Source of the DNA: Verrucomicrobiia bacterium
GTDB taxonomy: Bacteria > Verrucomicrobiota > Verrucomicrobiia > Limisphaerales > JAEYXS01
Reading direction: 5' to 3'
Length of the DNA stretch: 64,000 nt
NCBI GenBank assembly: GCA_036405135.1
Contig: DASWYF010000020.1
Coordinates: 124,001-188,000 of the forward strand
Shown: positions 1 to 64,000 of the stretch, one piece after another
Layout: each line of letters opens with the position of its first letter
How positions within the stretch are numbered: the stretch's first letter is position 1
Made by a program: the position numbers and the translations under genes
Notes under the pieces: generated by a model
Database searches by the model: none
The model's input: only the letters and a program-made list of their open reading frames with translations
Told to the model about the DNA's origin: nothing

Positions 1-474
1 CTGAATCATCCTAATGCCCGTCTTTGGCTTGCGGGTAAAGGCCCCGATGCACCGCAACTTGAGGCGCTCGTCCGTGAGTCCCAGCTGGAGCATCATGTGA
101 AGCTTCTCGGCTTCGTGCCGGAAGCAGACTTGCCTTCCCTCTACGCTGCAGCGGATTGCACGCTGATGCCCTCGCTCGATCTGGAGGGCTTCGGCCTGGC
201 CACGGTGGAGTCACTCGCTTGCGGTACTCCTGTGATGGGCACGCGTTCGGGTGCTACTCCTGAATTGCTTGAGCCATTGGATGCGCAACTTCTCTTTGAA
301 CCGGGCGATGTCGCCGGACTCACGCGCAAGCTGGAGAAGGTCTTGCAACAACCTGGCGCTTTGCCTGATCGCGAGAAATGCCGGCGCTACGCGGAGGAAC
401 GGTTCTGCTGGGATTTGCCCGTGGAAAAGTTTGAGACGTTGCTTCGCCAGCTCTCCAACCCGGAGGGTGTGTGA
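1..474 (+). CDS. Glycosyltransferase family 4, C-terminal part (5' end outside window)
   Basis: The reading frame is open from the first base, so only the C-terminal half (about 157 residues) is present. It carries the nucleotide-sugar-binding half of a GT-B fold: a LAGKGPD-type strand and loop, then the GT4 E-x7-E motif in LEGFGLATVESLACGTPV, followed by the usual C-terminal helix. Known GT4 enzymes move a sugar from a nucleotide donor to a lipid-linked or polysaccharide acceptor at the cytoplasmic membrane. The stop overlaps the next gene's GTG start by four bases (GTGA), so the two are probably translationally coupled. The acceptor cannot be inferred. Confidence 0.85.
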   Translation: MNHPNARLWLAGKGPDAPQLEALVRESQLEHHVKLLGFVPEADLPSLYAAADCTLMPSLDLEGFGLATVESLACGTPVMGTRSGATPELLEPLDAQLLFEPGDVAGLTRKLEKVLQQPGALPDREKCRRYAEERFCWDLPVEKFETLLRQLSNPEGV

Positions 475-1592
475 AGATACTGGAATTGGGGAAATTCTAT
501 CCGCCCTATCGCGGCGGCATGGAGACGTTGCTGGAGTGCTGGTCGCGTGGATTCGTGCGACGTGGTGGCGAAGTGAATTGCGTGGTGGCGAACACGGCTT
601 CGCAGACGGTCCATGAAGTGCTGGACGGAGTGAAAGTGCATCGGCTTGCCAGTCACGGTTCGCTGCTCTCCACGTCGCTTTGTCCCGCTTATCTCTCTGC
701 TACCAAGACATACCCTTCGGATGTCTGGCAGGCACATTTTCCGAATCCGCTGGCTGATGTCGCCTGCTTGCGCGGCGATCCGAAGACACCCATGGTGCTC
801 ACGTATCACAGTGACATCATCCGCCAGTCCTCGGTGCTGAAGTTTTATCGTCCTATCCTCAAACGTCTGCTCGATCGGGCCGATGTCATCGTGGTGGCCA
901 CCCCGAACCATCTGAAGTATTCCCACACCTTGCCACCTTATGCGGCGAAGGTGGAGGTGATACCTTTCGGCATCGATCAAAGCCGTTTTCTCCACACCGA
1001 TGCCGCCGAGCAGGAGGAAGTTGTTACGCTTCGGCAAAAAGCGCAAATGAGGCCGATTTTACTAAACATCGGCAGGCTGGTCGGCTATAAGGGGCAGAGC
1101 TATTTGGTGGATGCCATACAAGGCTTGGATGTTGAGGTGTGGTTCGCGGGTACCGGGCCGTTGCAAGCGGAGCTGGAGCAACAGGTCAGCCGTTTGGGTT
1201 TGCAGAATCGTGTGAAGTTTTGGGGCGGAGTGGATGATCGGAAACTCGCTACGCTGTTGAAGGCTTGTGATGTGTTTGTGTTCCCGTCCATCACACCGAA
1301 CGAGGCCTTCGGCATCGTGCAGATCGAGGCCATGGCCTGCGCCAAGCCGATCATCTGCACTGATCTGCCCTCGGGTGTGCCTTGGGTGAACCAGCACAAT
1401 GTCACCGGCTTGGTGGTGAAACCAAGTGATGTTCAGGATTTGCGAAACGGCATCAAACAGTTGATTGAGAATCCGGCTCTCGCCCGAAAGATGGGTGAGC
1501 AGGGCCGGCAACGGGCGGCGGTGGAGTTCACCGAGGACCGCATGATTGATCGCTATTGGGAATTGTTTCAGCGCCTGCGCCAACGCGCATGA
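471..1592 (+). CDS. Glycosyltransferase family 4
   Basis: A complete GT-B glycosyltransferase of 373 residues. The N-terminal half has the YPPYRGGMET loop typical of GT4 enzymes that bind a lipid-linked acceptor. The C-terminal half has NIGRLVGYKG and the donor-site E-x7-E motif in NEAFGIVQIEAMACAKP. The start is GTG at 471, overlapping the preceding gene's stop, and the stop overlaps the next ATG (ATGA at 1589). With the WecA-like gene after it, this is a short cell-surface polysaccharide cluster; inference is that both transferases add sugars to an undecaprenyl-PP-linked chain. The specific sugar is unknown. Confidence 0.9.
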   Translation: MKILELGKFYPPYRGGMETLLECWSRGFVRRGGEVNCVVANTASQTVHEVLDGVKVHRLASHGSLLSTSLCPAYLSATKTYPSDVWQAHFPNPLADVACLRGDPKTPMVLTYHSDIIRQSSVLKFYRPILKRLLDRADVIVVATPNHLKYSHTLPPYAAKVEVIPFGIDQSRFLHTDAAEQEEVVTLRQKAQMRPILLNIGRLVGYKGQSYLVDAIQGLDVEVWFAGTGPLQAELEQQVSRLGLQNRVKFWGGVDDRKLATLLKACDVFVFPSITPNEAFGIVQIEAMACAKPIICTDLPSGVPWVNQHNVTGLVVKPSDVQDLRNGIKQLIENPALARKMGEQGRQRAAVEFTEDRMIDRYWELFQRLRQRA

Positions 1593-2656
1593 ACAACTTC
1601 AAGACATACCTCGCCGTTCTGGTGATGTCCGCGCTGGCCTCTTTTTTTTTGACGCCGCTGGCGAGGAAGCTGGCGTTCAAGTGGGGGGCGATCGACAAGC
1701 CTGATCCGCGCAAGGTGCATAAAGAGCCGATGCCGCGCCTGGGCGGGCTGGCCGTCTTCGGCGGTTTTTGTGCGCCATGGCTCGCCTTCTATCTGCTGGA
1801 TAACCGCGTCACCGTCACCTTCCAGAACTATGAGAAACTCTTTCTCGCTCTCATGATCGCTGCGTCTCTGATGCTTCTGTTGGGAGTGGCGGATGATGTG
1901 AAAGGGTTGAACGCGAAGCAGAAGTTTTCCTTCCAGACGATGACCGCGCTTGCGTTGTATTTCGGCGGTTACCAGATCACGTTGCTCAGCAATCCCTTCG
2001 GCGGGTCCATCGCCTTGGGCTGGCTGGCGTTGCCGGTCTCGGTGCTGTGGATAGTCGGTGTGACCAATGCGATCAATCTGCTTGATGGCATCGACGGTCT
2101 TGCCACCGGTGTGACCGTTTGCATCGCGCTTTCACTGGCCGTCATCAACATCATGAATGACAATATCATGGTGGCGTTGCTGACGCTCTGCCTCGCAGGT
2201 TCCTGTCTTGGTTTCCTGCCGCATAACTTTTCGCCAGCCAAGATATTCCTCGGCGATTCCGGCAGCCTTTTCATCGGTCTGGTGCTGTCGGGCATCGGGA
2301 TCATCTCCTTGTTCAAGGTGACCACGGCTGCCATCGTCATCGTGCCCGTGATGCTCTTTGGCATACCTCTCTTCGATACCACAGCAGTTTTTTTTGGCCG
2401 GCTGATGCGTGGCGATCCACTTTTCAAGGCGGATAAAACGCATCTGCACCACCGTCTACTGCACATGGGCATGGATCATCGCCAGGCGTCCTTGTTGCTT
2501 TATGCGGTTTCGGCAGCGCTGGGCGGGGTGGCCATCTATGTGAACGTTTACCATTCGCCTCGCACGGTCCTCATCGCCAGCGCCTTGGTGGCGTTGCTGG
2601 CCATCTATGTGCTTTTCACCCTGCGCGATCTGGACAAGCCCAAGGACAAATCCTGA
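1589..2656 (+). CDS. WecA/TagO-like undecaprenyl-phosphate sugar-1-phosphate transferase
   Basis: An integral membrane enzyme of 355 residues with about ten or eleven hydrophobic segments. Family motifs appear in order: DKPDPRKVHKEPMPRLGG near the N-terminus, VADDVKG (Asp-Asp, about residue 100), NLLDGIDGLATG (about 162), FLGDSGSLFIG and HLHHRLLHMG (about 284). The last is the HIHH-type signature that separates WecA/TagO-like enzymes from MraY. The family transfers HexNAc-1-phosphate from a UDP-sugar to undecaprenyl phosphate, starting glycan assembly. ATG 1589 is preferred over an in-frame upstream start at 1556 because it makes an ATGA overlap and begins right at the first membrane segment. 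Confidence 0.92.
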   Translation: MNNFKTYLAVLVMSALASFFLTPLARKLAFKWGAIDKPDPRKVHKEPMPRLGGLAVFGGFCAPWLAFYLLDNRVTVTFQNYEKLFLALMIAASLMLLLGVADDVKGLNAKQKFSFQTMTALALYFGGYQITLLSNPFGGSIALGWLALPVSVLWIVGVTNAINLLDGIDGLATGVTVCIALSLAVINIMNDNIMVALLTLCLAGSCLGFLPHNFSPAKIFLGDSGSLFIGLVLSGIGIISLFKVTTAAIVIVPVMLFGIPLFDTTAVFFGRLMRGDPLFKADKTHLHHRLLHMGMDHRQASLLLYAVSAALGGVAIYVNVYHSPRTVLIASALVALLAIYVLFTLRDLDKPKDKS

Positions 2657-2657
2657 C

Positions 2658-3860
2658 ATGCTTCCACTGGAATCTGCCATAGAGCGTATCCTTGCCTGCA
2701 TCCAGCCGTTGCCCGTGGAGCCGGTCGCTTTGTCCCGGGCGAGCGGCCGGGTGTTGCGCACTGCTGCCATCTCCGTCACCGATCTGCCTGCCTTTGATAA
2801 TTCCGCCATGGACGGCTATGCCGTGAAGGCCGCCGAGACGGAAGGGGCGTCTCCTGAAAATTTGAAATGGCTGAAACTTGTCGGCCAGATCGCGGCGGGT
2901 GAACCGGCGAACTGCTCCACGGTGTCAGGCACCGCTGTTCGCATCTTCACCGGATCCATGATGCCTGAAGGCGCTGACTCTGTGGTGATGCAGGAGGACA
3001 CCCTTAGCCTGCCTGGGCGACCTGGTGAAGTGGCGGTCAAAGAGGGGGTGAAACCATGGGAAAATGTGCGTTTCCGCGGCGAAGATGTGAAGCAAGGCCG
3101 CGCCGTGGTGAGTGCCGGCACACGTCTCTCTGCTCAACATATCGCCGTCATAGCTGCCAGTGGCATCGCCCAACTGCAAGTCACCCGCCAGCCAGTCGTC
3201 GGGTTACTCGCCACGGGCAGTGAACTTGTTGAAGCAGGCCAGCCGCTCAAGCCCGGCCAGATATACGAGAGCAATCGCCTGATGCTTGCCTCACTGCTCG
3301 CCACATGGGGTGTGAGGACGGTCATCTATCCCATCGTGGAAGATACCTTGGAAGCCACGCAGGCTGCTTTGCAGAAAGCTTTTTCTGAATGCGATGCCGT
3401 GGTCACCTCGGGTGGTGTTTCCGTAGGTGGATTCGACTTCGTGAAAGACGCTTTCACATCGCTCGGCGGCAAGCTGGATTTCTGGCGCGTAGCAATCAAA
3501 CCCGGCAAACCGTTTGTCTTCGGAGAATGGAATGATCGCTTCCTGTTCGGCCTGCCGGGTAATCCTGTCTCCGCTTTCGTTACGGCGGCGCTTCTGATGC
3601 GTCCGGCTTTGCTGCGCTTGCAAGGCGTCAGCGATACTGCGCTACCGCTGATCCATGCCACCTTGGCTGAGCCGGTCACGAACCGCGGAGACCGCCGCCA
3701 TTTCGTCCGTGTGACATTGGATTCATCCGGCCACGTACGCCTGGCTGGCACACAAGCATCACATCAACTTCATTCCCTGGCTGCGGCGAACGCATTGTTG
3801 GATGTCCCGCCAGAAACCACTTTGCCTGCCGGTGCGGGAGTGAAGATTTCTTTGCTTTGA
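2658..3860 (+). CDS. moeA: Molybdopterin molybdenumtransferase MoeA
   Basis: Protein of 400 residues with the full MoeA layout. It has an N-terminal region with FDNSAMDGYAV and GTAVRIFTGSMMPEGAD, a MoeA/MogA-like domain with LATGSELV, SGGVSVGGFDFVKD and IKPGKPFVFG, and LFGLPGNPVSAF before the C-terminal domain. MoeA inserts molybdate into adenylylated molybdopterin in the cytoplasm. ATG 2658 lies one base after the wecA-like stop; a start at 2607 would run back into that gene and lacks homology. No other molybdenum-cofactor gene is in the window, so its presence in the sugar operon looks like a positional accident. Confidence 0.95.
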   Translation: MLPLESAIERILACIQPLPVEPVALSRASGRVLRTAAISVTDLPAFDNSAMDGYAVKAAETEGASPENLKWLKLVGQIAAGEPANCSTVSGTAVRIFTGSMMPEGADSVVMQEDTLSLPGRPGEVAVKEGVKPWENVRFRGEDVKQGRAVVSAGTRLSAQHIAVIAASGIAQLQVTRQPVVGLLATGSELVEAGQPLKPGQIYESNRLMLASLLATWGVRTVIYPIVEDTLEATQAALQKAFSECDAVVTSGGVSVGGFDFVKDAFTSLGGKLDFWRVAIKPGKPFVFGEWNDRFLFGLPGNPVSAFVTAALLMRPALLRLQGVSDTALPLIHATLAEPVTNRGDRRHFVRVTLDSSGHVRLAGTQASHQLHSLAAANALLDVPPETTLPAGAGVKISLL

Positions 3861-3959
3861 ACGGTAAACAGAACGGGTAGAGGGTTACCCCGTTGTGGCT
3901 TCTTCATCTCGGCGTTTCGGCCAGGGTTTACGGTCATCCCATGGCTGAAAACTCGAGAT

Positions 3960-5360
3960 TTATTCCTCCACTATACTCCTGATCTCGCCCTTCTTCACCC
4001 GCGTCTTCAACTTCTGCCCCGACTTCACCCTCCCCGCATCCCGCACGATCGCGCCGGACTCTGCATCCGTCGTGATTGAATACCCGCGCTGCAAAACATT
4101 ATCCGGCCCCAACAAACGCAACGTGCTCTGCGCCTGCTTCAACCGCGCTTCCAACCGCTCCACCTGATGCCGCGCCAGCTCATGCAACCGCCGCTCCGCC
4201 TGCGTCACCACCTCGCGACGCACCTTCACCTGCGCTGCCGGACGCACCTGTTGAAACCGTTGGAGCACTCGCGACAGCCGGTTCTGATGCTCCCGCAACT
4301 GCACCCGCGCACAACGCACCAGTGACATCTGCAAATCATCCAACCGCTGCAACGCCTCGTTCAACTTGCGCCGCGGATGCATCCGCGCCAGACGACTCGC
4401 CAACGCATCGAGATTGTCGAGCTGCTCATCCAGCCGACGTCGCACCAGTTGCTTCAACCGGTGATTCGATTTCAGCACGAACTCCCGCGCCAGCACCGCC
4501 TCCGCCGTGATGATCTCCGCCGCCGCACTCGGCGTGGCCGCGCGGAAATCCGCCACAAAATCGCTGATCGTGAAATCGATCTCATGCCCCACCGCCGAGA
4601 TCACCGGCAGATAACTCTCAAAGATCGCGCGCGCCACCGGCTCCTCATTGAACGCCCACAAATCCTCCAAGCTCCCGCCGCCACGCGTCACTAAAATCAG
4701 ATCTAACCGTTTGCCCTCCGGTTGCGCCGCATTCCACGAGTTCAGCAACTCTATCGCACACGCGATCTCCTGCGCCGCCCCAGCTCCTTGCACGCGACAT
4801 GATGCCAGCATGATCTCCAAACCCGGATCACGCCGCATGATCACATGCATCACATCCCGTATCGCCGCCCCCGTCGCGGACGTTACAATCCCGATCCGCT
4901 GCGGAAATCTCGGCAACGCCCGTTTCCGCTCTTGTGCGAACAATCCCTCCGCTGCCAGCTTCTGCTTCAACTTCTCGAACTGCACCTGAAGCGCACCGAT
5001 GCCCTGCAACTCCACCGCCGTCACACGCAACTGATACTGCCCGCGTGGCTCATACACCGTCAGATCACCGTTTAGCACCACCTTCTGCCCATCCCGCAAA
5101 GAATCCCGCACATCCAACGCCTCACCCCGGAACAACACGCAACTCAACTGCGCCGCCGCATCCTTCAACGTGAAATAGACATGCCCGGAACTTTGCGCCC
5201 GCAGATTCGTGATCTCCCCCGTCACCCAGATCTGCCCGATCTGCTTTTGCAACGTCCGTTTGATCTCCCCCGTCAGCTCCGCCACCGTCAAAACCTTACG
5301 CGTCGCCTCCTTCGGGAAAAGCTCCCCGAAGTCCCACTGCGATGACCCTTTGCGACTCAT
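3960..5360 (-). CDS. xseA: Exodeoxyribonuclease VII large subunit
   Basis: Protein of 466 residues in the usual XseA order: an N-terminal OB-fold (LTVAELTGEIKRTL, then WVTGEITNLR, GHVYFTLKD), the catalytic core with RIGIVTSATGAAIRDV, VTRGGGSLEDLWAFN and SAVGHEIDFTISDFVAD, a long Arg/Gln-rich coiled-coil stretch, and the C-terminal VLQRGYSI motif. With XseB it degrades single-stranded DNA to oligonucleotides. No xseB is adjacent, although the two are often neighbours. The gene is convergent with moeA, with a 99-bp spacer between them. Confidence 0.95.
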   Translation of the reverse strand: MSRKGSSQWDFGELFPKEATRKVLTVAELTGEIKRTLQKQIGQIWVTGEITNLRAQSSGHVYFTLKDAAAQLSCVLFRGEALDVRDSLRDGQKVVLNGDLTVYEPRGQYQLRVTAVELQGIGALQVQFEKLKQKLAAEGLFAQERKRALPRFPQRIGIVTSATGAAIRDVMHVIMRRDPGLEIMLASCRVQGAGAAQEIACAIELLNSWNAAQPEGKRLDLILVTRGGGSLEDLWAFNEEPVARAIFESYLPVISAVGHEIDFTISDFVADFRAATPSAAAEIITAEAVLAREFVLKSNHRLKQLVRRRLDEQLDNLDALASRLARMHPRRKLNEALQRLDDLQMSLVRCARVQLREHQNRLSRVLQRFQQVRPAAQVKVRREVVTQAERRLHELARHQVERLEARLKQAQSTLRLLGPDNVLQRGYSITTDAESGAIVRDAGRVKSGQKLKTRVKKGEIRSIVEE

Positions 5361-5438
5361 TCAATTCGTTAGACATATTGAAGCGACTGATGCAGAAAAC
5401 GCGAGCGGGAAAACTCCTTCATCGTGCAAGACGTGAGT

Positions 5439-6488
5439 TTATCGTCCCTTGCGGGTATAACGTGACCGTTGATGGTGCATCAGAATACCGAAAACTTCCC
5501 TCTCATCTTTGATATTAGGTGTGATGAGGTAGAATGTGTTTGTTGCGGCTTCCCGCATTTCCTTGTCAGGATCCCAAAAGAATTTTTTAACGTCCGGAGA
5601 ATGGACCGCAGCATTAGTTTCGAACGATCCTAACAGCCATAACGCCTCGGGCCGATATACCGTGTTTGTCGATTGAGCAAAGGACATCAGCACGGCCATG
5701 GCATTGGTATTCCTTTTATCCACAGTCCCAAAGTCGACTGCGGCCTGATAGCGAACCTCATCGGAAGTCGATTGGAGCAGTTTTTGCAAATGCGGCTTCA
5801 TACTATCCTTGCTTCCACCCGTTTTCAAAATGACCCTGACGGCATCGAGTACCACTTCGTCGTCCCGATGAGATAGAAAGCGCGTGAAGTTGGTCTCCGC
5901 CACATTGGATTTCTCAACGATTTGTTGAAAGAGATGCAGTATGAAATCCCGCACTCTCTCATCTTGACTGTCCAGATATTTGAGCAACTCAACTTGCGGC
6001 CACGGAATTCTTTCTTGATCCATCTTCCAACTCCTGGACAAAAGTGCCCGGCAGGCTGTTTGGCGAACCCCGGGAGATTCGTTGCCCAGAAAATTCACAA
6101 CCTTCAAGATGTCGGGCTCGGTCTCAAGCAGTTCTTCTAAAAGAAAACGGGCCCGTTCGCGCCGCCGCACATCAACCAGCGGTTGAACTGTCTCAGACCT
6201 TAGAAATTCTGGCAGGTTCGGATAAACAGAGATGTATTTGGTCCGAAGATAACCATCCTTTATCTCCATCTCCGCGATTAATTGCAGATAAACATTGGTA
6301 TTGAGCCGTCGGAAGCGCTCGGGAGCTTTGTAAGTAGGAAGTAGACCCCTATCCATGAGTTTGACAATATCCGCATACTGCTCTGGCGGCGGATTCCTTT
6401 CTTTTTCCTCGATAAAGCACAACCAGCCGCTCAGCAGCAGAATACTGCCGAGCAAAATCAGCCGAAAATGTTGCTCACGACTCCTCAT
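5439..6488 (-). CDS. Membrane-anchored HEAT-repeat protein (divergent member of the array)
   Basis: Last of four consecutive minus-strand HEAT-type genes. The 349-residue product starts with a basic stretch and one hydrophobic segment (LILLGSILLLSGWLCF) that can serve as signal anchor, then about 300 residues of paired helices. HEAT-like units include SPGVRQTACRALLSRSW, DDEVVLDAVRVILKTGG and SDEVRYQAAVDFG. It lacks the MGTNA motif of its neighbours but ends with a similar unit, EMREAATNTF. ATG 6488 is chosen because it directly precedes the hydrophobic segment; the longer in-frame version overlaps the upstream gene. HEAT arrays are protein-binding scaffolds; its partner is unknown. Confidence 0.75.
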   Translation of the reverse strand: MRSREQHFRLILLGSILLLSGWLCFIEEKERNPPPEQYADIVKLMDRGLLPTYKAPERFRRLNTNVYLQLIAEMEIKDGYLRTKYISVYPNLPEFLRSETVQPLVDVRRRERARFLLEELLETEPDILKVVNFLGNESPGVRQTACRALLSRSWKMDQERIPWPQVELLKYLDSQDERVRDFILHLFQQIVEKSNVAETNFTRFLSHRDDEVVLDAVRVILKTGGSKDSMKPHLQKLLQSTSDEVRYQAAVDFGTVDKRNTNAMAVLMSFAQSTNTVYRPEALWLLGSFETNAAVHSPDVKKFFWDPDKEMREAATNTFYLITPNIKDEREVFGILMHHQRSRYTRKGR

Positions 6489-6540
6489 GAAATCTGAAAG
6501 ATTGAAAGCGAAAACGATAAAAATGCCAGCAGGAAAAACG

Positions 6541-7536
6541 CTATGGCCTCGGCACATTATTCGTCAAACCCCGCAACGTATTCGTGGCCTCCTGACGGAC
6601 CCGTAGACTGGGATGCGCCAGGAGCTTCTGCACCTCCGGCACGGTGGCTGTGAAGTGCGGCGCATATCCCCGGATATACGAAAGCGCCAGAGTCTGCGCA
6701 CTCTCATTCGTGCTGGACAGGCTGCGCACAAAAAGCGGCAGCACCTCGCTCTGGATCACCGGGGAATTGGGCTGCTTGATCACATAAACCAAACCCGCAT
6801 TGATCCTTGTCGATTCATTTGTGGAACTGAAGAACGCCCGGATCGCTACCAGAGCAGCAGCGTGGCCCTTATCCTCCAACAACAGAGCCAGCGCAGCTGA
6901 ATTGCGCACCGCATCATCCTTGTCCGCCAACATCCCCTCCAAAGCCGATTTCACACGCGGCAGTGTAGTGATATCGAATTGCAACGCATTGATGATGCGC
7001 CGTCTCACTCCGGCTTCGTTGTCTTTGAGAAACTGCACCAGTTCGAGGGGAAAAGCCCGGTCCGTTTTCCTCACGGCCTCAACATGTGTCGCGATGACTC
7101 TGGCCGTCAACTCCCGGACCTCACTCCGCGAATCCTGCAACAACGGCAGCAGCTTACGCAGATAATCTTTGCACTCCGGCATGTCCAGAAGCTCCCACGC
7201 AGCCGGACGGGCCAATCCCTCCAAATCCCTCGGTCTGGACATCGTCTGGCGGACAGCCTCCGGCGATTCGTAGTAAGTCTTGCGATACGTTTCCTCCAGC
7301 TTCGTTTCTTTATAACCCACAAGCTCGATCAATATGGGCACCGCATTCGTTCCCAGGGCCAGCAATCGTTTGCGTTCGGCTTCTCGCGGTTGCGTCGGTC
7401 CATAATGCAGGCGCTCCAGATGCTCGATCACCTTGTCCCGCAACGAAGGCTCAGCAGCCCGGGTGACCTCGGTGAAAAAACAGATGCATCCCAGCAAGCA
7501 AAGGGGAACAGACCAAGCTCTGATAAAGTTTCTCAT
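6541..7536 (-). CDS. Exported HEAT-repeat protein
   Basis: A 331-residue protein with a signal peptide (AWSVPLCLLGCICFFTEVTRAA) and then the module shared by this cluster: a helix pair, LALGTNAVPILIELVGY, a conserved ETYRKTYYESPEAV segment, and a run of HEAT-like repeats (SEVRELTARVIA, AGVRRRIINALQ, DAVRNSAALALL, STRINAGLVY, LRVRQEATNTLRGLTNNVP). ATG 7536 lies three bases past the stop of the upstream gene; a GTG at 7542 would overlap that stop. It is probably a periplasmic scaffold and, given the tight spacing, co-transcribed with the two genes before it. No catalytic motif is visible. Confidence 0.8.
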   Translation of the reverse strand: MRNFIRAWSVPLCLLGCICFFTEVTRAAEPSLRDKVIEHLERLHYGPTQPREAERKRLLALGTNAVPILIELVGYKETKLEETYRKTYYESPEAVRQTMSRPRDLEGLARPAAWELLDMPECKDYLRKLLPLLQDSRSEVRELTARVIATHVEAVRKTDRAFPLELVQFLKDNEAGVRRRIINALQFDITTLPRVKSALEGMLADKDDAVRNSAALALLLEDKGHAAALVAIRAFFSSTNESTRINAGLVYVIKQPNSPVIQSEVLPLFVRSLSSTNESAQTLALSYIRGYAPHFTATVPEVQKLLAHPSLRVRQEATNTLRGLTNNVPRP

Positions 7537-7538
7537 GC

Positions 7539-8507
7539 TCACAGCTTCGGCACATTATTCGTCAAAACCCGCAACGCCTTGCCTGCCTCCATCTGGATAA
7601 AGTTGTTGGTATTCGTCAGCAGCTTCTGCACCTCCGGCACCGTCGATGTGAGAACTTTTCCATTCCCCTGCAAAAGCATAAGCGTCATTGCCTGCATCTG
7701 ACTGTTCGTCCCCGAGAGAATGCCATTCACGATCGGACTTATCTCTCGGTCCACTTCAGGCGAATTTTTCCGCACTATCAGATACGCTCCGATCGCATTG
7801 AGCCGCACCGCTTCATTGGTCGATTTCAAAGAGGCGGTCACCACCGCCCAAGCTTCCGGATGATTCTTATCTGAACGCAGCAACGTTTCGCCAGCCCGCA
7901 CGCGGACCCGTTCATCCTGATCCTGCATAGCGTTTTCCAAGGCTGCCTTCGCCCTTGGCAGATCATTGATACGTTGCCCCAGTCCCACCATGGCATACTC
8001 ACGCACCATCGCATCATCATCCTTCAGCAAAGGTATCAACTCCAACTGGATGGCGGCCGGTGCATTCTGACCGCGCATCGAGAATATCGAAGCCACTGAA
8101 CGCCTCGTCTCCGCCCGTTCATCCCTCAGCAACGGCACCAAATCCTGAAAATAATCCTTCGTCTCAGGCATCAACATCAGCAGAAAACTCGCCTCACTCC
8201 GCAGCTTGGTGATGAATTCCGGCTTGGACAAATGCTTCTGCAACGTAGCTGGCGTAGTCAGATAAACCTTCTCATACCACGCATCCATCGCTTGCTGCCG
8301 ATACCCCAACACCTCGATCAACGTCGGTATCGCATTCGTCCCCATCGCCTGGATGCTTTTGATCACCGCAGGCTGATTGGTCGAGATGACCCCCTGTAGC
8401 AGCTGCAACACCTGCTCCCGCGGCGTCTGATTCGTCACCTGTGCAAAACCCTCCCCCGCCCAATCCATGAGCAGCAGCAGAATCAACGCGATGCCCCATC
8501 TTTTCAT
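7539..8507 (-). CDS. Exported HEAT-repeat protein
   Basis: A 322-residue protein with a signal peptide (WGIALILLLLMDWAGEGFAQ) followed by one full module of the array. It has PREQVLQLLQGV, AMGTNAIPTLIEVLGY, DAWYEKVYLTTPATL, LRSEASFLLMLMPET, then HEAT units such as AETRRSVASIFS and ERVRVRAGETLL, ending in ALRVLTNNVPKL. It is the member closest to the second half of the upstream 628-residue protein, which points to tandem duplication. ATG 8507 is seven bases beyond the upstream stop, and the longer ORF lacks a signal peptide at its start. Function unknown; extracytoplasmic scaffold by inference. Confidence 0.82.
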   Translation of the reverse strand: MKRWGIALILLLLMDWAGEGFAQVTNQTPREQVLQLLQGVISTNQPAVIKSIQAMGTNAIPTLIEVLGYRQQAMDAWYEKVYLTTPATLQKHLSKPEFITKLRSEASFLLMLMPETKDYFQDLVPLLRDERAETRRSVASIFSMRGQNAPAAIQLELIPLLKDDDAMVREYAMVGLGQRINDLPRAKAALENAMQDQDERVRVRAGETLLRSDKNHPEAWAVVTASLKSTNEAVRLNAIGAYLIVRKNSPEVDREISPIVNGILSGTNSQMQAMTLMLLQGNGKVLTSTVPEVQKLLTNTNNFIQMEAGKALRVLTNNVPKL

Positions 8508-8514
8508 AATCTCA

Positions 8515-10401
8515 TCACGGCTTCCTCGGTGATAACACCTCCGGTGCGATCTTCTCCAAAGCATTTCGGGCCGCCTGCTGCACTTCCGGCTCGGTGGATT
8601 GCGCATGTTTCAACAATACCGGCACTGCCGCTTTTGCTCGTGGCCCAAACCGCTCCAGACAACCGGAGGCACTGATCAGTTGATCCTTGTCCGAGCCGGA
8701 TAAGGTGCTGATGAAGATCGGGATCATCTCATCTTCCAGCCTTCCCTTCGGCGAACCTATGCTCAGATAATAAGCTGCCGCCCTGTGACGATAGGTGGCA
8801 TTGGTTGAAGTGAACAGGGCCTTGAGCGCCTGCAACGCCGTTTGATGGTTTCCATCAGTCTGCAGCAAGATCGCGGCTGCCGCCACACGGACCTCTTCCA
8901 CCTGATCATTCAAGACTGCTTCCAATGCCGCTTTCGCACGAGGAATTACCGCCCAGCGCGGACTGAAGGCATGGACCATGTAAAGGCGCACCATATGGTC
9001 GCTATCCCTGAGCGCAGGCAGGCATTCCAGCATAAGACCGTCTTCCAAGCGCTGCCTGTTATTCGCTATGCAACTTTGCACCAATGAAGCCGCCCGCCGG
9101 CGGACCTCCACCCGTTCATCCTTTAAGAGACTCAGAAGATTCGTCAGATATAATCCTGTCTCAGGCATGTTTAGGAGCAACAAGGAAGTTTGGCTGCGTA
9201 ATTTCTCCAACGCTTCCGGTTTGGACATCCGGCTCTTAACACTTGCCGGAGCCTTGGCATACGCCTTTTCATACCATTGATCCATCTGCGTGGTCTCGTA
9301 ACCTAATATCTCAATCAATAGAGGCACGGCATTTGTCCCCATCGCTTTGACACTCTGAAAAACGAAAGCCTGATTGGTCGTGTAGAGATTTTGCAGATGC
9401 TGCAAGACCACTTCACGGTCAGCAGGAGCAGCCGGTTTCCCCGGCAGCAGTCCCGGGGCAATCTCGCTCAACGCGTTAGTGGCAGACCGTCGCACGTCCG
9501 GATCGGCAGATTGCAACAGCTTCTGCAACTGCGACACCGCCCCAAGGCCGCGAGGTCCAAACTCCCCCAGAGAATTGGCCGCATTACGTTGTGTCCAGAC
9601 ATCATCATCCGACAGCATGTTGATGAGCACAGGAATCAACTCCTTTTCTGTGCGCGGCCTGATTGGATCGCTGTTGATATAATCCCGCACGGCGAAATAG
9701 CGTGTGTGTGCATCCGTCGATGTAAAGAGAGACTTCAAGGTGGCCAACGCCCTGGCATGGTTCTTGTCTGCGCGGAGCAACGCGTTCGCCGCCTCACGCC
9801 GCAGGTCTTCCCGTGCATCTAGCAGCACCTCCTCCAAAGCTGTCCTGACCTCAGGTATCGTCGCCGCCAGTCTGAAAGCCTTAAGAATGTATGTCCTCAC
9901 TAATGGATCCTTGTCCTTCAACGCGGGTAAGGCGGGCAAAAGCAGTTCCCCATCCACTTGATGAGAAAAATAGGCTAGCGAAGTGGCGGCAACGTTACGG
10001 ACTTCTGATCGCGAATCCTGTAACAAAGGGAAAAAATTCGTCACATAAGATGTCGCCTCAGGAATACTGATGAGCGCCTCTTGGGCAGCGCTTGATGTTC
10101 GGGACCGTAGCGTTCTTTGGCTCATCTTTCCTTGGGCAACGCCGGGGTTTTTAGTCTGCAACCGGGCTTGCCATTGATCCAGTTGCTCCGGCGACCATCC
10201 CATCACTTCGATCAATACCGGGGCAGCATTTGTTCCCATCACAATGATGCTTTGCAGGGCGGACTGCTTGTTAGTGACCGCCATCATTTCCTCCAAGTGC
10301 CGGAGAACTTTCTCACGAGAACTTGTCTCCGCCCCCTCTGAGACAGACAGGCATAGCACCGCCATGAGCGACAAAAGAAAGAAGACAAGGCGGCCTCTCA
10401 T
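8515..10401 (-). CDS. Exported HEAT-repeat protein with an internally duplicated module
   Basis: First gene of the HEAT cluster, 628 residues, with a clear signal peptide (FFLLSLMAVLCLSVSEGAE). The mature protein is two copies of the same module of about 300 residues. Each opens with S/D-R-E-x-VLxHL, then xMGTNAxPxLIE(V/I)xG(W/Y), then a D-Q-W-x(2-4)-A segment, then about six HEAT repeats, ending in ATNALSEIAPGLL (first copy) or ARNALEKIAPEVL (second). The duplication and the related downstream genes indicate growth by unequal recombination. It is probably a periplasmic or surface scaffold. No cysteine pair or enzymatic signature stands out. Confidence 0.85.
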   Translation of the reverse strand: MRGRLVFFLLSLMAVLCLSVSEGAETSSREKVLRHLEEMMAVTNKQSALQSIIVMGTNAAPVLIEVMGWSPEQLDQWQARLQTKNPGVAQGKMSQRTLRSRTSSAAQEALISIPEATSYVTNFFPLLQDSRSEVRNVAATSLAYFSHQVDGELLLPALPALKDKDPLVRTYILKAFRLAATIPEVRTALEEVLLDAREDLRREAANALLRADKNHARALATLKSLFTSTDAHTRYFAVRDYINSDPIRPRTEKELIPVLINMLSDDDVWTQRNAANSLGEFGPRGLGAVSQLQKLLQSADPDVRRSATNALSEIAPGLLPGKPAAPADREVVLQHLQNLYTTNQAFVFQSVKAMGTNAVPLLIEILGYETTQMDQWYEKAYAKAPASVKSRMSKPEALEKLRSQTSLLLLNMPETGLYLTNLLSLLKDERVEVRRRAASLVQSCIANNRQRLEDGLMLECLPALRDSDHMVRLYMVHAFSPRWAVIPRAKAALEAVLNDQVEEVRVAAAAILLQTDGNHQTALQALKALFTSTNATYRHRAAAYYLSIGSPKGRLEDEMIPIFISTLSGSDKDQLISASGCLERFGPRAKAAVPVLLKHAQSTEPEVQQAARNALEKIAPEVLSPRKP

Positions 10402-10701
10402 AGCGTGACGATGCCCGACTGTATGTCTATCCCTGTATCAACGGCAAGACATCCCGAAGAGGGCAGGGGCAAAATCTTCTACGGACCAAGGTTCAGATGG
10501 TGGCCACTGCCGTTGTGGATGGCAGCGGTGCTGTGCGTTGGGGATTCGGCGGTTTGCATAGGGGATACGGAAAGACTGGACCGATGATGACAGCGGACAT
10601 CTGCAACAGGTTGTTACTGCAGACTGTTGGAGATTGCTGTGGGGCGGAGACCCGCGCTTGGCTTGCTCAGGTCGACACCTTCCCGTTAGCCTGTGTGGGA
10701 C
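10402..10701. other. Divergent spacer without a recognisable gene
   Basis: Three hundred bases separate the divergent HEAT cluster and the YdcF gene, so promoters for both should lie here. Short ORFs in it have no convincing composition. I see no strong sigma-70 promoter, stable hairpin or repeat. Confidence 0.5.
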
Positions 10702-11499
10702 ATGCTCACGGCCACACTTAAATTCTTCAGCCCGCTGGCGCACCCGATCTGTTTGATCTGGGTGGCGTGTCTGATAGGGGCTGTGGTGGCCAAGCGGAAG
10801 AAGCTGAAACCGACGATGTTCTTTTTGTTGGGCATCGCGCTCTTCATCTCACTCGTGGCGAGCCGTATCCCGCTGTATCTCATGGGACGCCTAGAAGCGC
10901 CTTATGCGTATGTCGAGATGGAGAAACTGGAGTCTGGAGATGCGGTGATCCTATTGGGCGGTGGTGCGGGATATACAAAGACTGATCCCTTGGGCATCAA
11001 TTTCAATGAAGCTTCAGACCGGATCATAACCGCCATGGAACTGATGCGGTTGCAGAAAGCACCGTTGCTTGTGCTGGGCGGTGGCGGTGATCCGAAAGAG
11101 AGCCAGGATATCAGTGAAGGCAGTACGGTGAAGCGGTGGATGGAAAAGAATCTGTCGGTGAAGGTAGAGATGATGGAACTCACGGCTTCTGGTAACACGC
11201 ATGATGAAGCGGTGAAATGTGCGGCACTGGCGAAAGAGCGCGGATGGAAACGGGTCTATCTCGTGACGTCCGGTTACCACATGAGACGGGCGGAGGGAGT
11301 GTTTCGCACAGCAGGTCTTCCGGTGATCCCGGTAGGATGTGATTTTGTCCGTTCAGGAATGCTGAACAAATCGCCATTCAATCCGCTACCGTGGCCGCCG
11401 GGGATCGAGTTGTTCAGCCGGTATGCGCATGAACAGGCGGGGTGGGTGGTTTACCGGATGCGGGGGTGGATCAAGGTGGAGGAGGCGAAGAAGCCGTAG
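10702..11499 (+). CDS. YdcF/ElyC family (DUF218) membrane protein
   Basis: A protein of about 265 residues with two N-terminal membrane segments (FFSPLAHPICLIWVACLIG and MFFLLGIALFISLVA), then a DUF218 Rossmann-like domain. Signature elements are DAVILLGGGAG, APLLVLGGGGDPKESQ, the acidic TASGNTHDEAVKC and VYLVTSGYHMRRA. Known relatives (ElyC, SanA, YdcF) act at the periplasmic face and affect envelope polysaccharide and peptidoglycan handling, mostly without a defined reaction. ATG 10702 is preferred; a GTG three codons upstream (10693) is an alternative. The gene stands alone, ending nine bases before a convergent gene. Confidence 0.85.
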   Translation: MLTATLKFFSPLAHPICLIWVACLIGAVVAKRKKLKPTMFFLLGIALFISLVASRIPLYLMGRLEAPYAYVEMEKLESGDAVILLGGGAGYTKTDPLGINFNEASDRIITAMELMRLQKAPLLVLGGGGDPKESQDISEGSTVKRWMEKNLSVKVEMMELTASGNTHDEAVKCAALAKERGWKRVYLVTSGYHMRRAEGVFRTAGLPVIPVGCDFVRSGMLNKSPFNPLPWPPGIELFSRYAHEQAGWVVYRMRGWIKVEEAKKP

Positions 11500-11508
11500 C
11501 CAAGCCCA

Positions 11509-11937
11509 TCACTTCTCCAATGCTGTGGAAGGAAGGTTAGTCAGGATCAGTTGTTCCAGCGCTCGATTATATGAAGCTGCATAACGCCAAGCTACTTGAT
11601 GATAATCAGATTGAGGTCGGCGCATCACATCTGTTGCGTAGTAAATGACTTGGTATTGTTTCTGATCATAGATCCGCTTGAGAGAGTAACCATTGGTGAT
11701 ACCTGGGATGCTTGAGTGAAATTCTCCCTGAACGATGTAGAATTTATTGTTTCCATGGGCAGCGGCAGCGACGGCGGCGCGCCGAGGTGAAGCGGATTGA
11801 AGCTGGGCGATTTCCCTTTGGTAAAATTCTTCTCTCATCCGCTTCTCGTTCACGGTTTTGGAATTCCGGTAATCACGATAAAGGAAAACGCTCAAAGCCA
11901 GCAGCGCACCAAAAAGGATGAGCGTTCTGGTTTTCAT
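11509..11937 (-). CDS. Small membrane-anchored protein, second of a tandem paralogous pair
   Basis: A 142-residue product with an N-terminal hydrophobic anchor (TLILFGALLALSVFLY) and an extracytoplasmic domain. I do not recognise the family. It shares with the gene immediately upstream the pattern AAVAAAAxGxxxFYxVxG, S-I-P-G-I-T-N, a Q-Y-x-V-I strand, T-D-V, and an A-x-x-Y-x-x-A-L-E-x-L-I-L-(T/S)-N helix near the C-terminus. Its ATG overlaps the upstream stop by four bases, so the pair is co-translated. No cysteine or catalytic triad is visible; structural or binding role by inference. Confidence 0.65.
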   Translation of the reverse strand: MKTRTLILFGALLALSVFLYRDYRNSKTVNEKRMREEFYQREIAQLQSASPRRAAVAAAAHGNNKFYIVQGEFHSSIPGITNGYSLKRIYDQKQYQVIYYATDVMRRPQSDYHQVAWRYAASYNRALEQLILTNLPSTALEK

Positions 11938-12377
11938 GGGTTGGACGCCGCGGGCAGGCGATTGGAGAGTATCAACTTCTCGAGTGCCAGATTATAAGCT
12001 TTTGCATAATCACTGGCCGCCAGCACGTATTGCAGATGCAGTTCACTTTCGATGACATCACTCGTGCGGGATATCACGCGGTATTGGCGGGTTTGCAATG
12101 CTGGCAGAAGGATAGCTCTATTGGTGATGCCGGGCAGTGATAGTCCCACGCCCATCACTCCATAAAAATTTGTATCACCTTTGGCAGCAGCCGCGACAGC
12201 ATCCTTGCTTGGATCAGCCGTGCGATAATGGTGGGCCTCTTTTTCAAACCATGTCGTCGCTGCATACTTTATTTCCTGCTTGGCACGTCGAGTTTTCCAT
12301 TGCGGATGAAAATAGATCGCCAAGTTCACGGCTATCAGCAACCCGATGAGAGAGGTGATGGCGGCCTTGGCTTTCAT
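11934..12377 (-). CDS. Small membrane-anchored protein, first of a tandem paralogous pair
   Basis: A 147-residue product with a single N-terminal hydrophobic segment (AITSLIGLLIAVNLAIYF) and a soluble domain paralogous to the next gene. The most conserved block is DAVAAAAKGDTNFYGVMG, followed by LPGITN and a long C-terminal helix YAKAYNLALEKLIL. The four-base ATGA overlap with the downstream gene and the shared pattern indicate a duplicated pair that may form a complex. Family not recognised. Confidence 0.65.
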   Translation of the reverse strand: MKAKAAITSLIGLLIAVNLAIYFHPQWKTRRAKQEIKYAATTWFEKEAHHYRTADPSKDAVAAAAKGDTNFYGVMGVGLSLPGITNRAILLPALQTRQYRVISRTSDVIESELHLQYVLAASDYAKAYNLALEKLILSNRLPAASNP

Positions 12378-12434
12378 GGAATCATTGGCTGATGTTCAGC
12401 CTATCACAGCACGCACCAGATTTCATGCGCGAAC

Positions 12435-13682
12435 TTATTTGTCTTCCGCAGTGAGTTCCTTATGCGGTGAACTGGTGATGGCTCCGCGTTCATCGATCAC
12501 ATTCAGGAAGAAGGTGAGCGGGCGTTCTTTTGGCAATACGGCACTGACAAAATTTCCGTTAAGTGCAGCAGGGACAGCCTGCCATTTGCGTTTATCATAG
12601 GTGCCGGTGTCGGTGGTGTAACAGAGTTCGCCTTTAGTGATAGCAGCAGAGCCTTTAACTTCGGCTTCAGTAGTGTTTTCGATGATCGTCATCGCAGTCA
12701 CTTGAGCGAGAGGTGCGGTGTGGCGCAGAATGCTATCCGCGAAGAGGCCGATCTCCTTCGGGTTCCAACCCGCTGGATGCGAATGGCCCAGCTTGATATC
12801 CATGTGCAAGGTGCGCGGGCCTTTCACTAAATTGTAAGACTTTTGATAAACGCCGAGCCGGTAGTAGAAATCGGTAGGCCGGTTCACGAAGAGGATGGGG
12901 CAGGTGACATTTGGAAGATATACTGAGGGATCGAACAGATTGCACCAGCGTTTGGATTGTTCGGGGCCGAGCTTCTCGAATTGCGCCAGCCACGCGCTGT
13001 CTTCCCATAAGTAGCCGCTGCCATAAACGGGGATGGCACATTTCAGACGGTCATCCACACCCGCGACGATGCACGTGAGGTAACCGCCCCAACTGATGCC
13101 GGTGATGCCGATGCGGTTTGCATCCACTTCCGGCAGGCTGCGCAGTAGTGAGTGACCGCGAATGACAGCGGCGACGGCGTGATAAGTCCACATGTCTTTC
13201 ACATCAGTCGTGGGGAACTTCTGAAATTTCTCGATGTCACTTTGGTCAGGGCCGCCATCGGGCAGGCGAACTTTCCCAGGGCCATTGCCTGCGGTGTCCA
13301 TGGCGAGGGCGACGTAACCCCGCTTGGCCCACATCTCCGCCCAGTTCGCGAAAGCCTGTCCGCCGCCGCCGTGGACGAGAACCATGGCGGGGAAGGGACC
13401 TTTGCCCTCGGGCCGGCCAAGATACGCGAAGACGCGGGTGGGTTTGCCTTGGAAAGGAACGTTTTCGTAATAGACCTCTTGCACGAGGCCGGTGGTGGTT
13501 CCGAAGGTGTGTGCGGGCTTTTGATAGAGAGCCTTGAGATCCCAAGTCTTGTTGGGAACGCTGTAACACACGATGATCGGCGGTTTTTTAACCGATGTCG
13601 GCTTCTTAGCATGACTTGATTCACAGCCGCCAAGGCCGATGGCTAATAGAATCAGGAGAGTGAGACGTGAAAGGAAATGCAT
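12435..13682 (-). CDS. Alpha/beta-hydrolase lipoprotein (acetyl-xylan-esterase/dienelactone-hydrolase type)
   Basis: A 415-residue protein. ATG 13682 is chosen because it begins a lipoprotein signal (LLILLAIGLGGC; lipobox LGGC), which the longer ORF buries. The hydrolase fold is shown by VHGGGG (oxyanion-hole strand), AMDTAGNGPGK, the nucleophile elbow GISWGG (Ser), and a late LGHSHPAGW that would hold the catalytic His; an acid in PTDFYYR is plausible. A beta-rich extension of about 100 residues follows the catalytic domain. It is probably an outer-membrane-anchored esterase acting on acylated polysaccharide; the substrate is inference. Confidence 0.82.
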   Translation of the reverse strand: MHFLSRLTLLILLAIGLGGCESSHAKKPTSVKKPPIIVCYSVPNKTWDLKALYQKPAHTFGTTTGLVQEVYYENVPFQGKPTRVFAYLGRPEGKGPFPAMVLVHGGGGQAFANWAEMWAKRGYVALAMDTAGNGPGKVRLPDGGPDQSDIEKFQKFPTTDVKDMWTYHAVAAVIRGHSLLRSLPEVDANRIGITGISWGGYLTCIVAGVDDRLKCAIPVYGSGYLWEDSAWLAQFEKLGPEQSKRWCNLFDPSVYLPNVTCPILFVNRPTDFYYRLGVYQKSYNLVKGPRTLHMDIKLGHSHPAGWNPKEIGLFADSILRHTAPLAQVTAMTIIENTTEAEVKGSAAITKGELCYTTDTGTYDKRKWQAVPAALNGNFVSAVLPKERPLTFFLNVIDERGAITSSPHKELTAEDK

Positions 13683-13990
13683 GCCTATGGCTTTAATATA
13701 AATTACTGCCGCTCGCAAACTAAAGGAATCATGGGGGTGCAACGCAACGATAGAAAATGACAACGCAACGGAGGCGGAGAATCTGCTGCTCTGATTGAAT
13801 GTGTTTGTGCGCTAGGTAAGTGAGTGCTCACGTCACCTGGCATATCGGGTCAGCCACCTTTCCGCGGTTATCCTCCTGCGGTGATGCCGGGTGACGTGGA
13901 GCCTCACCGCAAAAAGGAGAGTGCAAGCGGACGACAAAGATTCGCAATCCAACGACAGCGTAAACTTTACCTCTCAACTAGTGTGACGCC
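13683..13990. other. 308-bp divergent spacer holding a structured element
   Basis: The spacer lies between the hydrolase lipoprotein and a 44-codon ORF. Its main content is the long hairpin at 13820-13907, annotated separately. An AAGGAG-like sequence at 13914-13919 has no convincing start codon at a normal distance. No clear promoter is seen. Confidence 0.5.
13820..13907 (+). ncRNA. Candidate structured RNA (long imperfect hairpin)
   Basis: Bases 13829-13843 pair with 13884-13898 over 15 bp with a single G-U. Beyond a small internal loop, GTGAG at 13820-13824 pairs with CTCAC at 13903-13907. Inside, an 11-base one-sided loop (13844-13854) is followed by CCACC... against ...GGTG pairing and a CCGC/GCGG option. 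A CCTCCT run (13872-13877) resembles an anti-Shine-Dalgarno and could pair with AGGAG at 13915-13919. The fold is direct observation. Orientation, transcription and function are not shown; a leader for the following small ORF or a palindromic DNA element are both possible. Confidence 0.4.
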
Positions 13991-14125
13991 ATGACCGCAA
14001 AGCGTTTCGATCATTTCATGGCGTTCTGGCAGCAACTCACAAAGGTGCGGAAGCCGGCCAAATCCAGCAGCAGCCGTCGTGCAGCCGCAGCCAAGGCGAG
14101 CTTGAAGGCCGCGTTGGCCCGCTAG
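13991..14125 (+). CDS. Small Lys/Arg/Ala-rich basic protein (44 aa)
   Basis: ATG at 13991, TAG at 14123-14125. The product begins MTAKRFDHFMAFWQQLTK and continues with a serine/arginine/alanine/lysine-rich tail (KPAKSSSSRRAAAAKASLK). The composition resembles histone-H1-like or ribosome/nucleoid-associated small basic proteins, though nothing identifies a family. No strong Shine-Dalgarno precedes it. It sits between the structured element at 13.8 kb and ferritin. The organised amphipathic start plus basic tail argues for a real protein, but the ORF is short enough to be chance. Confidence 0.45.
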   Translation: MTAKRFDHFMAFWQQLTKVRKPAKSSSSRRAAAAKASLKAALAR

Positions 14126-14268
14126 TCAGTTCTACGTGGAACCATGGCAGCGAGGGATATGGATGGTGTCGCTAGCACTTTGCGACAAGGGCGCTATTTT
14201 ATGAGCCGTGGTTCAGATTGCTTTTTCCGCGCATCAAGGCTACGTTACCACCTGCTGGAGAAAATGTT

Positions 14269-14790
14269 ATGACTACGCTTATTCCTAAAAAGGTGGCTGC
14301 TGCCATTTACAAGCAGATCGGCTTGGAATTCTTTGCCTCGATGCAGTATGAGGCGATCTCGGCCTGGTTCAAACAACAAGGGTTGCCGCGGCTATCGGCG
14401 CATTTCGCCCAGCAGGCGAGCGAGGAGCGGGCGCACGCGCACCGCTTCATGAAATATGTGGTGGATACGGGCACGCCGCTGGCGTTGCCGGCCATCGATG
14501 CGCCGAAGTGCGAATTCAAATCCGCTGAAGAAGCGGCGCAGGTGGCCTTGGAACACGAGATCAAGGTGACGGATTCCATCAAGGCGTTGTTCGATCTCGC
14601 GGAAAAGGAGGGCGATCGCTTCACACAGACATCTTTGCAATGGTTCATCAACGAGCAGTTGGAGGAGGTCTCTTCTGCGGATGAACTGCTCCAGATGATC
14701 CGCCGCGCTGGTGATGGCGGGTTGTTGCTGGTGGAGTATTTCCTCGGTGGTGGCGGAACAGGCGGCGGAGCCCCCAAGGGTGGCGAGTGA
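14269..14790 (+). CDS. ftnA: Bacterial non-haem ferritin
   Basis: A 173-residue four-helix-bundle ferritin. Counting from ATG 14269, Glu20, Glu53 and His56 (SEERAHAHRF), Glu97 (ALEHEIKV), Glu129, Gln130 and Glu133 (FINEQLEEV) match the ferroxidase and third-iron-site ligands of FtnA. It oxidises Fe(II) and stores Fe(III) as a 24-mer in the cytoplasm. The start is chosen at MTTLIPKK, with GGAG about ten bases upstream; the longer ORF adds an unrelated N-terminus. The C-terminus has a glycine-rich tail (GGGGTGGGAPKGG). A terminator follows, then the siderophore receptors, so storage and uptake are side by side. Confidence 0.95.
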   Translation: MTTLIPKKVAAAIYKQIGLEFFASMQYEAISAWFKQQGLPRLSAHFAQQASEERAHAHRFMKYVVDTGTPLALPAIDAPKCEFKSAEEAAQVALEHEIKVTDSIKALFDLAEKEGDRFTQTSLQWFINEQLEEVSSADELLQMIRRAGDGGLLLVEYFLGGGGTGGGAPKGGE

Positions 14791-14815
14791 TATAACTTAT
14801 ATAAATTGTTTAAAA

Positions 14816-14847
14816 CCCGCAGCGTGAAAGTGCTGCGGGCTTTTATT
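14816..14847 (+). terminator. Rho-independent terminator of the ferritin gene
   Basis: An 8-bp GC-rich stem, CCCGCAGC (14816-14823) with GCTGCGGG (14832-14839), has an 8-base loop and is followed by CTTTTATTTTTT. It lies 25 bases past the ferritin stop. Confidence 0.85.
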
Positions 14848-15064
14848 TTTTGATGAGAATGAAAATAGATGAAAAATATTTCAATCACCCGCTGAAGATG
14901 CTTCCAGATCTGGTTTCTTGAAAACTTAACACGAATAGAACACCTGATTTTATTGGTTAAAAATGATTTCAATGGGAGGATTGCGTCTGTGATTCCGAAT
15001 TTCCTGTTTCGCAATCTTACAATAGAAAATAGCAAGTGAACGAAAGCGGAGGCTTTTCGAATTA

Positions 15065-15070
15065 TATAAT
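15065..15070 (+). promoter_or_regulatory. Putative -10 box for the first TonB-receptor leader
   Basis: A perfect TATAAT sits 12 bases before the conserved leader helix, so transcription would begin a few bases ahead of it. No good -35 hexamer is present at 16-18 bases upstream. At the second leader a weaker TACTTT (17562-17567) lies at nearly the same distance (11 bases). Confidence 0.45.
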
Positions 15071-15082
15071 TTGCGCACCGTT

Positions 15083-15176
15083 GTCCGGTCGTCACCGGAG
15101 AAAGTTGAGGCCCGGTTGGACTCAAATTTCATAAGGCATCTGTGTGGCGGCCGGGCGACGTGACTTTATTATATAC
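15083..15176 (+). promoter_or_regulatory. Conserved structured leader RNA, copy A (riboswitch-like)
   Basis: A 13-bp closing helix forms between 15083-15095 (GTCCGGTCGTCAC) and 15144-15156 (GTGGCGGCCGGGC). Inside are CGGAGAAA (15096-15103), a hairpin with stem TTGAG/CTCAA (15105-15109 with 15121-15125), and TTTCATAAGGCATC (15127-15140). GTGACTTTA (15160-15168) follows the helix, nine bases before the ATG. The same plan recurs at 17579-17668 with compensatory base-pair changes. No Shine-Dalgarno stands at the normal place before the ATG; CGGAGAAA inside the structure is the best match. I do not recognise it as a named riboswitch; a ligand or regulator tied to iron or siderophores is inference. 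Confidence 0.75.
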
Positions 15177-17450
15177 ATGAAGAAATACGAGCAGACGCAG
15201 CAGGGGGTTGAAACAAATCCGGAAAGTCTAAGAAAACCGTCCATCGCCACGCTGGCATTGGTGAATGTCATCATGCTGGCGGGTGCTGGCGCCGCGCAGG
15301 CGCAGACGAATACGCCACCAGCAGTGGCCGGTTCGTCCACGAATGCGCCGACGAAACTGCCGGACGTGGTGATCACTGGCGAGAAGACGAAGGATGAGAC
15401 GGCTTATAAGCCGGAACAGGTTGCTAACCCGAAGTACACGACACCGCTGGTGGATACTGCGCAAACAATCACTGTGATCCCCAAGGCGGTCATCGAGCAG
15501 CAAGGTGCGACGACCTTGAGCGAAATCATGCGCAACATCCCGGGTGTGACGATGCTGGCAGGAGAGGGAGGTGGTGCTTCGAGCAGCGCAGGTGACACGT
15601 TCTTCATGCGCGGTTTTGATGCGAGCAATAACATCTTCGTAGATGGTGTGCGCAACCAGGGTCTGATCACGCGTGATGCCTTCAATCTTGAAGCGGTGGA
15701 AGTTTTCAAAGGCCCTACGGGCAGTGATACTGGCCGCGGCAATGGTTCTGGTTACGTAAATATCGTTACGAAGTCGCCCGCGTTGGAACCTTTCTATCGT
15801 GCCAGCCTGGGATACAACTCGGCCGACAACACCCGTTTCACAGCGGATGTGAACCAGCCGTTGCAACTCGGCGAGAAAGACACCTGGCTGGGCGGTTCGG
15901 CGTTACGCCTGAACGGATTGGTGCAGGGTGGCGGCGTGGCGGGCCGTGACTACGTGGAGCGCAATAGTTGGGGCATCTCGCCATCATTGGCATTGGGATT
16001 GGGTACGCCAACGCGTGTGGTATTCACCTCCACATATACCGAGCAGGACAACATTCCTGATTACGGTCTGCCAACAGCGACTTTGAATGGCAATAGTGGC
16101 ATCGATCGCGAGAACTATTATGGCAACGTGCTCTATGACTTTGAAGAAGTCAGCCAGTTCAGCGCAGGTGGCCGCATCGAGCATGATCTCTCGGACAGCT
16201 TTACGTTGCGCAATAACACCGTCTACACGGAGACGCACCGTTTGGCGGTGATCACGGGGTTGGGCAATATCAATGCTGCGGGTCAGGTCGCGCGTATGCG
16301 ACAGGCAAACGAGCGGTACAACAAGATTTTCTCAAATCAGACGAGCGGCACCATCAAGTTTGACACAGGCCCGCTGGAACATGCCGTGGTGACGGGGTTG
16401 GAATACACTTGGGAAGAGCAATACACCCCCACGGTGATTGGTGCCGGTACCGCGGCAGTTACTCCGTTTGACGGATACAACCCCGATCCATACTACGATG
16501 TTACCGGCTATGGCCCGGTGCGGAACGGCGCTTACAGCAGGGGCTCTACGGACACGGTGGCGCTGTATCTGTTTGATACGATCGATATCGGTGAACGCTG
16601 GCAGGTGAATGGTGGCGTGCGTTGGGAGCATTATGCGACGCACTTCACTTCCGTGGATGCAACCCAGGCAGTGACCGCCGATCTGGGCGCGGATGGACAC
16701 ATTCTCAGCAGCAAGGCGGGCTTGCTCTTCAAGCCGGCCTCCAATGGCAGCACGTACTTCGGTTTCGGTCGCACAATGACGCCTCCGGGCAGTGCGAACT
16801 TCAACCTCAGTGGTGCGGCGGGCAATGTGAACAATGCCAGCACGGATCCGCAGATCGCCGACAACTTCGAACTCGGCACGAAGTGGGAATTCTTCAAGGA
16901 ACGCCTGGCGGTCAATGCTTCGGTGTTCCGGACGATCAATCACAATATTCTGACGCCGGATCCGTTGAATGTTGGTTCCTTCATTTACGACAGTCGCGAG
17001 CAGATCGTGAATGGTGTGGAATGGGGTGTGGCGGGACGCATCACGGATGAGTGGCAGGTCTTTGCCAACTGGTCCTACCTCAACACGGAGTTCTCTGACC
17101 CGGCCAATGCAGCCAACGGTGCGGCCATCCAATGGACGCCTGAGTTCTCGATGAGTTTGTGGACAACGTATCGTCTGCCTTTCGGCCTCACGCTGGGTGG
17201 TGGTGCGCGCTATGTGAGCACCATCGCCCGTCAGACGACCAATACTCCGGGTGCGAATATGCCGGAAGCGCCGGATTATTGGGTCTTCGATGCCATGCTG
17301 CAGTATGACATCACGAAGAACATCAATGTGCGCCTGAACATCTACAACCTGGCTGACGAGCTGTATTCCAGCAGCTTGAACAACAACGGCGGGCGGTTCA
17401 ATCCGGGCACACCGCGGTCAGCCTACCTGACGGCCAACTTCAGCTTCTAA
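15177..17450 (+). CDS. TonB-dependent siderophore receptor (Fiu/CirA-like), copy 1
   Basis: A 757-residue outer-membrane receptor. After a basic N-terminus comes a signal region ending LAGAGAAQAQ, then a TonB-box-like stretch ([19 protein letters not shown]), the plug domain (TQTITVIP-like strand, GATTLSEIMRNIPGV, FFMRGFDASNNIFVDGVR, EVFKGPTGSDTGRG, GSGYVNIVTKSP) and a 22-strand-type barrel ending in a terminal Phe (YLTANFSF). Such receptors import Fe(III)-siderophores using TonB-ExbBD energy. ATG 15177 follows the structured leader; the longer ORF would translate the leader's 3' helix strand. Gene order with a PiuC-like dioxygenase suggests catecholate-type substrates, by inference. Confidence 0.92.
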   Translation: MKKYEQTQQGVETNPESLRKPSIATLALVNVIMLAGAGAAQAQTNTPPAVAGSSTNAPTKLPDVVITGEKTKDETAYKPEQVANPKYTTPLVDTAQTITVIPKAVIEQQGATTLSEIMRNIPGVTMLAGEGGGASSSAGDTFFMRGFDASNNIFVDGVRNQGLITRDAFNLEAVEVFKGPTGSDTGRGNGSGYVNIVTKSPALEPFYRASLGYNSADNTRFTADVNQPLQLGEKDTWLGGSALRLNGLVQGGGVAGRDYVERNSWGISPSLALGLGTPTRVVFTSTYTEQDNIPDYGLPTATLNGNSGIDRENYYGNVLYDFEEVSQFSAGGRIEHDLSDSFTLRNNTVYTETHRLAVITGLGNINAAGQVARMRQANERYNKIFSNQTSGTIKFDTGPLEHAVVTGLEYTWEEQYTPTVIGAGTAAVTPFDGYNPDPYYDVTGYGPVRNGAYSRGSTDTVALYLFDTIDIGERWQVNGGVRWEHYATHFTSVDATQAVTADLGADGHILSSKAGLLFKPASNGSTYFGFGRTMTPPGSANFNLSGAAGNVNNASTDPQIADNFELGTKWEFFKERLAVNASVFRTINHNILTPDPLNVGSFIYDSREQIVNGVEWGVAGRITDEWQVFANWSYLNTEFSDPANAANGAAIQWTPEFSMSLWTTYRLPFGLTLGGGARYVSTIARQTTNTPGANMPEAPDYWVFDAMLQYDITKNINVRLNIYNLADELYSSSLNNNGGRFNPGTPRSAYLTANFSF

Positions 17451-17473
17451 GCTGGATAGGCAAAAACTACCTG

Positions 17474-17517
17474 TCGGCGGCTTGCACTCGCCCAAAACGA
17501 GGTACGCAAGCCGCCGA
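17474..17517 (+). terminator. Strong hairpin between the two receptor genes
   Basis: TCGGCGGCTTGC (17474-17485) is perfectly complementary to GCAAGCCGCCGA (17506-17517): a 12-bp stem with a 20-base loop, 23 bases past the receptor stop. The sequence after it is A-rich, not T-rich, so it may be an RNA 3' end or attenuator rather than a classical intrinsic terminator. Confidence 0.5.
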
Positions 17518-17578
17518 TAGAAAAACGCAAGCCACCGCAAGCGCGGGATTTACCGGTTCTCTACTTTATGAATCCTTG

Positions 17579-17668
17579 GCCCGACAGCCGTCGGAGAAAT
17601 TTGAGCCCTGTAGGCTCCGGTTTCATAAGGCATCCGCACGGCTGTCGGGCTGTAGTGACTTTAATAAA
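17579..17668 (+). promoter_or_regulatory. Conserved structured leader RNA, copy B (riboswitch-like)
   Basis: GCCCGACAGCCGT (17579-17591) pairs perfectly with ACGGCTGTCGGGC (17638-17650). The interior repeats copy A: CGGAGAAA (17592-17599), a hairpin GAGCC/GGCTC (17603-17607 with 17613-17617) and TTTCATAAGGCATC (17621-17634). GTGACTTTA follows at 17655-17663 and the ATG at 17669. Relative to copy A, helix pairs 6, 8, 12 and 13 differ on both sides but still pair, and pairs 2, 7 and 10 exchange G-U for G-C. The hairpin segment differs by two bases in length, so a conserved leader peptide does not explain the match. Confidence 0.75.
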
Positions 17669-19900
17669 ATGATGACGCAGAAGAACACAGTTCAGGGGCA
17701 GAAGCCGGGATATCGTCCGTCTGCCAGCACGTTGATGATGGTCAATGCCATCATGCTCGCGGGGGCCAGTGCCGCGCAGGCGCAGACGAACACGCCGCCA
17801 GTCGCGGCGGGTTCTTCTACGAACGCGCCGACGAAGCTGCCAGACGTGGTCATCACGGGTGAGAAGACGAAGGATGAGACGGCTTACAAGCCGGAGACGG
17901 TATCTTCACCCAAATACACGGAGCCGCTGGTCAATACGACGCAAAGCATTACGGTCATCCCTCGCGCCGTCATGGAGGACCAGGGTGCGACTTCTTTGCG
18001 CGATGTCTTGCGCAACGTTCCGGGCATCAGCATGCAAGCAGGCGAAGGCGGTGTGCCGGCGGGTGACAACTTGTCCATCCGCGGTTTCAATGCCCGCACG
18101 GACATGTTCATCGATGGCGTGCGTGATTTCGGCGGTTACTCGCGCGACCCGTTCAACATGGAGCAGGTGGAAGTGATCAAGGGCCCGACGTCTTCCTCCA
18201 CGGGCCGTGGTTCCACGGGCGGTTCCATCAATCTGGTCAGCAAAATGCCCAAGGTGGACCCGTTCTACAGCGGTTCCGTAGGTGTCGGCACGGATAACTA
18301 TATCCGTTCTACCGTGGACGTGAACCAGCCGTTGAAGGATACGGGCTTTGAAGGCACGGCTTTGCGGTTGAATGGTGTCTGGCACCAGAACGACACGCCC
18401 CGCCGTGATGAAGTGACGAATGAGCGCTGGGGTGTGGCGCCGTCACTGGCTTTCGGTCTGGGCACGCCTACGCGCGTGACGTTGAGCTATTTCCACTTGG
18501 AGCAGGACAATATTCCGGACTACGGCATTCCGTTCGTGCCGGTGGGCAATACCGATCCCTTCCTCGCCGGTTACGGTGATCAAGTGGCCCCCGTGGATTA
18601 TTCCAATTTCTACGGTCTCGCCAATCGTGATTACGAGAAGACCCGCACGGATTTGGGCACGGCTCTGTTCGAGCACGATTTCAACGATTCCTACAGCCTG
18701 CGGAATCTGTTCCGCATGGGCATCACCAAGCGTGATTCCATCATCACGGCTCCGCGCTTCTTCGATTCCGATCCGGGCGCAGGTGTTATCAATGACACCC
18801 GCGTCAACCGCCAGATCCAATCACGTGACCAGACGGATACGATCATTGCGAACCAGACCGACCTGACGAGCCGTTTCGAAACCGCCAAGCTGGAGCATAC
18901 GTTGGTGACCAGCCTGGAAGTCATCGGTGAATCTTCGGAGAACTACACGCGGGCTGGTGTTACGTCGGTAACGGACATCTATAATCCGAACCCGAACGAC
19001 CCGAATCCAGGCGCTGTCACTCGTACGGGTGTGGTGACGGAAGCCCAATCCATGTCGGCGGCCTTGTCCATATTCGATACGATCAAGATCGGTGAGAAGT
19101 GGCAGGTCAATGGCGGTGTGCGCTTCGAGCACTTTGAAGTGGATGTCGGTCCGTTGCGCTCCAACGATGACATGATCAGCGGCCGCACGGGCTTGGTCTT
19201 CAAGCCGAAGGAAAACGGCAGCGTCTATTTCGGTTACGGCACGTCCTTCAATCCTTCAGCGGAAGGTTTGACGCTGGCCACGACCGCGACCGCGGCGAAC
19301 AACGTCAATACGGATCCCGAGCAAAGCCATACCTACGAGCTAGGCACCAAGTGGGAATTCTTCAAGCAGCGGCTTTCCATCAGCGCTGCCGTGTTCCGCA
19401 CGGACAAGACGAATGCGCGCACGGAAGACCCGACGAACCCGGCCGACGTGATCGTGCTGAATGGTGTGCAGCGTGTGGATGGCATCGAGTTCGGCGCGGC
19501 TGGCCGCATCACAGAAGAATGGCAGGTCTTCGCCGGTTACACCTACATGCACAGTGAGATCGTGAAATCTCTGAACGCGGCCGAAGTGGGCAAGGAATTG
19601 AGCAACACGCCGGAGCAATCGTTCAACCTCTGGACGACCTATCAGCTTCCGTTCGGTCTCGAACTTGGCGGCGGTGCGCAATTCGTCGATACCCGCTACA
19701 GCAGCAACACGAACACGCGTCAGGTGGAAGGCTATGTGCTCTTCGACGCGATGGTGGGTTATCGCATCAATAAAAACTTCGATGTCCGTCTGAACGTCTA
19801 TAATCTGACGGATACGACCTACATTGACCGTGTGGGCGGCGGCCATGTGATCCCGGGTGCGGGACGCTCCGCTGTGCTGACGGCCAATTTCCGGTTCTAA
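17669..19900 (+). CDS. TonB-dependent siderophore receptor (Fiu/CirA-like), copy 2
   Basis: A 743-residue paralogue of the preceding receptor. The signal and TonB-box segment ([11 protein letters not shown] through [19 protein letters not shown]) is almost the same as in copy 1. The plug ([59 protein letters not shown]) and the barrel, which ends VLTANFRF, are clearly diverged. This pattern suggests two receptors sharing an export and TonB-docking module while recognising different ligands. ATG 17669 (followed by a second ATG) comes right after leader copy B; the 17576 start would translate the leader. The dioxygenase gene begins seven bases after its stop, so the two are probably one transcript. 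Confidence 0.92.
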
Positions 19901-19907
19901 GATAAAC

Positions 19908-20591
19908 ATGTTAATCAGCATTCCAGATGTATTGACGCCGCAGCAAGTGGCTGAGGCACGGCAGATCCTTGAGAGCGCCGAGTGGGTGGATGGCAAGGTG
20001 ACGGCGGGTTATCAATCCGCTCGCGCCAAGGACAACAGGCAGATCCCGGAGGGGCATCCGGCGGCGCGGCAGGTGGGTGAGATGATCGTGAACGCGTTGA
20101 GCAAGAATCCGCTGTTCATCACCGCGGCCTTGCCTTTGCGCATCTTCCCGCCGCTGTTCAACCGCTACACCGGTGGTCAATCATTTGGAACGCACGTGGA
20201 TAATGCGATCCGGCAGGTGCCGGGCACGGGCCATCGCATCCGCACGGACCTGTCGGCCACATTGTTCTTCGCCGGACCGGAAGAGTATGATGGCGGCGAG
20301 TTGTGCGTGGAAGACACGTATGGTGTGAAGAAGGTGAAGCTGCCGCCCGGACACATGATCTTGTATCCGGCGACGAGCTTGCATCACGTCACGCCCGTGA
20401 CGCGGGGTGCGCGTCTGTGCTCGTTCTTCTGGTTGCAGAGCATGATCCGCGATGACACCCAGCGCTCGCTGTTGTTCGACTTGGACATGGCAATCCAGCG
20501 TCTGAATGCGGATGTGCCGAATCACCCATCCACCGTGAGCCTTACGGGCGTGTATCACAACCTGCTCCGCCAATGGGCGGAAATGGGCTAA
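19908..20591 (+). CDS. Fe(II)/2-oxoglutarate dioxygenase, PKHD-type (PiuC/YbiX-like)
   Basis: A 227-residue protein of the PKHD-type hydroxylase family found beside Fiu/PiuA receptors. The iron ligands are His96 and Asp98 (GTHVDNA) and His159 ([11 protein letters not shown]), with Arg169 placed to bind 2-oxoglutarate. Supporting motifs are FNRYTGG near residue 85 and DGGELCVED. The family is thought to use oxygen and 2-oxoglutarate on a compound or protein linked to iron uptake, but the substrate is not established. The gene follows receptor 2 by seven bases and is likely in its operon. Confidence 0.92.
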
Positions 20592-20609
20592 CTCATTGTT
20601 ATTTGTCGT

Positions 20610-21269
20610 ATGAAACAATCTCTCTTCGCTTCATTGCGTGCGTTAGTGCTGGCCGCCGGTCTGACTGGTGCCATCACGGCGCAGGCGCATAATATCTGGT
20701 TGGAAGACCTGCCGAACGGCGAGGTGGGATTCCGCTTCGGTGAGATCGGAGAGAAGGTGGAGACATCACCGGGACGTCTCGATGCGTTCACCAGCCTGCA
20801 AGGTTGGACGGTGGCTACGAATCAGTTCAAGCTGGAGAAAAAGAGCGATCACATCCTGCTGCAAGGCAGCAAAGCATCCGCTCCGGTACTCGCGGAAGAA
20901 GCGGGCATGCCGGTGCGTGCGGTGCAGAATCCGCGTAAGACGATGTTTTACGCACGCTGGCAACCGGCTAAATCCGAAGCAGGTGAAGCGGCGCTGACGC
21001 TGGACATCGTGCCGACGGGTAAGGCGGGCGAATACAAAGTGACGTTCCGTGGTCAGCCACTCGCAGAGGCCAAGATCAAGGTGGAGGGAGATAAAGGTTT
21101 TACGGCGGATCTGACCAGCAATGCTGAAGGCAAGGTGACTTTCAAGGCACCGTCCAAGGGATTGTTTTTGCTGGTCTGTGTTCATCGCGAGACGTTGGCG
21201 GGCTTTGCCGGGGGCAAGGCATTTGAGGGCCTGACGCACAGCTCCACCCTTTCCTTCCGCCAGCCATGA
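20610..21269 (+). CDS. Periplasmic DUF4198-like protein
   Basis: A 219-residue protein with a signal peptide (ALVLAAGLTGAITAQA) and a mature N-terminus AHNIWLED, the hallmark opening of DUF4198-type proteins, where the early His is a candidate metal ligand. A beta-rich domain follows (GFRFGEIGEKVETSPG, MFYARWQP), then an immunoglobulin-like C-terminal domain (GQPLAEAKIKVEGDKG... NAEGKVTFKAPSKGLF). Relatives sit beside TonB receptors and PepSY proteins in metal-uptake loci. Its stop overlaps the next ATG by four bases. A periplasmic metal- or siderophore-handling role is inference. Confidence 0.75.
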   Translation: MKQSLFASLRALVLAAGLTGAITAQAHNIWLEDLPNGEVGFRFGEIGEKVETSPGRLDAFTSLQGWTVATNQFKLEKKSDHILLQGSKASAPVLAEEAGMPVRAVQNPRKTMFYARWQPAKSEAGEAALTLDIVPTGKAGEYKVTFRGQPLAEAKIKVEGDKGFTADLTSNAEGKVTFKAPSKGLFLLVCVHRETLAGFAGGKAFEGLTHSSTLSFRQP

Positions 21270-23005
21270 AGCAGAAGTTCCGCAAAGCACTTTTCTGGGT
21301 TCACCTGGTCATCGGCCTCGTCGCCGGTGGCGTGATCGCGATCACGGTTTTCACGGGTGCTTCCATGGCGTTCGAGAAGCAGGTGATCGCGTGGGTGGAG
21401 CGGGATGTACGCAAGGTGAAGCCGCCGACGGCGGATGCACCGCGCCTGACGCTGGATGAGTTGGGCAAGAAATTGCGTGAGGCACAGCCGGAGGCGCGTC
21501 CGGCGAGCATTGTGGTCTCTGCCGATCCGACGGAGCCAGTGATCTACAGCATGGGCCGGACGAACACGGTTTACCTGAATCCTTACACCGGCGAAATCCA
21601 GCAGCCGGGTGCGAAGAAGACGCGTGAGTTCTTCGCGCTGATGCTGCGTTGGCATCGGTGGTTGGGTGTGAACACGCCTCCGGGCCAAGGTCCGGGAGGT
21701 TCTGGTGGAATGGGAACGAATGCGGTGGCAAGTGCACAAGGCGGTTCTAATACTGTAGCAACTGCTGCGACTGCTTCTACGAATGCCGTAGCGGCGGCAC
21801 CGGCTGGTGGTCCCGGAGGGCCGGCTGGCGAACCTCGTCCAATGAGTGCGCGGGAGATGGCGGGCACGGTGGTGGGTATCTCCACGATCATCTTTGTGCT
21901 GTTGAGCATCACGGGTATTTACCTGTGGTGGCCGCGTCACTGGTCTTGGAAGAGTTTGAAGGCGGTCTCGGTGGTTAGCTTCAAGCTCAAAGGCAAGCCG
22001 CGTGACTGGAACTGGCACAATGCGATGGGGCTGTGGTCTGCACCGGTCATCGTGATCATGGGTTTCACGGGCATCGTGATGGCGTTCCATGATGTGGGTG
22101 ACTGGATTTATAAGCGACCGGAAGGCGATGCAGCGAAGGCTTTGATTCCAACGGTGCCGACACCGGCTCCGGGAACGCGTCCGGCGAATCATGATGTATT
22201 GCTCGCTGCCGCGCAGAAGGAAGTGCCGGGCTGGGAAACGATCACGTTGCGCCTTTCCAATCCGCGTCAGCGCGGTGGTGGCGGTGGAATGCAACGTCCG
22301 CAAGGTGGTGCTCCGGGTGCAGCGGTGGCGGGCACGACGGTTGAGGCGAACAGCACGAATGCGGTGGTGGCGTCTGCGGAAGAGAGACCTCGCGGTGAAG
22401 GCAAGCGTGAGGGTGGTCGCCGCAAGCGCGAAGGTGGCAATGCAGAGGTGGCGCAGAATGCAGAAGGTTCTACGAATGCAGCTCCGGCTGTGGCCGCAGC
22501 GACGGCGTCTACCGGTGGTGAAGCGCGTGAAGGTCGTGGCGAACGTGGTGGTGAGCGCGCCAAGGGCATGGGCGGTGAAGGTCGCGGTGGGGCTGGTGGT
22601 ATGGCTGCCGCTGCGCCGCAACCGATCAATATGACGGTGAAGACAGAGGCGTGGATGCCGTTGCCTTACCAGCTTCAGCTTGATCCGTTCACGGGGGATG
22701 TGTTGCGGAAAGAGAGCTTGTCCGATTACGGGGTGCGTCGCGGTTTCCGCACGTTGAACCGCACGTTGCACACAGGCGAGGCGTTCGGGTTGCCCGGACA
22801 GGCGATCGCGCTCTTTGCCTGCATCGGTGGCATGGTGCTAGTTTACACGGGTTTTGCGCTTTCCTTCCGCCGCTTCCGTAACTGGCGGAATCGCAAGCAT
22901 GATCTGGCCGCCAAGCCGGAAGAGAAGTCCGCTGAAGCCGAGAAACGCGCTATCGCGCAGCCGGAACCGGAAGTGATGGCGGTGCCTCGCACGGCCACAG
23001 AATAG
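21266..23005 (+). CDS. PepSY-associated transmembrane protein (PiuB-like)
   Basis: A 579-residue inner-membrane protein with four main hydrophobic segments: FWVHLVIGLVAGGVIAITVFTG at the start, GTVVGISTIIFVLLSITGIYLWW mid-protein, WSAPVIVIMGFTGIVMAF, and ALFACIGGMVLVYTGFALSF near the end. PepSY-type periplasmic regions with HRWLGVNTPP and LHTGEAFGLPGQ match the PiuB/siderophore-reductase-like family, which may reduce or release iron from siderophores. Conserved histidines in WNWHNAMGLW and LHTGEAF could bind haem. It carries two low-complexity inserts (about residues 141-193 and 335-452) rich in Gly, Arg, Glu and Ala, unusual for the family. Confidence 0.82.
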   Translation: MKQKFRKALFWVHLVIGLVAGGVIAITVFTGASMAFEKQVIAWVERDVRKVKPPTADAPRLTLDELGKKLREAQPEARPASIVVSADPTEPVIYSMGRTNTVYLNPYTGEIQQPGAKKTREFFALMLRWHRWLGVNTPPGQGPGGSGGMGTNAVASAQGGSNTVATAATASTNAVAAAPAGGPGGPAGEPRPMSAREMAGTVVGISTIIFVLLSITGIYLWWPRHWSWKSLKAVSVVSFKLKGKPRDWNWHNAMGLWSAPVIVIMGFTGIVMAFHDVGDWIYKRPEGDAAKALIPTVPTPAPGTRPANHDVLLAAAQKEVPGWETITLRLSNPRQRGGGGGMQRPQGGAPGAAVAGTTVEANSTNAVVASAEERPRGEGKREGGRRKREGGNAEVAQNAEGSTNAAPAVAAATASTGGEAREGRGERGGERAKGMGGEGRGGAGGMAAAAPQPINMTVKTEAWMPLPYQLQLDPFTGDVLRKESLSDYGVRRGFRTLNRTLHTGEAFGLPGQAIALFACIGGMVLVYTGFALSFRRFRNWRNRKHDLAAKPEEKSAEAEKRAIAQPEPEVMAVPRTATE

Positions 23006-23041
23006 ACGGTTTAAACAGCCCAATCGTAACAGAAAGAGGGC

Positions 23042-23072
23042 TTGACCAGATTTATTTGAGATTTAGTCTCAA
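23042..23072 (+). promoter_or_regulatory. Putative promoter with overlapping inverted repeat before tonB
   Basis: TTGACC (23042-23047), a 16-base spacer and TAGTCT (23064-23069) form a plausible sigma-70-type promoter. The inverted repeat TTGAGA-TTTAG-TCTCAA (23056-23072) covers the -10 region, a natural place for an operator. A second small palindrome, ACTGCT-CTT-AGCAGT (23075-23089), ends at the base before the ATG. It does not match a canonical Fur box. Confidence 0.4.
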
Positions 23073-23089
23073 GAACTGCTCTTAGCAGT

Positions 23090-23914
23090 ATGGTGACCAC
23101 GCAAGAACCAGCTAAATTGATCGTGAAGGTGCCTCCGGCATCGCTGGAACGTTGCGCCTTGGGGGAAGCGTGCCCGACGCGGTTGACGTGTGAGCTGGCG
23201 CGGCAATGTCTTCCGCAGGACAAGCCGGACCCGAATGTGAAGTATGCTTGGGCGAACGCGATCTGTGTGCTGTTCATCCTCATCGGGCTGTATGGTTTGA
23301 AGTCGCCGTTGTTCATCTTGCCAGCGGAAGCGAAAGCGGAAGAGGTGGTGGTGCCGGTGTTGTTCATGCCGCCGCCTCCGAGCATGCAATCGCAGTCGCT
23401 GGCTCCGGCAAGCGAGAGTGCGCCTGCGCCAGACAGCATTGCGGAACCGATGGAGATGCCGGAAGTGGCTCCTGCGGTGGCTCCCGAAAATGCGAATGTG
23501 GCGTTTGCCGTGCCGGTGGAAGGACCTGTGCGCGTGGTGGCAGCACAGTATGCAGCGGCACCGCCGGTGATCCGTAAAGTGGTGGCACCTCCGCCGCCGG
23601 GACCGACGGGTAATGGCACGGGTGGAACGGGGGATGCGGTGGAGTTCAGTCCGGGTGGCGGGGATGGCGGAAAATATCCCCAGCCGACATATCCTGCACT
23701 GGCTTTGAGCCGTGGCTATCAAGGTGTGACGGTGTTGGAGATCGTGGTCGATCGCACCGGTTTTCCTTCATCCATTTCAGTGCGTGACAGTTCTGGCTGG
23801 GATATTCTGGATGACGAAGCCGCTTACACTGTGAAGCGCAAGTGGCGCTGGCCAGCCGGGCCGCAACGTCATTATCTGGTGCCTTTTAAATTCCAAATCA
23901 ACCAGAAGAAATAG
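23090..23914 (+). CDS. tonB: TonB-type energy transducer with cysteine-ladder N-terminus
   Basis: A 274-residue protein with a cytoplasmic N-terminal tail of about 50 residues, one membrane segment (NAICVLFILIGLYGL), a Pro/Ala-rich periplasmic spacer (about residues 85-185) and a TonB C-terminal domain: YPALALSRGYQGVTVLEIVV, FPSSISVRDSSGW and VKRKWRWPAG. It couples the proton-motive force to outer-membrane receptors through ExbB-ExbD, the next two genes. Odd feature: the cytoplasmic tail has cysteines 22, 28, 34 and 40, exactly six residues apart, not seen in classical TonB. They might hold a metal or iron-sulfur cluster, which is inference. Confidence 0.88.
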   Translation: MVTTQEPAKLIVKVPPASLERCALGEACPTRLTCELARQCLPQDKPDPNVKYAWANAICVLFILIGLYGLKSPLFILPAEAKAEEVVVPVLFMPPPPSMQSQSLAPASESAPAPDSIAEPMEMPEVAPAVAPENANVAFAVPVEGPVRVVAAQYAAAPPVIRKVVAPPPPGPTGNGTGGTGDAVEFSPGGGDGGKYPQPTYPALALSRGYQGVTVLEIVVDRTGFPSSISVRDSSGWDILDDEAAYTVKRKWRWPAGPQRHYLVPFKFQINQKK

Positions 23915-23950
23915 TCTTCGGCCAAGTCGTAACCGCACGTTTTATTACCC

Positions 23951-24652
23951 ATGCTCGCGAATACTGTCGTTGAATTGTTCATCAAGGGCGGCCCCATCAT
24001 GTGGCCGATCCTCATCGTTGTTCTGGTTGCCGTCGCGGTGGTCGGTGAGCGGATCATCTGGTGGAGCACGCTGGCGAAGAAGCGTGATGCGAAGCGGCTG
24101 GAGCAGGTGTTGACGGCGATCGAGGTGGGTGATTTCAACACAGCATCGAATCGCGCGAAGGATTCAGAAGACCCGGTGATCCGTATGATTTGGCATGGGT
24201 TGAACCATGTTCACTCTTCCATGCAGGGGGCGTTGCAGGTGGCGGCGGGTGTAGAACTGCAACGCGCGGGCCGTTTCATCATGGCGATGGATACGATCAT
24301 CACGCTGGCGCCGTTGCTTGGTTTGCTCGGCACGGTGACGGGCATCATGGCTTCATTCGATTCCATCGGCGGTTCTGAACTGGCCGTGGAGAAGGTGACG
24401 GGCGGTATCGGTGAGGCGCTCATCGCGACGGGTGCGGGCCTGGGCATCGCGATCTTTGTGCTGATCCCGTTCAATTATTTCACGGCGAAGGTCGCGCGCT
24501 TGCAGTTCGAGCTGGAGTCTGCGGCGACGAATGTCGAGGTGATGGTGCAGGCGGCGAAGCACAAGGAATCGGATGGCGGCACGTTCCGTGAGACGCCAGC
24601 TCCTCCTGCGCCCTCGATGATCAGCGCGCGCAAATCTACGACTACAGTTTGA
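23951..24652 (+). CDS. exbB: ExbB/TolQ/MotA-family proton-channel subunit
   Basis: A 233-residue membrane protein with three hydrophobic segments: IMWPILIVVLVAVAVVGERI, LAPLLGLLGTVTGIMASF and GLGIAIFVLIPFNYFTAKV. The LAPLLGLLGTVTGI and ALIATGAGLGIAI motifs are diagnostic for ExbB/TolQ. It forms the pentameric stator in which ExbD sits, powering TonB. The position between tonB and exbD supports ExbB rather than TolQ. Residues near 60-85 form the usual cytoplasmic helix. Confidence 0.93.
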   Translation: MLANTVVELFIKGGPIMWPILIVVLVAVAVVGERIIWWSTLAKKRDAKRLEQVLTAIEVGDFNTASNRAKDSEDPVIRMIWHGLNHVHSSMQGALQVAAGVELQRAGRFIMAMDTIITLAPLLGLLGTVTGIMASFDSIGGSELAVEKVTGGIGEALIATGAGLGIAIFVLIPFNYFTAKVARLQFELESAATNVEVMVQAAKHKESDGGTFRETPAPPAPSMISARKSTTTV

Positions 24653-24674
24653 TGGGGCTTCCTTCCAGACGCGC

Positions 24675-25097
24675 ATGAAAATCGGTTCTCCATTGCCACA
24701 CCGGAAAGCACGGATTGAGATCGTCCCGTTGATCGACATCATGTTCTTTCTGTTGGCGTCGTTCATGATGGTGAGTCTCACGATGGTGAAGTTGCAATCC
24801 ATCAAGATGGACCTGCCTACGGCCACGCAGGCGACGAAGGATTTCAAGCCGGACCTGGTGAACATCGCAGTGGACAAGCAAGGTGACATCTACATCGAGA
24901 AGGAGCGCAAGACGTTGGTGGAGATGCATGATTATCTGGTGAAACGGGTGGCGGAGAAGAAGGACATCCCGGTGTATATCAGCGGCGACAAGGCGGCGAG
25001 CCACGGGGCGGTGATCAATGTGTTGGACATGGTGCGCAGAGCGGGTGTGCAGAAGGTTTCCTTCGCCATCGCAGCCGCGAGCGAGGGGGAGAAGTAA
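24675..25097 (+). CDS. exbD: ExbD/TolR-family biopolymer transport protein
   Basis: A 140-residue protein: short basic cytoplasmic start, one membrane helix with the essential proton-carrying aspartate (Asp21 in VPLIDIMFFLLASFMM), and a periplasmic domain with DKQGDIYIEKER and the VYISGDKAASHGAVINVLDM strand-helix motif. It partners ExbB to energise TonB. The spacer to exbB is 22 bases and to the next gene three, so all are in one operon. Confidence 0.93.
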   Translation: MKIGSPLPHRKARIEIVPLIDIMFFLLASFMMVSLTMVKLQSIKMDLPTATQATKDFKPDLVNIAVDKQGDIYIEKERKTLVEMHDYLVKRVAEKKDIPVYISGDKAASHGAVINVLDMVRRAGVQKVSFAIAAASEGEK

Positions 25098-25100
25098 GAC

Positions 25101-25685
25101 ATGAAGAAGTGGCTGCCGAATCTGTTGCTGGTGTGGTCGCTCATCCTGTGCGGGCTGATCACGGTGCAGTGGTTCCGCGAGGCGAAGCTGCGCGGGGAAT
25201 TGCAGGCGCAGCATGACGCCGTGGTGAAGGGGGATGAGAAGTTCAAGGAGCTGGAAGGCAAGCACAAGCTGCTGGAGAACGAGATCAAACGGCTCGATGG
25301 CGTGAAAGTAGAGCTGACGGATGCTTCGAAGAAAACTTCACAAGAGGTGTTCACCTTGCGGCGTTCGTTGGCAGAGGCGGAGCAGAAGGGGAATCGCGCG
25401 GAGAAGCAGAGCGAGGCTTATAAGAAGGCGCTTGAGCAGGCGAATGCGAGCATCGAGCGGCAGAACAAGGAGATGGAGCGCCAGAACGAGGATATCAAGA
25501 AGCAGAACGAAGGGATGAAGCAGGCGAATGCGGCGATCACGCAGCAGAACAAAACGATCGAGACGATGGGCAAGGAGCGGAATGAGATCGTGGAGAAGTA
25601 TAACAAGCTGGTGAAAGAATATGAGGATGTGGTGAAGCGGCTGGAGGAGGCGACGGCGGATCCGAAGGCGAAGAAGAAGGAGTAG
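25101..25685 (+). CDS. Membrane-anchored coiled-coil protein in the TonB operon
   Basis: A 194-residue protein with one N-terminal membrane helix (LLLVWSLILCGLITVQWF) and then a nearly continuous coiled coil rich in Lys, Glu, Gln and Asn. A central region repeats I-x-x-Q-N-K/E about every seven residues (ASIERQNKEMERQNEDIKKQNE). The lysine-rich end is KAKKKE. It starts three bases after exbD. I know no standard fourth ExbBD subunit of this kind; a periplasmic brace that spans the envelope or organises the motor is inference. Confidence 0.72.
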   Translation: MKKWLPNLLLVWSLILCGLITVQWFREAKLRGELQAQHDAVVKGDEKFKELEGKHKLLENEIKRLDGVKVELTDASKKTSQEVFTLRRSLAEAEQKGNRAEKQSEAYKKALEQANASIERQNKEMERQNEDIKKQNEGMKQANAAITQQNKTIETMGKERNEIVEKYNKLVKEYEDVVKRLEEATADPKAKKKE

Positions 25686-25697
25686 GCCGGAGGTGGT

Positions 25698-26159
25698 TTA
25701 GGCTTTTCCGAATTGCATGAATGTGCGGTGGAGCATCTCCAAGTCGGTTTCGTCATAGGCTCCATCGTGAGCAAGTTTTTGAAAGGTGAGGAGGATTGTT
25801 TCCTTTTGCGCGTCAGTCAGGCACTGGATGCGTGAGGCGAATGTGGAATTGGCCGCACCAGTTAGGCGGCGTGGAGGAATGAAGGCGTACTTCAGCTCAA
25901 GCACCATTACGTCCGCTTTCCCAATATCCGTTGTGACGGCGAGAAGATAGGCGGGCAAGTAGTGTTGAAACCCGGCTTCGCTCAACCAACTGAGTGCGTT
26001 CGCATATCTCAGCTCTTGAATGGAAAGTTCATGCCATTTCTTTCCGCACAAATAGTGGAGGACATGTTGTGCTTCTTCACACTGGCTGAAGGTGATGTTG
26101 TCATCACCGGGGTAGGGAACATCGGCAAAGGCCTTTGCAATTTGTGTTCGCAAATTCAA
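25698..26159 (-). CDS. Conserved hypothetical protein, DUF6714-like
   Basis: A 153-residue soluble protein without signal peptide. The opening IAKAFADVPYPGDDNITFSQCEEAQ, then WHELSIQELRYANALSWLSEAGFQHYLPAYLLA, resembles the DUF6714 family as I recall it. The function of that family is unknown. It is convergent with the TonB operon, with twelve bases between stops. It is preceded (downstream in window coordinates) by a small hairpin repeat. Confidence 0.65.
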   Translation of the reverse strand: MNLRTQIAKAFADVPYPGDDNITFSQCEEAQHVLHYLCGKKWHELSIQELRYANALSWLSEAGFQHYLPAYLLAVTTDIGKADVMVLELKYAFIPPRRLTGAANSTFASRIQCLTDAQKETILLTFQKLAHDGAYDETDLEMLHRTFMQFGKA

Positions 26160-26206
26160 GGTGGTTGCGAGGAATATGTTATGGGCTTCGGCGAGAGCGC
26201 AGGAAC

Positions 26207-26227
26207 TGCCGGCTGGAATCCGGCAGC
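26207..26227. repeat. Short hairpin repeat CTGCCGG-N7-CCGGCAG, copy 1
   Basis: A perfect 7-bp inverted repeat with a 7-base loop, followed by CAC. The same stem, loop length and trailing bases recur at 42545-42565. Confidence 0.55.
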
Positions 26228-26236
26228 ACGGTCTAT

Positions 26237-27643
26237 TTAGCGATTCACTGGTATGGCGTTGATGATGAGTTCTTGGCGGTCGCCGATGACGGCGCGGCCT
26301 TGTATCTGCATTGATGGGGGAAGATTGGTTGGTGCTTCGATTTGTTTTTTGGCGACTAGCGCGCGGGTATTGGCGTTGGTCCCGATGGCGGCGGTGTTCT
26401 TGAAGGTGCCGTCGATGACTACGGGCTGGTTCAAGGTGCGGTTCATGCCGGTGGCGCGGAAGTAGCGGTCGATGTTGGCATTGGATTCGGCCAAGGCACT
26501 GCGAGTGCGGAGGTTTTCGGCTTCGGACGCGGTGCGTGTGTCGCGCAGTGCGCCGCCGCGATTCATTTGTATGCGGGCGTTGTCCTTCGCGACTTCGTCA
26601 CGCGCCTCCTGATTGCGATTTGCTTCCTCGGGGGTGATCAGGCTGCCGAGGTAAACGGAGCCATCGTTGTCGGTTATCTTCAGTTCATTACCGTTTTGTT
26701 GCACTTGGAATTGTTCGAGCACTTCGGGGCTGGGCGGTGATTGGAGATTGCGGCGCATACCGGCGCGGGAAGGGATTTGCTCGAAGCGCTGGCCAGTGTT
26801 GTCGCTGGGGAGTGCGACTTTGGCTTTTTCTGCCGCTTGCGCTACGTCAGGCGCGGGGACGGATGCTGAAGGAGCGCTCGGTGCGGGTGGCGGCAAGGCG
26901 GTGACGGCCATGCGTTTGGCGGCGATCGTGGGCGCAGGCTTTTCCGTGAGATCCTCTCGCATGGTGATGGAGGCGGAAGAGATGGGCGCGGAGGCTGGGG
27001 CTGCGACGGTAACGACAAGGGGCGCGGATGCGGTGTTTGCGGGAAGGGGTCTGGTAACGGCTGGAGTGGCGGCGAGTGCATCGGCTTTTAGCTTGGCCGG
27101 TTCGAACACGGACATGACTGCGTCTTTTGGTGCAGTGCCAGCCTGGCGTGCGGAGGATTTGGTTTCTGCATAGGTAAAGGGCATCTCTTTTTTGAGGGTC
27201 GGACCTTGAGGATCGAAGACGACGGATTCCATCGCTTCACGAGGTGATGGAGGTGCTCCGGCGTCTAAAGCAAAGGCGGCAGGTTGAGGGGAAGTAGGGG
27301 CCATTTCAGCCGAGATTGCGGTAGCTGCTGGAGGAGTGCCTGGAGCTTGCGCGAAGTCCATTTCGTTTTGCGAGCCGGGCTTCATCGTGAAGACGGCCAA
27401 GAGCATAACACAGCAGGAAGCGAAGAGAAGGCCAGGCCAGTAGGACCACCATGGACGCGCTGATTTTTCATGAGCAGTCGCGGCTGCTGCCGCTGAGGTG
27501 GTGCCGTAGGTGCGCGCCACTTCGCCCTGCAACATCGCGCGGGTGGCGGGATGCAGCTCCACCTGATCGCCCGCAGCGGCGCGACGCTTTTCAGCGTGTT
27601 CTCGCAACTGCTTCTCGATGTCTTTTTCAGGTTCTTGCGACAT
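26237..27643 (-). CDS. Single-pass membrane protein paired with the ECF sigma factor (possible anti-sigma)
   Basis: A 468-residue protein: a charged cytoplasmic region of about 65 residues (EKDIEKQLREHAEKRRAAAG), one membrane helix (YWPGLLFASCCVMLLAVF) and a long Ala/Pro-rich periplasmic part with a more ordered region near the C-terminus. It begins seven bases after the ECF sigma gene, the usual place for an anti-sigma factor. It lacks the zinc-binding His-x3-Cys-x2-Cys motif of ZAS anti-sigmas. A regulatory role is inferred from context only. Confidence 0.65.
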   Translation of the reverse strand: MSQEPEKDIEKQLREHAEKRRAAAGDQVELHPATRAMLQGEVARTYGTTSAAAAATAHEKSARPWWSYWPGLLFASCCVMLLAVFTMKPGSQNEMDFAQAPGTPPAATAISAEMAPTSPQPAAFALDAGAPPSPREAMESVVFDPQGPTLKKEMPFTYAETKSSARQAGTAPKDAVMSVFEPAKLKADALAATPAVTRPLPANTASAPLVVTVAAPASAPISSASITMREDLTEKPAPTIAAKRMAVTALPPPAPSAPSASVPAPDVAQAAEKAKVALPSDNTGQRFEQIPSRAGMRRNLQSPPSPEVLEQFQVQQNGNELKITDNDGSVYLGSLITPEEANRNQEARDEVAKDNARIQMNRGGALRDTRTASEAENLRTRSALAESNANIDRYFRATGMNRTLNQPVVIDGTFKNTAAIGTNANTRALVAKKQIEAPTNLPPSMQIQGRAVIGDRQELIINAIPVNR

Positions 27644-27649
27644 GGTCGT

Positions 27650-28276
27650 CTATTTGTTTGACGGAGAAACGCTGGCATTTCCCCGAGAAAATTTTATACG
27701 GGCGATCTCTTCGAGCTTATCGAGGCACTTGCTCAACCGTGAGCTGACGGTTTTCTCGTTGAGTTCCAAGGCTTTCGATATTTCTTCGTAGCTGAGATCG
27801 CCGAAGTAGCGGAGCTCGATTATTTCGCGGCAAGGGTCGCCCAGCTCGGTCAGGGCGGTGATGATGAGGGAGCCATCTTCCTGCGTGGTGAGGGCGGTGT
27901 CCGGACCGGGTTGCTGGCTGGGGGGATCAATGGTCAGGCCGGTGTCTGGGTCTTCTGCGTGGAGTGAAAAGGTGAGCTGTCCGCCGCCGCGTTTGGCGGC
28001 GCGTTGTTTCTCCTGATGGTCGCGCGCCTTGTTCACGGCGATGCGGAAGAGCCAGGTCTGGAACTGGCTGTGGCCTTGGAACGTGGCGAGGTTTTTTACG
28101 ACGGTGAGAAAGGTTTCCTGGCAGATCTCGTCCACATCTTCCGCAGTGAGGGTGTTGGAGAGCTGGAAGAGGAAGCGGCCGCAGGGGGCGTAGTGCCGGT
28201 CAAAGAGTTCATCCCAAGCGGCGGAGTCGCCTCGGCGACAGCGCGCGAGCAATTCTGCTTCCTCGGGGGAACTCAT
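27650..28276 (-). CDS. ECF-type RNA polymerase sigma factor
   Basis: A 208-residue sigma-70-family protein. Region 2 has DRHYAPCGRFLFQL, DVDEICQETFLTVV and FQTWLFRIAVNKARDH. Region 4 has CREIIELRYFGDLSYEEISKAL and NEKTVSSRLSKCLDKLEEI, a complete helix-turn-helix. Between them is an extended linker of about 45 residues (GGGQLTFSLHAEDPD...). It should direct polymerase to a specific set of promoters and is probably held inactive by the downstream membrane protein. The signal sensed is unknown. Confidence 0.92.
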   Translation of the reverse strand: MSSPEEAELLARCRRGDSAAWDELFDRHYAPCGRFLFQLSNTLTAEDVDEICQETFLTVVKNLATFQGHSQFQTWLFRIAVNKARDHQEKQRAAKRGGGQLTFSLHAEDPDTGLTIDPPSQQPGPDTALTTQEDGSLIITALTELGDPCREIIELRYFGDLSYEEISKALELNEKTVSSRLSKCLDKLEEIARIKFSRGNASVSPSNK

Positions 28277-28305
28277 GCGAGGGGCAGTATAGGGGAGCGG
28301 GGGAA

Positions 28306-28333
28306 ACGTTCAACTTCCAACGTCCAACGTTCA
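28306..28333. repeat. Heptamer tandem repeat in the sigma-factor spacer
   Basis: Four consecutive 7-base units of the form ACKTYCA (ACGTTCA, ACTTCCA, ACGTCCA, ACGTTCA) lie 30 bases upstream of the sigma-factor start. Similar heptamer runs occur in intergenic DNA of other environmental bacteria. Confidence 0.6.
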
Positions 28334-28400
28334 GGAAAGGAAGAAAGTGTTTTTTAGCACGGATTGAACACTGAAGACATACAGAGCGAGGAGAGGGTTT

Positions 28401-28428
28401 TGACAGGATCGACAAGATTTACAGGATG
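28401..28428. repeat. ACAGGAT-type tandem repeat
   Basis: Three related units of about nine bases (TGACAGGAT, CGACAAGAT, TTACAGGAT) lie in the same spacer as the heptamer run. TTGACA within it mimics a -35 box, but no gene follows on the plus strand. Confidence 0.55.
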
Positions 28429-28493
28429 CTGGATTGGTTCCGAGGACGGGATTCAGATGTTCGGGCTCTGTCTGCTATTTGTCCGGTGAGTCG

Positions 28494-29060
28494 TCAGACT
28501 TTGAGCGAGGCGCGGAAGCCGCGGGCGGCGTAGTAGGATTGGGCGCCGTTGTGACCGGTGAATACGCGGCCGTAGCGGCGTTCTCCGTAGAGGGCACCGC
28601 CGAGGTCGCGGATGGCCGCAGGGGTTTTGATCCAGCTCGAGGTCTTGGTGTCGAAGGTGCCGAGTTTTTGCAGGTCGAAATATTCTTCCTCGGTCAGCAG
28701 TTGGACACCCATGGCCGTGGCCATGTCCATGGCGGTGGTCTTTGGTTTGTGCTCTTTGCGGGAGTCGAGACCTTCGCGGTCGTAACAGACGCTGACGCGG
28801 GCTTTGGGTGTCTCGGCGGAGCAATCGAAGAAAGTGTACTCGCCCGATTTTTTATCGTGGGCGATGACATCGGGTTCGCCACCGGTCGTTTCCATCTCGT
28901 GGAGAGACCAGAATTTTTCCGGGCTGGCTTCGAGACGTGTCTGAACATTGCTCCAATCAAGGTCTTGATGACGGGCCGGGTTTTTCTCGAAGCGGTTTTT
29001 TAAAGCAGAGAGCAGTGCTTTGCTTTGAGCGGGGGACAGCGCATTCTTGGCGGATTTCAT
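28494..29060 (-). CDS. DUF4256 family protein
   Basis: A 188-residue cytoplasmic protein matching DUF4256 over its length: LLSALKNRFEKNPARHQDLDW, FWSLHEMETTGGEPDV, FFDCSAETPKARVSVCYDREGL, AMGVQLLTEEEYFDLQKLG and FDTKTSSWIKTPAAIRDLGGALYGERRYGRVFTGHNGAQSYYAARGFR. The family's function is not known. Spacing suggests a single-gene unit. Confidence 0.85.
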   Translation of the reverse strand: MKSAKNALSPAQSKALLSALKNRFEKNPARHQDLDWSNVQTRLEASPEKFWSLHEMETTGGEPDVIAHDKKSGEYTFFDCSAETPKARVSVCYDREGLDSRKEHKPKTTAMDMATAMGVQLLTEEEYFDLQKLGTFDTKTSSWIKTPAAIRDLGGALYGERRYGRVFTGHNGAQSYYAARGFRASLKV

Positions 29061-29136
29061 AGGCTATGTTTTGAACTCTAGCTGTGAGCCCGGCGGTTTC
29101 AAATGCTGAGAGCGCCGAGATTTGTAAACAGCCGGT

Positions 29137-29985
29137 CTATACCCATTTGACCTTGCCCCAATGCACGTCGAGCTGTTTGGTGAGGTAGAGCTGCACACCT
29201 TTCAGGAGAGTTTTGGCTTCGAGCTTCTGGCCTTGGTCCATGATCTCTTTGAGTGTGTAGGTGGGCTTCACCGGGAAGGCGCTTTGAGCGATGATGGGGC
29301 CTTCATCGAGGTGCATGCTCACGAAATGCGCGGTCACACCGATGATCTTCACGCCGTGCTCGTAGGCCTGGCGATAGGCTTGCGGTCCAGGGAAGCTGGG
29401 CAACAAGGAAGGATGGATGTTGATGATCTTGTTCTTGTAGCGCCACACGAAGTTCGGCGAGAGGATCTTCATGAAGCGCGCGAGCACCACGAAATCGATC
29501 TCATGCTCGGCGAGGATCTCCAGCGCTTTCGCTTCGGATTGCGCGCGGTCTTCCCAAGGAAGATGAATGAACGGCAGACCGGCTTTCTTCGCCATCGGTT
29601 CGAGGTCGCGATGATTGCCCAGCACTAACACGGGTTCTGCTTGGCGGATCTTGCCGGACTTGGCGGCAGCGAGGAGGGTTTCAAGGCAGCGCGGTTCTTT
29701 CGTAACGAAGATAGCCATGCGCTGGCGGGTATGTGGCTTGGTGAAGCGCAGGGTGATCTCCATACCGAGTTCTTGGCCGAGGGCGGCCAAGCCGGTCTTT
29801 ACCGATGCCGCCACAAGTTTTTCCTCCGGCCAGGAGGCGTTCACCGTCATGCTGAACTGGCCACGAGTGACCTGTTCCTCGAGGGCCTCGATGTTCGCGC
29901 CCTGTAAGAAAAGATAATTCGTGATGCGGGCGATGACGCCCGTCTTGTCCTTGCCGATGACGGTGATGGTGGCCAGACGTTTCAT
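29137..29985 (-). CDS. purU: Formyltetrahydrofolate deformylase
   Basis: A 282-residue PurU. Residues 1-80 form an ACT-like regulatory domain (ATITVIGKDKTGVIARITNYLF). The rest is a formyl-transferase fold with the N-H-D catalytic set: NIHPSLLPSFPG (about residue 188), then GVTAHFVSMHLDEGPIIAQ. It hydrolyses 10-formyl-THF to THF and formate, balancing one-carbon units for purine synthesis. ATG 29985 (MKRLATITVIG) is chosen because the ACT domain begins there; the longer ORF adds 38 residues with no family match. Confidence 0.93.
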   Translation of the reverse strand: MKRLATITVIGKDKTGVIARITNYLFLQGANIEALEEQVTRGQFSMTVNASWPEEKLVAASVKTGLAALGQELGMEITLRFTKPHTRQRMAIFVTKEPRCLETLLAAAKSGKIRQAEPVLVLGNHRDLEPMAKKAGLPFIHLPWEDRAQSEAKALEILAEHEIDFVVLARFMKILSPNFVWRYKNKIINIHPSLLPSFPGPQAYRQAYEHGVKIIGVTAHFVSMHLDEGPIIAQSAFPVKPTYTLKEIMDQGQKLEAKTLLKGVQLYLTKQLDVHWGKVKWV

Positions 29986-30199
29986 AGACTTAAGCGGGAA
30001 ATGAAGGCGGGAAGTGCCGTTTGAGTAAATCTTTTTCGCATGCATTAGGGCCGCTTCTCTTTGTGTGATTGTAGCATGAGTTAATGCAAAGTTATGCAAA
30101 ATGCCTCTTAACGTGATGTTTTCCGTAAATCCTTTGACCCATGGCGCAACTTTCCCTAGCTTCTCGTGTTACACGATTTGAAGTTAACCAGTAGCATAC

Positions 30200-31945
30200 A
30201 TGGCATTTAGGTCTATCAAGTCGGTACTCGCCGATGCGGCACTGGCGACTCCCGACCAGTTCGAGGAGTGGCGTAAGGCGTGGCGCATCTCGGCGGAGAA
30301 TGGCTCTCAAGAGGGCTTGCTCGCCTTTTTCTGCCGGGAAGCCGGGATGAGCCAGGATCAGTTCCTCCAAAAGCTGGCTCATGCGCTGGGTTGGGAATTC
30401 GTGGAATTGAAGAAGGTCGATGTGCCGGCTGAGGCCCGCGCCCGTATCTCCACCAAGATCGCTTTCCAATACAATATCCTGCCGACAGCTTTCATCGACG
30501 GCAAACTGCAGATCGCTGTCAGCGACCCTTTTGATGCTGGCATGTTGAGCGCAGTGCAATTCGATGCCGGTTGCCCGGTGACATTCGCCCTGGCTCCGCG
30601 TGAAGAGATCGAGAAGGCGTTGAAGAAATATTATGGCGTGGGTGCCGAGACGTTGGATGAGATCGCCAAGGATGATCCTCTGGACCTGGAGGTCAGTGAC
30701 AAGGAGATCACCGAGGACGACCAAGAAGCCTCCATCATCAAATTCGTGAACCAGATCATCTGGGAAGCGCACAAAACGCGCGCCACGGACATCCATTTCG
30801 AACCGAACGAAGACGAGCTGCGCATCCGTTACCGCATCGACGGCATCTTGCATCAGACGCCGATGCCCCCGCAGTTGAAGCATTATCAATCGGCCATCAT
30901 CTCGCGTATCAAGGTGATGTCCGGAATGAACATCTCGGAGAAGCGTTTGCCGCAAGATGGTCGTATCAACGTCCGCATCAAGGGCGAGGAGATCGACATC
31001 CGCGTATCTACCGTGCCGACGGTTTACGGTGAGAGCGTGTCCTTGCGTTTGCTCTCGCGTGGCAAGGTATTGATCGGTCTGGAAAAACTTGGTTTCTCCA
31101 AGCGGGAAGACGATGCGCTCCGTGACCTGATCGTCAAACCTCACGGCATCATCTTGGTCACCGGGCCTACGGGTGCCGGTAAATCCACTTCACTTTACGC
31201 GTTCCTCAACACGATCAACTCGGTGCATAAACGCATCATCACGATCGAGGAGCCGGTCGAATACGAACTCAAGGGCATCAACCAGATCGCAGTGCGTTCA
31301 GACATCGGTCTGACATTCGCAGTGGGCTTGCGTCATATCCTGCGCCAAGACCCGAACGTGATCATGGTGGGTGAGATCCGTGACTTGGAGACGGCGGAGA
31401 TCGCCATCCGCGCGGCGCTCACGGGTCACTTGGTATTCAGCACACTGCACACGAATGATGCCTCCAGCGCGTTCACGCGTTTGATCGACATGGGCATCGA
31501 GCCGTTCCTAGTAGCTTCGTCCATCGAGGCCGTGCTGGCGCAACGTCTCGTGCGTACCATCTGCCCGCACTGCAAAGTGGAGCAGAAGGTAGATCGCGAT
31601 TACTTGCGCAAGCTGGGTTATCCGGCGGCGGAGTTGCCCACTGCGAAATTCTGGCACGGTGCAGGATGTGATGAATGCCGCGGCTCCGGTTACACGGGCC
31701 GTTTGGGCATCTATGAACTGCTGGTCGTGAACGAGGATCTTCGTCCGTTGATCCTGAACCGTTCGGCGGCCTCGACCATTGCGCAGAAAGCAGTGGCTCA
31801 AGGCATGCGCACGTTGCGTCATGACGGCTGGAAGAAAGTTCGCGAGGGCATCACCACGGTGGAGGAAGTGCTGCGTGTGACACAAACGGAAGAGCACCAG
31901 TCCCTGCTGGAAGACCAGAACACCATTTTCATGACCAAGGAGTAG
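30200..31945 (+). CDS. gspE: GspE/PilB-type secretion or pilus-assembly ATPase
   Basis: A 581-residue ATPase, first gene of a four-gene operon. Residues 1-150 form the N-terminal GspE/PilB domain. The core has Walker A GPTGAGKS (about residue 321), an Asp box ITIEEPVEYEL, Walker B VGEIRDLETAEIA and His box GHLVFSTLHTND. The zinc-binding pair CPHC and CDECRGSGYTGR follows, as in GspE and PilB. It drives pseudopilus or pilus assembly from the cytoplasmic face. The secretin gene downstream shows an outer-membrane system. No platform protein (GspF/PilC) or pilin is in the window. Confidence 0.92.
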   Translation: MAFRSIKSVLADAALATPDQFEEWRKAWRISAENGSQEGLLAFFCREAGMSQDQFLQKLAHALGWEFVELKKVDVPAEARARISTKIAFQYNILPTAFIDGKLQIAVSDPFDAGMLSAVQFDAGCPVTFALAPREEIEKALKKYYGVGAETLDEIAKDDPLDLEVSDKEITEDDQEASIIKFVNQIIWEAHKTRATDIHFEPNEDELRIRYRIDGILHQTPMPPQLKHYQSAIISRIKVMSGMNISEKRLPQDGRINVRIKGEEIDIRVSTVPTVYGESVSLRLLSRGKVLIGLEKLGFSKREDDALRDLIVKPHGIILVTGPTGAGKSTSLYAFLNTINSVHKRIITIEEPVEYELKGINQIAVRSDIGLTFAVGLRHILRQDPNVIMVGEIRDLETAEIAIRAALTGHLVFSTLHTNDASSAFTRLIDMGIEPFLVASSIEAVLAQRLVRTICPHCKVEQKVDRDYLRKLGYPAAELPTAKFWHGAGCDECRGSGYTGRLGIYELLVVNEDLRPLILNRSAASTIAQKAVAQGMRTLRHDGWKKVREGITTVEEVLRVTQTEEHQSLLEDQNTIFMTKE

Positions 31946-31946
31946 C

Positions 31947-33329
31947 ATGGGGCGCGCGAATTATTGCAATGTCCTTTCTTCCGGCGAACAGACGCGCCGT
32001 GAGGTCTGGCATTTTACCCGTAATGGCAACCGTTGTGTGCCAGCCGGGCAAAAGGCGCTTGGCCCCATGGAAGCGCCTCCAGCCAACTGGGTGGCCAAAG
32101 GCTGGAGCCAGTTGTGGAACCCTTCCTTGAATGTCGCCTGGTTGCCGGACGACAAAGTTTTTCTGCGCGTGCTGCATTTGCCGCCTTGCGAGGAATCAGA
32201 AGTGCCCGCGATGGTGGAGTTTCAACTGGAAAAACTTTCTCCGCTGCCTTTGGCCCAGATCGTCTGGACGGTCGAGCATGTGCCTACGGCGCAATCGGTA
32301 CCGGGAACGCCCCGCACGGTTTTGGTCCTTATCGCCGCACGAGATGTGGTGGAAGAGCATCTGGGCAAGCTGGAAGCGGGCGGTTATCAGGCAGATCGTC
32401 TGGAGCTTCCGGCTATCCATGAACTGATCGAGCGGCCGGTGGCGGAGAACAGTGCGTGGATCTATCCGCGGAAAGAAGGCGAGAACGCGGCCTGCATCAT
32501 CGCATGGTGGTTCGGCGGAGTATTGCAACAGGCAAGCCTGTTCAAGCTGACCACGGAACCTAATTGGGTGCGCGAGTTGCAGGATCAAGTGGCGAAAGTT
32601 TCGTGGGCAGGTGAAGTGGAAGGGTGGTTTGTGACGCCTTTCAAGTGGCATCTGGTGGCGGATGACCAGACGGCGGCGAGCTGGCTGCCCGTGGTGCAGC
32701 AAGCCGCGGAGGGTGCAGTGGAGGTAGTGAAGCCCAAGCCCGTGACCGAACAGGCCACGGCGAGCGCAGCGCACGCCCTGCGGAAGGATATCAATCCCGG
32801 CCTGATGCCGCCGGATTATGCGGTGCGTTACCGCCAGCAATTTATCGAGCGCCTGTGGATGCGCAGTTTGGGGCTGGTGGCGTTGCTCTATGTCATCGGC
32901 GTGGGGGTCTATCTGGGAGCCCTGCAATACCGCATTTACCAGCGCAACAATCTGACGGCCAGGATCGACGATCTGGATCCGCAGTACAAGAAAACGGTGC
33001 AGCTGGGCGAGAAGATCAAGGTGGTGGAGAACCAGATCAACCTCCGGTTCGCGGCGCTGGATGCCTGGAAAACAATCGTGGTGAACCTGCCGGAGAACAT
33101 GACCCTTTCCACACTTTCATTCAGCAAAGGCTCACGCCTGAACGTGCAAGGGACAGTGGATGCCGCGAACAAGGACAAGGTGTACGATTATGCCGACCAG
33201 TTACGGGGATTGACAGTGAACGGCCATCCGGTCTTCAAGGAAGTGATGGTGCCCAATTCCAGCCGCATGGCGACCGGGAACTGGAACTGGTCCTTTGACT
33301 GCGAACTCGCCGGGGGGGACGAAAGATGA
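31947..33329 (+). CDS. GspL/PilM-PilN-like inner-membrane assembly protein
   Basis: A 460-residue protein starting one base after the ATPase stop. Residues 1-290 resemble a reduced actin-like PilM/GspL cytoplasmic domain (VFLRVLHLPPCEESEVPAMVEFQLEKLSPLP). One membrane helix follows (SLGLVALLYVIGVGVYLGAL), then a PilN-like periplasmic domain (AALDAWKTIVVNLPENMTLSTLSF, LNVQGTVDAANKDKVYDYADQL). In type II systems GspL anchors GspE to the membrane. The single-chain arrangement favours a GspL-like assignment. Sequence divergence is high, so the call rests on layout and context. Confidence 0.75.
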   Translation: MGRANYCNVLSSGEQTRREVWHFTRNGNRCVPAGQKALGPMEAPPANWVAKGWSQLWNPSLNVAWLPDDKVFLRVLHLPPCEESEVPAMVEFQLEKLSPLPLAQIVWTVEHVPTAQSVPGTPRTVLVLIAARDVVEEHLGKLEAGGYQADRLELPAIHELIERPVAENSAWIYPRKEGENAACIIAWWFGGVLQQASLFKLTTEPNWVRELQDQVAKVSWAGEVEGWFVTPFKWHLVADDQTAASWLPVVQQAAEGAVEVVKPKPVTEQATASAAHALRKDINPGLMPPDYAVRYRQQFIERLWMRSLGLVALLYVIGVGVYLGALQYRIYQRNNLTARIDDLDPQYKKTVQLGEKIKVVENQINLRFAALDAWKTIVVNLPENMTLSTLSFSKGSRLNVQGTVDAANKDKVYDYADQLRGLTVNGHPVFKEVMVPNSSRMATGNWNWSFDCELAGGDER

Positions 33330-33949
33330 GCAACTGGTGGCAAAATCTCAACCTGACTCCGCAGGAGCGCAAATTCGTCATCGGCGTGGTGATCGTGTTC
33401 GCCCTGGTGCTGAACTTTCTTTTCATCTTTCCGCAGTTCAAGAACTGGGGACCGGTGAACCAGGAGCGCGCAGAAAAGCTCAAGACTTTGGCGGATTACG
33501 AAAAGACGATCGCCGAGTTGCCGAAGATCCAGGCCCGCCTGGCCGAGCTGGAATCCACGAACAGCGCGCCGGTGGTGGCGGCCAGTGATGCATCGGCTCA
33601 CTATTCCCGTGCAGTCAACACGCTCGCCGCGCAGACGGGCCTTTCCTACAACAATATCAGCCCGCCCACGGTGAACTTGAATACTACGAACAAGTATTTC
33701 CAGGAACTGAGCCTCAAAATCACCCTCGTGGGCGCGGAAGAAAAAGCGGTGGTGAATTTTCTCTACCGTCTGAGTGACGGCAATTCCTCCGTGCGGGTGC
33801 GGGAGTTTTCCCTGGCACCGGACAGTACCAAGATGCTATTGCGGGGCTATCTCACACTGGTGGCCAATTACGAAGTGGAGAAGAAGGAACGGACGGCCAG
33901 CGGTCCGCTGGCCAACAAATCAACCAATTTAACTGACAAGACCCCATGA
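33326..33949 (+). CDS. PilO/GspM-like inner-membrane assembly protein
   Basis: A 207-residue protein whose ATG overlaps the upstream stop (ATGA). It has a short cytoplasmic tail, one membrane helix (KFVIGVVIVFALVLNFLFIF), a coiled coil (VNQERAEKLKTLADYEKTIAELPKIQARLAELEST) and a ferredoxin-like periplasmic domain (FQELSLKITLVGAEEKAVVNFLYRLSD). This is the PilO/GspM plan; such proteins pair with PilN/GspL. Operon position supports it. Confidence 0.78.
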   Translation: MSNWWQNLNLTPQERKFVIGVVIVFALVLNFLFIFPQFKNWGPVNQERAEKLKTLADYEKTIAELPKIQARLAELESTNSAPVVAASDASAHYSRAVNTLAAQTGLSYNNISPPTVNLNTTNKYFQELSLKITLVGAEEKAVVNFLYRLSDGNSSVRVREFSLAPDSTKMLLRGYLTLVANYEVEKKERTASGPLANKSTNLTDKTP

Positions 33950-36255
33950 AGAAGAACCTCCCGTTGACCGCCATCTGTCTGGGGGCAGTGGCTTTGAATC
34001 TTACGGCCCAAACGCCGCCCGCTCCGGGTGGCCCGCCGGCGCCTGGCTCGACGAACATGATCCGCCGCCCGTCGCGCACGCCGCAGACGCCAGCCGCTCC
34101 GGGTTCGCCTGTCGCGCCGCAAGCCCAGACGCCGCCTGCGCCGCAAGCGCCGCCGGCCTTGCCTGCGGTTCCACCAGCACCCAGTTCTCCTGCCGCGCCG
34201 GCTCCTGCTCCGGGAATGGTGCAGGCGGTGACGCCCGGCGCAAACCAGCCGCTGCCAAACGTAGCGGCACAGGTGGCACCGGGCTCCGGCGCAGTGAATG
34301 CCGCCGGTGAACAATTGATCCCGATCGAGGATCTGAGGTTCCCGCAGATGGAACTCTCGCAATTCATCAAGTTTTACGCGGAGCAGGTGGGGCGCACCAT
34401 CATCCAGGGAACAGCGATCGCGCCATTACTGAAGGCGACTGTTTCCTTGGAGATCCAGACACCGCTGACCAAATCGGAACTGCTCCAGGCCATGGATACT
34501 GTGCTGGCGCAGAATGGCGTGGTGATCCTGCCGATGGGCGAAAAGCTGGCCGTGGCCGTGCCAGAAGCGATGGCGTTTCAGCAAGGCACGCGTTTCAAAA
34601 CCGCCGGGGACATGATCGTGGAGGCGCAGTCTTACGAGACACGCATCGTCACACTCACGAATGCGCTGCCGAGCGAGATGCAGCAGGTGCTGACGCCGTT
34701 CAGCAAAGTACCGAACGGCATCATACCGATCGATGGCACGCGCAAGCTGATCCTGCGTGATTACTCCGTGAACATCGCGCGCATGGTCGAGATCATCAAA
34801 GAGCTCGATGTGAACATCCCGATGGAAGTGGAGCTGGAATTGATCCCGATCAAGTACGCCTTGTCGGCGGATATGGCCTCCGTATTGGGCAGCCTGACCT
34901 CCGGCGGATCGGTGGGCAGCACGGGTGCGCGGACGACGGGAACGACCGGACGATCCGGCACCACCAGCCGTTTATCCGGCGCGAACAGCCGCACGGGCGG
35001 CAGCTTGGGCGTGGGCAACACCGGCGGATTTGGGGGGCAACAAGGTGGTGTGAACACTTTGCAGAACCGTCCCGGCACCACAGGGAATGTGGCTGGCAAC
35101 CAGGCGAATTTTCAGAACCAGCTCGCCAACATCGTGAACCGGGCCGCGTCAGGCGGCAGCTTGCCGATCTTGGGTGATGCGAAGATCATCCCCGATGAGC
35201 GCACGAATGCTTTGCTCGTTTTCGGCACGAAGGAAGAACGGGACATGATCAAGAAGATCATCAAGGAGCTGGATGTGGTGCAGCAACAGGTGCTGATCGA
35301 AGCGGTCATCATGGAAGTTTCTTTGAGCGACTCCTTTAACTTCGGGGTGTCTGCGGCCAACGCCACATCCTTTGACAAGGGTGCGAAACGCCTCTTCGGC
35401 GGGAGCAAATTCACCGACTTCGGCAGTCTGACGAATTTTCCGGGCGGTTTGGACAATGGCTTCAGCTACTTCGGCCAGATGGGCAGTTGGGATCTGGCGG
35501 TGAGCGCCACAGCGGGTGATGGATCCATCAACGTTCTCTCACGTCCGCGCATCCAGACGTCACACGCGGTGGAGGCATCGTTGTTCGTCGGCCAGACGGT
35601 GCCTTTCATCACGGGCACCACCTCGGACATCAACGGTGGTGCGCGTTCCCAGTTCCAGAACCAGCCGGTGGGCATCAACTTGAGCGTGCTGCCTTTGATC
35701 AACCAGGATGGCCTGGTGGTGCTGGACATCGACCAGCAGGTGGCGCAGTTGGGTGAGAACCGTGAGATCGACGGCAACCTGGTGCCGACGACCACGGAGC
35801 GCAACGCCACCGCGCGAGTCGCCGTGAAGAATGGCGAAACGGTGATCTTGGGCGGCTTCATCAGCTCCAACAAACGCAAGAGCAAGACGGGTGTGCCGTT
35901 CCTGAAGGACATCCCGGTGCTGGGCGCTTTGTTCAGCCAGAAGAGTGATAACAATGACCGGGTGGAACTGATCGTGTTGATCCGTCCGACGGTGTTGAAG
36001 ACGCCGGAGATCGCGAGCAGTGTGGCGGAGTCTGAGCGTCAACGCCTCTCCGGTGTGCGTAAGGCGGAGATGGACATCCTGAATGAGGAGAGCAAGCTGG
36101 CGGAGAAATCCGAGAAGGAGATGGAGAAGATGAAGAAGTCCCGGAAGCCGGTGGTGAAGGATGAGATGTTACTGCCGGGCAATCCGCTCCAGCCGACGCC
36201 TGTGCCGGCTGATCCGAATGCGGTCCCGGCCACGCCACCGGCATCGAAGCAGTAA
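33946..36255 (+). CDS. gspD: Type II/IV secretin GspD/PilQ-like
   Basis: A 769-residue outer-membrane channel protein, coupled to the previous gene by an ATGA overlap. After a signal peptide comes a Pro/Ala-rich stretch (about residues 20-105), N-domains (ALPSEMQQVLTPFSK; LDVNIPMEVELELIPIKYA), then a Gly/Thr/Ser-rich insert at about residues 312-400 splitting an N-domain. The secretin core has QQVLIEAVIMEVSLSD, INVLSRPRIQTS, VGQTVPFITG and VELIVLIRPTVL. Residues 690-769 are a charged tail. It forms the ring through which substrate or pilus exits. A strong terminator ends the operon. Confidence 0.9.
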   Translation: MKKNLPLTAICLGAVALNLTAQTPPAPGGPPAPGSTNMIRRPSRTPQTPAAPGSPVAPQAQTPPAPQAPPALPAVPPAPSSPAAPAPAPGMVQAVTPGANQPLPNVAAQVAPGSGAVNAAGEQLIPIEDLRFPQMELSQFIKFYAEQVGRTIIQGTAIAPLLKATVSLEIQTPLTKSELLQAMDTVLAQNGVVILPMGEKLAVAVPEAMAFQQGTRFKTAGDMIVEAQSYETRIVTLTNALPSEMQQVLTPFSKVPNGIIPIDGTRKLILRDYSVNIARMVEIIKELDVNIPMEVELELIPIKYALSADMASVLGSLTSGGSVGSTGARTTGTTGRSGTTSRLSGANSRTGGSLGVGNTGGFGGQQGGVNTLQNRPGTTGNVAGNQANFQNQLANIVNRAASGGSLPILGDAKIIPDERTNALLVFGTKEERDMIKKIIKELDVVQQQVLIEAVIMEVSLSDSFNFGVSAANATSFDKGAKRLFGGSKFTDFGSLTNFPGGLDNGFSYFGQMGSWDLAVSATAGDGSINVLSRPRIQTSHAVEASLFVGQTVPFITGTTSDINGGARSQFQNQPVGINLSVLPLINQDGLVVLDIDQQVAQLGENREIDGNLVPTTTERNATARVAVKNGETVILGGFISSNKRKSKTGVPFLKDIPVLGALFSQKSDNNDRVELIVLIRPTVLKTPEIASSVAESERQRLSGVRKAEMDILNEESKLAEKSEKEMEKMKKSRKPVVKDEMLLPGNPLQPTPVPADPNAVPATPPASKQ

Positions 36256-36273
36256 GTCTTTATAAAAATCACA

Positions 36274-36311
36274 AGCCCGGAACTGTGGAAACAGTTCCGG
36301 GCTTTTTGTTT
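36274..36311 (+). terminator. Rho-independent terminator of the secretion operon
   Basis: AGCCCGGAACTGT (36274-36286) and ACAGTTCCGGGCT (36291-36303) form a perfect 13-bp stem with a GGAA loop, followed by TTTTGTTTT. It lies 18 bases past the secretin stop. Confidence 0.92.
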
Positions 36312-36335
36312 TCCAGTATCAGCCAGAAAACCGCT

Positions 36336-36740
36336 CTAATGCTTCGCGCCCTGATCGATCCATGCGCGCAGGAGGGCGATCTGGTCTTTGTTCAGTGCGG
36401 GATATTTTTCGCGTTTGTCCGTGGGGGGCATCTCGGATTCGGCGATGAGGTCCGCCACGTAATGGATGAGCGGGCTTTTGGCGCTGTTGCCGGGGATGAT
36501 GGGGACATCGCTGCCGCTGCCTTTGGTCAGGCCCTCAATGGTATCAGTCTTGTAGCCGCCTTTGGGTTTTTCACCGGAATGGCATTCGGTGCAGGACTTG
36601 TCCAAGAGCGGCTTGATGTCTTTGGCGAACTCCACCTTTTGTTTCGCCGGGGTGGGTAGTTTTTTGATGTCCACCGTGTCTGCTCCGAGTGCGGAGATGG
36701 TCAGGCAGCAGGAGAGGCTGAGGATCAACTGGGTTCGCAT
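36336..36740 (-). CDS. Small periplasmic c-type cytochrome (planctomycete-type)
   Basis: A 134-residue protein with a signal peptide ending ISALGA and one haem site, CTECH, in DIKPLLDKSCTECHSGEKPKGGY. A late methionine in AESEMPPTDKREKYPAL is a candidate sixth haem ligand, followed by IALLRAWIDQGAKH. This matches the short cytochrome domain common in Planctomycetes and Verrucomicrobia. It is paralogous to the gene at 36851-37231. The electron partner is unknown. Confidence 0.88.
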   Translation of the reverse strand: MRTQLILSLSCCLTISALGADTVDIKKLPTPAKQKVEFAKDIKPLLDKSCTECHSGEKPKGGYKTDTIEGLTKGSGSDVPIIPGNSAKSPLIHYVADLIAESEMPPTDKREKYPALNKDQIALLRAWIDQGAKH

Positions 36741-36801
36741 AGGCTTTATCCGGTCTGGTCTAGCAGACGTGTGCAGTGGGGGGAAGATTCATAAATAAAA
36801 A

Positions 36802-36824
36802 AGGCTCCGGGGTGACCGGAGCCT
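36802..36824 (-). terminator. Intrinsic terminator of the second cytochrome gene
   Basis: A 9-bp stem AGGCTCCGG/CCGGAGCCT with a five-base loop lies 26 bases past the 36851-37231 gene on the minus strand. On that strand it is followed by TTTTTTATTTATG. Confidence 0.85.
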
Positions 36825-36850
36825 TTTGTGAAAACTGTTTGGGACCAAGA

Positions 36851-37231
36851 TTACTTGGCGCCTTGATCGATCCAGGCGCGGACGAGGCCGATCTGTTCCT
36901 TGGTCAGGGCCGGGAACTTATCGCGCTTGTCCAGCGGGGGCATCTCGGAATCAGCCACGAGGTCGGCCATGAGGTGGACGAGTTCGCTCTTGGCGCTGTC
37001 ACCTTTGACGGCTTCCTTGAGGATGCCTTCCTTGGTTTCCATGCTGTATTTGCCTTTCGGCTTCTCGCCGGAGTGGCATTTCACGCAGGACTTCTCGAAG
37101 AGGGGCTTGATGTCCTTGTCGAAATCAACGGTCTTTTTGGCGGCCGGCGGCAGCTTGCTGGCATCGCCCAGATCGGCTTGGGCAGCAAAGGCGAGCGCCA
37201 CAACACTCAAGGTGGTGATGATCAATTTCAT
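36851..37231 (-). CDS. Small periplasmic c-type cytochrome (planctomycete-type), paralogue
   Basis: A 126-residue protein with a signal peptide (LIITTLSVVALAFAAQA) and one haem motif, CVKCH, in DIKPLFEKSCVKCHSGEKPKGKY. The candidate axial Met lies in ADSEMPPLDKRDKFPAL, followed by RAWIDQGAK. Its sequence closely matches the cytochrome encoded next, and each has its own spacing and terminator, indicating a duplicated but separately transcribed pair. ATG 37231 is preferred; 37237 (MPM...) is possible. The longer ORF start has no signal-peptide logic. Confidence 0.88.
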   Translation of the reverse strand: MKLIITTLSVVALAFAAQADLGDASKLPPAAKKTVDFDKDIKPLFEKSCVKCHSGEKPKGKYSMETKEGILKEAVKGDSAKSELVHLMADLVADSEMPPLDKRDKFPALTKEQIGLVRAWIDQGAK

Positions 37232-37475
37232 AGGCATAAATGAGACAGCTAAGTTTCTATACCGTTCACCGGGGCTTATGCACGTCAAAAATGCAGGTTA
37301 TGCGGTGACCGCTGATTTCTTCGACGCTGGCAGCGGGTTTTCTCTTCAAAACGGTTTTTTGGGCGGTTTCCTGTGCTGGTAAAGGATTGGCCGCCAAGGT
37401 ATTAACAATCCTGTAACCAAATCGGAACTGCCTCCGTCTCACCTAATGACGAAAGTCATCACTTAAACCAAACCT

Positions 37476-37769
37476 ATGAAGAAACTTATCCTCATCGCAG
37501 TTGTGCTCGCCATGTTCGGCGGAGCCACGGTCAATGCCCAGGAATCCAAGGAAGAAAAGAAGAAGAAGGCTGAAGAGGCCGCCTTGAAGAAGTATGACAA
37601 GAATGCCAATGGCAAGCTGGACGACGAAGAGAAGGCGGCCATGAAGAAGGACCGCGAAGAAGCCATCAAGAAGTATGACAAGAATGGCGATGGCAAGCTG
37701 GATGACGCCGAGAAGGCCGCCCAGAAGGAAGACATGAAGAAGAAGGGTGACAAAAAGAAGAAGGAATAA
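37476..37769 (+). CDS. Exported EF-hand protein, Lys/Asp/Glu-rich
   Basis: A 97-residue protein with a signal peptide (LILIAVVLAMFGGATVNA) and two canonical EF-hand loops, DKNANGKLDDEE and DKNGDGKLDDAE, about 28 residues apart within lysine-rich helices. The tail is almost pure Lys with Asp/Glu. It should bind two calcium ions in the periplasm or outside. A small hairpin ATGAC-GAAA-GTCAT (37446-37459) lies in its leader and an intrinsic terminator follows. It may share a theme with the EF-hand-containing protein at 54844-57120. Confidence 0.85.
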   Translation: MKKLILIAVVLAMFGGATVNAQESKEEKKKKAEEAALKKYDKNANGKLDDEEKAAMKKDREEAIKKYDKNGDGKLDDAEKAAQKEDMKKKGDKKKKE

Positions 37770-37788
37770 TCCCCTTCCATCTGATTTC

Positions 37789-37829
37789 AACCCCGTCTGC
37801 AAGCAATGTGCAGACGGGGTTTCTTTTTT
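37789..37829 (+). terminator. Rho-independent terminator of the EF-hand gene
   Basis: AACCCCGTCTGC (37789-37800) pairs perfectly with GCAGACGGGGTT (37810-37821), 12 bp, followed by TCTTTTTT. It lies 19 bases after the stop. Confidence 0.9.
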
Positions 37830-37865
37830 GAGGAATGCGGCGCACTTTGGTGTCTCATACGTCAT

Positions 37866-38690
37866 ATGCTCCGTCCCGTGAGACAGCACGCCCACCGGTT
37901 GCTTGCCCTGCTTGGCGCGGTGGTCGGCATCCTCGTGCTCTTCGGGAGTATGCGTGCCTTTGGCCGCTGGCGGGCGGAGCACGCGCAGTATGCGCCGCCG
38001 CCGGAGGGGATGGTAATCGTTCCGGCGGGCTGGTTCTGGATGGGGAGTGATGAGCCTGAGTCCGAGCCCGATGAGCGGCCGCGCCGTCGAGTTTATCTGC
38101 CCGCCTATTACATCGATGTGTATGAGGTGACCAACCGGGAGTTCAAACGGTTCAAGCCAGCGCACAATTATCCGGAGGGGGAAGATTCTTTGCCTGTGAC
38201 GAAGGTCTTTAAGCCGGAGGCCATCGCGTATGCGGAATGGGCCGGAAAACGGCTGCCGAGCAATGCGGAGTGGGAGAAGGCGGCGCGGGGCACGGATGGA
38301 AGGCGGTATCCGTGGGGTGATCAGTTCGAGACGAACCGGGCGAACTTGGATCCGGAGAAAGTGTTTCAGGCGACGGGAAAACTTTGTGTGTTGCCTATCA
38401 CTGTGGAGGGACGAAGGAAGATCGAGCCGGGGATATTTCCTCTGGGAGCGAGTCCTTATGGTGCCATGGATATGGCGGGGAATGTTTGGGAGTGGGTGAG
38501 TGATAACCACAAGGATTCGGTGTGGTTGCATCTGTTCGGAGAACGCGGTGAGCGTGGGATCATCCGTGGTGGTGCGTATGCCTATAGTCCCCAGCAGGCG
38601 CGGACTTCGCATCAGGCTTTTGAAGCCTTGAACTCGACGTGCAATGATGTGGGTTTTCGTTGTGTGATGCCGGCCAGGCGGCTTCGTTGA
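37866..38690 (+). CDS. FGE/SUMF1-fold (formylglycine-generating-enzyme-like) protein without catalytic cysteines
   Basis: A 274-residue protein with an N-terminal membrane anchor (LLALLGAVVGILVLFGSM) and an FGE-sulfatase domain: GMVIVPAGWFWMGSDEPESEPDE, YYIDVYEVTNREFKRF, RLPSNAEWEKAARGTDGRRYPWGD, MDMAGNVWEWVSDN and a final DVGFRC. The segment that in true FGE carries the two catalytic cysteines reads IIRGGAYAYSPQQARTSHQ here, without cysteine. It is therefore probably a binding protein that reuses the fold. ATG 37866 is chosen as it starts just before the anchor; the 37806 start would lie inside the preceding terminator. Confidence 0.83.
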   Translation: MLRPVRQHAHRLLALLGAVVGILVLFGSMRAFGRWRAEHAQYAPPPEGMVIVPAGWFWMGSDEPESEPDERPRRRVYLPAYYIDVYEVTNREFKRFKPAHNYPEGEDSLPVTKVFKPEAIAYAEWAGKRLPSNAEWEKAARGTDGRRYPWGDQFETNRANLDPEKVFQATGKLCVLPITVEGRRKIEPGIFPLGASPYGAMDMAGNVWEWVSDNHKDSVWLHLFGERGERGIIRGGAYAYSPQQARTSHQAFEALNSTCNDVGFRCVMPARRLR

Positions 38691-38747
38691 GGAAGGATAA
38701 CACAGCATGGCTATTTCTGTGATCTAGGTCATATTGCGGACGGAATC

Positions 38748-39995
38748 ATGAACGAGCTTTTGATCATCCTGAAACCGATCGCGCTATCGCTGGCGTTGGG
38801 TTTGCTGGTGGGTTTGCAGAGGGAGCGGACGAATGCGACGCTCGCGGGGTTTCGCACGTTTCCGTTGATAACATTGGCGGGGGCGATGAGTGCGTTGCTG
38901 GCGGCTGAGTTCGGCGGATGGATCGTGGCGATGGGGTTTGTGGTGATCGGCGCGATGGTGGTGGTGGGCAATCTGGCGGAGATGAAGAAGCCGCATCCGG
39001 ACACGGGTGTGACGACGGAAACGGCGATGCTGGTGATGTATTGCGTGGGCGCGTATCTGGTGGTGGGTTCGGCGATGGTGGGAGTGATCGTGGGTGGAGT
39101 GGTGGCGGTGTTGCTGCACTTGAAGCCGGAGATGAAGCGGTTTGCGGGCAAGATCGGGGATGAGGATTTCAAGGCGATCATGCAGTTCGTGGTGATCAGC
39201 ATGATCATTCTGCCGGTGTTGCCGAACGAGTATTACGGACCTTATTCGGTGCTGAATCCGTTCAAGTTGTGGCTGATGGTGGTGTTCATCGTGGGGCTGA
39301 GCCTGACGGGGTATGTCATCTACAAATTTTTTGGGGAGAAGGCGGGGACGTTGACGGGTGGTATCTTGGGCGGACTCATCTCCAGCACGGCGACGACGGT
39401 GAGTTATGCACGGCGCACGAAGGAGAGTCCGAACACGGCATCGCTGGCGGCAGTGGTGCTGATGATCGCATCGGCGATCGTGTTCATCCGGGTGTTGCTG
39501 CTGATCGTCACGACGGCGCCTGCGTTTTTCCGGGAGGCGGTGGGGCCGATCAGTGCGTTGCTGGTGATCACGATCGTGCTGGCTGGTGTGGCGTGGTTCA
39601 AGGGGCGTGATGGGAAATCCAAGATGCCGGAGCAGAAGAACCCCTCGGAGCTGAAGGCGGCACTGGTGTTTGGGGCGATGTATGGATTGGTGCTGCTGGG
39701 GGTGGCGGCGGCGAAGGAGAACTTCGGTGAACGAGGGTTGTATGCGGTGGCGATCTTATCCGGGCTGACGGATATGGATGCGATCACGTTGTCTGTATCT
39801 CAAATGGTGCAGCAGCAGCATGTGGATGGGAGGACGGGTTGGAGATTGGTGATCGTGGCGGCATTGTCGAATCTGGTTTTTAAGACGGGCATTGTGGCGG
39901 TGTTGGGGAACCCGGCGTTGTTGGGGAGGGTGGCGATGTTGTTCGGTGGGGCGTTCATCGGGGGATTGGTGATCATTTTTGCGTGGCCGGGGTGA
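38748..39995 (+). CDS. MgtC/SapB-DUF4010 family membrane protein
   Basis: A 415-residue polytopic protein with about twelve hydrophobic segments. The N-terminal third is MgtC/SapB-like (LALGLLVGLQRERTNATLAGFRTFPLITLAGAMSALL, then TTETAMLVMYCVGAYL). The remainder matches DUF4010 (ISMIILPVLPNEYYGPYSVLNPFKLWLMVVFIVGLSLTGYV, GGILGGLISSTATTVSYARR, AILSGLTDMDAITLSVSQMV). The function of this two-domain family is not settled; links to magnesium or envelope stress come from MgtC. No partner gene is obvious. Confidence 0.87.
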   Translation: MNELLIILKPIALSLALGLLVGLQRERTNATLAGFRTFPLITLAGAMSALLAAEFGGWIVAMGFVVIGAMVVVGNLAEMKKPHPDTGVTTETAMLVMYCVGAYLVVGSAMVGVIVGGVVAVLLHLKPEMKRFAGKIGDEDFKAIMQFVVISMIILPVLPNEYYGPYSVLNPFKLWLMVVFIVGLSLTGYVIYKFFGEKAGTLTGGILGGLISSTATTVSYARRTKESPNTASLAAVVLMIASAIVFIRVLLLIVTTAPAFFREAVGPISALLVITIVLAGVAWFKGRDGKSKMPEQKNPSELKAALVFGAMYGLVLLGVAAAKENFGERGLYAVAILSGLTDMDAITLSVSQMVQQQHVDGRTGWRLVIVAALSNLVFKTGIVAVLGNPALLGRVAMLFGGAFIGGLVIIFAWPG

Positions 39996-40021
39996 GGGGG
40001 AGTGCCCTCTTTGAGCGCAGG

Positions 40022-40066
40022 AGCACCCCTCACCCCGGCCCTCTCCCCTCCGAGGGGCGAGGGTGA
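40022..40066. repeat. CCCTCACCCCGGCCCTCTCCCC-type dispersed intergenic element
   Basis: A pyrimidine-rich stretch (CACCCCTCACCCCGGCCC, then TCTCCCCTCC) folds back through CCCCTC(C)/GAGGGG and is followed by CGAGGGTG, complementary to the CACCCC start. Near-identical elements are common between genes in many bacteria. It lies 27 bases past the DUF4010 stop. Confidence 0.55.
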
Positions 40067-40210
40067 TGCGTGTTGTCTTGCTTTCTTCATCCATTGGCAT
40101 TTGTGCAGTGTCAGTAGGAGGCTTGATGGGCGGGGATGCCCACGCTCCGCGTGACAATCCTTCCTTCATCCCTTACGCTCCGGCTTCCGTTACGGTCGTG
40201 ATCAGTTTAG

Positions 40211-41404
40211 ATGAAGACGCTTTACCGATATTTGCTGGGACAGGTGCTGGCGACGCTGGCGATGAGCATCATCGTCTGCGCCGGTGTGCTCTTGCTCAGC
40301 AATGCGCTGAAGGACATCACGTTGATGTTGCAGAATGGCGCGGCCACGGGCGGCATGATCCTGCAGGCGCTGTTGCTGCTGATCCCGTTCGTGCTGGTCT
40401 TCGCGCTGCCGTTGGGTTTGCTGGCGGCGGTGTTGCTGGTGTTCGGTCGCATCAGTGCGGATCATGAGCTGACAGCGATCCGGGCGAATGGCATCAGCCT
40501 GGTTTCACTGGTGAGCCCGGTGATCTTGCTGGGCATATGCCTCAGTGTGTTCTCGGCGTGGTTGAACATGGAGGTGGGGCCGCGGGCGCGGGTGGCGTAT
40601 AAGAAATTGCTCATCGATCAGGGCATGCGCGATCCGCTGGCGCTCTTGCAGGAGGGGCGGTTCATCACGGAGTTTCCGGATCATATCATCTATCTCGGGC
40701 GTAATCGTGATGGTCAGTTGGAAGATCTTTGGGTTTATCACCTGAAAGACGAAAAGGTGGACTGGCGGGTGCAGGCGGCGGAAGGGAAATTGGTGGTAGA
40801 CAAGGAGAAGCGTGAGGTCTATTTCGAGCTCAAGCAATGGCAAGGCGTGGCGTATGACCCAGACAAGGAGAAGGCGCCGGAAGCATCGGTCATCACGAAT
40901 GTGGTGGAAAAGGTCACCGCAGATGTTCCCGTGTTGGAGAGCGAGGATATGACGAAAGACTTGGCGCGGTGGCATCCCATCTCCGGAGTGGAAGGCACCA
41001 CGCCTGTCATTCAATTGGATGAATTGATCAAACGCGCCAGCCAGAAGCCGGGTCTGGGCCAGATGACGTTCACAGAACTTTTGGAGGAGAGAAAATTCCT
41101 CGAACGCGCGGGGTTCAATCCTTCGCCCGTCCAGTTCCACATCAATCGCCAGCTTTCGTTTTCCTTCGCCTGCTTAGGCTTCGTGATGGTGGGGATTCCG
41201 TTGGGCATACGGGCGCATCGGCGGGAGACGACGGTGGGCATCTTTCTGGCGGTGATCTTGATGGCGGTGTATTACAGCTTCATCGTGCTGGCGCAGGCGG
41301 TGGAGACACAGCCTCTCTACATGCCGCATATCATCGTGTGGATACCCACGTTCCTCTTCCAAGGGCTGGGCGCATGGCTGCTCTGGCGCGCGAACAAACA
41401 GTAA
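40211..41404 (+). CDS. lptF: LptF/LptG-family lipopolysaccharide export permease
   Basis: A 397-residue YjgP/YjgQ-family protein. It has three N-terminal membrane segments (LATLAMSIIVCAGVLLL; ALLLLIPFVLVFALPLGLL; LVSPVILLGICLSVFSAWL), a beta-jellyroll periplasmic domain (about residues 125-290), and three C-terminal segments (FACLGFVMVGIPLGI; VGIFLAVILMAVYYSFIVLAQ; WIPTFLFQGLGAWLL). In the Lpt complex two such permeases with LptB2 extract LPS from the inner membrane. Only one permease gene is here. GISLVSLVSPV supports LptF-type topology. The next gene begins four bases after its stop. Confidence 0.88.
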   Translation: MKTLYRYLLGQVLATLAMSIIVCAGVLLLSNALKDITLMLQNGAATGGMILQALLLLIPFVLVFALPLGLLAAVLLVFGRISADHELTAIRANGISLVSLVSPVILLGICLSVFSAWLNMEVGPRARVAYKKLLIDQGMRDPLALLQEGRFITEFPDHIIYLGRNRDGQLEDLWVYHLKDEKVDWRVQAAEGKLVVDKEKREVYFELKQWQGVAYDPDKEKAPEASVITNVVEKVTADVPVLESEDMTKDLARWHPISGVEGTTPVIQLDELIKRASQKPGLGQMTFTELLEERKFLERAGFNPSPVQFHINRQLSFSFACLGFVMVGIPLGIRAHRRETTVGIFLAVILMAVYYSFIVLAQAVETQPLYMPHIIVWIPTFLFQGLGAWLLWRANKQ

Positions 41405-41408
41405 TTTT

Positions 41409-42455
41409 ATGGCTACAAAAAAAGCATCACCGGTCCGGTTGGGTGTCATCGGCCTCACGCATGATCATGTGTGGGATAATCTCAAAGACCTGAAGAGCAA
41501 TCGTGACGCGGTGCTCGTGGCGGTGTCAGATGAGATTGAGCCATTACGCGAACGTGCGGTGAAGGAATATGGAGTGCGGGCCCATGCTTCTGCGCAAGAC
41601 TTGCTGGAAGGTGAGACGCTGGATGCGGTGCTGATCTATGGTGACAATGCGGAGGGAGAGATCGCGGCCATTCTCGCGGCGGATGCGGGATTGGATGTGC
41701 TGATTGAGAAACCCATGGCGGCGACGCTCGCGGGTGCGGATGAGATGATCGCGACGGCGCGTAATGCGAAGACCCGGCTGATGGTGAACTGGCCGACGGT
41801 GTGGTGGCCGCAATTGCAACAGGCGATCAAGCTGGTGGAGCAGGGGGCGATCGGGCGCGTGTGGCAGACGAAGTATCGCGCAGCGCATTGCGGGCCGAAG
41901 GAGATGGGCGCGTCCTCGTTCTTCTGCGAGTGGCTTTATGATGTGGATCGCAACGGCGGCGGTGCGTTGATCGATTACTGCTGCTACGGCGCGGCGATGG
42001 CGCGTTTCTTCCTTGGTGTGCCGAGCCGGGTGACGGCGATGAGCGGTCGCTTGTGCAAGGAAGACATCGTGGTGGAGGATAACGCGGTGTTGCTCATGCA
42101 GTATCCGGGCGGGTTATCCATCGCAGAGGCGTCCTGGACGCAGGTGGGTTACATGAGTTCTTATTTCACGAGCATTTATGGGACAGAGGGAACACTGATC
42201 GTTGAGCCGGGAGCAGAGGGCAAGTTGATGCTGGCGACGGAGAAGGAGCCTTATGGCAAGGCGGTGAAGGTGCCGAAACCGGCGCCGCATCTGCGGAATG
42301 CGACGGCGCATTTTGTGCATTGCCTGCAGACGGGCGAGGCATTTCATCCGTTGTGTCAGGATCGCGTGGCGCGTGATGCGCAGGAGATTTTGGAAGCGGG
42401 ATTGATAGCGGCAGAGACGGGGAATGCGGTGTCGTTGCCGTTGAGTGTGGGGTGA
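41409..42455 (+). CDS. Gfo/Idh/MocA-family NAD(P)-dependent oxidoreductase
   Basis: A 348-residue protein. The N-terminal Rossmann region reads LGVIGLTHDHVWDNL in place of the usual GxGxxG. The family EKP motif is present in DVLIEKPMAATLAGADEMI. The C-terminal beta-sheet domain contains the DVDRNGGGALIDYCCYGAAMARFFLG segment with the catalytic-region residues. Relatives oxidise or reduce sugars, inositols or amino-sugar nucleotides; the replaced glycine loop and presence of THDHVW suggest a member with unusual cofactor handling. It lies four bases after lptF, probably co-transcribed; a sugar-related role is inference. Confidence 0.87.
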   Translation: MATKKASPVRLGVIGLTHDHVWDNLKDLKSNRDAVLVAVSDEIEPLRERAVKEYGVRAHASAQDLLEGETLDAVLIYGDNAEGEIAAILAADAGLDVLIEKPMAATLAGADEMIATARNAKTRLMVNWPTVWWPQLQQAIKLVEQGAIGRVWQTKYRAAHCGPKEMGASSFFCEWLYDVDRNGGGALIDYCCYGAAMARFFLGVPSRVTAMSGRLCKEDIVVEDNAVLLMQYPGGLSIAEASWTQVGYMSSYFTSIYGTEGTLIVEPGAEGKLMLATEKEPYGKAVKVPKPAPHLRNATAHFVHCLQTGEAFHPLCQDRVARDAQEILEAGLIAAETGNAVSLPLSVG

Positions 42456-42544
42456 GGCGGTCATTGGCGTGCCGGTTCTGCCTGACGGAGAGCGGTCCAG
42501 CCCGGATTGATGGAACCGGACGATGCCTGACGAATGCCCCGCTC

Positions 42545-42565
42545 CTGCCGGCAACATGCCGGCAG
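42545..42565. repeat. Short hairpin repeat CTGCCGG-N7-CCGGCAG, copy 2
   Basis: Same 7-bp stem, 7-base loop and trailing CAC as at 26207-26227, in the spacer before the 42649 gene. The rest of this 193-bp spacer shows no gene or clear promoter. Confidence 0.55.
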
Positions 42566-42648
42566 CACATTGGAGCACTGCGCGGATGCGCCCTGTTGAG
42601 CAAACCCTTTTGCTTGAGCATTTCTTCCTTTGGGGATATGAATAGCAC

Positions 42649-43908
42649 ATGACTCCCACGGCCAAGGTGATGGTATCCCTCTGTCTGAACATCGGGCTGG
42701 GCTTCGCTTGGATATTGAACGCCTCTCCTAAGGCGGATGTGTCAAAACAAGCACCTGCGGGGATCGCTACTCATCCAGCTAAGAAAGCAAAAACACCCGC
42801 TCCGACCACGATCACAAACATTATCCCGAACAATTTCAAATGGCAGCGACTGGAGTCTGAGGATTACAAGGAATACATCCGCAACCTGCGCACTGTGAAC
42901 TGCCCGGAAGCGACCATCCGCGACATCATCCTCGCCGATTTGGACAACTTGTACGAGCCAAAATTGAATCCCTTGCGGCGAATCATGGCTGCAGCACGGG
43001 AGCAGAGATATGGGCAGCCTGTCGGATCACCCGTTCCGAAAGTGGATCCATCCGTAACCAAAACCATATCGGAACTGGAAAGCGAAAGGGCATCGTTGAT
43101 CCAGGAACTTCTCGGGGTCAGCGAGCGTTCGCTCAGAGCCGCATATCACCGGCATGAGGATGCGGTCCAAGGCAGTTACGCCTTTCTCTCCGCCGAACAA
43201 CGCGAGAAGCTCATCGGCTTGGAGAAAAAATACGACCTGTATCCCGATGATGATGGACGTGAAGGAGGGCTTCGTTTCCATCGTCTCGAATTGCCGGAAG
43301 AACAGTTCAAGGAAATGCGCTCTGAACTGGCGCAATTCATGACACCTGAGCAAATCCGCGAGTATGATCTGCGCACCTCCAAGATCGCCTCCTCCATGCG
43401 TTCTGACTTTTACACGATCGGTGTGAAAGAATCCGAGTTCCGGTCCTCCTACGATGCTTATCAGGCATGGGACAAAGCAAGGGATGAACTTTTTGATTTT
43501 CGGAATCCACCTACGGACGAACGCCGTGCGGAGCTGAAGCGCGATGAGCAAAAAGCCATCGACCAGATGAAGGCATCTCTTACGCCGGAGCGTTACGCCG
43601 AGTTCCGCCTCTTCCGTGACATGGCTTACGCGGAGCTATACTTGGCAGCGCCATACTTGGGTTTTCCACGCGAGGCGGCCAAGAAAGTGGTGGATATGCG
43701 GGTGGACGTTAACAAGGCCGTGGCTGCTGTGCGAAATGATCAATCCCTCACTGAAGAGGTGCGGCAGCAGAAATTATTGGCGATCCGTGACACCACGGAA
43801 AAGACGGTCATCGGTGTGATCGGAGAACGCGGGTATAAGTACTACAAGCGACAAGGTGGCCGGTGGATGAACGGCATCTCTCCCCGCATACAGAAGGAGC
43901 AGCCATGA
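42649..43908 (+). CDS. Membrane-anchored hypothetical protein with Y-x2-Y-x2-NLR-x3-CPE motif, first of pair
   Basis: A 419-residue protein with an N-terminal hydrophobic anchor (VMVSLCLNIGLGFAWIL), a Pro/Ala/Lys linker, then YKEYIRNLRTVNCPEATIRDIILADLDNLY and a long helical, charge-rich domain (heptad-like Glu/Arg/Lys). A duplicated-looking unit, LTPERYAEFRLFRDMAYAEL and FMTPEQIREYDLRTSKIAS, recurs in it. I do not know a named family, though this N-L-R-x3-C-P-E block recurs in Verrucomicrobia as I recall. Its stop overlaps the next ATG (ATGA). Role unknown; an extracytoplasmic helical protein. Confidence 0.75.
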   Translation: MTPTAKVMVSLCLNIGLGFAWILNASPKADVSKQAPAGIATHPAKKAKTPAPTTITNIIPNNFKWQRLESEDYKEYIRNLRTVNCPEATIRDIILADLDNLYEPKLNPLRRIMAAAREQRYGQPVGSPVPKVDPSVTKTISELESERASLIQELLGVSERSLRAAYHRHEDAVQGSYAFLSAEQREKLIGLEKKYDLYPDDDGREGGLRFHRLELPEEQFKEMRSELAQFMTPEQIREYDLRTSKIASSMRSDFYTIGVKESEFRSSYDAYQAWDKARDELFDFRNPPTDERRAELKRDEQKAIDQMKASLTPERYAEFRLFRDMAYAELYLAAPYLGFPREAAKKVVDMRVDVNKAVAAVRNDQSLTEEVRQQKLLAIRDTTEKTVIGVIGERGYKYYKRQGGRWMNGISPRIQKEQP

Positions 43909-44909
43909 ACTACCGTATTATTTATATCGGTTCGCTGCTCCTGAACGCACTGCTGGTATTGGGTCTCCTGTATCAGCATTTCAACGGTCAGAGAAAGCAG
44001 ATCACCACGACCTCTGTTTCCGCATCTCCTGTGAAGGGCTTAAAAACCGCTGAACCTGCACCTCCCAAAGTCATTGATGTGGAGGGTGAAACTTTCACGT
44101 GGGATGAGATGAACGTGGCTGATTATCACGCTTACGTGAAGAACCTGCGCACGCTCGGTTGTCCCGAGATCACTGTGCAGGACATCATCTATGCTCTCGT
44201 GGACAAAGATTACGCGCACAAGGTCCGCGCGTTGAACCAACGATTGCGTATCGGTCGCGATGGCTTGTCTTTCGATTACTGGACATCTTTCGGCGCGAAT
44301 CGTGAGGCTGTGGTGGAGCGCATCCGCAAGCAGATGCAACTGAACCAGGAACGCGATGCCTTGCTGTTCGCGCTCTTGGGAGTGGATGTGGACAAGGAAA
44401 GGCAGATACGCCACGGCATCATGGATAAGAATCCAAGCCAGCTTGCCTTCCTCACACCGCTCCAATCCCGTCAGGTCGCCATGGTCACCTCCAGTTACAT
44501 GCAGTTGGAAGGCACCATTGGCATGAAGTATCATCGTTATTCCGGTGAAGAACCTTTCGCCGAAAAAGCCGCCTTCGCCAAGGAACGCGATGCTGAACTG
44601 TTGAAGATCATGAGCGCCTCGCAGCTTGAAGAATACAAGCTGCAGAGATCACCAGTCGCCCAGCGATTGCGTCATGACCTAGGCGCATCAGGAGTCAGTG
44701 ATCTGGAATTTCGTGCGCTCTATAAGATCGATGAGAAGTATGATCGCTCAAATCAACCGCCTCTGGATTGGGATGATCCGGCGGTGATGAAAAAGCTGAT
44801 AGAGATGAGCGCGCGCAAAGAAGAGGAGATGCGGTTGGTGATCACGGATCCGAAGAAACGCGAACGGGTCATAGACGCCCTACAATCGCGTCGAGGTAAG
44901 GATTTTTGA
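43905..44909 (+). CDS. Membrane-anchored hypothetical protein with Y-x2-Y-x2-NLR-x3-CPE motif, second of pair
   Basis: A 334-residue paralogue of the previous product: hydrophobic anchor (IIYIGSLLLNALLVLGLLY), linker, then YHAYVKNLRTLGCPEITVQDIIYALVDKDY and a helical charged domain with LSASQLEEYKLQRS-like units (MSASQLEEYKLQRSPVAQRL). ATG 43905 is chosen for its ATGA overlap with the previous stop; the ORF start 42 bases earlier has no anchor. The two proteins differ mostly in the length of the helical region. They may form a complex. Function not recognised. Confidence 0.75.
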   Translation: MNYRIIYIGSLLLNALLVLGLLYQHFNGQRKQITTTSVSASPVKGLKTAEPAPPKVIDVEGETFTWDEMNVADYHAYVKNLRTLGCPEITVQDIIYALVDKDYAHKVRALNQRLRIGRDGLSFDYWTSFGANREAVVERIRKQMQLNQERDALLFALLGVDVDKERQIRHGIMDKNPSQLAFLTPLQSRQVAMVTSSYMQLEGTIGMKYHRYSGEEPFAEKAAFAKERDAELLKIMSASQLEEYKLQRSPVAQRLRHDLGASGVSDLEFRALYKIDEKYDRSNQPPLDWDDPAVMKKLIEMSARKEEEMRLVITDPKKRERVIDALQSRRGKDF

Positions 44910-44988
44910 AAACGGTGAAGAGTCCAAACTGGCCAATCACAGCGCGTAATATCTTGATATTTAGGGTTTTATATTGATTCTGTAAAAG

Positions 44989-45006
44989 TTATCCACATTA
45001 TTCACA
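44989..45006 (+). other. Two adjacent DnaA-box sequences
   Basis: TTATCCACA (44989-44997) is directly followed by TTATTCACA (44998-45006). Both fit the TTWTNCACA consensus, in the same orientation with no gap. An A/T-rich stretch (about 44949-44988) lies immediately upstream. They sit in a 238-bp spacer. They may be DnaA binding sites that regulate a gene or belong to an origin; dnaA is not in the window. Confidence 0.5.
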
Positions 45007-45147
45007 TGGACAGCCAATGTCCTACCCCCCTCGGTAGAGTTGAGGCATGAAGATAGTTATGGGGACCCAAAGGAGCGGTGGAAAAGCGGCCATGGTGGCG
45101 GCTCTGCTCGGGCACAGACCCCATAGCGAATGAGAGAAGGAACTGAG

Positions 45148-45525
45148 ATGCTGAAACCTACCATGAACCTGAATGAACTTCCGGAGGCGTTGCGTCACAC
45201 CATGTTGATCGAACTGGCGCACGTGTTTTGCCGTCGCTTGGGACGGCCACGCGCAAACGATATCGAGATGGCCGGATTCCCTGATTTGGGCGATCTGCTC
45301 TTGCGCGGATGGATCTTGCGCGAGCCAGGCCGCTACAGCATCGGGTATCAGCCCGGCGAACCGGTGATCCGCGAGATGTGGATCGTGAATCCGACATTGT
45401 GCTCTCTGCTGCGCCTGCCGCCGCCTCTCGTAAGCCGCATCCCGGATGTGGATGATGTGAAGGTGGCGATGCCGATGGTGATGCCGGAACCGATCATAGC
45501 GGAGGGAGAACGGATGGCGGCCTAA
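45148..45525 (+). CDS. Small hypothetical protein
   Basis: A 125-residue cytoplasmic protein: LNELPEALRHTMLIELAHVFCRRLGRPRANDIEMAGFPDLGDLLLRGWILREPGRYSIGYQPGEPV, then a Val/Met/Pro-rich tail. I do not recognise a family; the helix-rich first half could be a small winged-helix-like or binding domain. ATG 45148 is chosen because GAAGGA stands six bases upstream of it. An earlier ATG at 45130 would overlap a 28-codon ORF (45047-45133) by ATGA, an alternative worth noting. Confidence 0.6.
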   Translation: MLKPTMNLNELPEALRHTMLIELAHVFCRRLGRPRANDIEMAGFPDLGDLLLRGWILREPGRYSIGYQPGEPVIREMWIVNPTLCSLLRLPPPLVSRIPDVDDVKVAMPMVMPEPIIAEGERMAA

Positions 45526-45529
45526 GACG

Positions 45530-45600
45530 TTAAAAAGTTAAGACCGTTAAATGGTGGAACGATTTACGATTTAACTATTTTAACCTTTCAACGAATCAAG
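45530..45600. repeat. TTAAC/TTTAC-rich tandem-like spacer
   Basis: A stretch of short related units (GTTAAAAAGTTAAGACC, GATTTAC, GATTTAAC, TATTTTAAC, CTTTCAAC) fills the spacer before the acetyltransferase gene. It resembles in style the heptamer runs at 28.3 kb. No promoter can be singled out. Confidence 0.4.
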
Positions 45601-45648
45601 GACGACGCTGGACACATCAGGAAGAAGCAGGAACGTTACGCACATACT

Positions 45649-46098
45649 ATGCGAGTGCTGGATGTGCGAAAAGCGAAAGTGGATGACGTGGAGAAATTGC
45701 TGCCGGTGGTGGAGCAGTTCTACGCGCACTTCGGGTTTGCATGGGATACGGAGAAGAAAAGGCGACTGCTGAAAGAGTTCATAGGGAGACGGGATCTGGG
45801 AGGCCTGTGGTGTGCGGAGAAGGAAGGACGAATGGTGGGGTATGCCTCCATACCTTTTTATTTTGCGCTGGAGTTCGATGGACGGGTGGGGTTGCTCGAC
45901 GAGCTATTTGTGCTGCCGGAGTTCCGCGGTTTAGGCTCGGGCGCGCACATGCTAAAGGAGATCATGAATGAGTTGCCAGCGGAAGGGATAAACCGGTTGC
46001 GTCTGGAGGTGGATGAGCGGCATCCGGAAGCGGCGACGCTTTATGCGCGGCTCGGATTTGTGCTGGACGGGAGGCAGACCTGGAGCCGGGCGGTATGA
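45649..46098 (+). CDS. GNAT-family N-acetyltransferase
   Basis: A 149-residue GNAT protein. Motif A, the acetyl-CoA pyrophosphate loop, is in LDELFVLPEFRGLGSGAHML (R-G-L-G-S-G-A). Motif B lies in EGINRLRLEVDERHPEAATLYARLGF, including the typical A-x-x-L-Y-x-R-L-G-F. The early part, VRKAKVDDVEKLLPVVEQFYAHFGF, is the usual first strand and helices. It transfers an acetyl group to an amine; the substrate cannot be told. It appears monocistronic. Confidence 0.88.
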   Translation: MRVLDVRKAKVDDVEKLLPVVEQFYAHFGFAWDTEKKRRLLKEFIGRRDLGGLWCAEKEGRMVGYASIPFYFALEFDGRVGLLDELFVLPEFRGLGSGAHMLKEIMNELPAEGINRLRLEVDERHPEAATLYARLGFVLDGRQTWSRAV

Positions 46099-46150
46099 GA
46101 AAGGTGCGATGGCTTCTGCGGCGGAAAACCACGAGCGGGGCCGGGCCAAA

Positions 46151-46444
46151 TCAGTGATTTTCCTGAACAGGCCAGAGGGATTCCATTTTTTCGAGATCGC
46201 GAAGGGCGAATTGCTGGGACCAGCCACGGTGACTGTTCGTGCTGTAGAAGGAATGGACGGCATCCGTCAGGCTCTCAAGGTGCTGGGGCAGTTTGGGAAT
46301 GACGGTTTGATACGCGGCGATAGCTTTTAGCTGCACATCCGCATGGGCACGCCGCTCATCATAGAGGCCAATGGCGATAGCGGTATCCGCTCTAATCTGA
46401 GTTCGCAGATCCCCCAACAATTGCGTGTAACTGTCGCGATTCAA
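46151..46444 (-). CDS. Small hypothetical protein (uncertain)
   Basis: A 97-codon ORF with a TTG start. The translated product (DSYTQLLGDLRTQIRADTAIAIGLYDERRAHADVQ...) is helical, hydrophilic and free of low complexity, which is more protein-like than typical shadow frames. It lies alone between the GNAT gene and the MBL hydrolase on the opposite strand. No family recognised and no strong ribosome-binding site seen. Confidence 0.35.
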   Translation of the reverse strand: MNRDSYTQLLGDLRTQIRADTAIAIGLYDERRAHADVQLKAIAAYQTVIPKLPQHLESLTDAVHSFYSTNSHRGWSQQFALRDLEKMESLWPVQENH

Positions 46445-46750
46445 AACTTCTTAAAATTTGCTGTTTGCAGTCAAGGACCGGCCCCGCCCCAAGGCAGCCC
46501 GAAAGCCGATGTTTACAGGGTTAATTGAACATGGTGTGGAGTCGAGACAATATGTGACAAAATTGTCATTTCCGGATTTTTGCACGGTATCGCTACGTGC
46601 CTGCAAGCCGATTGTGAATCCGTGCCGCCTTTACAGCCTTGAGGGATCAAAAGCCGAGTCTTTGGCCCTCTGTGCAACTGGATGGGCACTTTCGCAGCCT
46701 CAAAGGTCATTTATTTGCCCCCCGTCTCCCCATGCTGTACAAGAGGGGAC
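46445..46750. other. Spacer upstream of the PhnP-like gene with a dyad
   Basis: About 300 bases hold no convincing gene. The only clear structure is the inverted repeat TGACAA-AA-TTGTCA (46555-46568), which could be an operator. GAGGGG two bases before ATG 46751 is the ribosome-binding site region of the following gene. Confidence 0.45.
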
Positions 46751-47536
46751 ATGGCGTTCGAGTTTACATTTTTAGGATCGGGCACTTCGCAAGGTGTGCC
46801 CATCATCGGCAAGGATTATCCGCCCGCTTTCCTTGCAAACCCCAAGAATCATCGGTTGCGCTCGGCCATTTACGTGACGACGGACAAGGTGAAGATTGCC
46901 GTGGATACGCCACCGGATTTTCGTACGCAAGTACTCCGCGCGGGCATCAAGTGGTTAGATGCAGTTCTCTTTACCCATTCCCATGCAGATCACATCATGG
47001 GATTGGACGATTGCCGCCGTTTCTGCGATCTGCGTGGTGGCGCTCTACCTATCTATGCCAGTCCGGCGACCATGGCGGATCTCAAGCGTGTTTACTCTTA
47101 CGCCTTCCATGATGGTCCATGGTACAAGACCTATTTCATTCCCGAGCCGCACATCGTCGAAGGTCCATTTGAAGTAGGTGATCTGAAAATCACGCCATTT
47201 GACCTGCCGCACGGACGGATGACGACCAGCGGATTTTTGTTTGAACAAAATGGCCGGAAAAAGCTCGCATACTTTAGCGATTGCAAAGAAGTCACGCCGG
47301 TCGCGATTGAGGCCGTGCGTGGAGTGGATGTAGTGGTGCTGGATGCGCTGCGGAAAGAGCTGCACTGGACGCATATGTGCCTGGATGAAGCGCTGACTGC
47401 CGCCCGACGCATCCAGGCCGGTCGTACTTTGCTCACGCATTTGACACATGATTATGACCACGACATCGACCAAGCGGAACTCCCGCCGAGCGTGGAATTG
47501 GCATATGACGGTCTAACCATCTCGATCGAAGGCTAA
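46751..47536 (+). CDS. MBL-fold metal hydrolase, PhnP-like
   Basis: A 261-residue metallo-beta-lactamase-fold protein. It opens [13 protein letters not shown], the PhnP-type start, has the metal motif [13 protein letters not shown] (H-x-H-x-D-H), later histidine in [10 protein letters not shown], Asp in FSDCKEV and His in [12 protein letters not shown]. Such enzymes are cyclic-phosphate phosphodiesterases or tRNase Z-like hydrolases. ATG 46751 (MAFEFTFLG) is chosen as it begins the first beta strand and follows GAGGGG. No phosphonate genes are nearby, so the substrate is open. The TIGR03790 gene begins three bases after its stop. Confidence 0.88.
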
Positions 47537-47539
47537 ACC

Positions 47540-49174
47540 ATGTCTGCTCGAATCCTTAAAACTTTGTTGGTGTTGCTCATCGGTTCAGCCGCCCCGTTCG
47601 TTCATGCGGATAGCGGTGCTGATGTGGTGGTGGTCTACAATGATCGCTCCCCGGAATCCAAACGTGTCGCGGAGTATTACGCTGAGAAACGGCAGGTGCC
47701 CAAGGAACAGATCATCGCCCTGCATCTTTCCCGCGAAGAAATCATCACGCGTGAGGATTATAAGAAGGAACTTGAGGAACCGTTGTGGAGGGCATTGCTG
47801 GCGAAGAAACTCATCACGCTACGACCAGATGCGGCTGATGCTACCATCATCGCACCCTCCGTGGCTGAAGCGAAAATCCGTTATGCAGTCCTCTGCTATG
47901 GTGTGCCGGTGAAGATTTCCAAAGCGGTGGGACTGGTTGAAGCTGGTATCGAAAAACTTCCCGAGGCTTTGCGAGAAAATTATGCGGCGGTGGATAGCGA
48001 GTTGTCTTTGCTGCCCATGAAGACGCGCAACCTTTCCATCACGGGCCCATTGAACAGTCCTTTCTACGGCATTACGAATAGTGCGATGCTGCATCCCACC
48101 AACGGCATCTTGATGGTCACGCGTTTGGATGGGCCAAGTGAGGCAATCGCAAAAGGACTCGTCGATAAAGCGTTGGAAGCGGAGAAAGACGGTCTATGGG
48201 GACGCTCATACATCGATCTCCGAAACATCAAGGAGGGTGAATACAAACAGGGTGATGACTGGATCAGACAGGCTAGCGAAGTGACCAGCAAACTGGGCTG
48301 GGAAACTATCATTGATAACAAGCCTGAGACTTTTCCGGCTGCATTTCCTATGAGTCAGGTCGGTTTCTACTTCGGTTGGTATGAGGGAAATCTTTCCGGT
48401 CCGTTTGCCTGGGGGGAAGCGGAGTTTTTGCCGGGTGCTTTTGCATATCATCTGCATTCTTTCAGCGCGGATTCCATCCGGGCCACGAATCGTAATTGGG
48501 TCGGGCCGCTCCTGGCCAAAGGTGTCACGGCGACAATGGGATGTGTCTATGAACCTTACCTTGGCGGTACACCGGACATCGGCACCTTTGCGGTGCGCTG
48601 GTTGCACAACCGGTTCAGTTTCGGTGAAGCGGCGTATGCGGGTTCGCCCGTGCTTTCCTGGCAGACTACGGTGATCGGTGATCCGCTCTATCGGCCGATG
48701 GTCAAGGGGCCAGAGATTCGTCATGCGGAATTGATGACCAAAGAGAATCCGCTCATCGAGTGGTCGCATCTCAAGATCGTGAACCTGAATCTGGTGCGCA
48801 GCACGACTCCGAAGGAGATGATCGGTTACCTGAATCAAACTGCGACTACGCGCACCAGCAATGTGTTGCAGGAAAAGCTGGGGGATTTGTGGATGCTGGA
48901 GAAGAAACCGGAAGAGGCAGCGAAAGCCTATGCCCTGGCGCTCGATTTAAAGCCCACCAAGAAACAACAACTGCGGTTGCTCTTCGCGCAGGCAGATACC
49001 CTCGCAGCTTTGGAGAAATCCACTGAAGCCGTGGATGTTTACCTGAAGATCGAAAGATTGTATCCCGATTATCCGGACATGATGGGGCTCTATCAAAAGC
49101 TGCTGCCTGTCGCTCAAAAGGCGAAACGCACTGAAGTGGTGGAGAAGTGCCAGAAGGCGCTGCAACCAAAGTGA
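47540..49174 (+). CDS. TIGR03790 family protein with C-terminal TPR region
   Basis: A 544-residue exported protein: signal peptide (TLLVLLIGSAAPFVHA), then a TIGR03790 domain with DVVVVYNDRSPESKRVAEYYAEKRQVP, RYAVLCYGVPVKI, GPLNSPFYG, GVTATMGCVYEPYLGGTPD and GSPVLSWQTTVIGDPLYRPM. From about residue 430 a TPR-like region follows (LGDLWMLEKKPEEAAKAYALALDLKP; ADTLAALEKSTEAVDVYLKIERLYPD). The domain family is of unknown function and typical of Verrucomicrobia, Planctomycetes and Acidobacteria. It is probably co-transcribed with the upstream hydrolase. Confidence 0.85.
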   Translation: MSARILKTLLVLLIGSAAPFVHADSGADVVVVYNDRSPESKRVAEYYAEKRQVPKEQIIALHLSREEIITREDYKKELEEPLWRALLAKKLITLRPDAADATIIAPSVAEAKIRYAVLCYGVPVKISKAVGLVEAGIEKLPEALRENYAAVDSELSLLPMKTRNLSITGPLNSPFYGITNSAMLHPTNGILMVTRLDGPSEAIAKGLVDKALEAEKDGLWGRSYIDLRNIKEGEYKQGDDWIRQASEVTSKLGWETIIDNKPETFPAAFPMSQVGFYFGWYEGNLSGPFAWGEAEFLPGAFAYHLHSFSADSIRATNRNWVGPLLAKGVTATMGCVYEPYLGGTPDIGTFAVRWLHNRFSFGEAAYAGSPVLSWQTTVIGDPLYRPMVKGPEIRHAELMTKENPLIEWSHLKIVNLNLVRSTTPKEMIGYLNQTATTRTSNVLQEKLGDLWMLEKKPEEAAKAYALALDLKPTKKQQLRLLFAQADTLAALEKSTEAVDVYLKIERLYPDYPDMMGLYQKLLPVAQKAKRTEVVEKCQKALQPK

Positions 49175-49716
49175 ACGAAAGTCTGGATAACTTGGCGGCC
49201 GCAGTCAGGGCCGCGTATCGTGCTGATGAACTGCGGCGTCTGGATCGCGAGACAGTTCTGAGGGCAGGAATCGAGCCGCTGGATGCGGAGTTTCTCTGCA
49301 CGGTCGGTGTGCCTATCGTGGAGGAACTGGAGATCAGTTTTAATCTGGCAGGACAGCTCCCCACTTTGCAGGATTATCTGAAGGGAAAGCCGCTATCGTC
49401 CTATGCATGGCCTGGACATCTCGTTTGTCTCAATGAAAAGGATGATTGGTTCTTTGCGATAGATCGCGAGCGGGATGGATGTGTCATCAGTTTCGAGCTT
49501 GGCGATGATGCTGAGGCGTTCATCAATTCCAAGCTCCGCTACATGGTCGTCTTTCTGGCGGAGTGCCGTCTTCATTGGATGCGTTATCAGGACAAGGACA
49601 CTCCAAAGGGCGAGTCTTTCAGGATCGCCGAGGAATGGATGAGAAAAGTGGATGAGCGCGGTTTCAACGGGGGCTGGTGGCAGGCAGTGCTGGAGGATAT
49701 GAAGACGTATGGCTGA
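49171..49716 (+). CDS. Hypothetical protein, possibly SUKH/SMI1-like
   Basis: A 181-residue soluble protein. The GTG start at 49171 overlaps the previous stop (GTGA), preferred to an in-frame GTG 24 bases earlier. Residues 30-120 (FLCTVGVPIVEELEISFNL; LVCLNEKDDWFFAIDRERDGCVISFELGDDAEAFINSKLRYMVVFL) recall the SUKH-4/SMI1 pattern of a small ligand-binding domain: early beta strand, central D-x-x-x-G-x-V, and a late F-(I/V)-N-S motif. SUKH proteins include toxin immunity factors. No toxin is adjacent apart from the ParDE-type pair, which is unrelated. The assignment is tentative. Confidence 0.55.
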   Translation: MNESLDNLAAAVRAAYRADELRRLDRETVLRAGIEPLDAEFLCTVGVPIVEELEISFNLAGQLPTLQDYLKGKPLSSYAWPGHLVCLNEKDDWFFAIDRERDGCVISFELGDDAEAFINSKLRYMVVFLAECRLHWMRYQDKDTPKGESFRIAEEWMRKVDERGFNGGWWQAVLEDMKTYG

Positions 49717-49746
49717 TTTGCTGTTGCGACAATGAAGCGGAGAAGA

Positions 49747-50058
49747 TTACATCTTTCCCAAAGCTTTTGGAAATCTCATGGCCCCATGCTTGATATGTAA
49801 AATTTCCAACCGGCTCTCTGTTACACGATAAAAAACCAGATGATTTTCGAATCCATCCACGCGCCATGAACGTATTCCTTTTAAATCCTCACCGCGAAAT
49901 TTCCGAAGTCGGCCTTTAAGAGGATGCATAGCGAGTCCAAGAACCGTCTGGTCAACCGCTGCTAGAAAGCGGACAGCCGCAGCAGGATTGCGTTCACCGA
50001 TGTATTCAAAACAAGCTATCGCATCCAGCTCTGCATCATGCCTGACGAATATCTCCAT
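49747..50058 (-). CDS. ParE/RelE-family toxin
   Basis: A 103-residue protein of the RelE/ParE superfamily. It opens with FVRHDAELDAIACFEYIGERNPAAAVRFLAAVDQTV, has a helix with LAMHPLKGRLRKFRGEDL and the typical late strands RVDGFENHLVFYRVTESRLEILHIKHGAM. ParE-type toxins poison DNA gyrase, RelE-type toxins cleave mRNA; the sequence favours ParE-like but does not decide. It is encoded 26 bases downstream of its antitoxin. Confidence 0.87.
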   Translation of the reverse strand: MEIFVRHDAELDAIACFEYIGERNPAAAVRFLAAVDQTVLGLAMHPLKGRLRKFRGEDLKGIRSWRVDGFENHLVFYRVTESRLEILHIKHGAMRFPKALGKM

Positions 50059-50084
50059 CGGATATTAACAGAGAAATCTGCAGC

Positions 50085-50306
50085 TTATTTCGCCAAAGAC
50101 GCAAAGTGTTTAGGCCGGTATTTCTTCAAGGAACTCCGCAAAGAATGTCGCAGCGCTGTTTCAAGTTCAGGATCGTAATCCTCATGCTCGACCAGTTCAT
50201 AGACACGAAGTGCTTCGCGGATCACTTCATCTTCAGTCGCATAACCGCCCGTCTTCATCTTCTTGGCGATGAATTTCTCCTGATGTGGTGTCAGCGAAAC
50301 TTTCAT
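50085..50306 (-). CDS. ParD/CopG-type antitoxin
   Basis: A 73-residue protein with a ribbon-helix-helix start (VSLTPHQEKFIAKKMKTGGYATEDEVIREALRVYE), then an acidic-to-basic tail (VEHEDYDPELETALRHSLRSSLKKY) that would wrap the toxin. Gene order antitoxin then toxin is standard for parDE. Such antitoxins repress their own promoter; no operator is resolved in the spacer. The pair may stabilise local DNA, by family knowledge. Confidence 0.87.
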   Translation of the reverse strand: MKVSLTPHQEKFIAKKMKTGGYATEDEVIREALRVYELVEHEDYDPELETALRHSLRSSLKKYRPKHFASLAK

Positions 50307-50417
50307 TTCTGAAAATTACTTGGTTCCCACCACTCTGTCAAAGGCAGCTGAAAATCTTCAGAATACAGCTGGCTTTGTCAGATTTGACTGATTCGTTCCC
50401 GCCTGTACGTTGCCCTC

Positions 50418-53186
50418 ATGTCAGCGCTCGAGTTTCAGTTCCATCGTGGTGGCATCTTCCTGCCACGGCTGAATCTTTGGCTCGATCCGCATGACCCCAA
50501 GACGGGGCCGGAAAAAGTTTTTGTCAGTCACGCTCACTCGGATCACACCGGTGCGCATCGCGAAGTGATCCTCAGTGAAGCCACCGCGCTGCTTATGCAA
50601 GCACGTATCGGTGGTGAACGCTTGGAACATCGTCTTCCATATCATCAATCACGCGAGTTCAGCGAAGCTGAGGAACGTTACCGCCTTACACTCCTGCCGG
50701 CGGGGCATATCTTCGGCAGTGCGATGTCATTGATCGAGGCTGAGAGTGGTTCGTTGCTCTACACCGGAGATTTCAAATTGCGTCGCGGTCTCTCTGCGGA
50801 ACCGTGTGAGCCATGCACAGCAGACACGCTTATCATGGAGACGACGTATGGGCAGCCGAAGTATGAGTTCCCGCCCACGGCTGAGGTGATGCAGGGCATC
50901 GTGCGCTTCTGCCAGCAGGCGGTGGATAATGACGAGACGCCCGTCCTCTTCGGCTACTCGCTCGGCAAGAGCCAGGAAATCCTCAGCGGACTCGCGAGCT
51001 CGGGCCTGCCCATTATGCTGCATCCGCAAGTGCACAAGCTGACGAAGATCTACGAACAGCTCGGGCACGTTTTTCCCGCTTACGAAAAACTTGATGCAGC
51101 AACGGCCCGCGGCAAGGTGCTGGTCTGTCCGCCGAATGCGAATCGCTCGGCATTGCTGCGTCAAGTCGGTGTCATCCGCACTGCGGTGCTTACGGGCTGG
51201 GCGATCGATCCCGGGTGCCGTTATCAATCGCAGTGCGATGCGGCGTTTCCCTTGAGCGATCATGCGGATTTTCCCGACCTCATCGAGTTCGTGAAGCGTG
51301 TGGCTCCCCGGCGCGTTTATACACTGCATGGCTTTGCGGCGGATTTTGCACAGACCTTGAGAGACTTGGGTTTCGATGCGCAGGCATTGAGTGAAAGCGA
51401 GCAGCTCTCTTTCAAGTTGGAGATGGATGCGCCCAAAAAACTCATCATGCCCGTTTCACTGGTGCAGAGCGTGTCGGGAAAAAGCGTGTCGCACGATGTG
51501 AGTTTCTTGCGGTTCGCGGAAACATCCCAGTATGTCGGAGCGACTACGAAGAAATTGGAGAAGACGGAACGACTGGCGAATTATCTGGCGACATTGACGG
51601 GTTCAGATCTGTCGAGTGTGGCGACTTGGTTCACAGGGCAGGCATTTGGACCAGGCACGGGCAAGGTGTTGCATTTAGGGTGGTCCATTATCCGGGCGGC
51701 GGTGTGTGCGGTGGCGGGATTGCCGGAAGCGCGTTTTCGTCAAGTGTATCTGAAACACAGTGATACGGGGGAAACTGTCTTCGAAATCTTCTCGCACATA
51801 ACACGTCCGAATCCGACGTGGTCATTGGAGGACATCGCGCAGTTATTCCAGCAATTACACGCCGCGCGCGGTCCGACGGGCAAGACACCGTTGCTCATCG
51901 ACACATTGAAATGTTGCACAGCCATCGAGGCGAAGTATCTGGTGAAAATCCTGACTGGCGATTTGCGGATCGGCCTGAAGGAAGGCTTGGTAGAGGAAGC
52001 AGTTGCAAGGGCTTTTTCAGCGACGGTGGACGAAATCAAACGTGCGAATCTGCTTTTGGGTGACATTGGCGAGACATCCTTACTGGCGCAGGCTGGGCGT
52101 TTGCTAACAGCGGGCTTGGTGCCGTTGCGACCAGTGAAGTGCATGCTGGCTTCACCAGAGAAGACAGCGGCGGATGTATGGGAGCGTGTAGTAGAATGGG
52201 GAGAGCCAGTCAAAGATTCCGCCGAGCCGCATCAGAACCCGGCGCTCCATGTCGCGTGGCTGGAGGACAAGTATGACGGCATTCGTTGTCAGGTGCATAA
52301 GAGCGGTTCCGCGGTGGAACTGTATTCACGTGATTTGAAACTTATCACCGCGACATTTCCGGAACTGGTGGAGAAGTTTCGCCGCGCAGAGGGAAATTTC
52401 ATTCTCGATGGCGAAGTGCTCGCGATGCGAGGTGAGCAGGCATTGTCATTTGGTGAATTGCAGAAGCGCCTAGGCCGCCGCGAGAGCGATCTTTTCATGC
52501 ACGAAGAGGTACCCATCCGTTTCATCTCCTTTGATCTGCTCTGGCAGGATGGGGAGACATTACTGGATCTGCCGCTGCTTGAACGACGCCAGCGATTGGA
52601 AAAACTTCAGGCAGCTACCGGAGCATTTCAACTGGCTTTGGTCACTCAAGCAGAGCAACAGGAAGAAATTGAAGCGGCCTTTGTTTCCGCACGTGCCCGC
52701 AATAATGAAGGGCTCATCATCAAAGACCCGACGAGCCTCTATTCCCCTGGCAGACGCGGGCTCTCCTGGCTGAAACTCAAGAAGGCACTGGCGACGCTCG
52801 ATTGCGTAGTGGTCGGCGCGGAGTGGGGTCATGGTAAACGCAAAGAGGTCTTGAGCGATTACACCTTTGCCGTCCGTGATGATGCGACCGGTGAATTGAA
52901 AACAATTGGCAAAGCTTACAGCGGCCTGACAGATGTGGAGATCGCTGAACTCACGAAATATTTCCTGAAGCATGTCATCCGCCAGCGTGGCCGCTATCAC
53001 GAGGTGACACCGGAGGTGGTGCTGGAGATCGCGTTTGATGCGTTGCAAGAGAGCGACCGGCACACCAGCGGACTGGCGATGCGGTTCCCGCGCATCGAGC
53101 GGATCAGGACGGATAAGACGGTGAAAGAAATCGATACGGTGGCGAATGCGCGGAGGTTGTTACCGGCGAAAAAGGAGGAAGGTTGA
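50418..53186 (+). CDS. Fusion of MBL-fold DNA exonuclease and ATP-dependent DNA ligase
   Basis: A 922-residue protein. Residues 1-340 form the ligase-associated exonuclease (metallo-beta-lactamase/beta-CASP fold): FVSHAHSDHTGAH metal motif, LLPAGHIFGSAM, YTGDFKLRRG, METTYG and LSDHADF. Residues 360-922 form an ATP-dependent ligase: an N-terminal helical domain, nucleotidyltransferase motif with active-site Lys618 (EDKYDGIRCQ), LDGEVLA, EGLIIKDPTSLYSPGRRG, SWLKLKK and an OB-fold end (GAEWGHGKRKEVLSDYTFAV). These usually are two separate neighbouring genes with an Lhr-type helicase. Fusion implies coupled end-trimming and sealing in repair. No Lhr gene is adjacent. Confidence 0.9.
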   Translation: MSALEFQFHRGGIFLPRLNLWLDPHDPKTGPEKVFVSHAHSDHTGAHREVILSEATALLMQARIGGERLEHRLPYHQSREFSEAEERYRLTLLPAGHIFGSAMSLIEAESGSLLYTGDFKLRRGLSAEPCEPCTADTLIMETTYGQPKYEFPPTAEVMQGIVRFCQQAVDNDETPVLFGYSLGKSQEILSGLASSGLPIMLHPQVHKLTKIYEQLGHVFPAYEKLDAATARGKVLVCPPNANRSALLRQVGVIRTAVLTGWAIDPGCRYQSQCDAAFPLSDHADFPDLIEFVKRVAPRRVYTLHGFAADFAQTLRDLGFDAQALSESEQLSFKLEMDAPKKLIMPVSLVQSVSGKSVSHDVSFLRFAETSQYVGATTKKLEKTERLANYLATLTGSDLSSVATWFTGQAFGPGTGKVLHLGWSIIRAAVCAVAGLPEARFRQVYLKHSDTGETVFEIFSHITRPNPTWSLEDIAQLFQQLHAARGPTGKTPLLIDTLKCCTAIEAKYLVKILTGDLRIGLKEGLVEEAVARAFSATVDEIKRANLLLGDIGETSLLAQAGRLLTAGLVPLRPVKCMLASPEKTAADVWERVVEWGEPVKDSAEPHQNPALHVAWLEDKYDGIRCQVHKSGSAVELYSRDLKLITATFPELVEKFRRAEGNFILDGEVLAMRGEQALSFGELQKRLGRRESDLFMHEEVPIRFISFDLLWQDGETLLDLPLLERRQRLEKLQAATGAFQLALVTQAEQQEEIEAAFVSARARNNEGLIIKDPTSLYSPGRRGLSWLKLKKALATLDCVVVGAEWGHGKRKEVLSDYTFAVRDDATGELKTIGKAYSGLTDVEIAELTKYFLKHVIRQRGRYHEVTPEVVLEIAFDALQESDRHTSGLAMRFPRIERIRTDKTVKEIDTVANARRLLPAKKEEG

Positions 53187-53229
53187 AGTGGTGGAAATTT
53201 CACCCGTAATCAGAACAGCAAGATGGCGG

Positions 53230-54687
53230 TCAGGGCTTTTTCAGCCTGATCAAAGCCCGTAATTCATCGGCTCTAGCTTCTCCATTCGCGAGCTGTTTTT
53301 GCGTAAGTTTCTTCTCCACCGCGATCTTGTTTTTGGCGGCGTCCTCGTTTTTCTGAGCAGCTATGCTGAACCACGCATAGGATTCTACCAGGTCTTTTTT
53401 GACGCCTTGTCCATAACCGTAACTCACGCCCAGCATTGTTTGAGACAGGGCATCGCCTTGCTCAGCAGCCAGGCGAAACCATTTCACGGCTTCCAGGTGA
53501 TTGGTGGGCCCGCCTATGCCCGTGCGGTTCCGTGTGCCCATGGCCTGTTGGGATTCCGCCAGTCCCAGTTCGGCGGCCTTGAGATACCATTTCGTGGCGG
53601 CGGCTTCGTCTTTGGGCGTGTGTTCTCCCGTGGCGTAAGCGCGCGCAAGGTTATGCTGGGCCTTCGTATAATCCTGTTCAGCGGCTTTCAGCCACCACTT
53701 CATGGCGGCGGCTCCATCTTTTTTCACGCCTTCACCGTGAGAGTAGCAATTGGCCAGGGAGAATTGCGCGCTATCATCACCTTGATTCGCTGCCAGTTGG
53801 TACCATTTCACGGCTTCCACGAAATCTTTGGTCACGCCCTCGCCATGGAAATAAAGCGCACCGAGCGCGTATTGAGCGCGCGCATACGACTGGTTCGCAC
53901 CGCGGCGATACCACTGATACGCTTCCTCAAAGCTCTTCGGCACGCCGATGCCTTCATAATAGGCATTGCCCAGGCGGTAATGGGCTTCGGCGACATTTTG
54001 TTCCGCGGCCAGCCGCCACCACTGGACGGCGGCTTCCGCATCTTGCACCACGCCTTTGCCGAAGCTGTAACTGTTTCCCACGAGCAATTGCGAAGCGGCT
54101 ACGTTTTGTGCCGCCGCTTGGCGATGCCATTTAAAAGCTTCGGAGAAATCTTGCGGCACACCGTGTCCATTGCCGTAACAACTGCCGAGGTTGGCTTGCG
54201 CGGTGCGGTTGCCTTGCTCGGCGGCCAGATGAAACCAGCGCGCTGCGGCGGTGTAATCCTTAGCCGCTCCGATGCCGTGATAAAGGCAGTCTCCAAGCAT
54301 AAGTTGTGAAGCTGCGTGGCGTTGCTCGGCGGCCTTGCGAAACCACGCTACCGCCAGAGGCTTGTCCTCCTGAACACCTTTTCCTTCCTGAAAGCATAGC
54401 CCCAGATTGTGTTGAGCTTCGGCCAAGCCGCTTTCCGCCGAGCGACGATACCAACGAAAACTTTCCGGCAGATCTTTTTCCACTCCCTTTCCAGTCTCGA
54501 AGGCGACAGCTAAAAAGAACTGGGCCTGGGGATCTCCGGCTTTGGCCTTGGTTTTGTAAGCCGGAACTTGCTGGGTATCAAATTTCAGGCTTTCGGGAAA
54601 AGCCACCCCGGCCATAAAGAGAACCATGGAAACGATCATTGACCATCCGCCCTGTTGCTTTAAGGCAGGTGATGGCCGAGTATTCAT
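53230..54687 (-). CDS. Exported Sel1-repeat (SLR) protein
   Basis: A 485-residue protein with a signal peptide (SMIVSMVLFMAGVAFP), then about eleven Sel1-like repeats of 36 residues. Repeat signatures are A-x-x-x-L-G-x-x-Y-x-x-G-x-G-V-x-K-D and A-x-x-W-(Y/F)-(R/K)-x-A-A-E-Q, seen for example in AQYALGALYFHGEGVTKDF and AVKWYQLAANQGDDSAQ. SLR proteins are scaffolds in signalling and envelope complexes. ATG 54687 is chosen over a GTG at 54705. One repeat (residues about 385-420, AMGTRNRTGIGGPTNHLEA) is degenerate. Stand-alone gene. Confidence 0.87.
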   Translation of the reverse strand: MNTRPSPALKQQGGWSMIVSMVLFMAGVAFPESLKFDTQQVPAYKTKAKAGDPQAQFFLAVAFETGKGVEKDLPESFRWYRRSAESGLAEAQHNLGLCFQEGKGVQEDKPLAVAWFRKAAEQRHAASQLMLGDCLYHGIGAAKDYTAAARWFHLAAEQGNRTAQANLGSCYGNGHGVPQDFSEAFKWHRQAAAQNVAASQLLVGNSYSFGKGVVQDAEAAVQWWRLAAEQNVAEAHYRLGNAYYEGIGVPKSFEEAYQWYRRGANQSYARAQYALGALYFHGEGVTKDFVEAVKWYQLAANQGDDSAQFSLANCYSHGEGVKKDGAAAMKWWLKAAEQDYTKAQHNLARAYATGEHTPKDEAAATKWYLKAAELGLAESQQAMGTRNRTGIGGPTNHLEAVKWFRLAAEQGDALSQTMLGVSYGYGQGVKKDLVESYAWFSIAAQKNEDAAKNKIAVEKKLTQKQLANGEARADELRALIRLKKP

Positions 54688-54843
54688 GGAACTTGATTTT
54701 TGCACCCGCCATTTTTTCCCGCAACAGGGAATTTGTCTTTGCTAGATGCAGATGGTCTGAGATGCGCCTGATTTGCAGGGCTCTTCTCGGTGATCTGACA
54801 AACGAAGGCAGATAGCCTTATATGTGGTGCCGGGTATTTGCTC

Positions 54844-57120
54844 TCAGCGCGCCGCCTGCTGTTTGCTCTTCCCTGTCATCGGCCGGTCACTCGGCGTATA
54901 GTAAGCGATATAACCCAGCATCATCTCATCATACGTCTGCTGGCCCCAACGCACGTTCTTGTTCGGGTCGGGATTCGCCGGATTGCCCGCGCTGTTGTCA
55001 TAGGTCATCGTGACTTTGATCGTCGCGCCAGCCGGGATGAACAGTGGTTCTGCAAGGCGGTAGACGAGCTGCCAGTTGAAGTCATAATGCGGGATATCAA
55101 GCAAGGTGTTCTTTGTGCCGTCATTATATATGACCTCATACTTCGCCGCCTTGCCGCGCAAGTGCATGTGCGGCATGAACTGGAACACATGCACATCTGC
55201 CGGCACCTTGATCTGCGCCGTCTCCGCATGATTCGCCGCTCCGGGAGGAATGTTGATGAACGGATTCGAGATGCCCGCCACTTGCACGACATGCTTCGGC
55301 TCTTCCTTGGCGAAGACAACACCCACGCGGATACGATCGGTGGTCGCTTTGCCCGTGGGTGTGTAATGGATCTGGAAATGCAGGCGTGAACCGGCGGGCA
55401 ATTTCTTCGCCATGCCTGCAGGATAGACCTGTGAACTATTCCCCGGCACATAAGCAGCGAAGAAGCCGTCACGCTCGGCGCGTTCGTCATCGAAGGAATC
55501 ACTGCCTGCCGGTTTTTTCGGTGGACGTACGAAGACGAGCACGTGATGCACCGCCTCGCGTGCGGTCGGTTGAATCTCGAAACCTTGCACCCACTTGTCT
55601 TCGGTCAGACCCGTCTCCACCGAGATGTTCGAGTAAGGCATCGTGCCCGTGGCTTTGATGACGATAGGCTGGGGGATTTGCACGACGAGGTCCGGCTCAC
55701 CGATCAGCCATTCCGCCGGATACGTGCGCGCGATCGGCGCATCGGCAGGATTGCCCACCGGCTTGTCGCTCTTGAGCCAGTTCAGCAGCGTCATTTTATC
55801 CAGTTCGGTCAATGAACGCTCATTCGCCCACGGCGTGATTTCGCCATGTGGTGCGGGTGTGGCAAACCACGGCGGCATCGCACCGCGTTCCACTTGCTTG
55901 CTGATCATGCCTGCATGAGCTTTCACCTCTTCATACGTTTCCAGGCCGAACGGAGCTACGCCGCCCTTGCGATGGCACTCCACGCAGTTGTTCTGCATGA
56001 TGCGTGAAATCTGGTGGTGATAAGTGGTCAACTCAAACTTCAATCCAGACTCCTTTACCTCCAGCGCACAGCCGGGCGCAGTCGTAGCCGCGATCTCAGG
56101 AACCTGACCTTTCAGAAATGCATTCAAAGCATCCGTGAGATAAGTGTCGCGTGCCTCATCGCGTGAATAGCCCAAGCCATATTGATCATCGATTGCACCG
56201 CGATAGATCAAGGTGCGGGCGGCATCGAGCACGAATACCTCTGTCGTCGTTTTCGCGTGTAATGCGTGGTGGAAGGCATCTGCCTTATCATGCACGTAAC
56301 GGCCCTTGAACCCGTGTGCCTTCACATCTTCGCGGATGCTCTCCAGCGTATCCGTCTCGGTCGGATTCACGTAGAGGAATGTCACTCCTTTCGCCGCATA
56401 CTCTTTCTCCAGCTTCGCCAGTGTAGCGGAGTAGCGTTTCCCCACTGGGCAGGAAGTGGTGGTGAAGGCGATCACCAACGCTTTTCCGGACTTGAGATCA
56501 CTCAGCTTGCCTGCTTTCCCGTTTACATCTGTGAAAGCTACATCCGGCACCATCCGGCCTACGCCGACTTCGCTCCCTTTCAATTGCTTCGGACCTTCAC
56601 GCGGAGATTCCTTCGGTGCGCTGACCACGGACTTCGCCTTGCCACGCATCGCGTTCACATTCGCCAGAACAGTCTTCGCCTCTTCCAAAGTCACACCACC
56701 ATCGCCATTCACATCGAGTTGATCAAAGGTCTCCGGACGCGGCAGCTCATCCCGAGTCAGTTTGCCGTCGCCGTTGCGATCCAGCATCACGAACAGGCCT
56801 TCGCCATTGGCACCAGCCTTGGCGATCGATTTCATCGCCTTTGTGTAATCGCGCACCTCTTGGAGTGCCACAATACCATCCTTGTCCTTATCGAGCCGGG
56901 CGAACCACTCCTTGTCCGTCAGTTCCTGCGTGGTGAGCTTCTCGTCCTTATCCTTGTCCAGCTCACGAAAACGCTTTTCCAGATCCCCCACAGATTGCCC
57001 GTGCACAGACAGTCCAGCAATGACCGCCACTCCGGCCAAACTGGCCACCGCCAACACCTTCCGCATTGTCTTAACTCGACTCATGCCCTTGAAGACGTCT
57101 GAAAAAGTATCTGGTTTCAT
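54844..57120 (-). CDS. Multidomain EF-hand/redoxin/c-haem/copper-monooxygenase-like exported protein
   Basis: A protein of about 758 residues. After a signal peptide (VLAVASLAGVAVIAGLSVHG) come four EF-hand loops (DKDKDEKLTTQE, DKDKDGIVALQE, DRNGDGKLTRDE, DVNGDGGVTLEE). Next is a redoxin/thioredoxin-like domain (FTTTSCPVGKRYSATLAKL, one cysteine only), then a cytochrome-type haem motif CVECH, and a copper type II ascorbate-dependent monooxygenase-like region with HHVLVFV, HFQIHY and MPHMHLRGK as copper ligands. Possibly a periplasmic redox enzyme. The combination recurs in Verrucomicrobia, as I recall. ATG 57120 is used; 57084 or 57066 would give a shorter signal. Confidence 0.82.
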   Translation of the reverse strand: MKPDTFSDVFKGMSRVKTMRKVLAVASLAGVAVIAGLSVHGQSVGDLEKRFRELDKDKDEKLTTQELTDKEWFARLDKDKDGIVALQEVRDYTKAMKSIAKAGANGEGLFVMLDRNGDGKLTRDELPRPETFDQLDVNGDGGVTLEEAKTVLANVNAMRGKAKSVVSAPKESPREGPKQLKGSEVGVGRMVPDVAFTDVNGKAGKLSDLKSGKALVIAFTTTSCPVGKRYSATLAKLEKEYAAKGVTFLYVNPTETDTLESIREDVKAHGFKGRYVHDKADAFHHALHAKTTTEVFVLDAARTLIYRGAIDDQYGLGYSRDEARDTYLTDALNAFLKGQVPEIAATTAPGCALEVKESGLKFELTTYHHQISRIMQNNCVECHRKGGVAPFGLETYEEVKAHAGMISKQVERGAMPPWFATPAPHGEITPWANERSLTELDKMTLLNWLKSDKPVGNPADAPIARTYPAEWLIGEPDLVVQIPQPIVIKATGTMPYSNISVETGLTEDKWVQGFEIQPTAREAVHHVLVFVRPPKKPAGSDSFDDERAERDGFFAAYVPGNSSQVYPAGMAKKLPAGSRLHFQIHYTPTGKATTDRIRVGVVFAKEEPKHVVQVAGISNPFINIPPGAANHAETAQIKVPADVHVFQFMPHMHLRGKAAKYEVIYNDGTKNTLLDIPHYDFNWQLVYRLAEPLFIPAGATIKVTMTYDNSAGNPANPDPNKNVRWGQQTYDEMMLGYIAYYTPSDRPMTGKSKQQAAR

Positions 57121-57508
57121 GGAAACTGAACCCCATGATTCACTATGGAGGACTATTTGCAAGCAAGGCTCGACTCAGGCCGGAGAATGAGAAGCGGAGG
57201 GGGGAAAGAATCGAACGTCAGTCTTATAGTGTTCTGCGTTCCGAAGGGAGGGAAATGCCTTATACGGTATTTCCAATCAAACAATCTGCGTTTTTGGCGG
57301 TTAAACATCTTAATGGAAGGTGATTACTGCAGTGTCAGATGCGGATCAACGGGCGTTCTATGAGTGCGAAGTGTTGGGTGGCGCTTGACAGGTGGGAGTT
57401 CACTGGTAGTCTCTGCGGCTCCGTTTATGGCGGGGTGTCGGGATCAGCGGGCTTGCTGGCCGGACATAGTGGCTTGAGCCACAGACATTTAAATCGAGAG
57501 ATAGACGC
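57121..57508. other. Spacer upstream of rpmH
   Basis: About 390 bases between divergent genes. It holds a putative promoter for rpmH (annotated separately) and short ORFs of doubtful composition. No DnaA box or hairpin was found here. Confidence 0.5.
57385..57412 (+). promoter_or_regulatory. Putative promoter of the rpmH-rnpA operon
   Basis: TTGACA (57385-57390), 16-base spacer and TAGTCT (57407-57412). The same TAGTCTC and the same spacing occur upstream of tonB (23042-23069), which supports both as -35/-10 pairs. A transcript would begin about 90 bases before rpmH. Confidence 0.45.
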
Positions 57509-57646
57509 ATGAAACGCCAGTATCAACCTTCGAAGATGCGCCGCAAGCGGCAGCACGGTTTTTTGAGCCGCAATTCCACGAAGAGCGGTCGTGAGATTCT
57601 TCGCCGCCGCCGTAATTTGGGCCGTAAGCGCCTGACTCCGGTCTAA
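57509..57646 (+). CDS. rpmH: Ribosomal protein L34
   Basis: A 45-residue, highly basic protein: [18 protein letters not shown], then [18 protein letters not shown] and LGRKRLTPV, matching bL34 along its whole length. It is a component of the large ribosomal subunit. The gene is too short for many ORF finders. It starts the conserved rpmH-rnpA-yidD-yidC-jag block. Confidence 0.97.
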
Positions 57647-57671
57647 TTCTCTTTTTCTTTTGGCCGTATAT

Positions 57672-58046
57672 ATGGCCGAAGATCGCCCCAAGGCGCTTGG
57701 CTTGCCCCGGTCCGCTCGTTTGCGGCTGGGGCATGAGTTTCGCCGGGTAAAAGAGGGTGGTAAACGGCTGGTTCATGGCTGTTTGATCGCGAACTGGCTG
57801 GTTTTGCCGGAGGACGGTGAGTCACGCTTAGGCGTGGTCACGAGCCGGAAGATTGGCGGTGCCGTGGTGCGTAATCGCGCCCGGAGATTGATGCGGGAGA
57901 CTTTCCGGTTGAACCGGGGTATCTTGAAATCGCCCGTGGAGATGGTGTTGGTGGCGCGGGCATCGATCGTGGGCAAAAGCCAGCAGGAGGTGGAGCGTGA
58001 TTATGTCACTGTTCTTCGCCGGGCGGGCTTGTTGAAAGAGTCTTGA
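57672..58046 (+). CDS. rnpA: Ribonuclease P protein component
   Basis: A 124-residue basic protein with the RnpA signature RKIGGAVVRNRARRLMRETF (RNR motif) and the late AREALRR-like helix replaced by VERDYVTVLRRAGLL. It binds RNase P RNA and helps tRNA 5' maturation. ATG 57672 is favoured; a TTG at 57660 is an alternative. Its stop overlaps the next ATG (TGATG). Confidence 0.95.
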   Translation: MAEDRPKALGLPRSARLRLGHEFRRVKEGGKRLVHGCLIANWLVLPEDGESRLGVVTSRKIGGAVVRNRARRLMRETFRLNRGILKSPVEMVLVARASIVGKSQQEVERDYVTVLRRAGLLKES

Positions 58047-58411
58047 TGCATGTGTGGCTGCAACACTTATTGATAGGCATCGTCCGGCTGTATCGCTGGC
58101 TGTTGTCTCCGGTGTTGACGCAACTCTTCAATCCGAACGGCTTGTGCCGGTTCAATCCCAGTTGTTCGGAATACGCGCTGCAATCTCTCCAAATCCATGG
58201 CGCGTTCCGTGGTTCATGGCTGGCCTTCAAGCGCATCTTGCGCTGCAATCCGTGGGGATCATTTGGATTCGATCCCGTACCTTCCAAGAAAAATGGTCAG
58301 CCGCATTGTGGCTGCGGGGGCGATCACGCCCAACATCATCAGGACAAACCGGTGGCAGTGACGGCACCGGTACATGGTCCGGCTTTTGCACCTCGTCCGA
58401 CTTCTAGCTAA
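58046..58411 (+). CDS. yidD: Membrane protein insertion efficiency factor YidD
   Basis: A 121-residue protein with the YidD core: LYRWLLSPVL, then GLCRFNPSCSEYALQSLQ, GSWLAFKRILRCNPWG and FGFDPVP, all conserved (Cys cluster included). The C-terminus is extended with His/Cys-rich residues (PHCGCGGDHAQHH), unlike the short family average. Such proteins aid YidC-dependent insertion. ATG 58046 overlaps the rnpA stop by one base. Confidence 0.93.
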   Translation: MHVWLQHLLIGIVRLYRWLLSPVLTQLFNPNGLCRFNPSCSEYALQSLQIHGAFRGSWLAFKRILRCNPWGSFGFDPVPSKKNGQPHCGCGGDHAQHHQDKPVAVTAPVHGPAFAPRPTSS

Positions 58412-60261
58412 TGGATCGTAAATCTCTCATCATCGTAATCATCTCGGCGTGCCTTTTGGTCGCATGGTTTCCCCTCACGCGCACGATTTGGCCGCCATCG
58501 CCGCAAACCACGGCGATGGGCACGACCAATGCGCCCGGCAACATCGGGACAAACGCCGTTTCATCCACGAATGCCGCATCCATCTCGGCAATGCCTGCCA
58601 GTTCAGGGGCAACTGCTGCTACGCCAGCGTCCAATCTGCTCGTAGCGCCGAACACGCCGGAGCAGACGGAAGTGCTGGTGGCAGGTGATGTGCAATACAC
58701 GTTCACCTCGCACGGCGGCGGCATCAAGCTGGTAGAGTTGACGAAATATGCGCATTCAGTGGGATCGAAGACGGGGGCGGATACGAACAAGTACGCGACG
58801 TTGAACACGAAAGCGCCGGTGCCCGCGATGGCGTTGCTGGGCGGTTTGGCGATCGAAGGGGACGGTATCTTCAAGCTGACGAAGACGGGGAATGCGATCC
58901 GCGCCGAAAAACAGGTGGGGAACGAGCTCTACATCGTGAAGGAGTTTACGCCGGGGACGAATTACATGCTGCATACGAAGGTGCGGATCGAGAATCGCAC
59001 GGCCCAGCCGATCCGTCTGCCAGCGCAAACGCTCATCTTCGGCACGGCGACACCGCAGACCGCGCATGAGGCGGAGCAGACGATGGGGTTCATCTACTAC
59101 GATGGAGAAAAGGATCATCACTACGATGGCGGATGGTTCGCGAACAGTTTCCTCGGTTGCTTCGGCGGCAAGCCGCGCAGTGAATATTCCGCCACTCCGG
59201 AACGGAAGATAGTTTGGGCGGCGGTGAACAACCAGTTTTTCACCATGGCAGCGATCCCGAAAGATCCTGCCGCGCAGTTCATCTCCAGGCGGGTTGAATT
59301 GCCTCCGCCCACGGCCGAAGAGAAAGCGCAGGACCGCCGCGCCCTGCCTCACCCCCACGGTTATCAGAGCGGTTTTGTTTACCCCGAATCTATCCTTGCC
59401 GGGAATGGCGTGATCGAGCGGGAGTATGATCTCTTCAGCGGTCCACGTGAGTATAACATGCTCGCAAAGATCGCTACCGCGAAGCAGAACACGAATTTGG
59501 ATCTGGTGATGAAGTTCGGCGGGTTCTTCGGCTTCTTCGCGAAGGCGCTGTTGCTCTCCATGAACAAACTGGTTTCCTGGGGCTTCAACTACGGCTGGGC
59601 GATCGTGGCCATCACGGTGATCATCAAGCTGGTGTTCTGGCCGCTCACCCATGCGAGCACGAAATCGATGAAGCGCATGGCGGCACTGGCGCCGGAGCTG
59701 AAGAAGATACAGGAGAAGTACAAGGACGATCCGCAGAAACTGACGCAGAAGCAGTTCGAACTGTGGCGTGAGCATAAGATCAACCCGTTCGGAAGCTGCC
59801 TGCCGATGTTGCTGCAGATCCCGGTGTTCTTCGGTTTCTTCACGATGTTGCGCACGGCGATCGAGTTGCGCGGTGCGGAATTCCTGTGGGTGATGGATCT
59901 CTCGCAATCGGATACGGTTGCTGTCATTCCGGGCCTTGGCTGGCTGCCGTTCATCGGCATCGCGGGTTACGGTTTGCCGATCAATCCGTTGCCGTTGCTG
60001 ATGGGTGTCACGATGTTCTGGCAGGCACGCATCACGCCGCAATCGCCCACGATGGATCCGGTGCAGCAGAAGATGATGCAGTATATGCCGCTGTTCTTCC
60101 TGCTGTTCCTGTATAATTACTCGGCCGGTCTGGCGCTCTACTGGACGACGAACAACCTGCTCACGATCTTGCAGACCAAGATGACGAACACGGAGCCTGC
60201 GAAGCCTGCGGGTGAAGAGAACAAAGGCCCGGTCGCTCCGGTGAAGAAGGCCAAGAAATAA
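58411..60261 (+). CDS. yidC: Membrane protein insertase YidC
   Basis: A 616-residue Gram-negative-type YidC: N-terminal membrane helix (SLIIVIISACLLVAWF), a large periplasmic beta domain (about 80-370), then the Oxa1 core with five membrane helices (FGFFAKALLLSMNKLVSWGFNYGWAIVAIT; KINPFGSCLPMLLQIPVFFGFFTML; LPINPLPLLMGVTMFWQ; MPLFFLLFLYNYSAGLALYWTTNNLL). It inserts and folds inner-membrane proteins. The start is one base before the yidD stop ends (TAATG). The Lys-rich tail resembles ribosome-binding tails. Central to the block. Confidence 0.97.
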   Translation: MDRKSLIIVIISACLLVAWFPLTRTIWPPSPQTTAMGTTNAPGNIGTNAVSSTNAASISAMPASSGATAATPASNLLVAPNTPEQTEVLVAGDVQYTFTSHGGGIKLVELTKYAHSVGSKTGADTNKYATLNTKAPVPAMALLGGLAIEGDGIFKLTKTGNAIRAEKQVGNELYIVKEFTPGTNYMLHTKVRIENRTAQPIRLPAQTLIFGTATPQTAHEAEQTMGFIYYDGEKDHHYDGGWFANSFLGCFGGKPRSEYSATPERKIVWAAVNNQFFTMAAIPKDPAAQFISRRVELPPPTAEEKAQDRRALPHPHGYQSGFVYPESILAGNGVIEREYDLFSGPREYNMLAKIATAKQNTNLDLVMKFGGFFGFFAKALLLSMNKLVSWGFNYGWAIVAITVIIKLVFWPLTHASTKSMKRMAALAPELKKIQEKYKDDPQKLTQKQFELWREHKINPFGSCLPMLLQIPVFFGFFTMLRTAIELRGAEFLWVMDLSQSDTVAVIPGLGWLPFIGIAGYGLPINPLPLLMGVTMFWQARITPQSPTMDPVQQKMMQYMPLFFLLFLYNYSAGLALYWTTNNLLTILQTKMTNTEPAKPAGEENKGPVAPVKKAKK

Positions 60262-60312
60262 ATAGGCTCGCGGAACGAGTCGAGTTCGAGAACGCTAAAG
60301 ACAAACTTACTT

Positions 60313-60762
60313 ATGGCAGCGAAACCTAAGGAAACTTTGGAACAATTGCTCGGCCACCTCGGCTTTCCCGCCACGGTGGAGGAGCATCAACTGGATGACG
60401 TCCTCCTGCTAGATGTGAAGGCAGATGACGCCGGGCGTCTGATCGGTCGCCAAGGCCAGACCCTTGGCGCGCTCCAATACTTGGTGAACCGCCTGCTCAT
60501 CCGCCAGGATGCCGCCGCGCCAAAGGTGATGGTGGACGTGGCTGGTTACCGCGCGGAAGCCCGCGATGCGCTGGTGAAGAAGGCCAAGGACGCTGCTGAG
60601 AAGGTGCGCCGCTGGGGTGACATCGTGGAGCTGGAGCCGATGAGCCCCTTCGACCGTCGCATCGTGCACAACGCGATCAAGGATGATCCGGATATCGAAA
60701 CGCACAGCGTGGAAGTGGAAGGAACGACGAAGAAAGTCGTGATCCTGCGCCCGAAACGTTAA
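60313..60762 (+). CDS. jag: KH-R3H RNA-binding protein (Jag/KhpB-like, lacking the Jag N-domain)
   Basis: A 149-residue protein with a KH-II domain (DAGRLIGRQGQTLGALQYLVNRLL, GxxG loop) and an R3H domain (PMSPFDRRIVHNAIKDDPDIETHSVEVEGTTKKVVI). It lacks the N-terminal Jag domain found in many homologues. KhpB binds RNA and influences cell division and gene regulation in other bacteria. The position after yidC is standard. A terminator follows. Confidence 0.93.
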   Translation: MAAKPKETLEQLLGHLGFPATVEEHQLDDVLLLDVKADDAGRLIGRQGQTLGALQYLVNRLLIRQDAAAPKVMVDVAGYRAEARDALVKKAKDAAEKVRRWGDIVELEPMSPFDRRIVHNAIKDDPDIETHSVEVEGTTKKVVILRPKR

Positions 60763-60781
60763 GCAATCCAAAACCAAATTT

Positions 60782-60818
60782 ATCCCCGCTCCAAAGGATA
60801 TTTTGGGCGGGGATTTTT
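60782..60818 (+). terminator. Rho-independent terminator after jag
   Basis: ATCCCCGC (60782-60789) pairs with GCGGGGAT (60807-60814), with a 17-base interior that can extend the stem, then TTTTT. It marks the end of the rpmH-jag operon. Confidence 0.75.
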
Positions 60819-60924
60819 GTTTGGGGATGATCTCAACTTTGCTTCATTCCCGTTAAACTTTCCCTCCACCCAGATATTCTCCTTTCCGTTCTCCGCCATT
60901 GCGGTTAGAGGATTCCCTGCGCTT

Positions 60925-61758
60925 ATGAAATCGTATCGCCTGAACCGTTTGTTCAATGCCAAGTCTGGCCGTTGCTTTGATGTCGCCGTGGACCACGGTT
61001 TCTTCAATGAACGCGGTTTCCTCCAAGGCATCGAAGACCTTGATGAAAGCGTGAAGACGCTTGTGGCCGCCAATCCCGACGCCATCCAGCTCACCGTTGG
61101 TCAAGCACGCCATCTGCAATCCATTCCCGGCAAGCTCAAGCCCGCGCTCGTTCTCCGCACGGACGTGGCCAATGTCTATGGCACTCAGCTTCCGCGCACT
61201 TTGTTCAGCCGCATGATTGAGCAACCGGTGGAGCAAGCCCTGCGCCTTGATGCCACCTGTGTTGTCGTGAACCTCTTCCGCATCCCGGAACAACCCGAGG
61301 TCACCGATCAGTGCATCCAAAATATTCTCCGTATCAAACCCGAGTGCGATCGCTACGGCATGCCGCTGATGATCGAACCGCTGGTATTTCAAGCGAACCA
61401 GAAGGCGGGCGGTTACATGGTGGATGGCGATCTTGATAAGATCCTCCCGCTCGTCCGTCAGGCTGTGGAACTCGGTGCGGACATCATCAAGGCAGACCCT
61501 ACAGATGATGTCTCCGTCTATAACCAAGTCGTGAAGATTGCCGGTGGCATTCCCGTTCTCGTACGCGGTGGCGGCAAAGCGGCAGACAAGGAAATCCTCG
61601 AGCGCACCGAGAAGCTCATGGGCCAAGGCGCACATGGCATCGTCTATGGCCGTAACATTATTCAGCACAAAGATCCGGCAGGCATGACGAAGGCGCTGAT
61701 GGCCATCGTCCACGAAGGCACATCCGCCACCGAAGCCGCTAAATTCATCAAAGCTTAG
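60925..61758 (+). CDS. Class I aldolase (DhnA/LsrF/DeoC-like fold)
   Basis: A 277-residue TIM-barrel aldolase. Diagnostic parts are FDVAVDHGFFNE near the N-terminus, LRTDVANVYG, LMIEPLVFQAN, the Schiff-base-lysine strand ADIIKADPTDD, and IPVLVRGGGKAADKEIL with a phosphate-binding glycine set at the end (GAHGIVYGRNI). Family members include archaeal-type class I FBP aldolase and LsrF thiolase. It could cleave fructose-1,6-bisphosphate or another phosphorylated sugar. ATG 60925 (MKSYRLNRLF) is chosen; the upstream ORF extension runs over the terminator region. Confidence 0.85.
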   Translation: MKSYRLNRLFNAKSGRCFDVAVDHGFFNERGFLQGIEDLDESVKTLVAANPDAIQLTVGQARHLQSIPGKLKPALVLRTDVANVYGTQLPRTLFSRMIEQPVEQALRLDATCVVVNLFRIPEQPEVTDQCIQNILRIKPECDRYGMPLMIEPLVFQANQKAGGYMVDGDLDKILPLVRQAVELGADIIKADPTDDVSVYNQVVKIAGGIPVLVRGGGKAADKEILERTEKLMGQGAHGIVYGRNIIQHKDPAGMTKALMAIVHEGTSATEAAKFIKA

Positions 61759-61771
61759 TTTTTCGTATTAC

Positions 61772-62425
61772 ATGGAATCACCGATTGTCATCGCTATCGA
61801 CGGCCCCAGCGCCAGCGGCAAGAGCACGAACTCCAAGCTCATCGCCAAAAAACTCGGTTACACCTACGTGGACACTGGTGCCATGTATCGCACCCTCGCT
61901 TGGTACTGCCTCAAGAACGGTGTGAATGTGGATGACGAAAAGGCCGTCGCATCCACGATCCGCAAATGGAAGACCACGCTCGTGAATCAAGAGGGTCACG
62001 CACGTCTGCTGGTGGAAGGTTACTATCCGGAAAAAGAGATCCGCACCTCCGAGACCAGCGCCGCCGTTCCGAAAGTCGCCGCTGGCCCTAAGGTCCGCGA
62101 CTGGATGAAGCTGAAGCAACGCGAGTGCATCCAGTTCGGCAACCTCGTGATGGAAGGTCGCGATATCGGCACCAATGTTTTCCCTGAGACGAACTTCAAG
62201 TTCTACCTCGATGCTTCGTTGGAAGAGCGCAACCGCCGTCGCGAAGCTGATGGCGTGCAGGAGAACCTCGCGGAACGCGATAAGCGCGACAGTCAACGCA
62301 AGGCCGCTCCACTCATGATCGCCCTCGGAGCTACGCTCATCAACAACTCAGGTGAGACCCCCGAGGACACCTCAAACCGCATCATCGCCGAGTTTCACAA
62401 GAAACAGGCGGAGTTGAAGAAGTGA
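61772..62425 (+). CDS. cmk: Cytidylate kinase
   Basis: A 217-residue Cmk with P-loop IDGPSASGKST, YVDTGAMYRTLAWYCL, an NMP-binding insert, VMEGRDIGTNVFP and ASLEERNRRRE (lid Arg residues). It phosphorylates CMP and dCMP with ATP in the cytoplasm. It starts 13 bases after the aldolase and is followed 31 bases later by plsC, likely one operon. Confidence 0.95.
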   Translation: MESPIVIAIDGPSASGKSTNSKLIAKKLGYTYVDTGAMYRTLAWYCLKNGVNVDDEKAVASTIRKWKTTLVNQEGHARLLVEGYYPEKEIRTSETSAAVPKVAAGPKVRDWMKLKQRECIQFGNLVMEGRDIGTNVFPETNFKFYLDASLEERNRRREADGVQENLAERDKRDSQRKAAPLMIALGATLINNSGETPEDTSNRIIAEFHKKQAELKK

Positions 62426-62456
62426 CAGGCCGATCGCATCGCGACCATTTAACTGC

Positions 62457-63095
62457 GTGAACACCATCTACAAAATCACGTGGCACTCTGGTCGCCTTGC
62501 GTTCAAGCTGTGGTTCCGTTGGCGCATCTACAATGTCGAGCGCGTGCCGCTGGAAGGTCCAGTGATTCTCGCTTCCAATCATGCCAGTTTCGCCGATCCG
62601 CCGCTTATTGGATGCTCCATCCCGCGCCAGATCAATTATCTCGCGCGCGAATCTCTCTTTCGTTTCCCTGGAGTTGGCTGGTATCTGCGCCAGCTCACGG
62701 CGGTGCCCGTGGACCGCGATGGCGGTGGCGCTAAAGGCCTGAAGATCATCCTCGATCGTCTGCTCGCGGGCGGCGGCATCACGCTTTTTCCGGAAGGCAC
62801 GCGCACTAGCGATGGCAACCTGCAACCTGCGCGCTCTGGCATTGGCCTCACCGTCATCAAATCGAACGCACCCGTAGTCCCCGTGCGCATCTTTGGTGCG
62901 TTCGAGGCTTATGGTCGGCACCTGAAATTTCCACGCATGAAGCCGGTCATGGTGAAATACGGCAAGCCGATGATGTTCGAAGCCTTGCGCGAAGAAGCCA
63001 AGACCTGCACCAAGCCGCGCCTCAAAGAGATTTACCAGGAAGTCGCCGATCAGCTCATGGCTGAAATCGCCAAACTGGAACCAAAGGCAGATTAA
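62457..63095 (+). CDS. plsC: 1-acyl-sn-glycerol-3-phosphate acyltransferase
   Basis: A 212-residue PlsC: H-x4-D motif NHASFAD (about residue 40), glycerol-phosphate-binding GVGWYLRQLTAVPVDRDGGG, FPEGTRTSDGNL (about 110) and VPVRIFGAFEAYGRH. It acylates lysophosphatidate to phosphatidate at the membrane. Start is GTG 62457. The order cmk-plsC recurs in several bacteria. Its end is followed by an inverted-repeat spacer. Confidence 0.93.
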   Translation: MNTIYKITWHSGRLAFKLWFRWRIYNVERVPLEGPVILASNHASFADPPLIGCSIPRQINYLARESLFRFPGVGWYLRQLTAVPVDRDGGGAKGLKIILDRLLAGGGITLFPEGTRTSDGNLQPARSGIGLTVIKSNAPVVPVRIFGAFEAYGRHLKFPRMKPVMVKYGKPMMFEALREEAKTCTKPRLKEIYQEVADQLMAEIAKLEPKAD

Positions 63096-63102
63096 GTGGA
63101 GC

Positions 63103-63221
63103 GCGACTCTCCGAGTCGCAGCAGGTCACCTGAGCAAAGCAGACATGAGATAACGCATCAGTTTTGTCCTGCCGTATTTTCGAATACCCCGGATTGTTTG
63201 ATGTTGCTGCGACTCAGAGAG
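63103..63221. repeat. Inverted repeat pair in the plsC 3' spacer
   Basis: GCGACTC-TCC-GAGTCGC (63103-63119) is a 7-bp hairpin. CTCTCCGAGTCGCAGCA (63107-63123) is repeated in inverted orientation with one mismatch at 63205-63221. The 81-bp interval lies between convergent genes and may act as a two-way terminator or be a mobile-repeat remnant. Confidence 0.55.
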
Positions 63222-63233
63222 CGTTCCCAGATC

Positions 63234-64000
63234 TCAATACGGACTTAACCGATAAAACCTTCTCGGCGCCAACAACGGCGGCACGCGTCCCCCTTGTCCG
63301 ATATCCCGCACGGTGAACGAACCCTCTGGCCGATCATTGATCACCTCCATGAGTTGCCAGTTCGGTGAAGAAAGCGAATCGCTCGACTCCAATCTCCACA
63401 CGCTCTTCGGTGGAACGATCATCTCCAATTCCACACCCAAGAGCTGATCAATCAAGCCTGTCTTCCAGATGATGTTGTCAAAACTTGCCGTCGTCGGTGC
63501 GTAGCTCATCGCCTGCAAGCGCAGGTCAAATGCCACATCATCCCACGATGACCACACGTTATTCAGCATCACAGCGATCACATTCTCACCTGGTTGTAGT
63601 AGCCCGATGAACGGCGTGAGGTCGTAATACAAAACATCATTCCCCTGATCGCTCACCGTATCGATGCCCGAGGTCACCAGCTTCACACCGTTCAGATAAA
63701 TCTCCAGCGCCTTGCCATTCGCTCCGCGCGTGCAAGTGGCGGAGAGCAAAAACTCTTCAAACATTTCCGTGGGCACATTGAATGAGCGTCGGAAATAATA
63801 CGCATCCTTCTGTGGTGTGATGGATGTCACGATATTACGCGGCCCGCCACCTGTGCCCAATTTGGCTTTGCCCGAAGACCACGCGCTATCATTGAAGCCG
63901 CGCGCATACCAATCACTCGCTGGTGTCATCACAGAATACTTCCAAGTCGCACCCAATGGCAGCAGCTCCGTCCAGTTCGCATCATTCGGCGAAGGCATCG
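63234..64000 (-). CDS. Large exported or surface protein, C-terminal part (5' end outside window)
   Basis: The minus-strand frame runs off the right edge; about 255 residues are present. A galactose-binding/jelly-roll-like segment (PLGATWKYSVMTPASDWYARGFNDSAWSSGKAKLG) has the beta-sandwich pattern found in carbohydrate-binding and glycosidase accessory domains (FRRSFNVP; LEIYLNGVKLVTSG; DLTPFIGLLQPGENVIAVMLNN). It is followed by a region with VWRLESSDSLSSPNW. It is probably a non-catalytic part of a larger Verrucomicrobia-type surface protein. The catalytic portion, if any, lies beyond the window. Confidence 0.7.
   Translation of the reverse strand, partial: MPSPNDANWTELLPLGATWKYSVMTPASDWYARGFNDSAWSSGKAKLGTGGGPRNIVTSITPQKDAYYFRRSFNVPTEMFEEFLLSATCTRGANGKALEIYLNGVKLVTSGIDTVSDQGNDVLYYDLTPFIGLLQPGENVIAVMLNNVWSSWDDVAFDLRLQAMSYAPTTASFDNIIWKTGLIDQLLGVELEMIVPPKSVWRLESSDSLSSPNWQLMEVINDRPEGSFTVRDIGQGGRVPPLLAPRRFYRLSPY

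Follow-up and report, generated by a model that had tools for sequence, protein, structure and literature searches.

A predicted genus-restricted leader RNA upstream of tandem siderophore-receptor genes in uncultivated Verrucomicrobiota

Genomic context of the receptor genes

The window, namely the whole stretch of DNA analyzed here (64,000 nt; contig DASWYF010000020.1, positions 124,001 to 188,000 of the forward strand, GCA_036405135.1), belongs to one genus of uncultivated Verrucomicrobiota, of which three genomes were compared: the source genome and two relatives, termed G001 and G002. It carries two TonB-dependent receptor genes in tandem, each with one copy of a leader element upstream (Table 1). 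A ferritin gene precedes the pair, whereas the genes that follow encode a PiuC-like PKHD hydroxylase, a DUF4198-like protein that scores just under the Pfam cut-off, a PepSY-TM protein, TonB, ExbB and ExbD. The contig of G001 has a similar set of neighbors, comprising ferritin, receptor, PiuC-like hydroxylase, PepSY protein, TonB, ExbB and ExbD, and the shorter contig of G002 contains the receptor, PiuC-like, PepSY and TonB genes. Judged from the Pfam assignments, the element heads a siderophore-uptake cluster, and the iron-uptake context that had been read from the downstream genes is solid. Two further features are seen in G001: an extra TonB receptor gene on the opposite strand, between ferritin and the element (L032 9631-11844 (+)), and a predicted ECF sigma factor/anti-sigma-like gene pair at the far end of the cluster (L032 398-2455 (+)).

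Table 1. Features of the receptor locus and related sites (window positions unless a locus is named)
Feature	Position	Strand	Evidence or remark
Ferritin gene, upstream	14269..14790	+	PF00210
Conserved upstream box AAATAGCAAGTGAACGAAAGCGG, possible operator or promoter part	15027..15049	+	cross-locus comparison
-10-like TATAAT, about 10 bases upstream of copy 1	15065..15070	+	sequence, alignment
Whole leader RNA element, copy 1	15080..15160	+	R1 match 98.5 bits; leader z -4.4
P1 5' arm, copy 1, ends in CGGA	15080..15099	+	pairs with 15139-15159; 7 of 20 pairs doubly changed in four sequences
Alternative hairpin hp5, copy 1 (CCGGU-CGUC-ACCGG), inside P1 5' arm	15085..15098	+	pairs in four of four copies; two of five pairs compensated
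P2 hairpin, closing GAAA/UUUC invariant	15100..15130	+	folding, covariation, RNAalifold
Invariant one-sided 8-nt bulge AUAAGGCA, copy 1, presumed recognition site	15131..15138	+	identical in four of four copies
P1 3' arm, copy 1	15139..15159	+	folding, covariation
TonB-dependent receptor 1, 757 aa	15177..17450	+	PF00593, PF07715
-10-like TACTTT upstream of copy 2, own promoter inferred	17562..17567	+	sequence, alignment
Whole leader RNA element, copy 2	17576..17654	+	R1 match 82.7 bits; leader z -6.2
Alternative hairpin hp5, copy 2 (CCGAC-AGCC-GUCGG)	17581..17594	+	nascent folds, pair check
Invariant bulge AUAAGGCA, copy 2	17625..17632	+	sequence identity
TonB-dependent receptor 2, 743 aa	17669..19900	+	PF00593, PF07715
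Rest of uptake cluster (PiuC-like PKHD hydroxylase, DUF4198-like, PepSY-TM, TonB, ExbB, ExbD)	19908..25097	+	Pfam
Further sites of the upstream box	L032 minus strand 12695 and 9473; L033 42 and 2541; L100 5758		
Further sites of the upstream box	L034 minus strand 8903; L098 13284; L064 1208		

Fold of the leader element

Each leader of ~80 nt folds into one long hairpin, which consists of a 20-bp helix P1, a hairpin P2 and an 8-nt bulge AUAAGGCA on the 3' side only. The bulge is placed between P2 and the 3' arm of P1, with no unpaired bases opposite. Helix P1 comprises 16 pairs in addition to a 4-bp CGGA/UCYG segment, split by one unpaired 3' base, and P2 harbors a conserved GAG/CUC. The same P1/bulge/P2 structure is recovered by RNAalifold, unprompted, from the four copies of the three genomes. 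The folding energies correspond to z-scores of -4.4 (copy 1), -6.2 (copy 2), and -7.1 and -6.0 (copies in the relatives), as calculated from 200 dinucleotide shuffles per copy, none of which folded as well for any of the four copies.

The first-pass annotation of this DNA had reported conserved structured leaders upstream of both receptor genes, and these are present as described. Several details of its plan need revision. The helix given as 13 bp has in fact the 16-bp plus 4-bp composition above; two of the “three bases”, as well as the AUC end, belong to or border paired segments, and the truly unpaired part is the 8-nt AUAAGGCA. The covariation described for the hairpin (TTGAG/CTCAA versus GAGCC/GGCTC) came from a misalignment: both copies have the same GAG/CTC, and the differences are confined to the pairs on either side of it. 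Moreover, GTGACTTTA, counted as part of the plan, is common to the two window copies but absent from both relatives, and does not belong to the element.

Covariation and an invariant core

In the four-copy alignment, 98.4% of the cells pair. Eight of the 31 pairs are altered on both sides with pairing kept, compared to a mean of 3.0 in shuffled alignments, and none of 500 shuffles reached eight. The covariation noticed earlier in the long helix of the two window copies held in this wider alignment, where it is real but thin, as the alignment is small (four sequences from three genomes). In a control with the partner shifted by 1-3 columns, pairing fell to 29-43% and the double changes to 0-1. 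Eleven G-U cells are found on the + strand, where the opposite strand would give A-C mismatches, indicating that the paired molecule is the sense RNA.

All four copies have an identical core, GGAGAAA...UUUCAUAAGGCAUC. By comparison, four-fold degenerate sites of the neighboring genes are 44-58% identical over the same distances (74% in the short exbD), and the receptor proteins 64-74% identical; the element therefore stands out as an island of conservation among diverged flanking genes. As seen in these alignments, helix P1 varies under a pairing constraint, whereas the bulge AUAAGGCA is without any variation, and the element is, on this comparative evidence, under selection at the RNA level. 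The bulge presumably serves as the binding or recognition site. Two traits by which a structured leader is judged are found together: helices that covary on the coding strand, and a constant 5'-UTR place before related genes across species (four of four copies, at orthologous loci in three species). In the window, the 14-mer TTTCATAAGGCATC occurs exactly twice, and the next-best match has two mismatches.

Several other candidate explanations were rejected. A UUG frame after GGAG encodes MRPGWTQ(I/V)S-stop in copy 1 and both relatives, but in copy 2 the frame is shifted and the start lies in a helix. The 2-base length change that had been taken to rule out a shared leader peptide is real, and together with the resulting frame change it argues against a conserved peptide. 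An N-terminal extension of the receptor would find an open frame through some leaders, but copy 2 reads the conserved bases in different frames. An integron attC site was likewise discarded, as the terminal GTTRRRY/RYYYAAC boxes are absent from the sequence.

An alternative 5' hairpin

Beyond what the earlier reading had described, an initial hairpin (hp5) can arise within the 5' arm of P1, to be displaced by the finished P1. Its general form is CCGGY-N4-RCCGG, with CCGGC-CGUC-GCCGG and CCGGC-AUCC-GCCGG in the two relatives. Pairing of hp5 is seen in all 20 cells, and two of its five pairs are compensated, a signal that is weak alone (28 of 500 shuffles score as high). Minimum-energy folds of the growing transcript place hp5 beside P2 at most lengths up to about 70 nt; beyond this length, the 3' arm emerges and the minimum-energy fold exchanges hp5 for P1. 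G001 has a C-A mismatch in place of one P1 pair, and the hp5 pair involving the same C is intact. The two states are mutually exclusive and conserved, and no terminator or ribosome-binding site (RBS) is coupled to their exchange. Altogether, these predicted folds suggest the anatomy expected of a co-transcriptional exchange, for which four sequences are too few for proof. With P1 complete, the RNA gains 10.6-14.7 kcal/mol in stability over the hp5 alternative, which makes switching at equilibrium unlikely.

Promoter-like sequences and the start region

The -10-like sequences upstream of the element align across the four copies, reading TATAAT in copy 1, CTACTTT in copy 2 and CTAGTTT in both relatives; a sigma-70 consensus scan did not report the -10-like sequence before the leader. 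If this sequence acts as a promoter, the mRNA would start near or at the base of P1. In all four copies, the element is situated between the promoter-like sequence and the ATG. The ferritin gene is followed by an intrinsic-terminator-like hairpin (14816-14839, terminator scan), which, along with the promoter-like sequence before each copy, is consistent with a transcript starting at the element. About 15-20 AU-rich bases separate the end of P1 from the ATG, and the start codon is unsequestered in the structural model. No Shine-Dalgarno sequence is present in P1 or between P1 and the ATG; the terminator scan found no terminator at the element, and there is no U-run downstream of P1.

Farther upstream of copy 1 lies a conserved 23-bp box (Table 1), and a second, weaker one is located upstream of copy 2 at 17522-17544. 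Boxes with a consensus of roughly AAATnGCAAnYGnnCGAAAGCGG are located ahead of receptor, ferritin, PiuC-like and TonB genes of iron-uptake loci across several families of the order. Genomes carry just 0-2 copies of the strict form, and four of nine hits lie in such loci. This box may be the operator of an iron regulator or part of a special promoter. In addition, the intergenic segment between receptor 1 and leader copy 2 contains a long inverted repeat, CTGTCGGCGGCTTGC...GCAAGCCGCCGATAG (17471-17521); the region around it (17455-17560) has a folding z-score of -4.4 and no U-run. In a further genome (G061:C67), CTCTAGTTTTTGCCCCACGCATG, about 20 bases upstream of the receptor start (L017, about 1460-1485), resembles the promoter sequence of the genus directly before the ATG. 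By this resemblance, the G061 receptor mRNA looks nearly leaderless, with the genus element falling exactly in the gap.

Distribution of the element

Within the source genome (5.8 Mb), the combined pattern occurs only at the two leader sites, and a reversed control gave none. G002 and G001 contain one copy each (C63:90-170 and C28:9345-9425, respectively), located directly before the orthologue of receptor 2. A covariance model built from the four copies (R1) found nothing further in 320 genomes of the order or in 387 sampled from the phylum, under strict filters that strongly diverged cousins would escape. No match emerged when 11 genomes containing receptor orthologues were scanned with higher sensitivity, or when the surroundings of the other TonB receptors in the three genus genomes were scanned with filters off. 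The leaders of the best receptor orthologues in other families matched neither the core nor R1. Scanning 84,980 species genomes for the exact core yielded nine stretches, which correspond to the two known relatives and seven sites without the flanking helix; viral contigs and plasmids gave none. Among the inspected loci with few-mismatch core matches in four genomes, only the true copies have the fold of the element. A leader hairpin in G115 has a z-score of -1.3, which is not significant.

Searching Rfam 15 gave no match in the window at the gathering score, and none over the leaders at E-values up to 10 (window) or 5 (relatives), in agreement with the first-pass statement that no named riboswitch is known to have these motifs. 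A few literature searches found no paper tying such an element to TonB genes in Verrucomicrobiota, nor a structured RNA of this kind in the phylum. The element is thus restricted to the genus and uncatalogued in Rfam: hits beyond the tandem pair exist as orthologues in two other species of the genus, and none further appeared among the genomes searched.

Origin of the tandem arrangement

Receptor 2 is the orthologue of the element-headed receptors of the relatives, with identities of 63% (G001) and 74% (G002). By contrast, receptor 1 shares 57% identity with a receptor from another family of the order, which is without the element (G070), versus 46-47% with the receptors of its own genus. These identities suggest either that receptor 1 is an acquisition or that an old paralogue came to lie behind the ancestral leader. 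Copy 1 is nearer to the leader of the relatives than copy 2, as indicated by the R1 scores (98.5 vs 82.7 bits) and by the alignment. In the simplest reading of these comparisons, receptor 1 would have been inserted downstream of the ancestral leader, with receptor 2 now served by a duplicate of that leader. The P1 pairs and P2 of copy 2 have changed since the duplication with the core kept, which lends independent support to a function of the element.

Proposed mechanism and alternative readings

Taking the sequence comparisons together, we propose that the element is a new genus-restricted cis-acting leader RNA, which probably controls translation or mRNA stability via a factor that binds the bulge. 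The siderophore-receptor messages would begin with a conserved folded RNA that probably sets the amount of receptor. The earlier label of a “riboswitch-like cis-acting RNA” stands in its cis-acting part, given the covariation, the invariant core, the + strand G-U pairs, the fixed place between promoter-like sequence and ATG and the lack of an Rfam match; the riboswitch part is putative, with no terminator, no hidden Shine-Dalgarno sequence and no nameable ligand.

As suggested by the sequence, the 5' arm would first fold as hp5 beside P2 during transcription, and the later 3' arm would displace hp5, forming P1 and completing the bulge site. A small protein, or a small molecule linked to iron or siderophores, may then read the bulge together with the GGA/UCY and GAAA/UUUC helices. 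Its binding would decide whether the very stable P1, with its end about 15-20 nt upstream of the ATG, impedes the ribosome or guards the 5' end from decay, with the likely outcome that receptor synthesis is matched to the iron supply. We give about an even chance to this post-transcriptional control by a trans-acting factor (protein or small molecule) that reads the bulge and the flanking short helices, with translation or mRNA stability as the output; transcription termination is an unlikely output.

A strict metabolite or metal riboswitch, in which the bulge, P1 and P2 form the aptamer for a small molecule and the hp5/P1 exchange is the switch, appears rather unlikely. It would account for the cis position upstream of transport genes, the compensated and mutually exclusive hp5, and the way in which conserved bases cluster in an asymmetric bulge flanked by two helices, as in the folE motif/THF-II (PMC6800512). 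However, there is no expression platform (no terminator at the element and no RBS in P1), the stability of P1 is too high for a switch at equilibrium and no ligand is identifiable. Occurrence in one genus only is also unlike most riboswitch classes, though THF-II is itself confined to one order.

The very stable helix with the predicted 5' end at its base, the absence of a platform and the AU-rich open start region could also reflect a constitutive 5'-end stabilizer or insulator that senses nothing, and either blocks 5'-dependent decay or keeps upstream RNA off the start region lacking a Shine-Dalgarno sequence. We consider this unlikely, as such a device would not require the 8-nt bulge and GGAGAAA/UUUC...AUC to stay invariant next to a long helix that is free to change. 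More doubtful still is an iron- or siderophore-sensing riboswitch of a new class, in which a ligand completing the AUAAGGCA pocket would decide the capture or displacement of nascent hp5 and P2, thereby setting the synthesis of TonB-dependent siderophore receptors directly at the RNA level in Verrucomicrobiota.

Two readings have very little probability. In the first, the palindromic P1 arms (CCGGY-N4-RCCGG), each 5' arm being itself a dyad in all four copies, would be operators of a dimeric repressor just downstream of the start site; yet the P1 pairs outside hp5 and the non-palindromic four-base arm centers covary between the arms, so that P1 is not reducible to two DNA palindromes, the G-U pairs favor + strand RNA, the one-base 3' bulge is kept and the invariant P2/bulge core would be superfluous. 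Equally improbable is a target or processing site, with the exposed 8-nt invariant single strand pairing to an sRNA or the long double-stranded RNA of the 20-bp helix being an RNase III substrate, since an sRNA seed leaves the invariant flanking helices unexplained, no sRNA was identified, the few-mismatch core matches inspected at other genomic sites are without the fold, and the bulge is dispensable for RNase III.

Comparison with known systems

Control of siderophore receptor genes is usually attributed to Fur or sigma factors. Sensing of iron status by the element, if it occurs, would represent a compact RNA-level control of these receptors. If the element is instead a leader bound by a protein, it would still be new, 80 nt long, equipped with a defined recognition site and amenable to experiment. 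Given its narrow range, it exemplifies a regulatory RNA of recent origin. Among riboswitches, the one known from a TonB-dependent receptor gene is the AdoCbl (B12) riboswitch of btuB, a larger multi-helix RNA. Both are 5'-UTR RNAs upstream of a TonB-dependent receptor gene, but the present leader has no Rfam match and its cluster is devoted to siderophores. The 5'-terminal stem-loops of the Escherichia coli ompA type stabilize mRNA and need no invariant bulge sequence. Like them, the leader forms a stable hairpin where the mRNA of an outer-membrane protein is predicted to start; unlike them, it combines an invariant bulge and core with a covarying helix.

In the THF-II/folE motif, P1 and P2 are coaxial, most of the conserved bases lie in an asymmetric bulge, and the distribution is limited to one bacterial order (PMC6800512, PMC9881143). 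It is a short 5'-UTR element before one gene type, folE, with the RBS in the right arm of P1 (PMC6800512, PMC9881143). The present leader differs in its conserved bases, in a P1 without an RBS or Shine-Dalgarno sequence and in the siderophore receptors instead of folE downstream; membership in THF-II is opposed by the lack of a Shine-Dalgarno sequence in the P1 3' arm and of an Rfam THF-II match over the leaders. Nevertheless, the two share a similar architecture, in which P1, an asymmetric bulge holding the conserved bases and P2 are combined with a narrow phylogenetic range.
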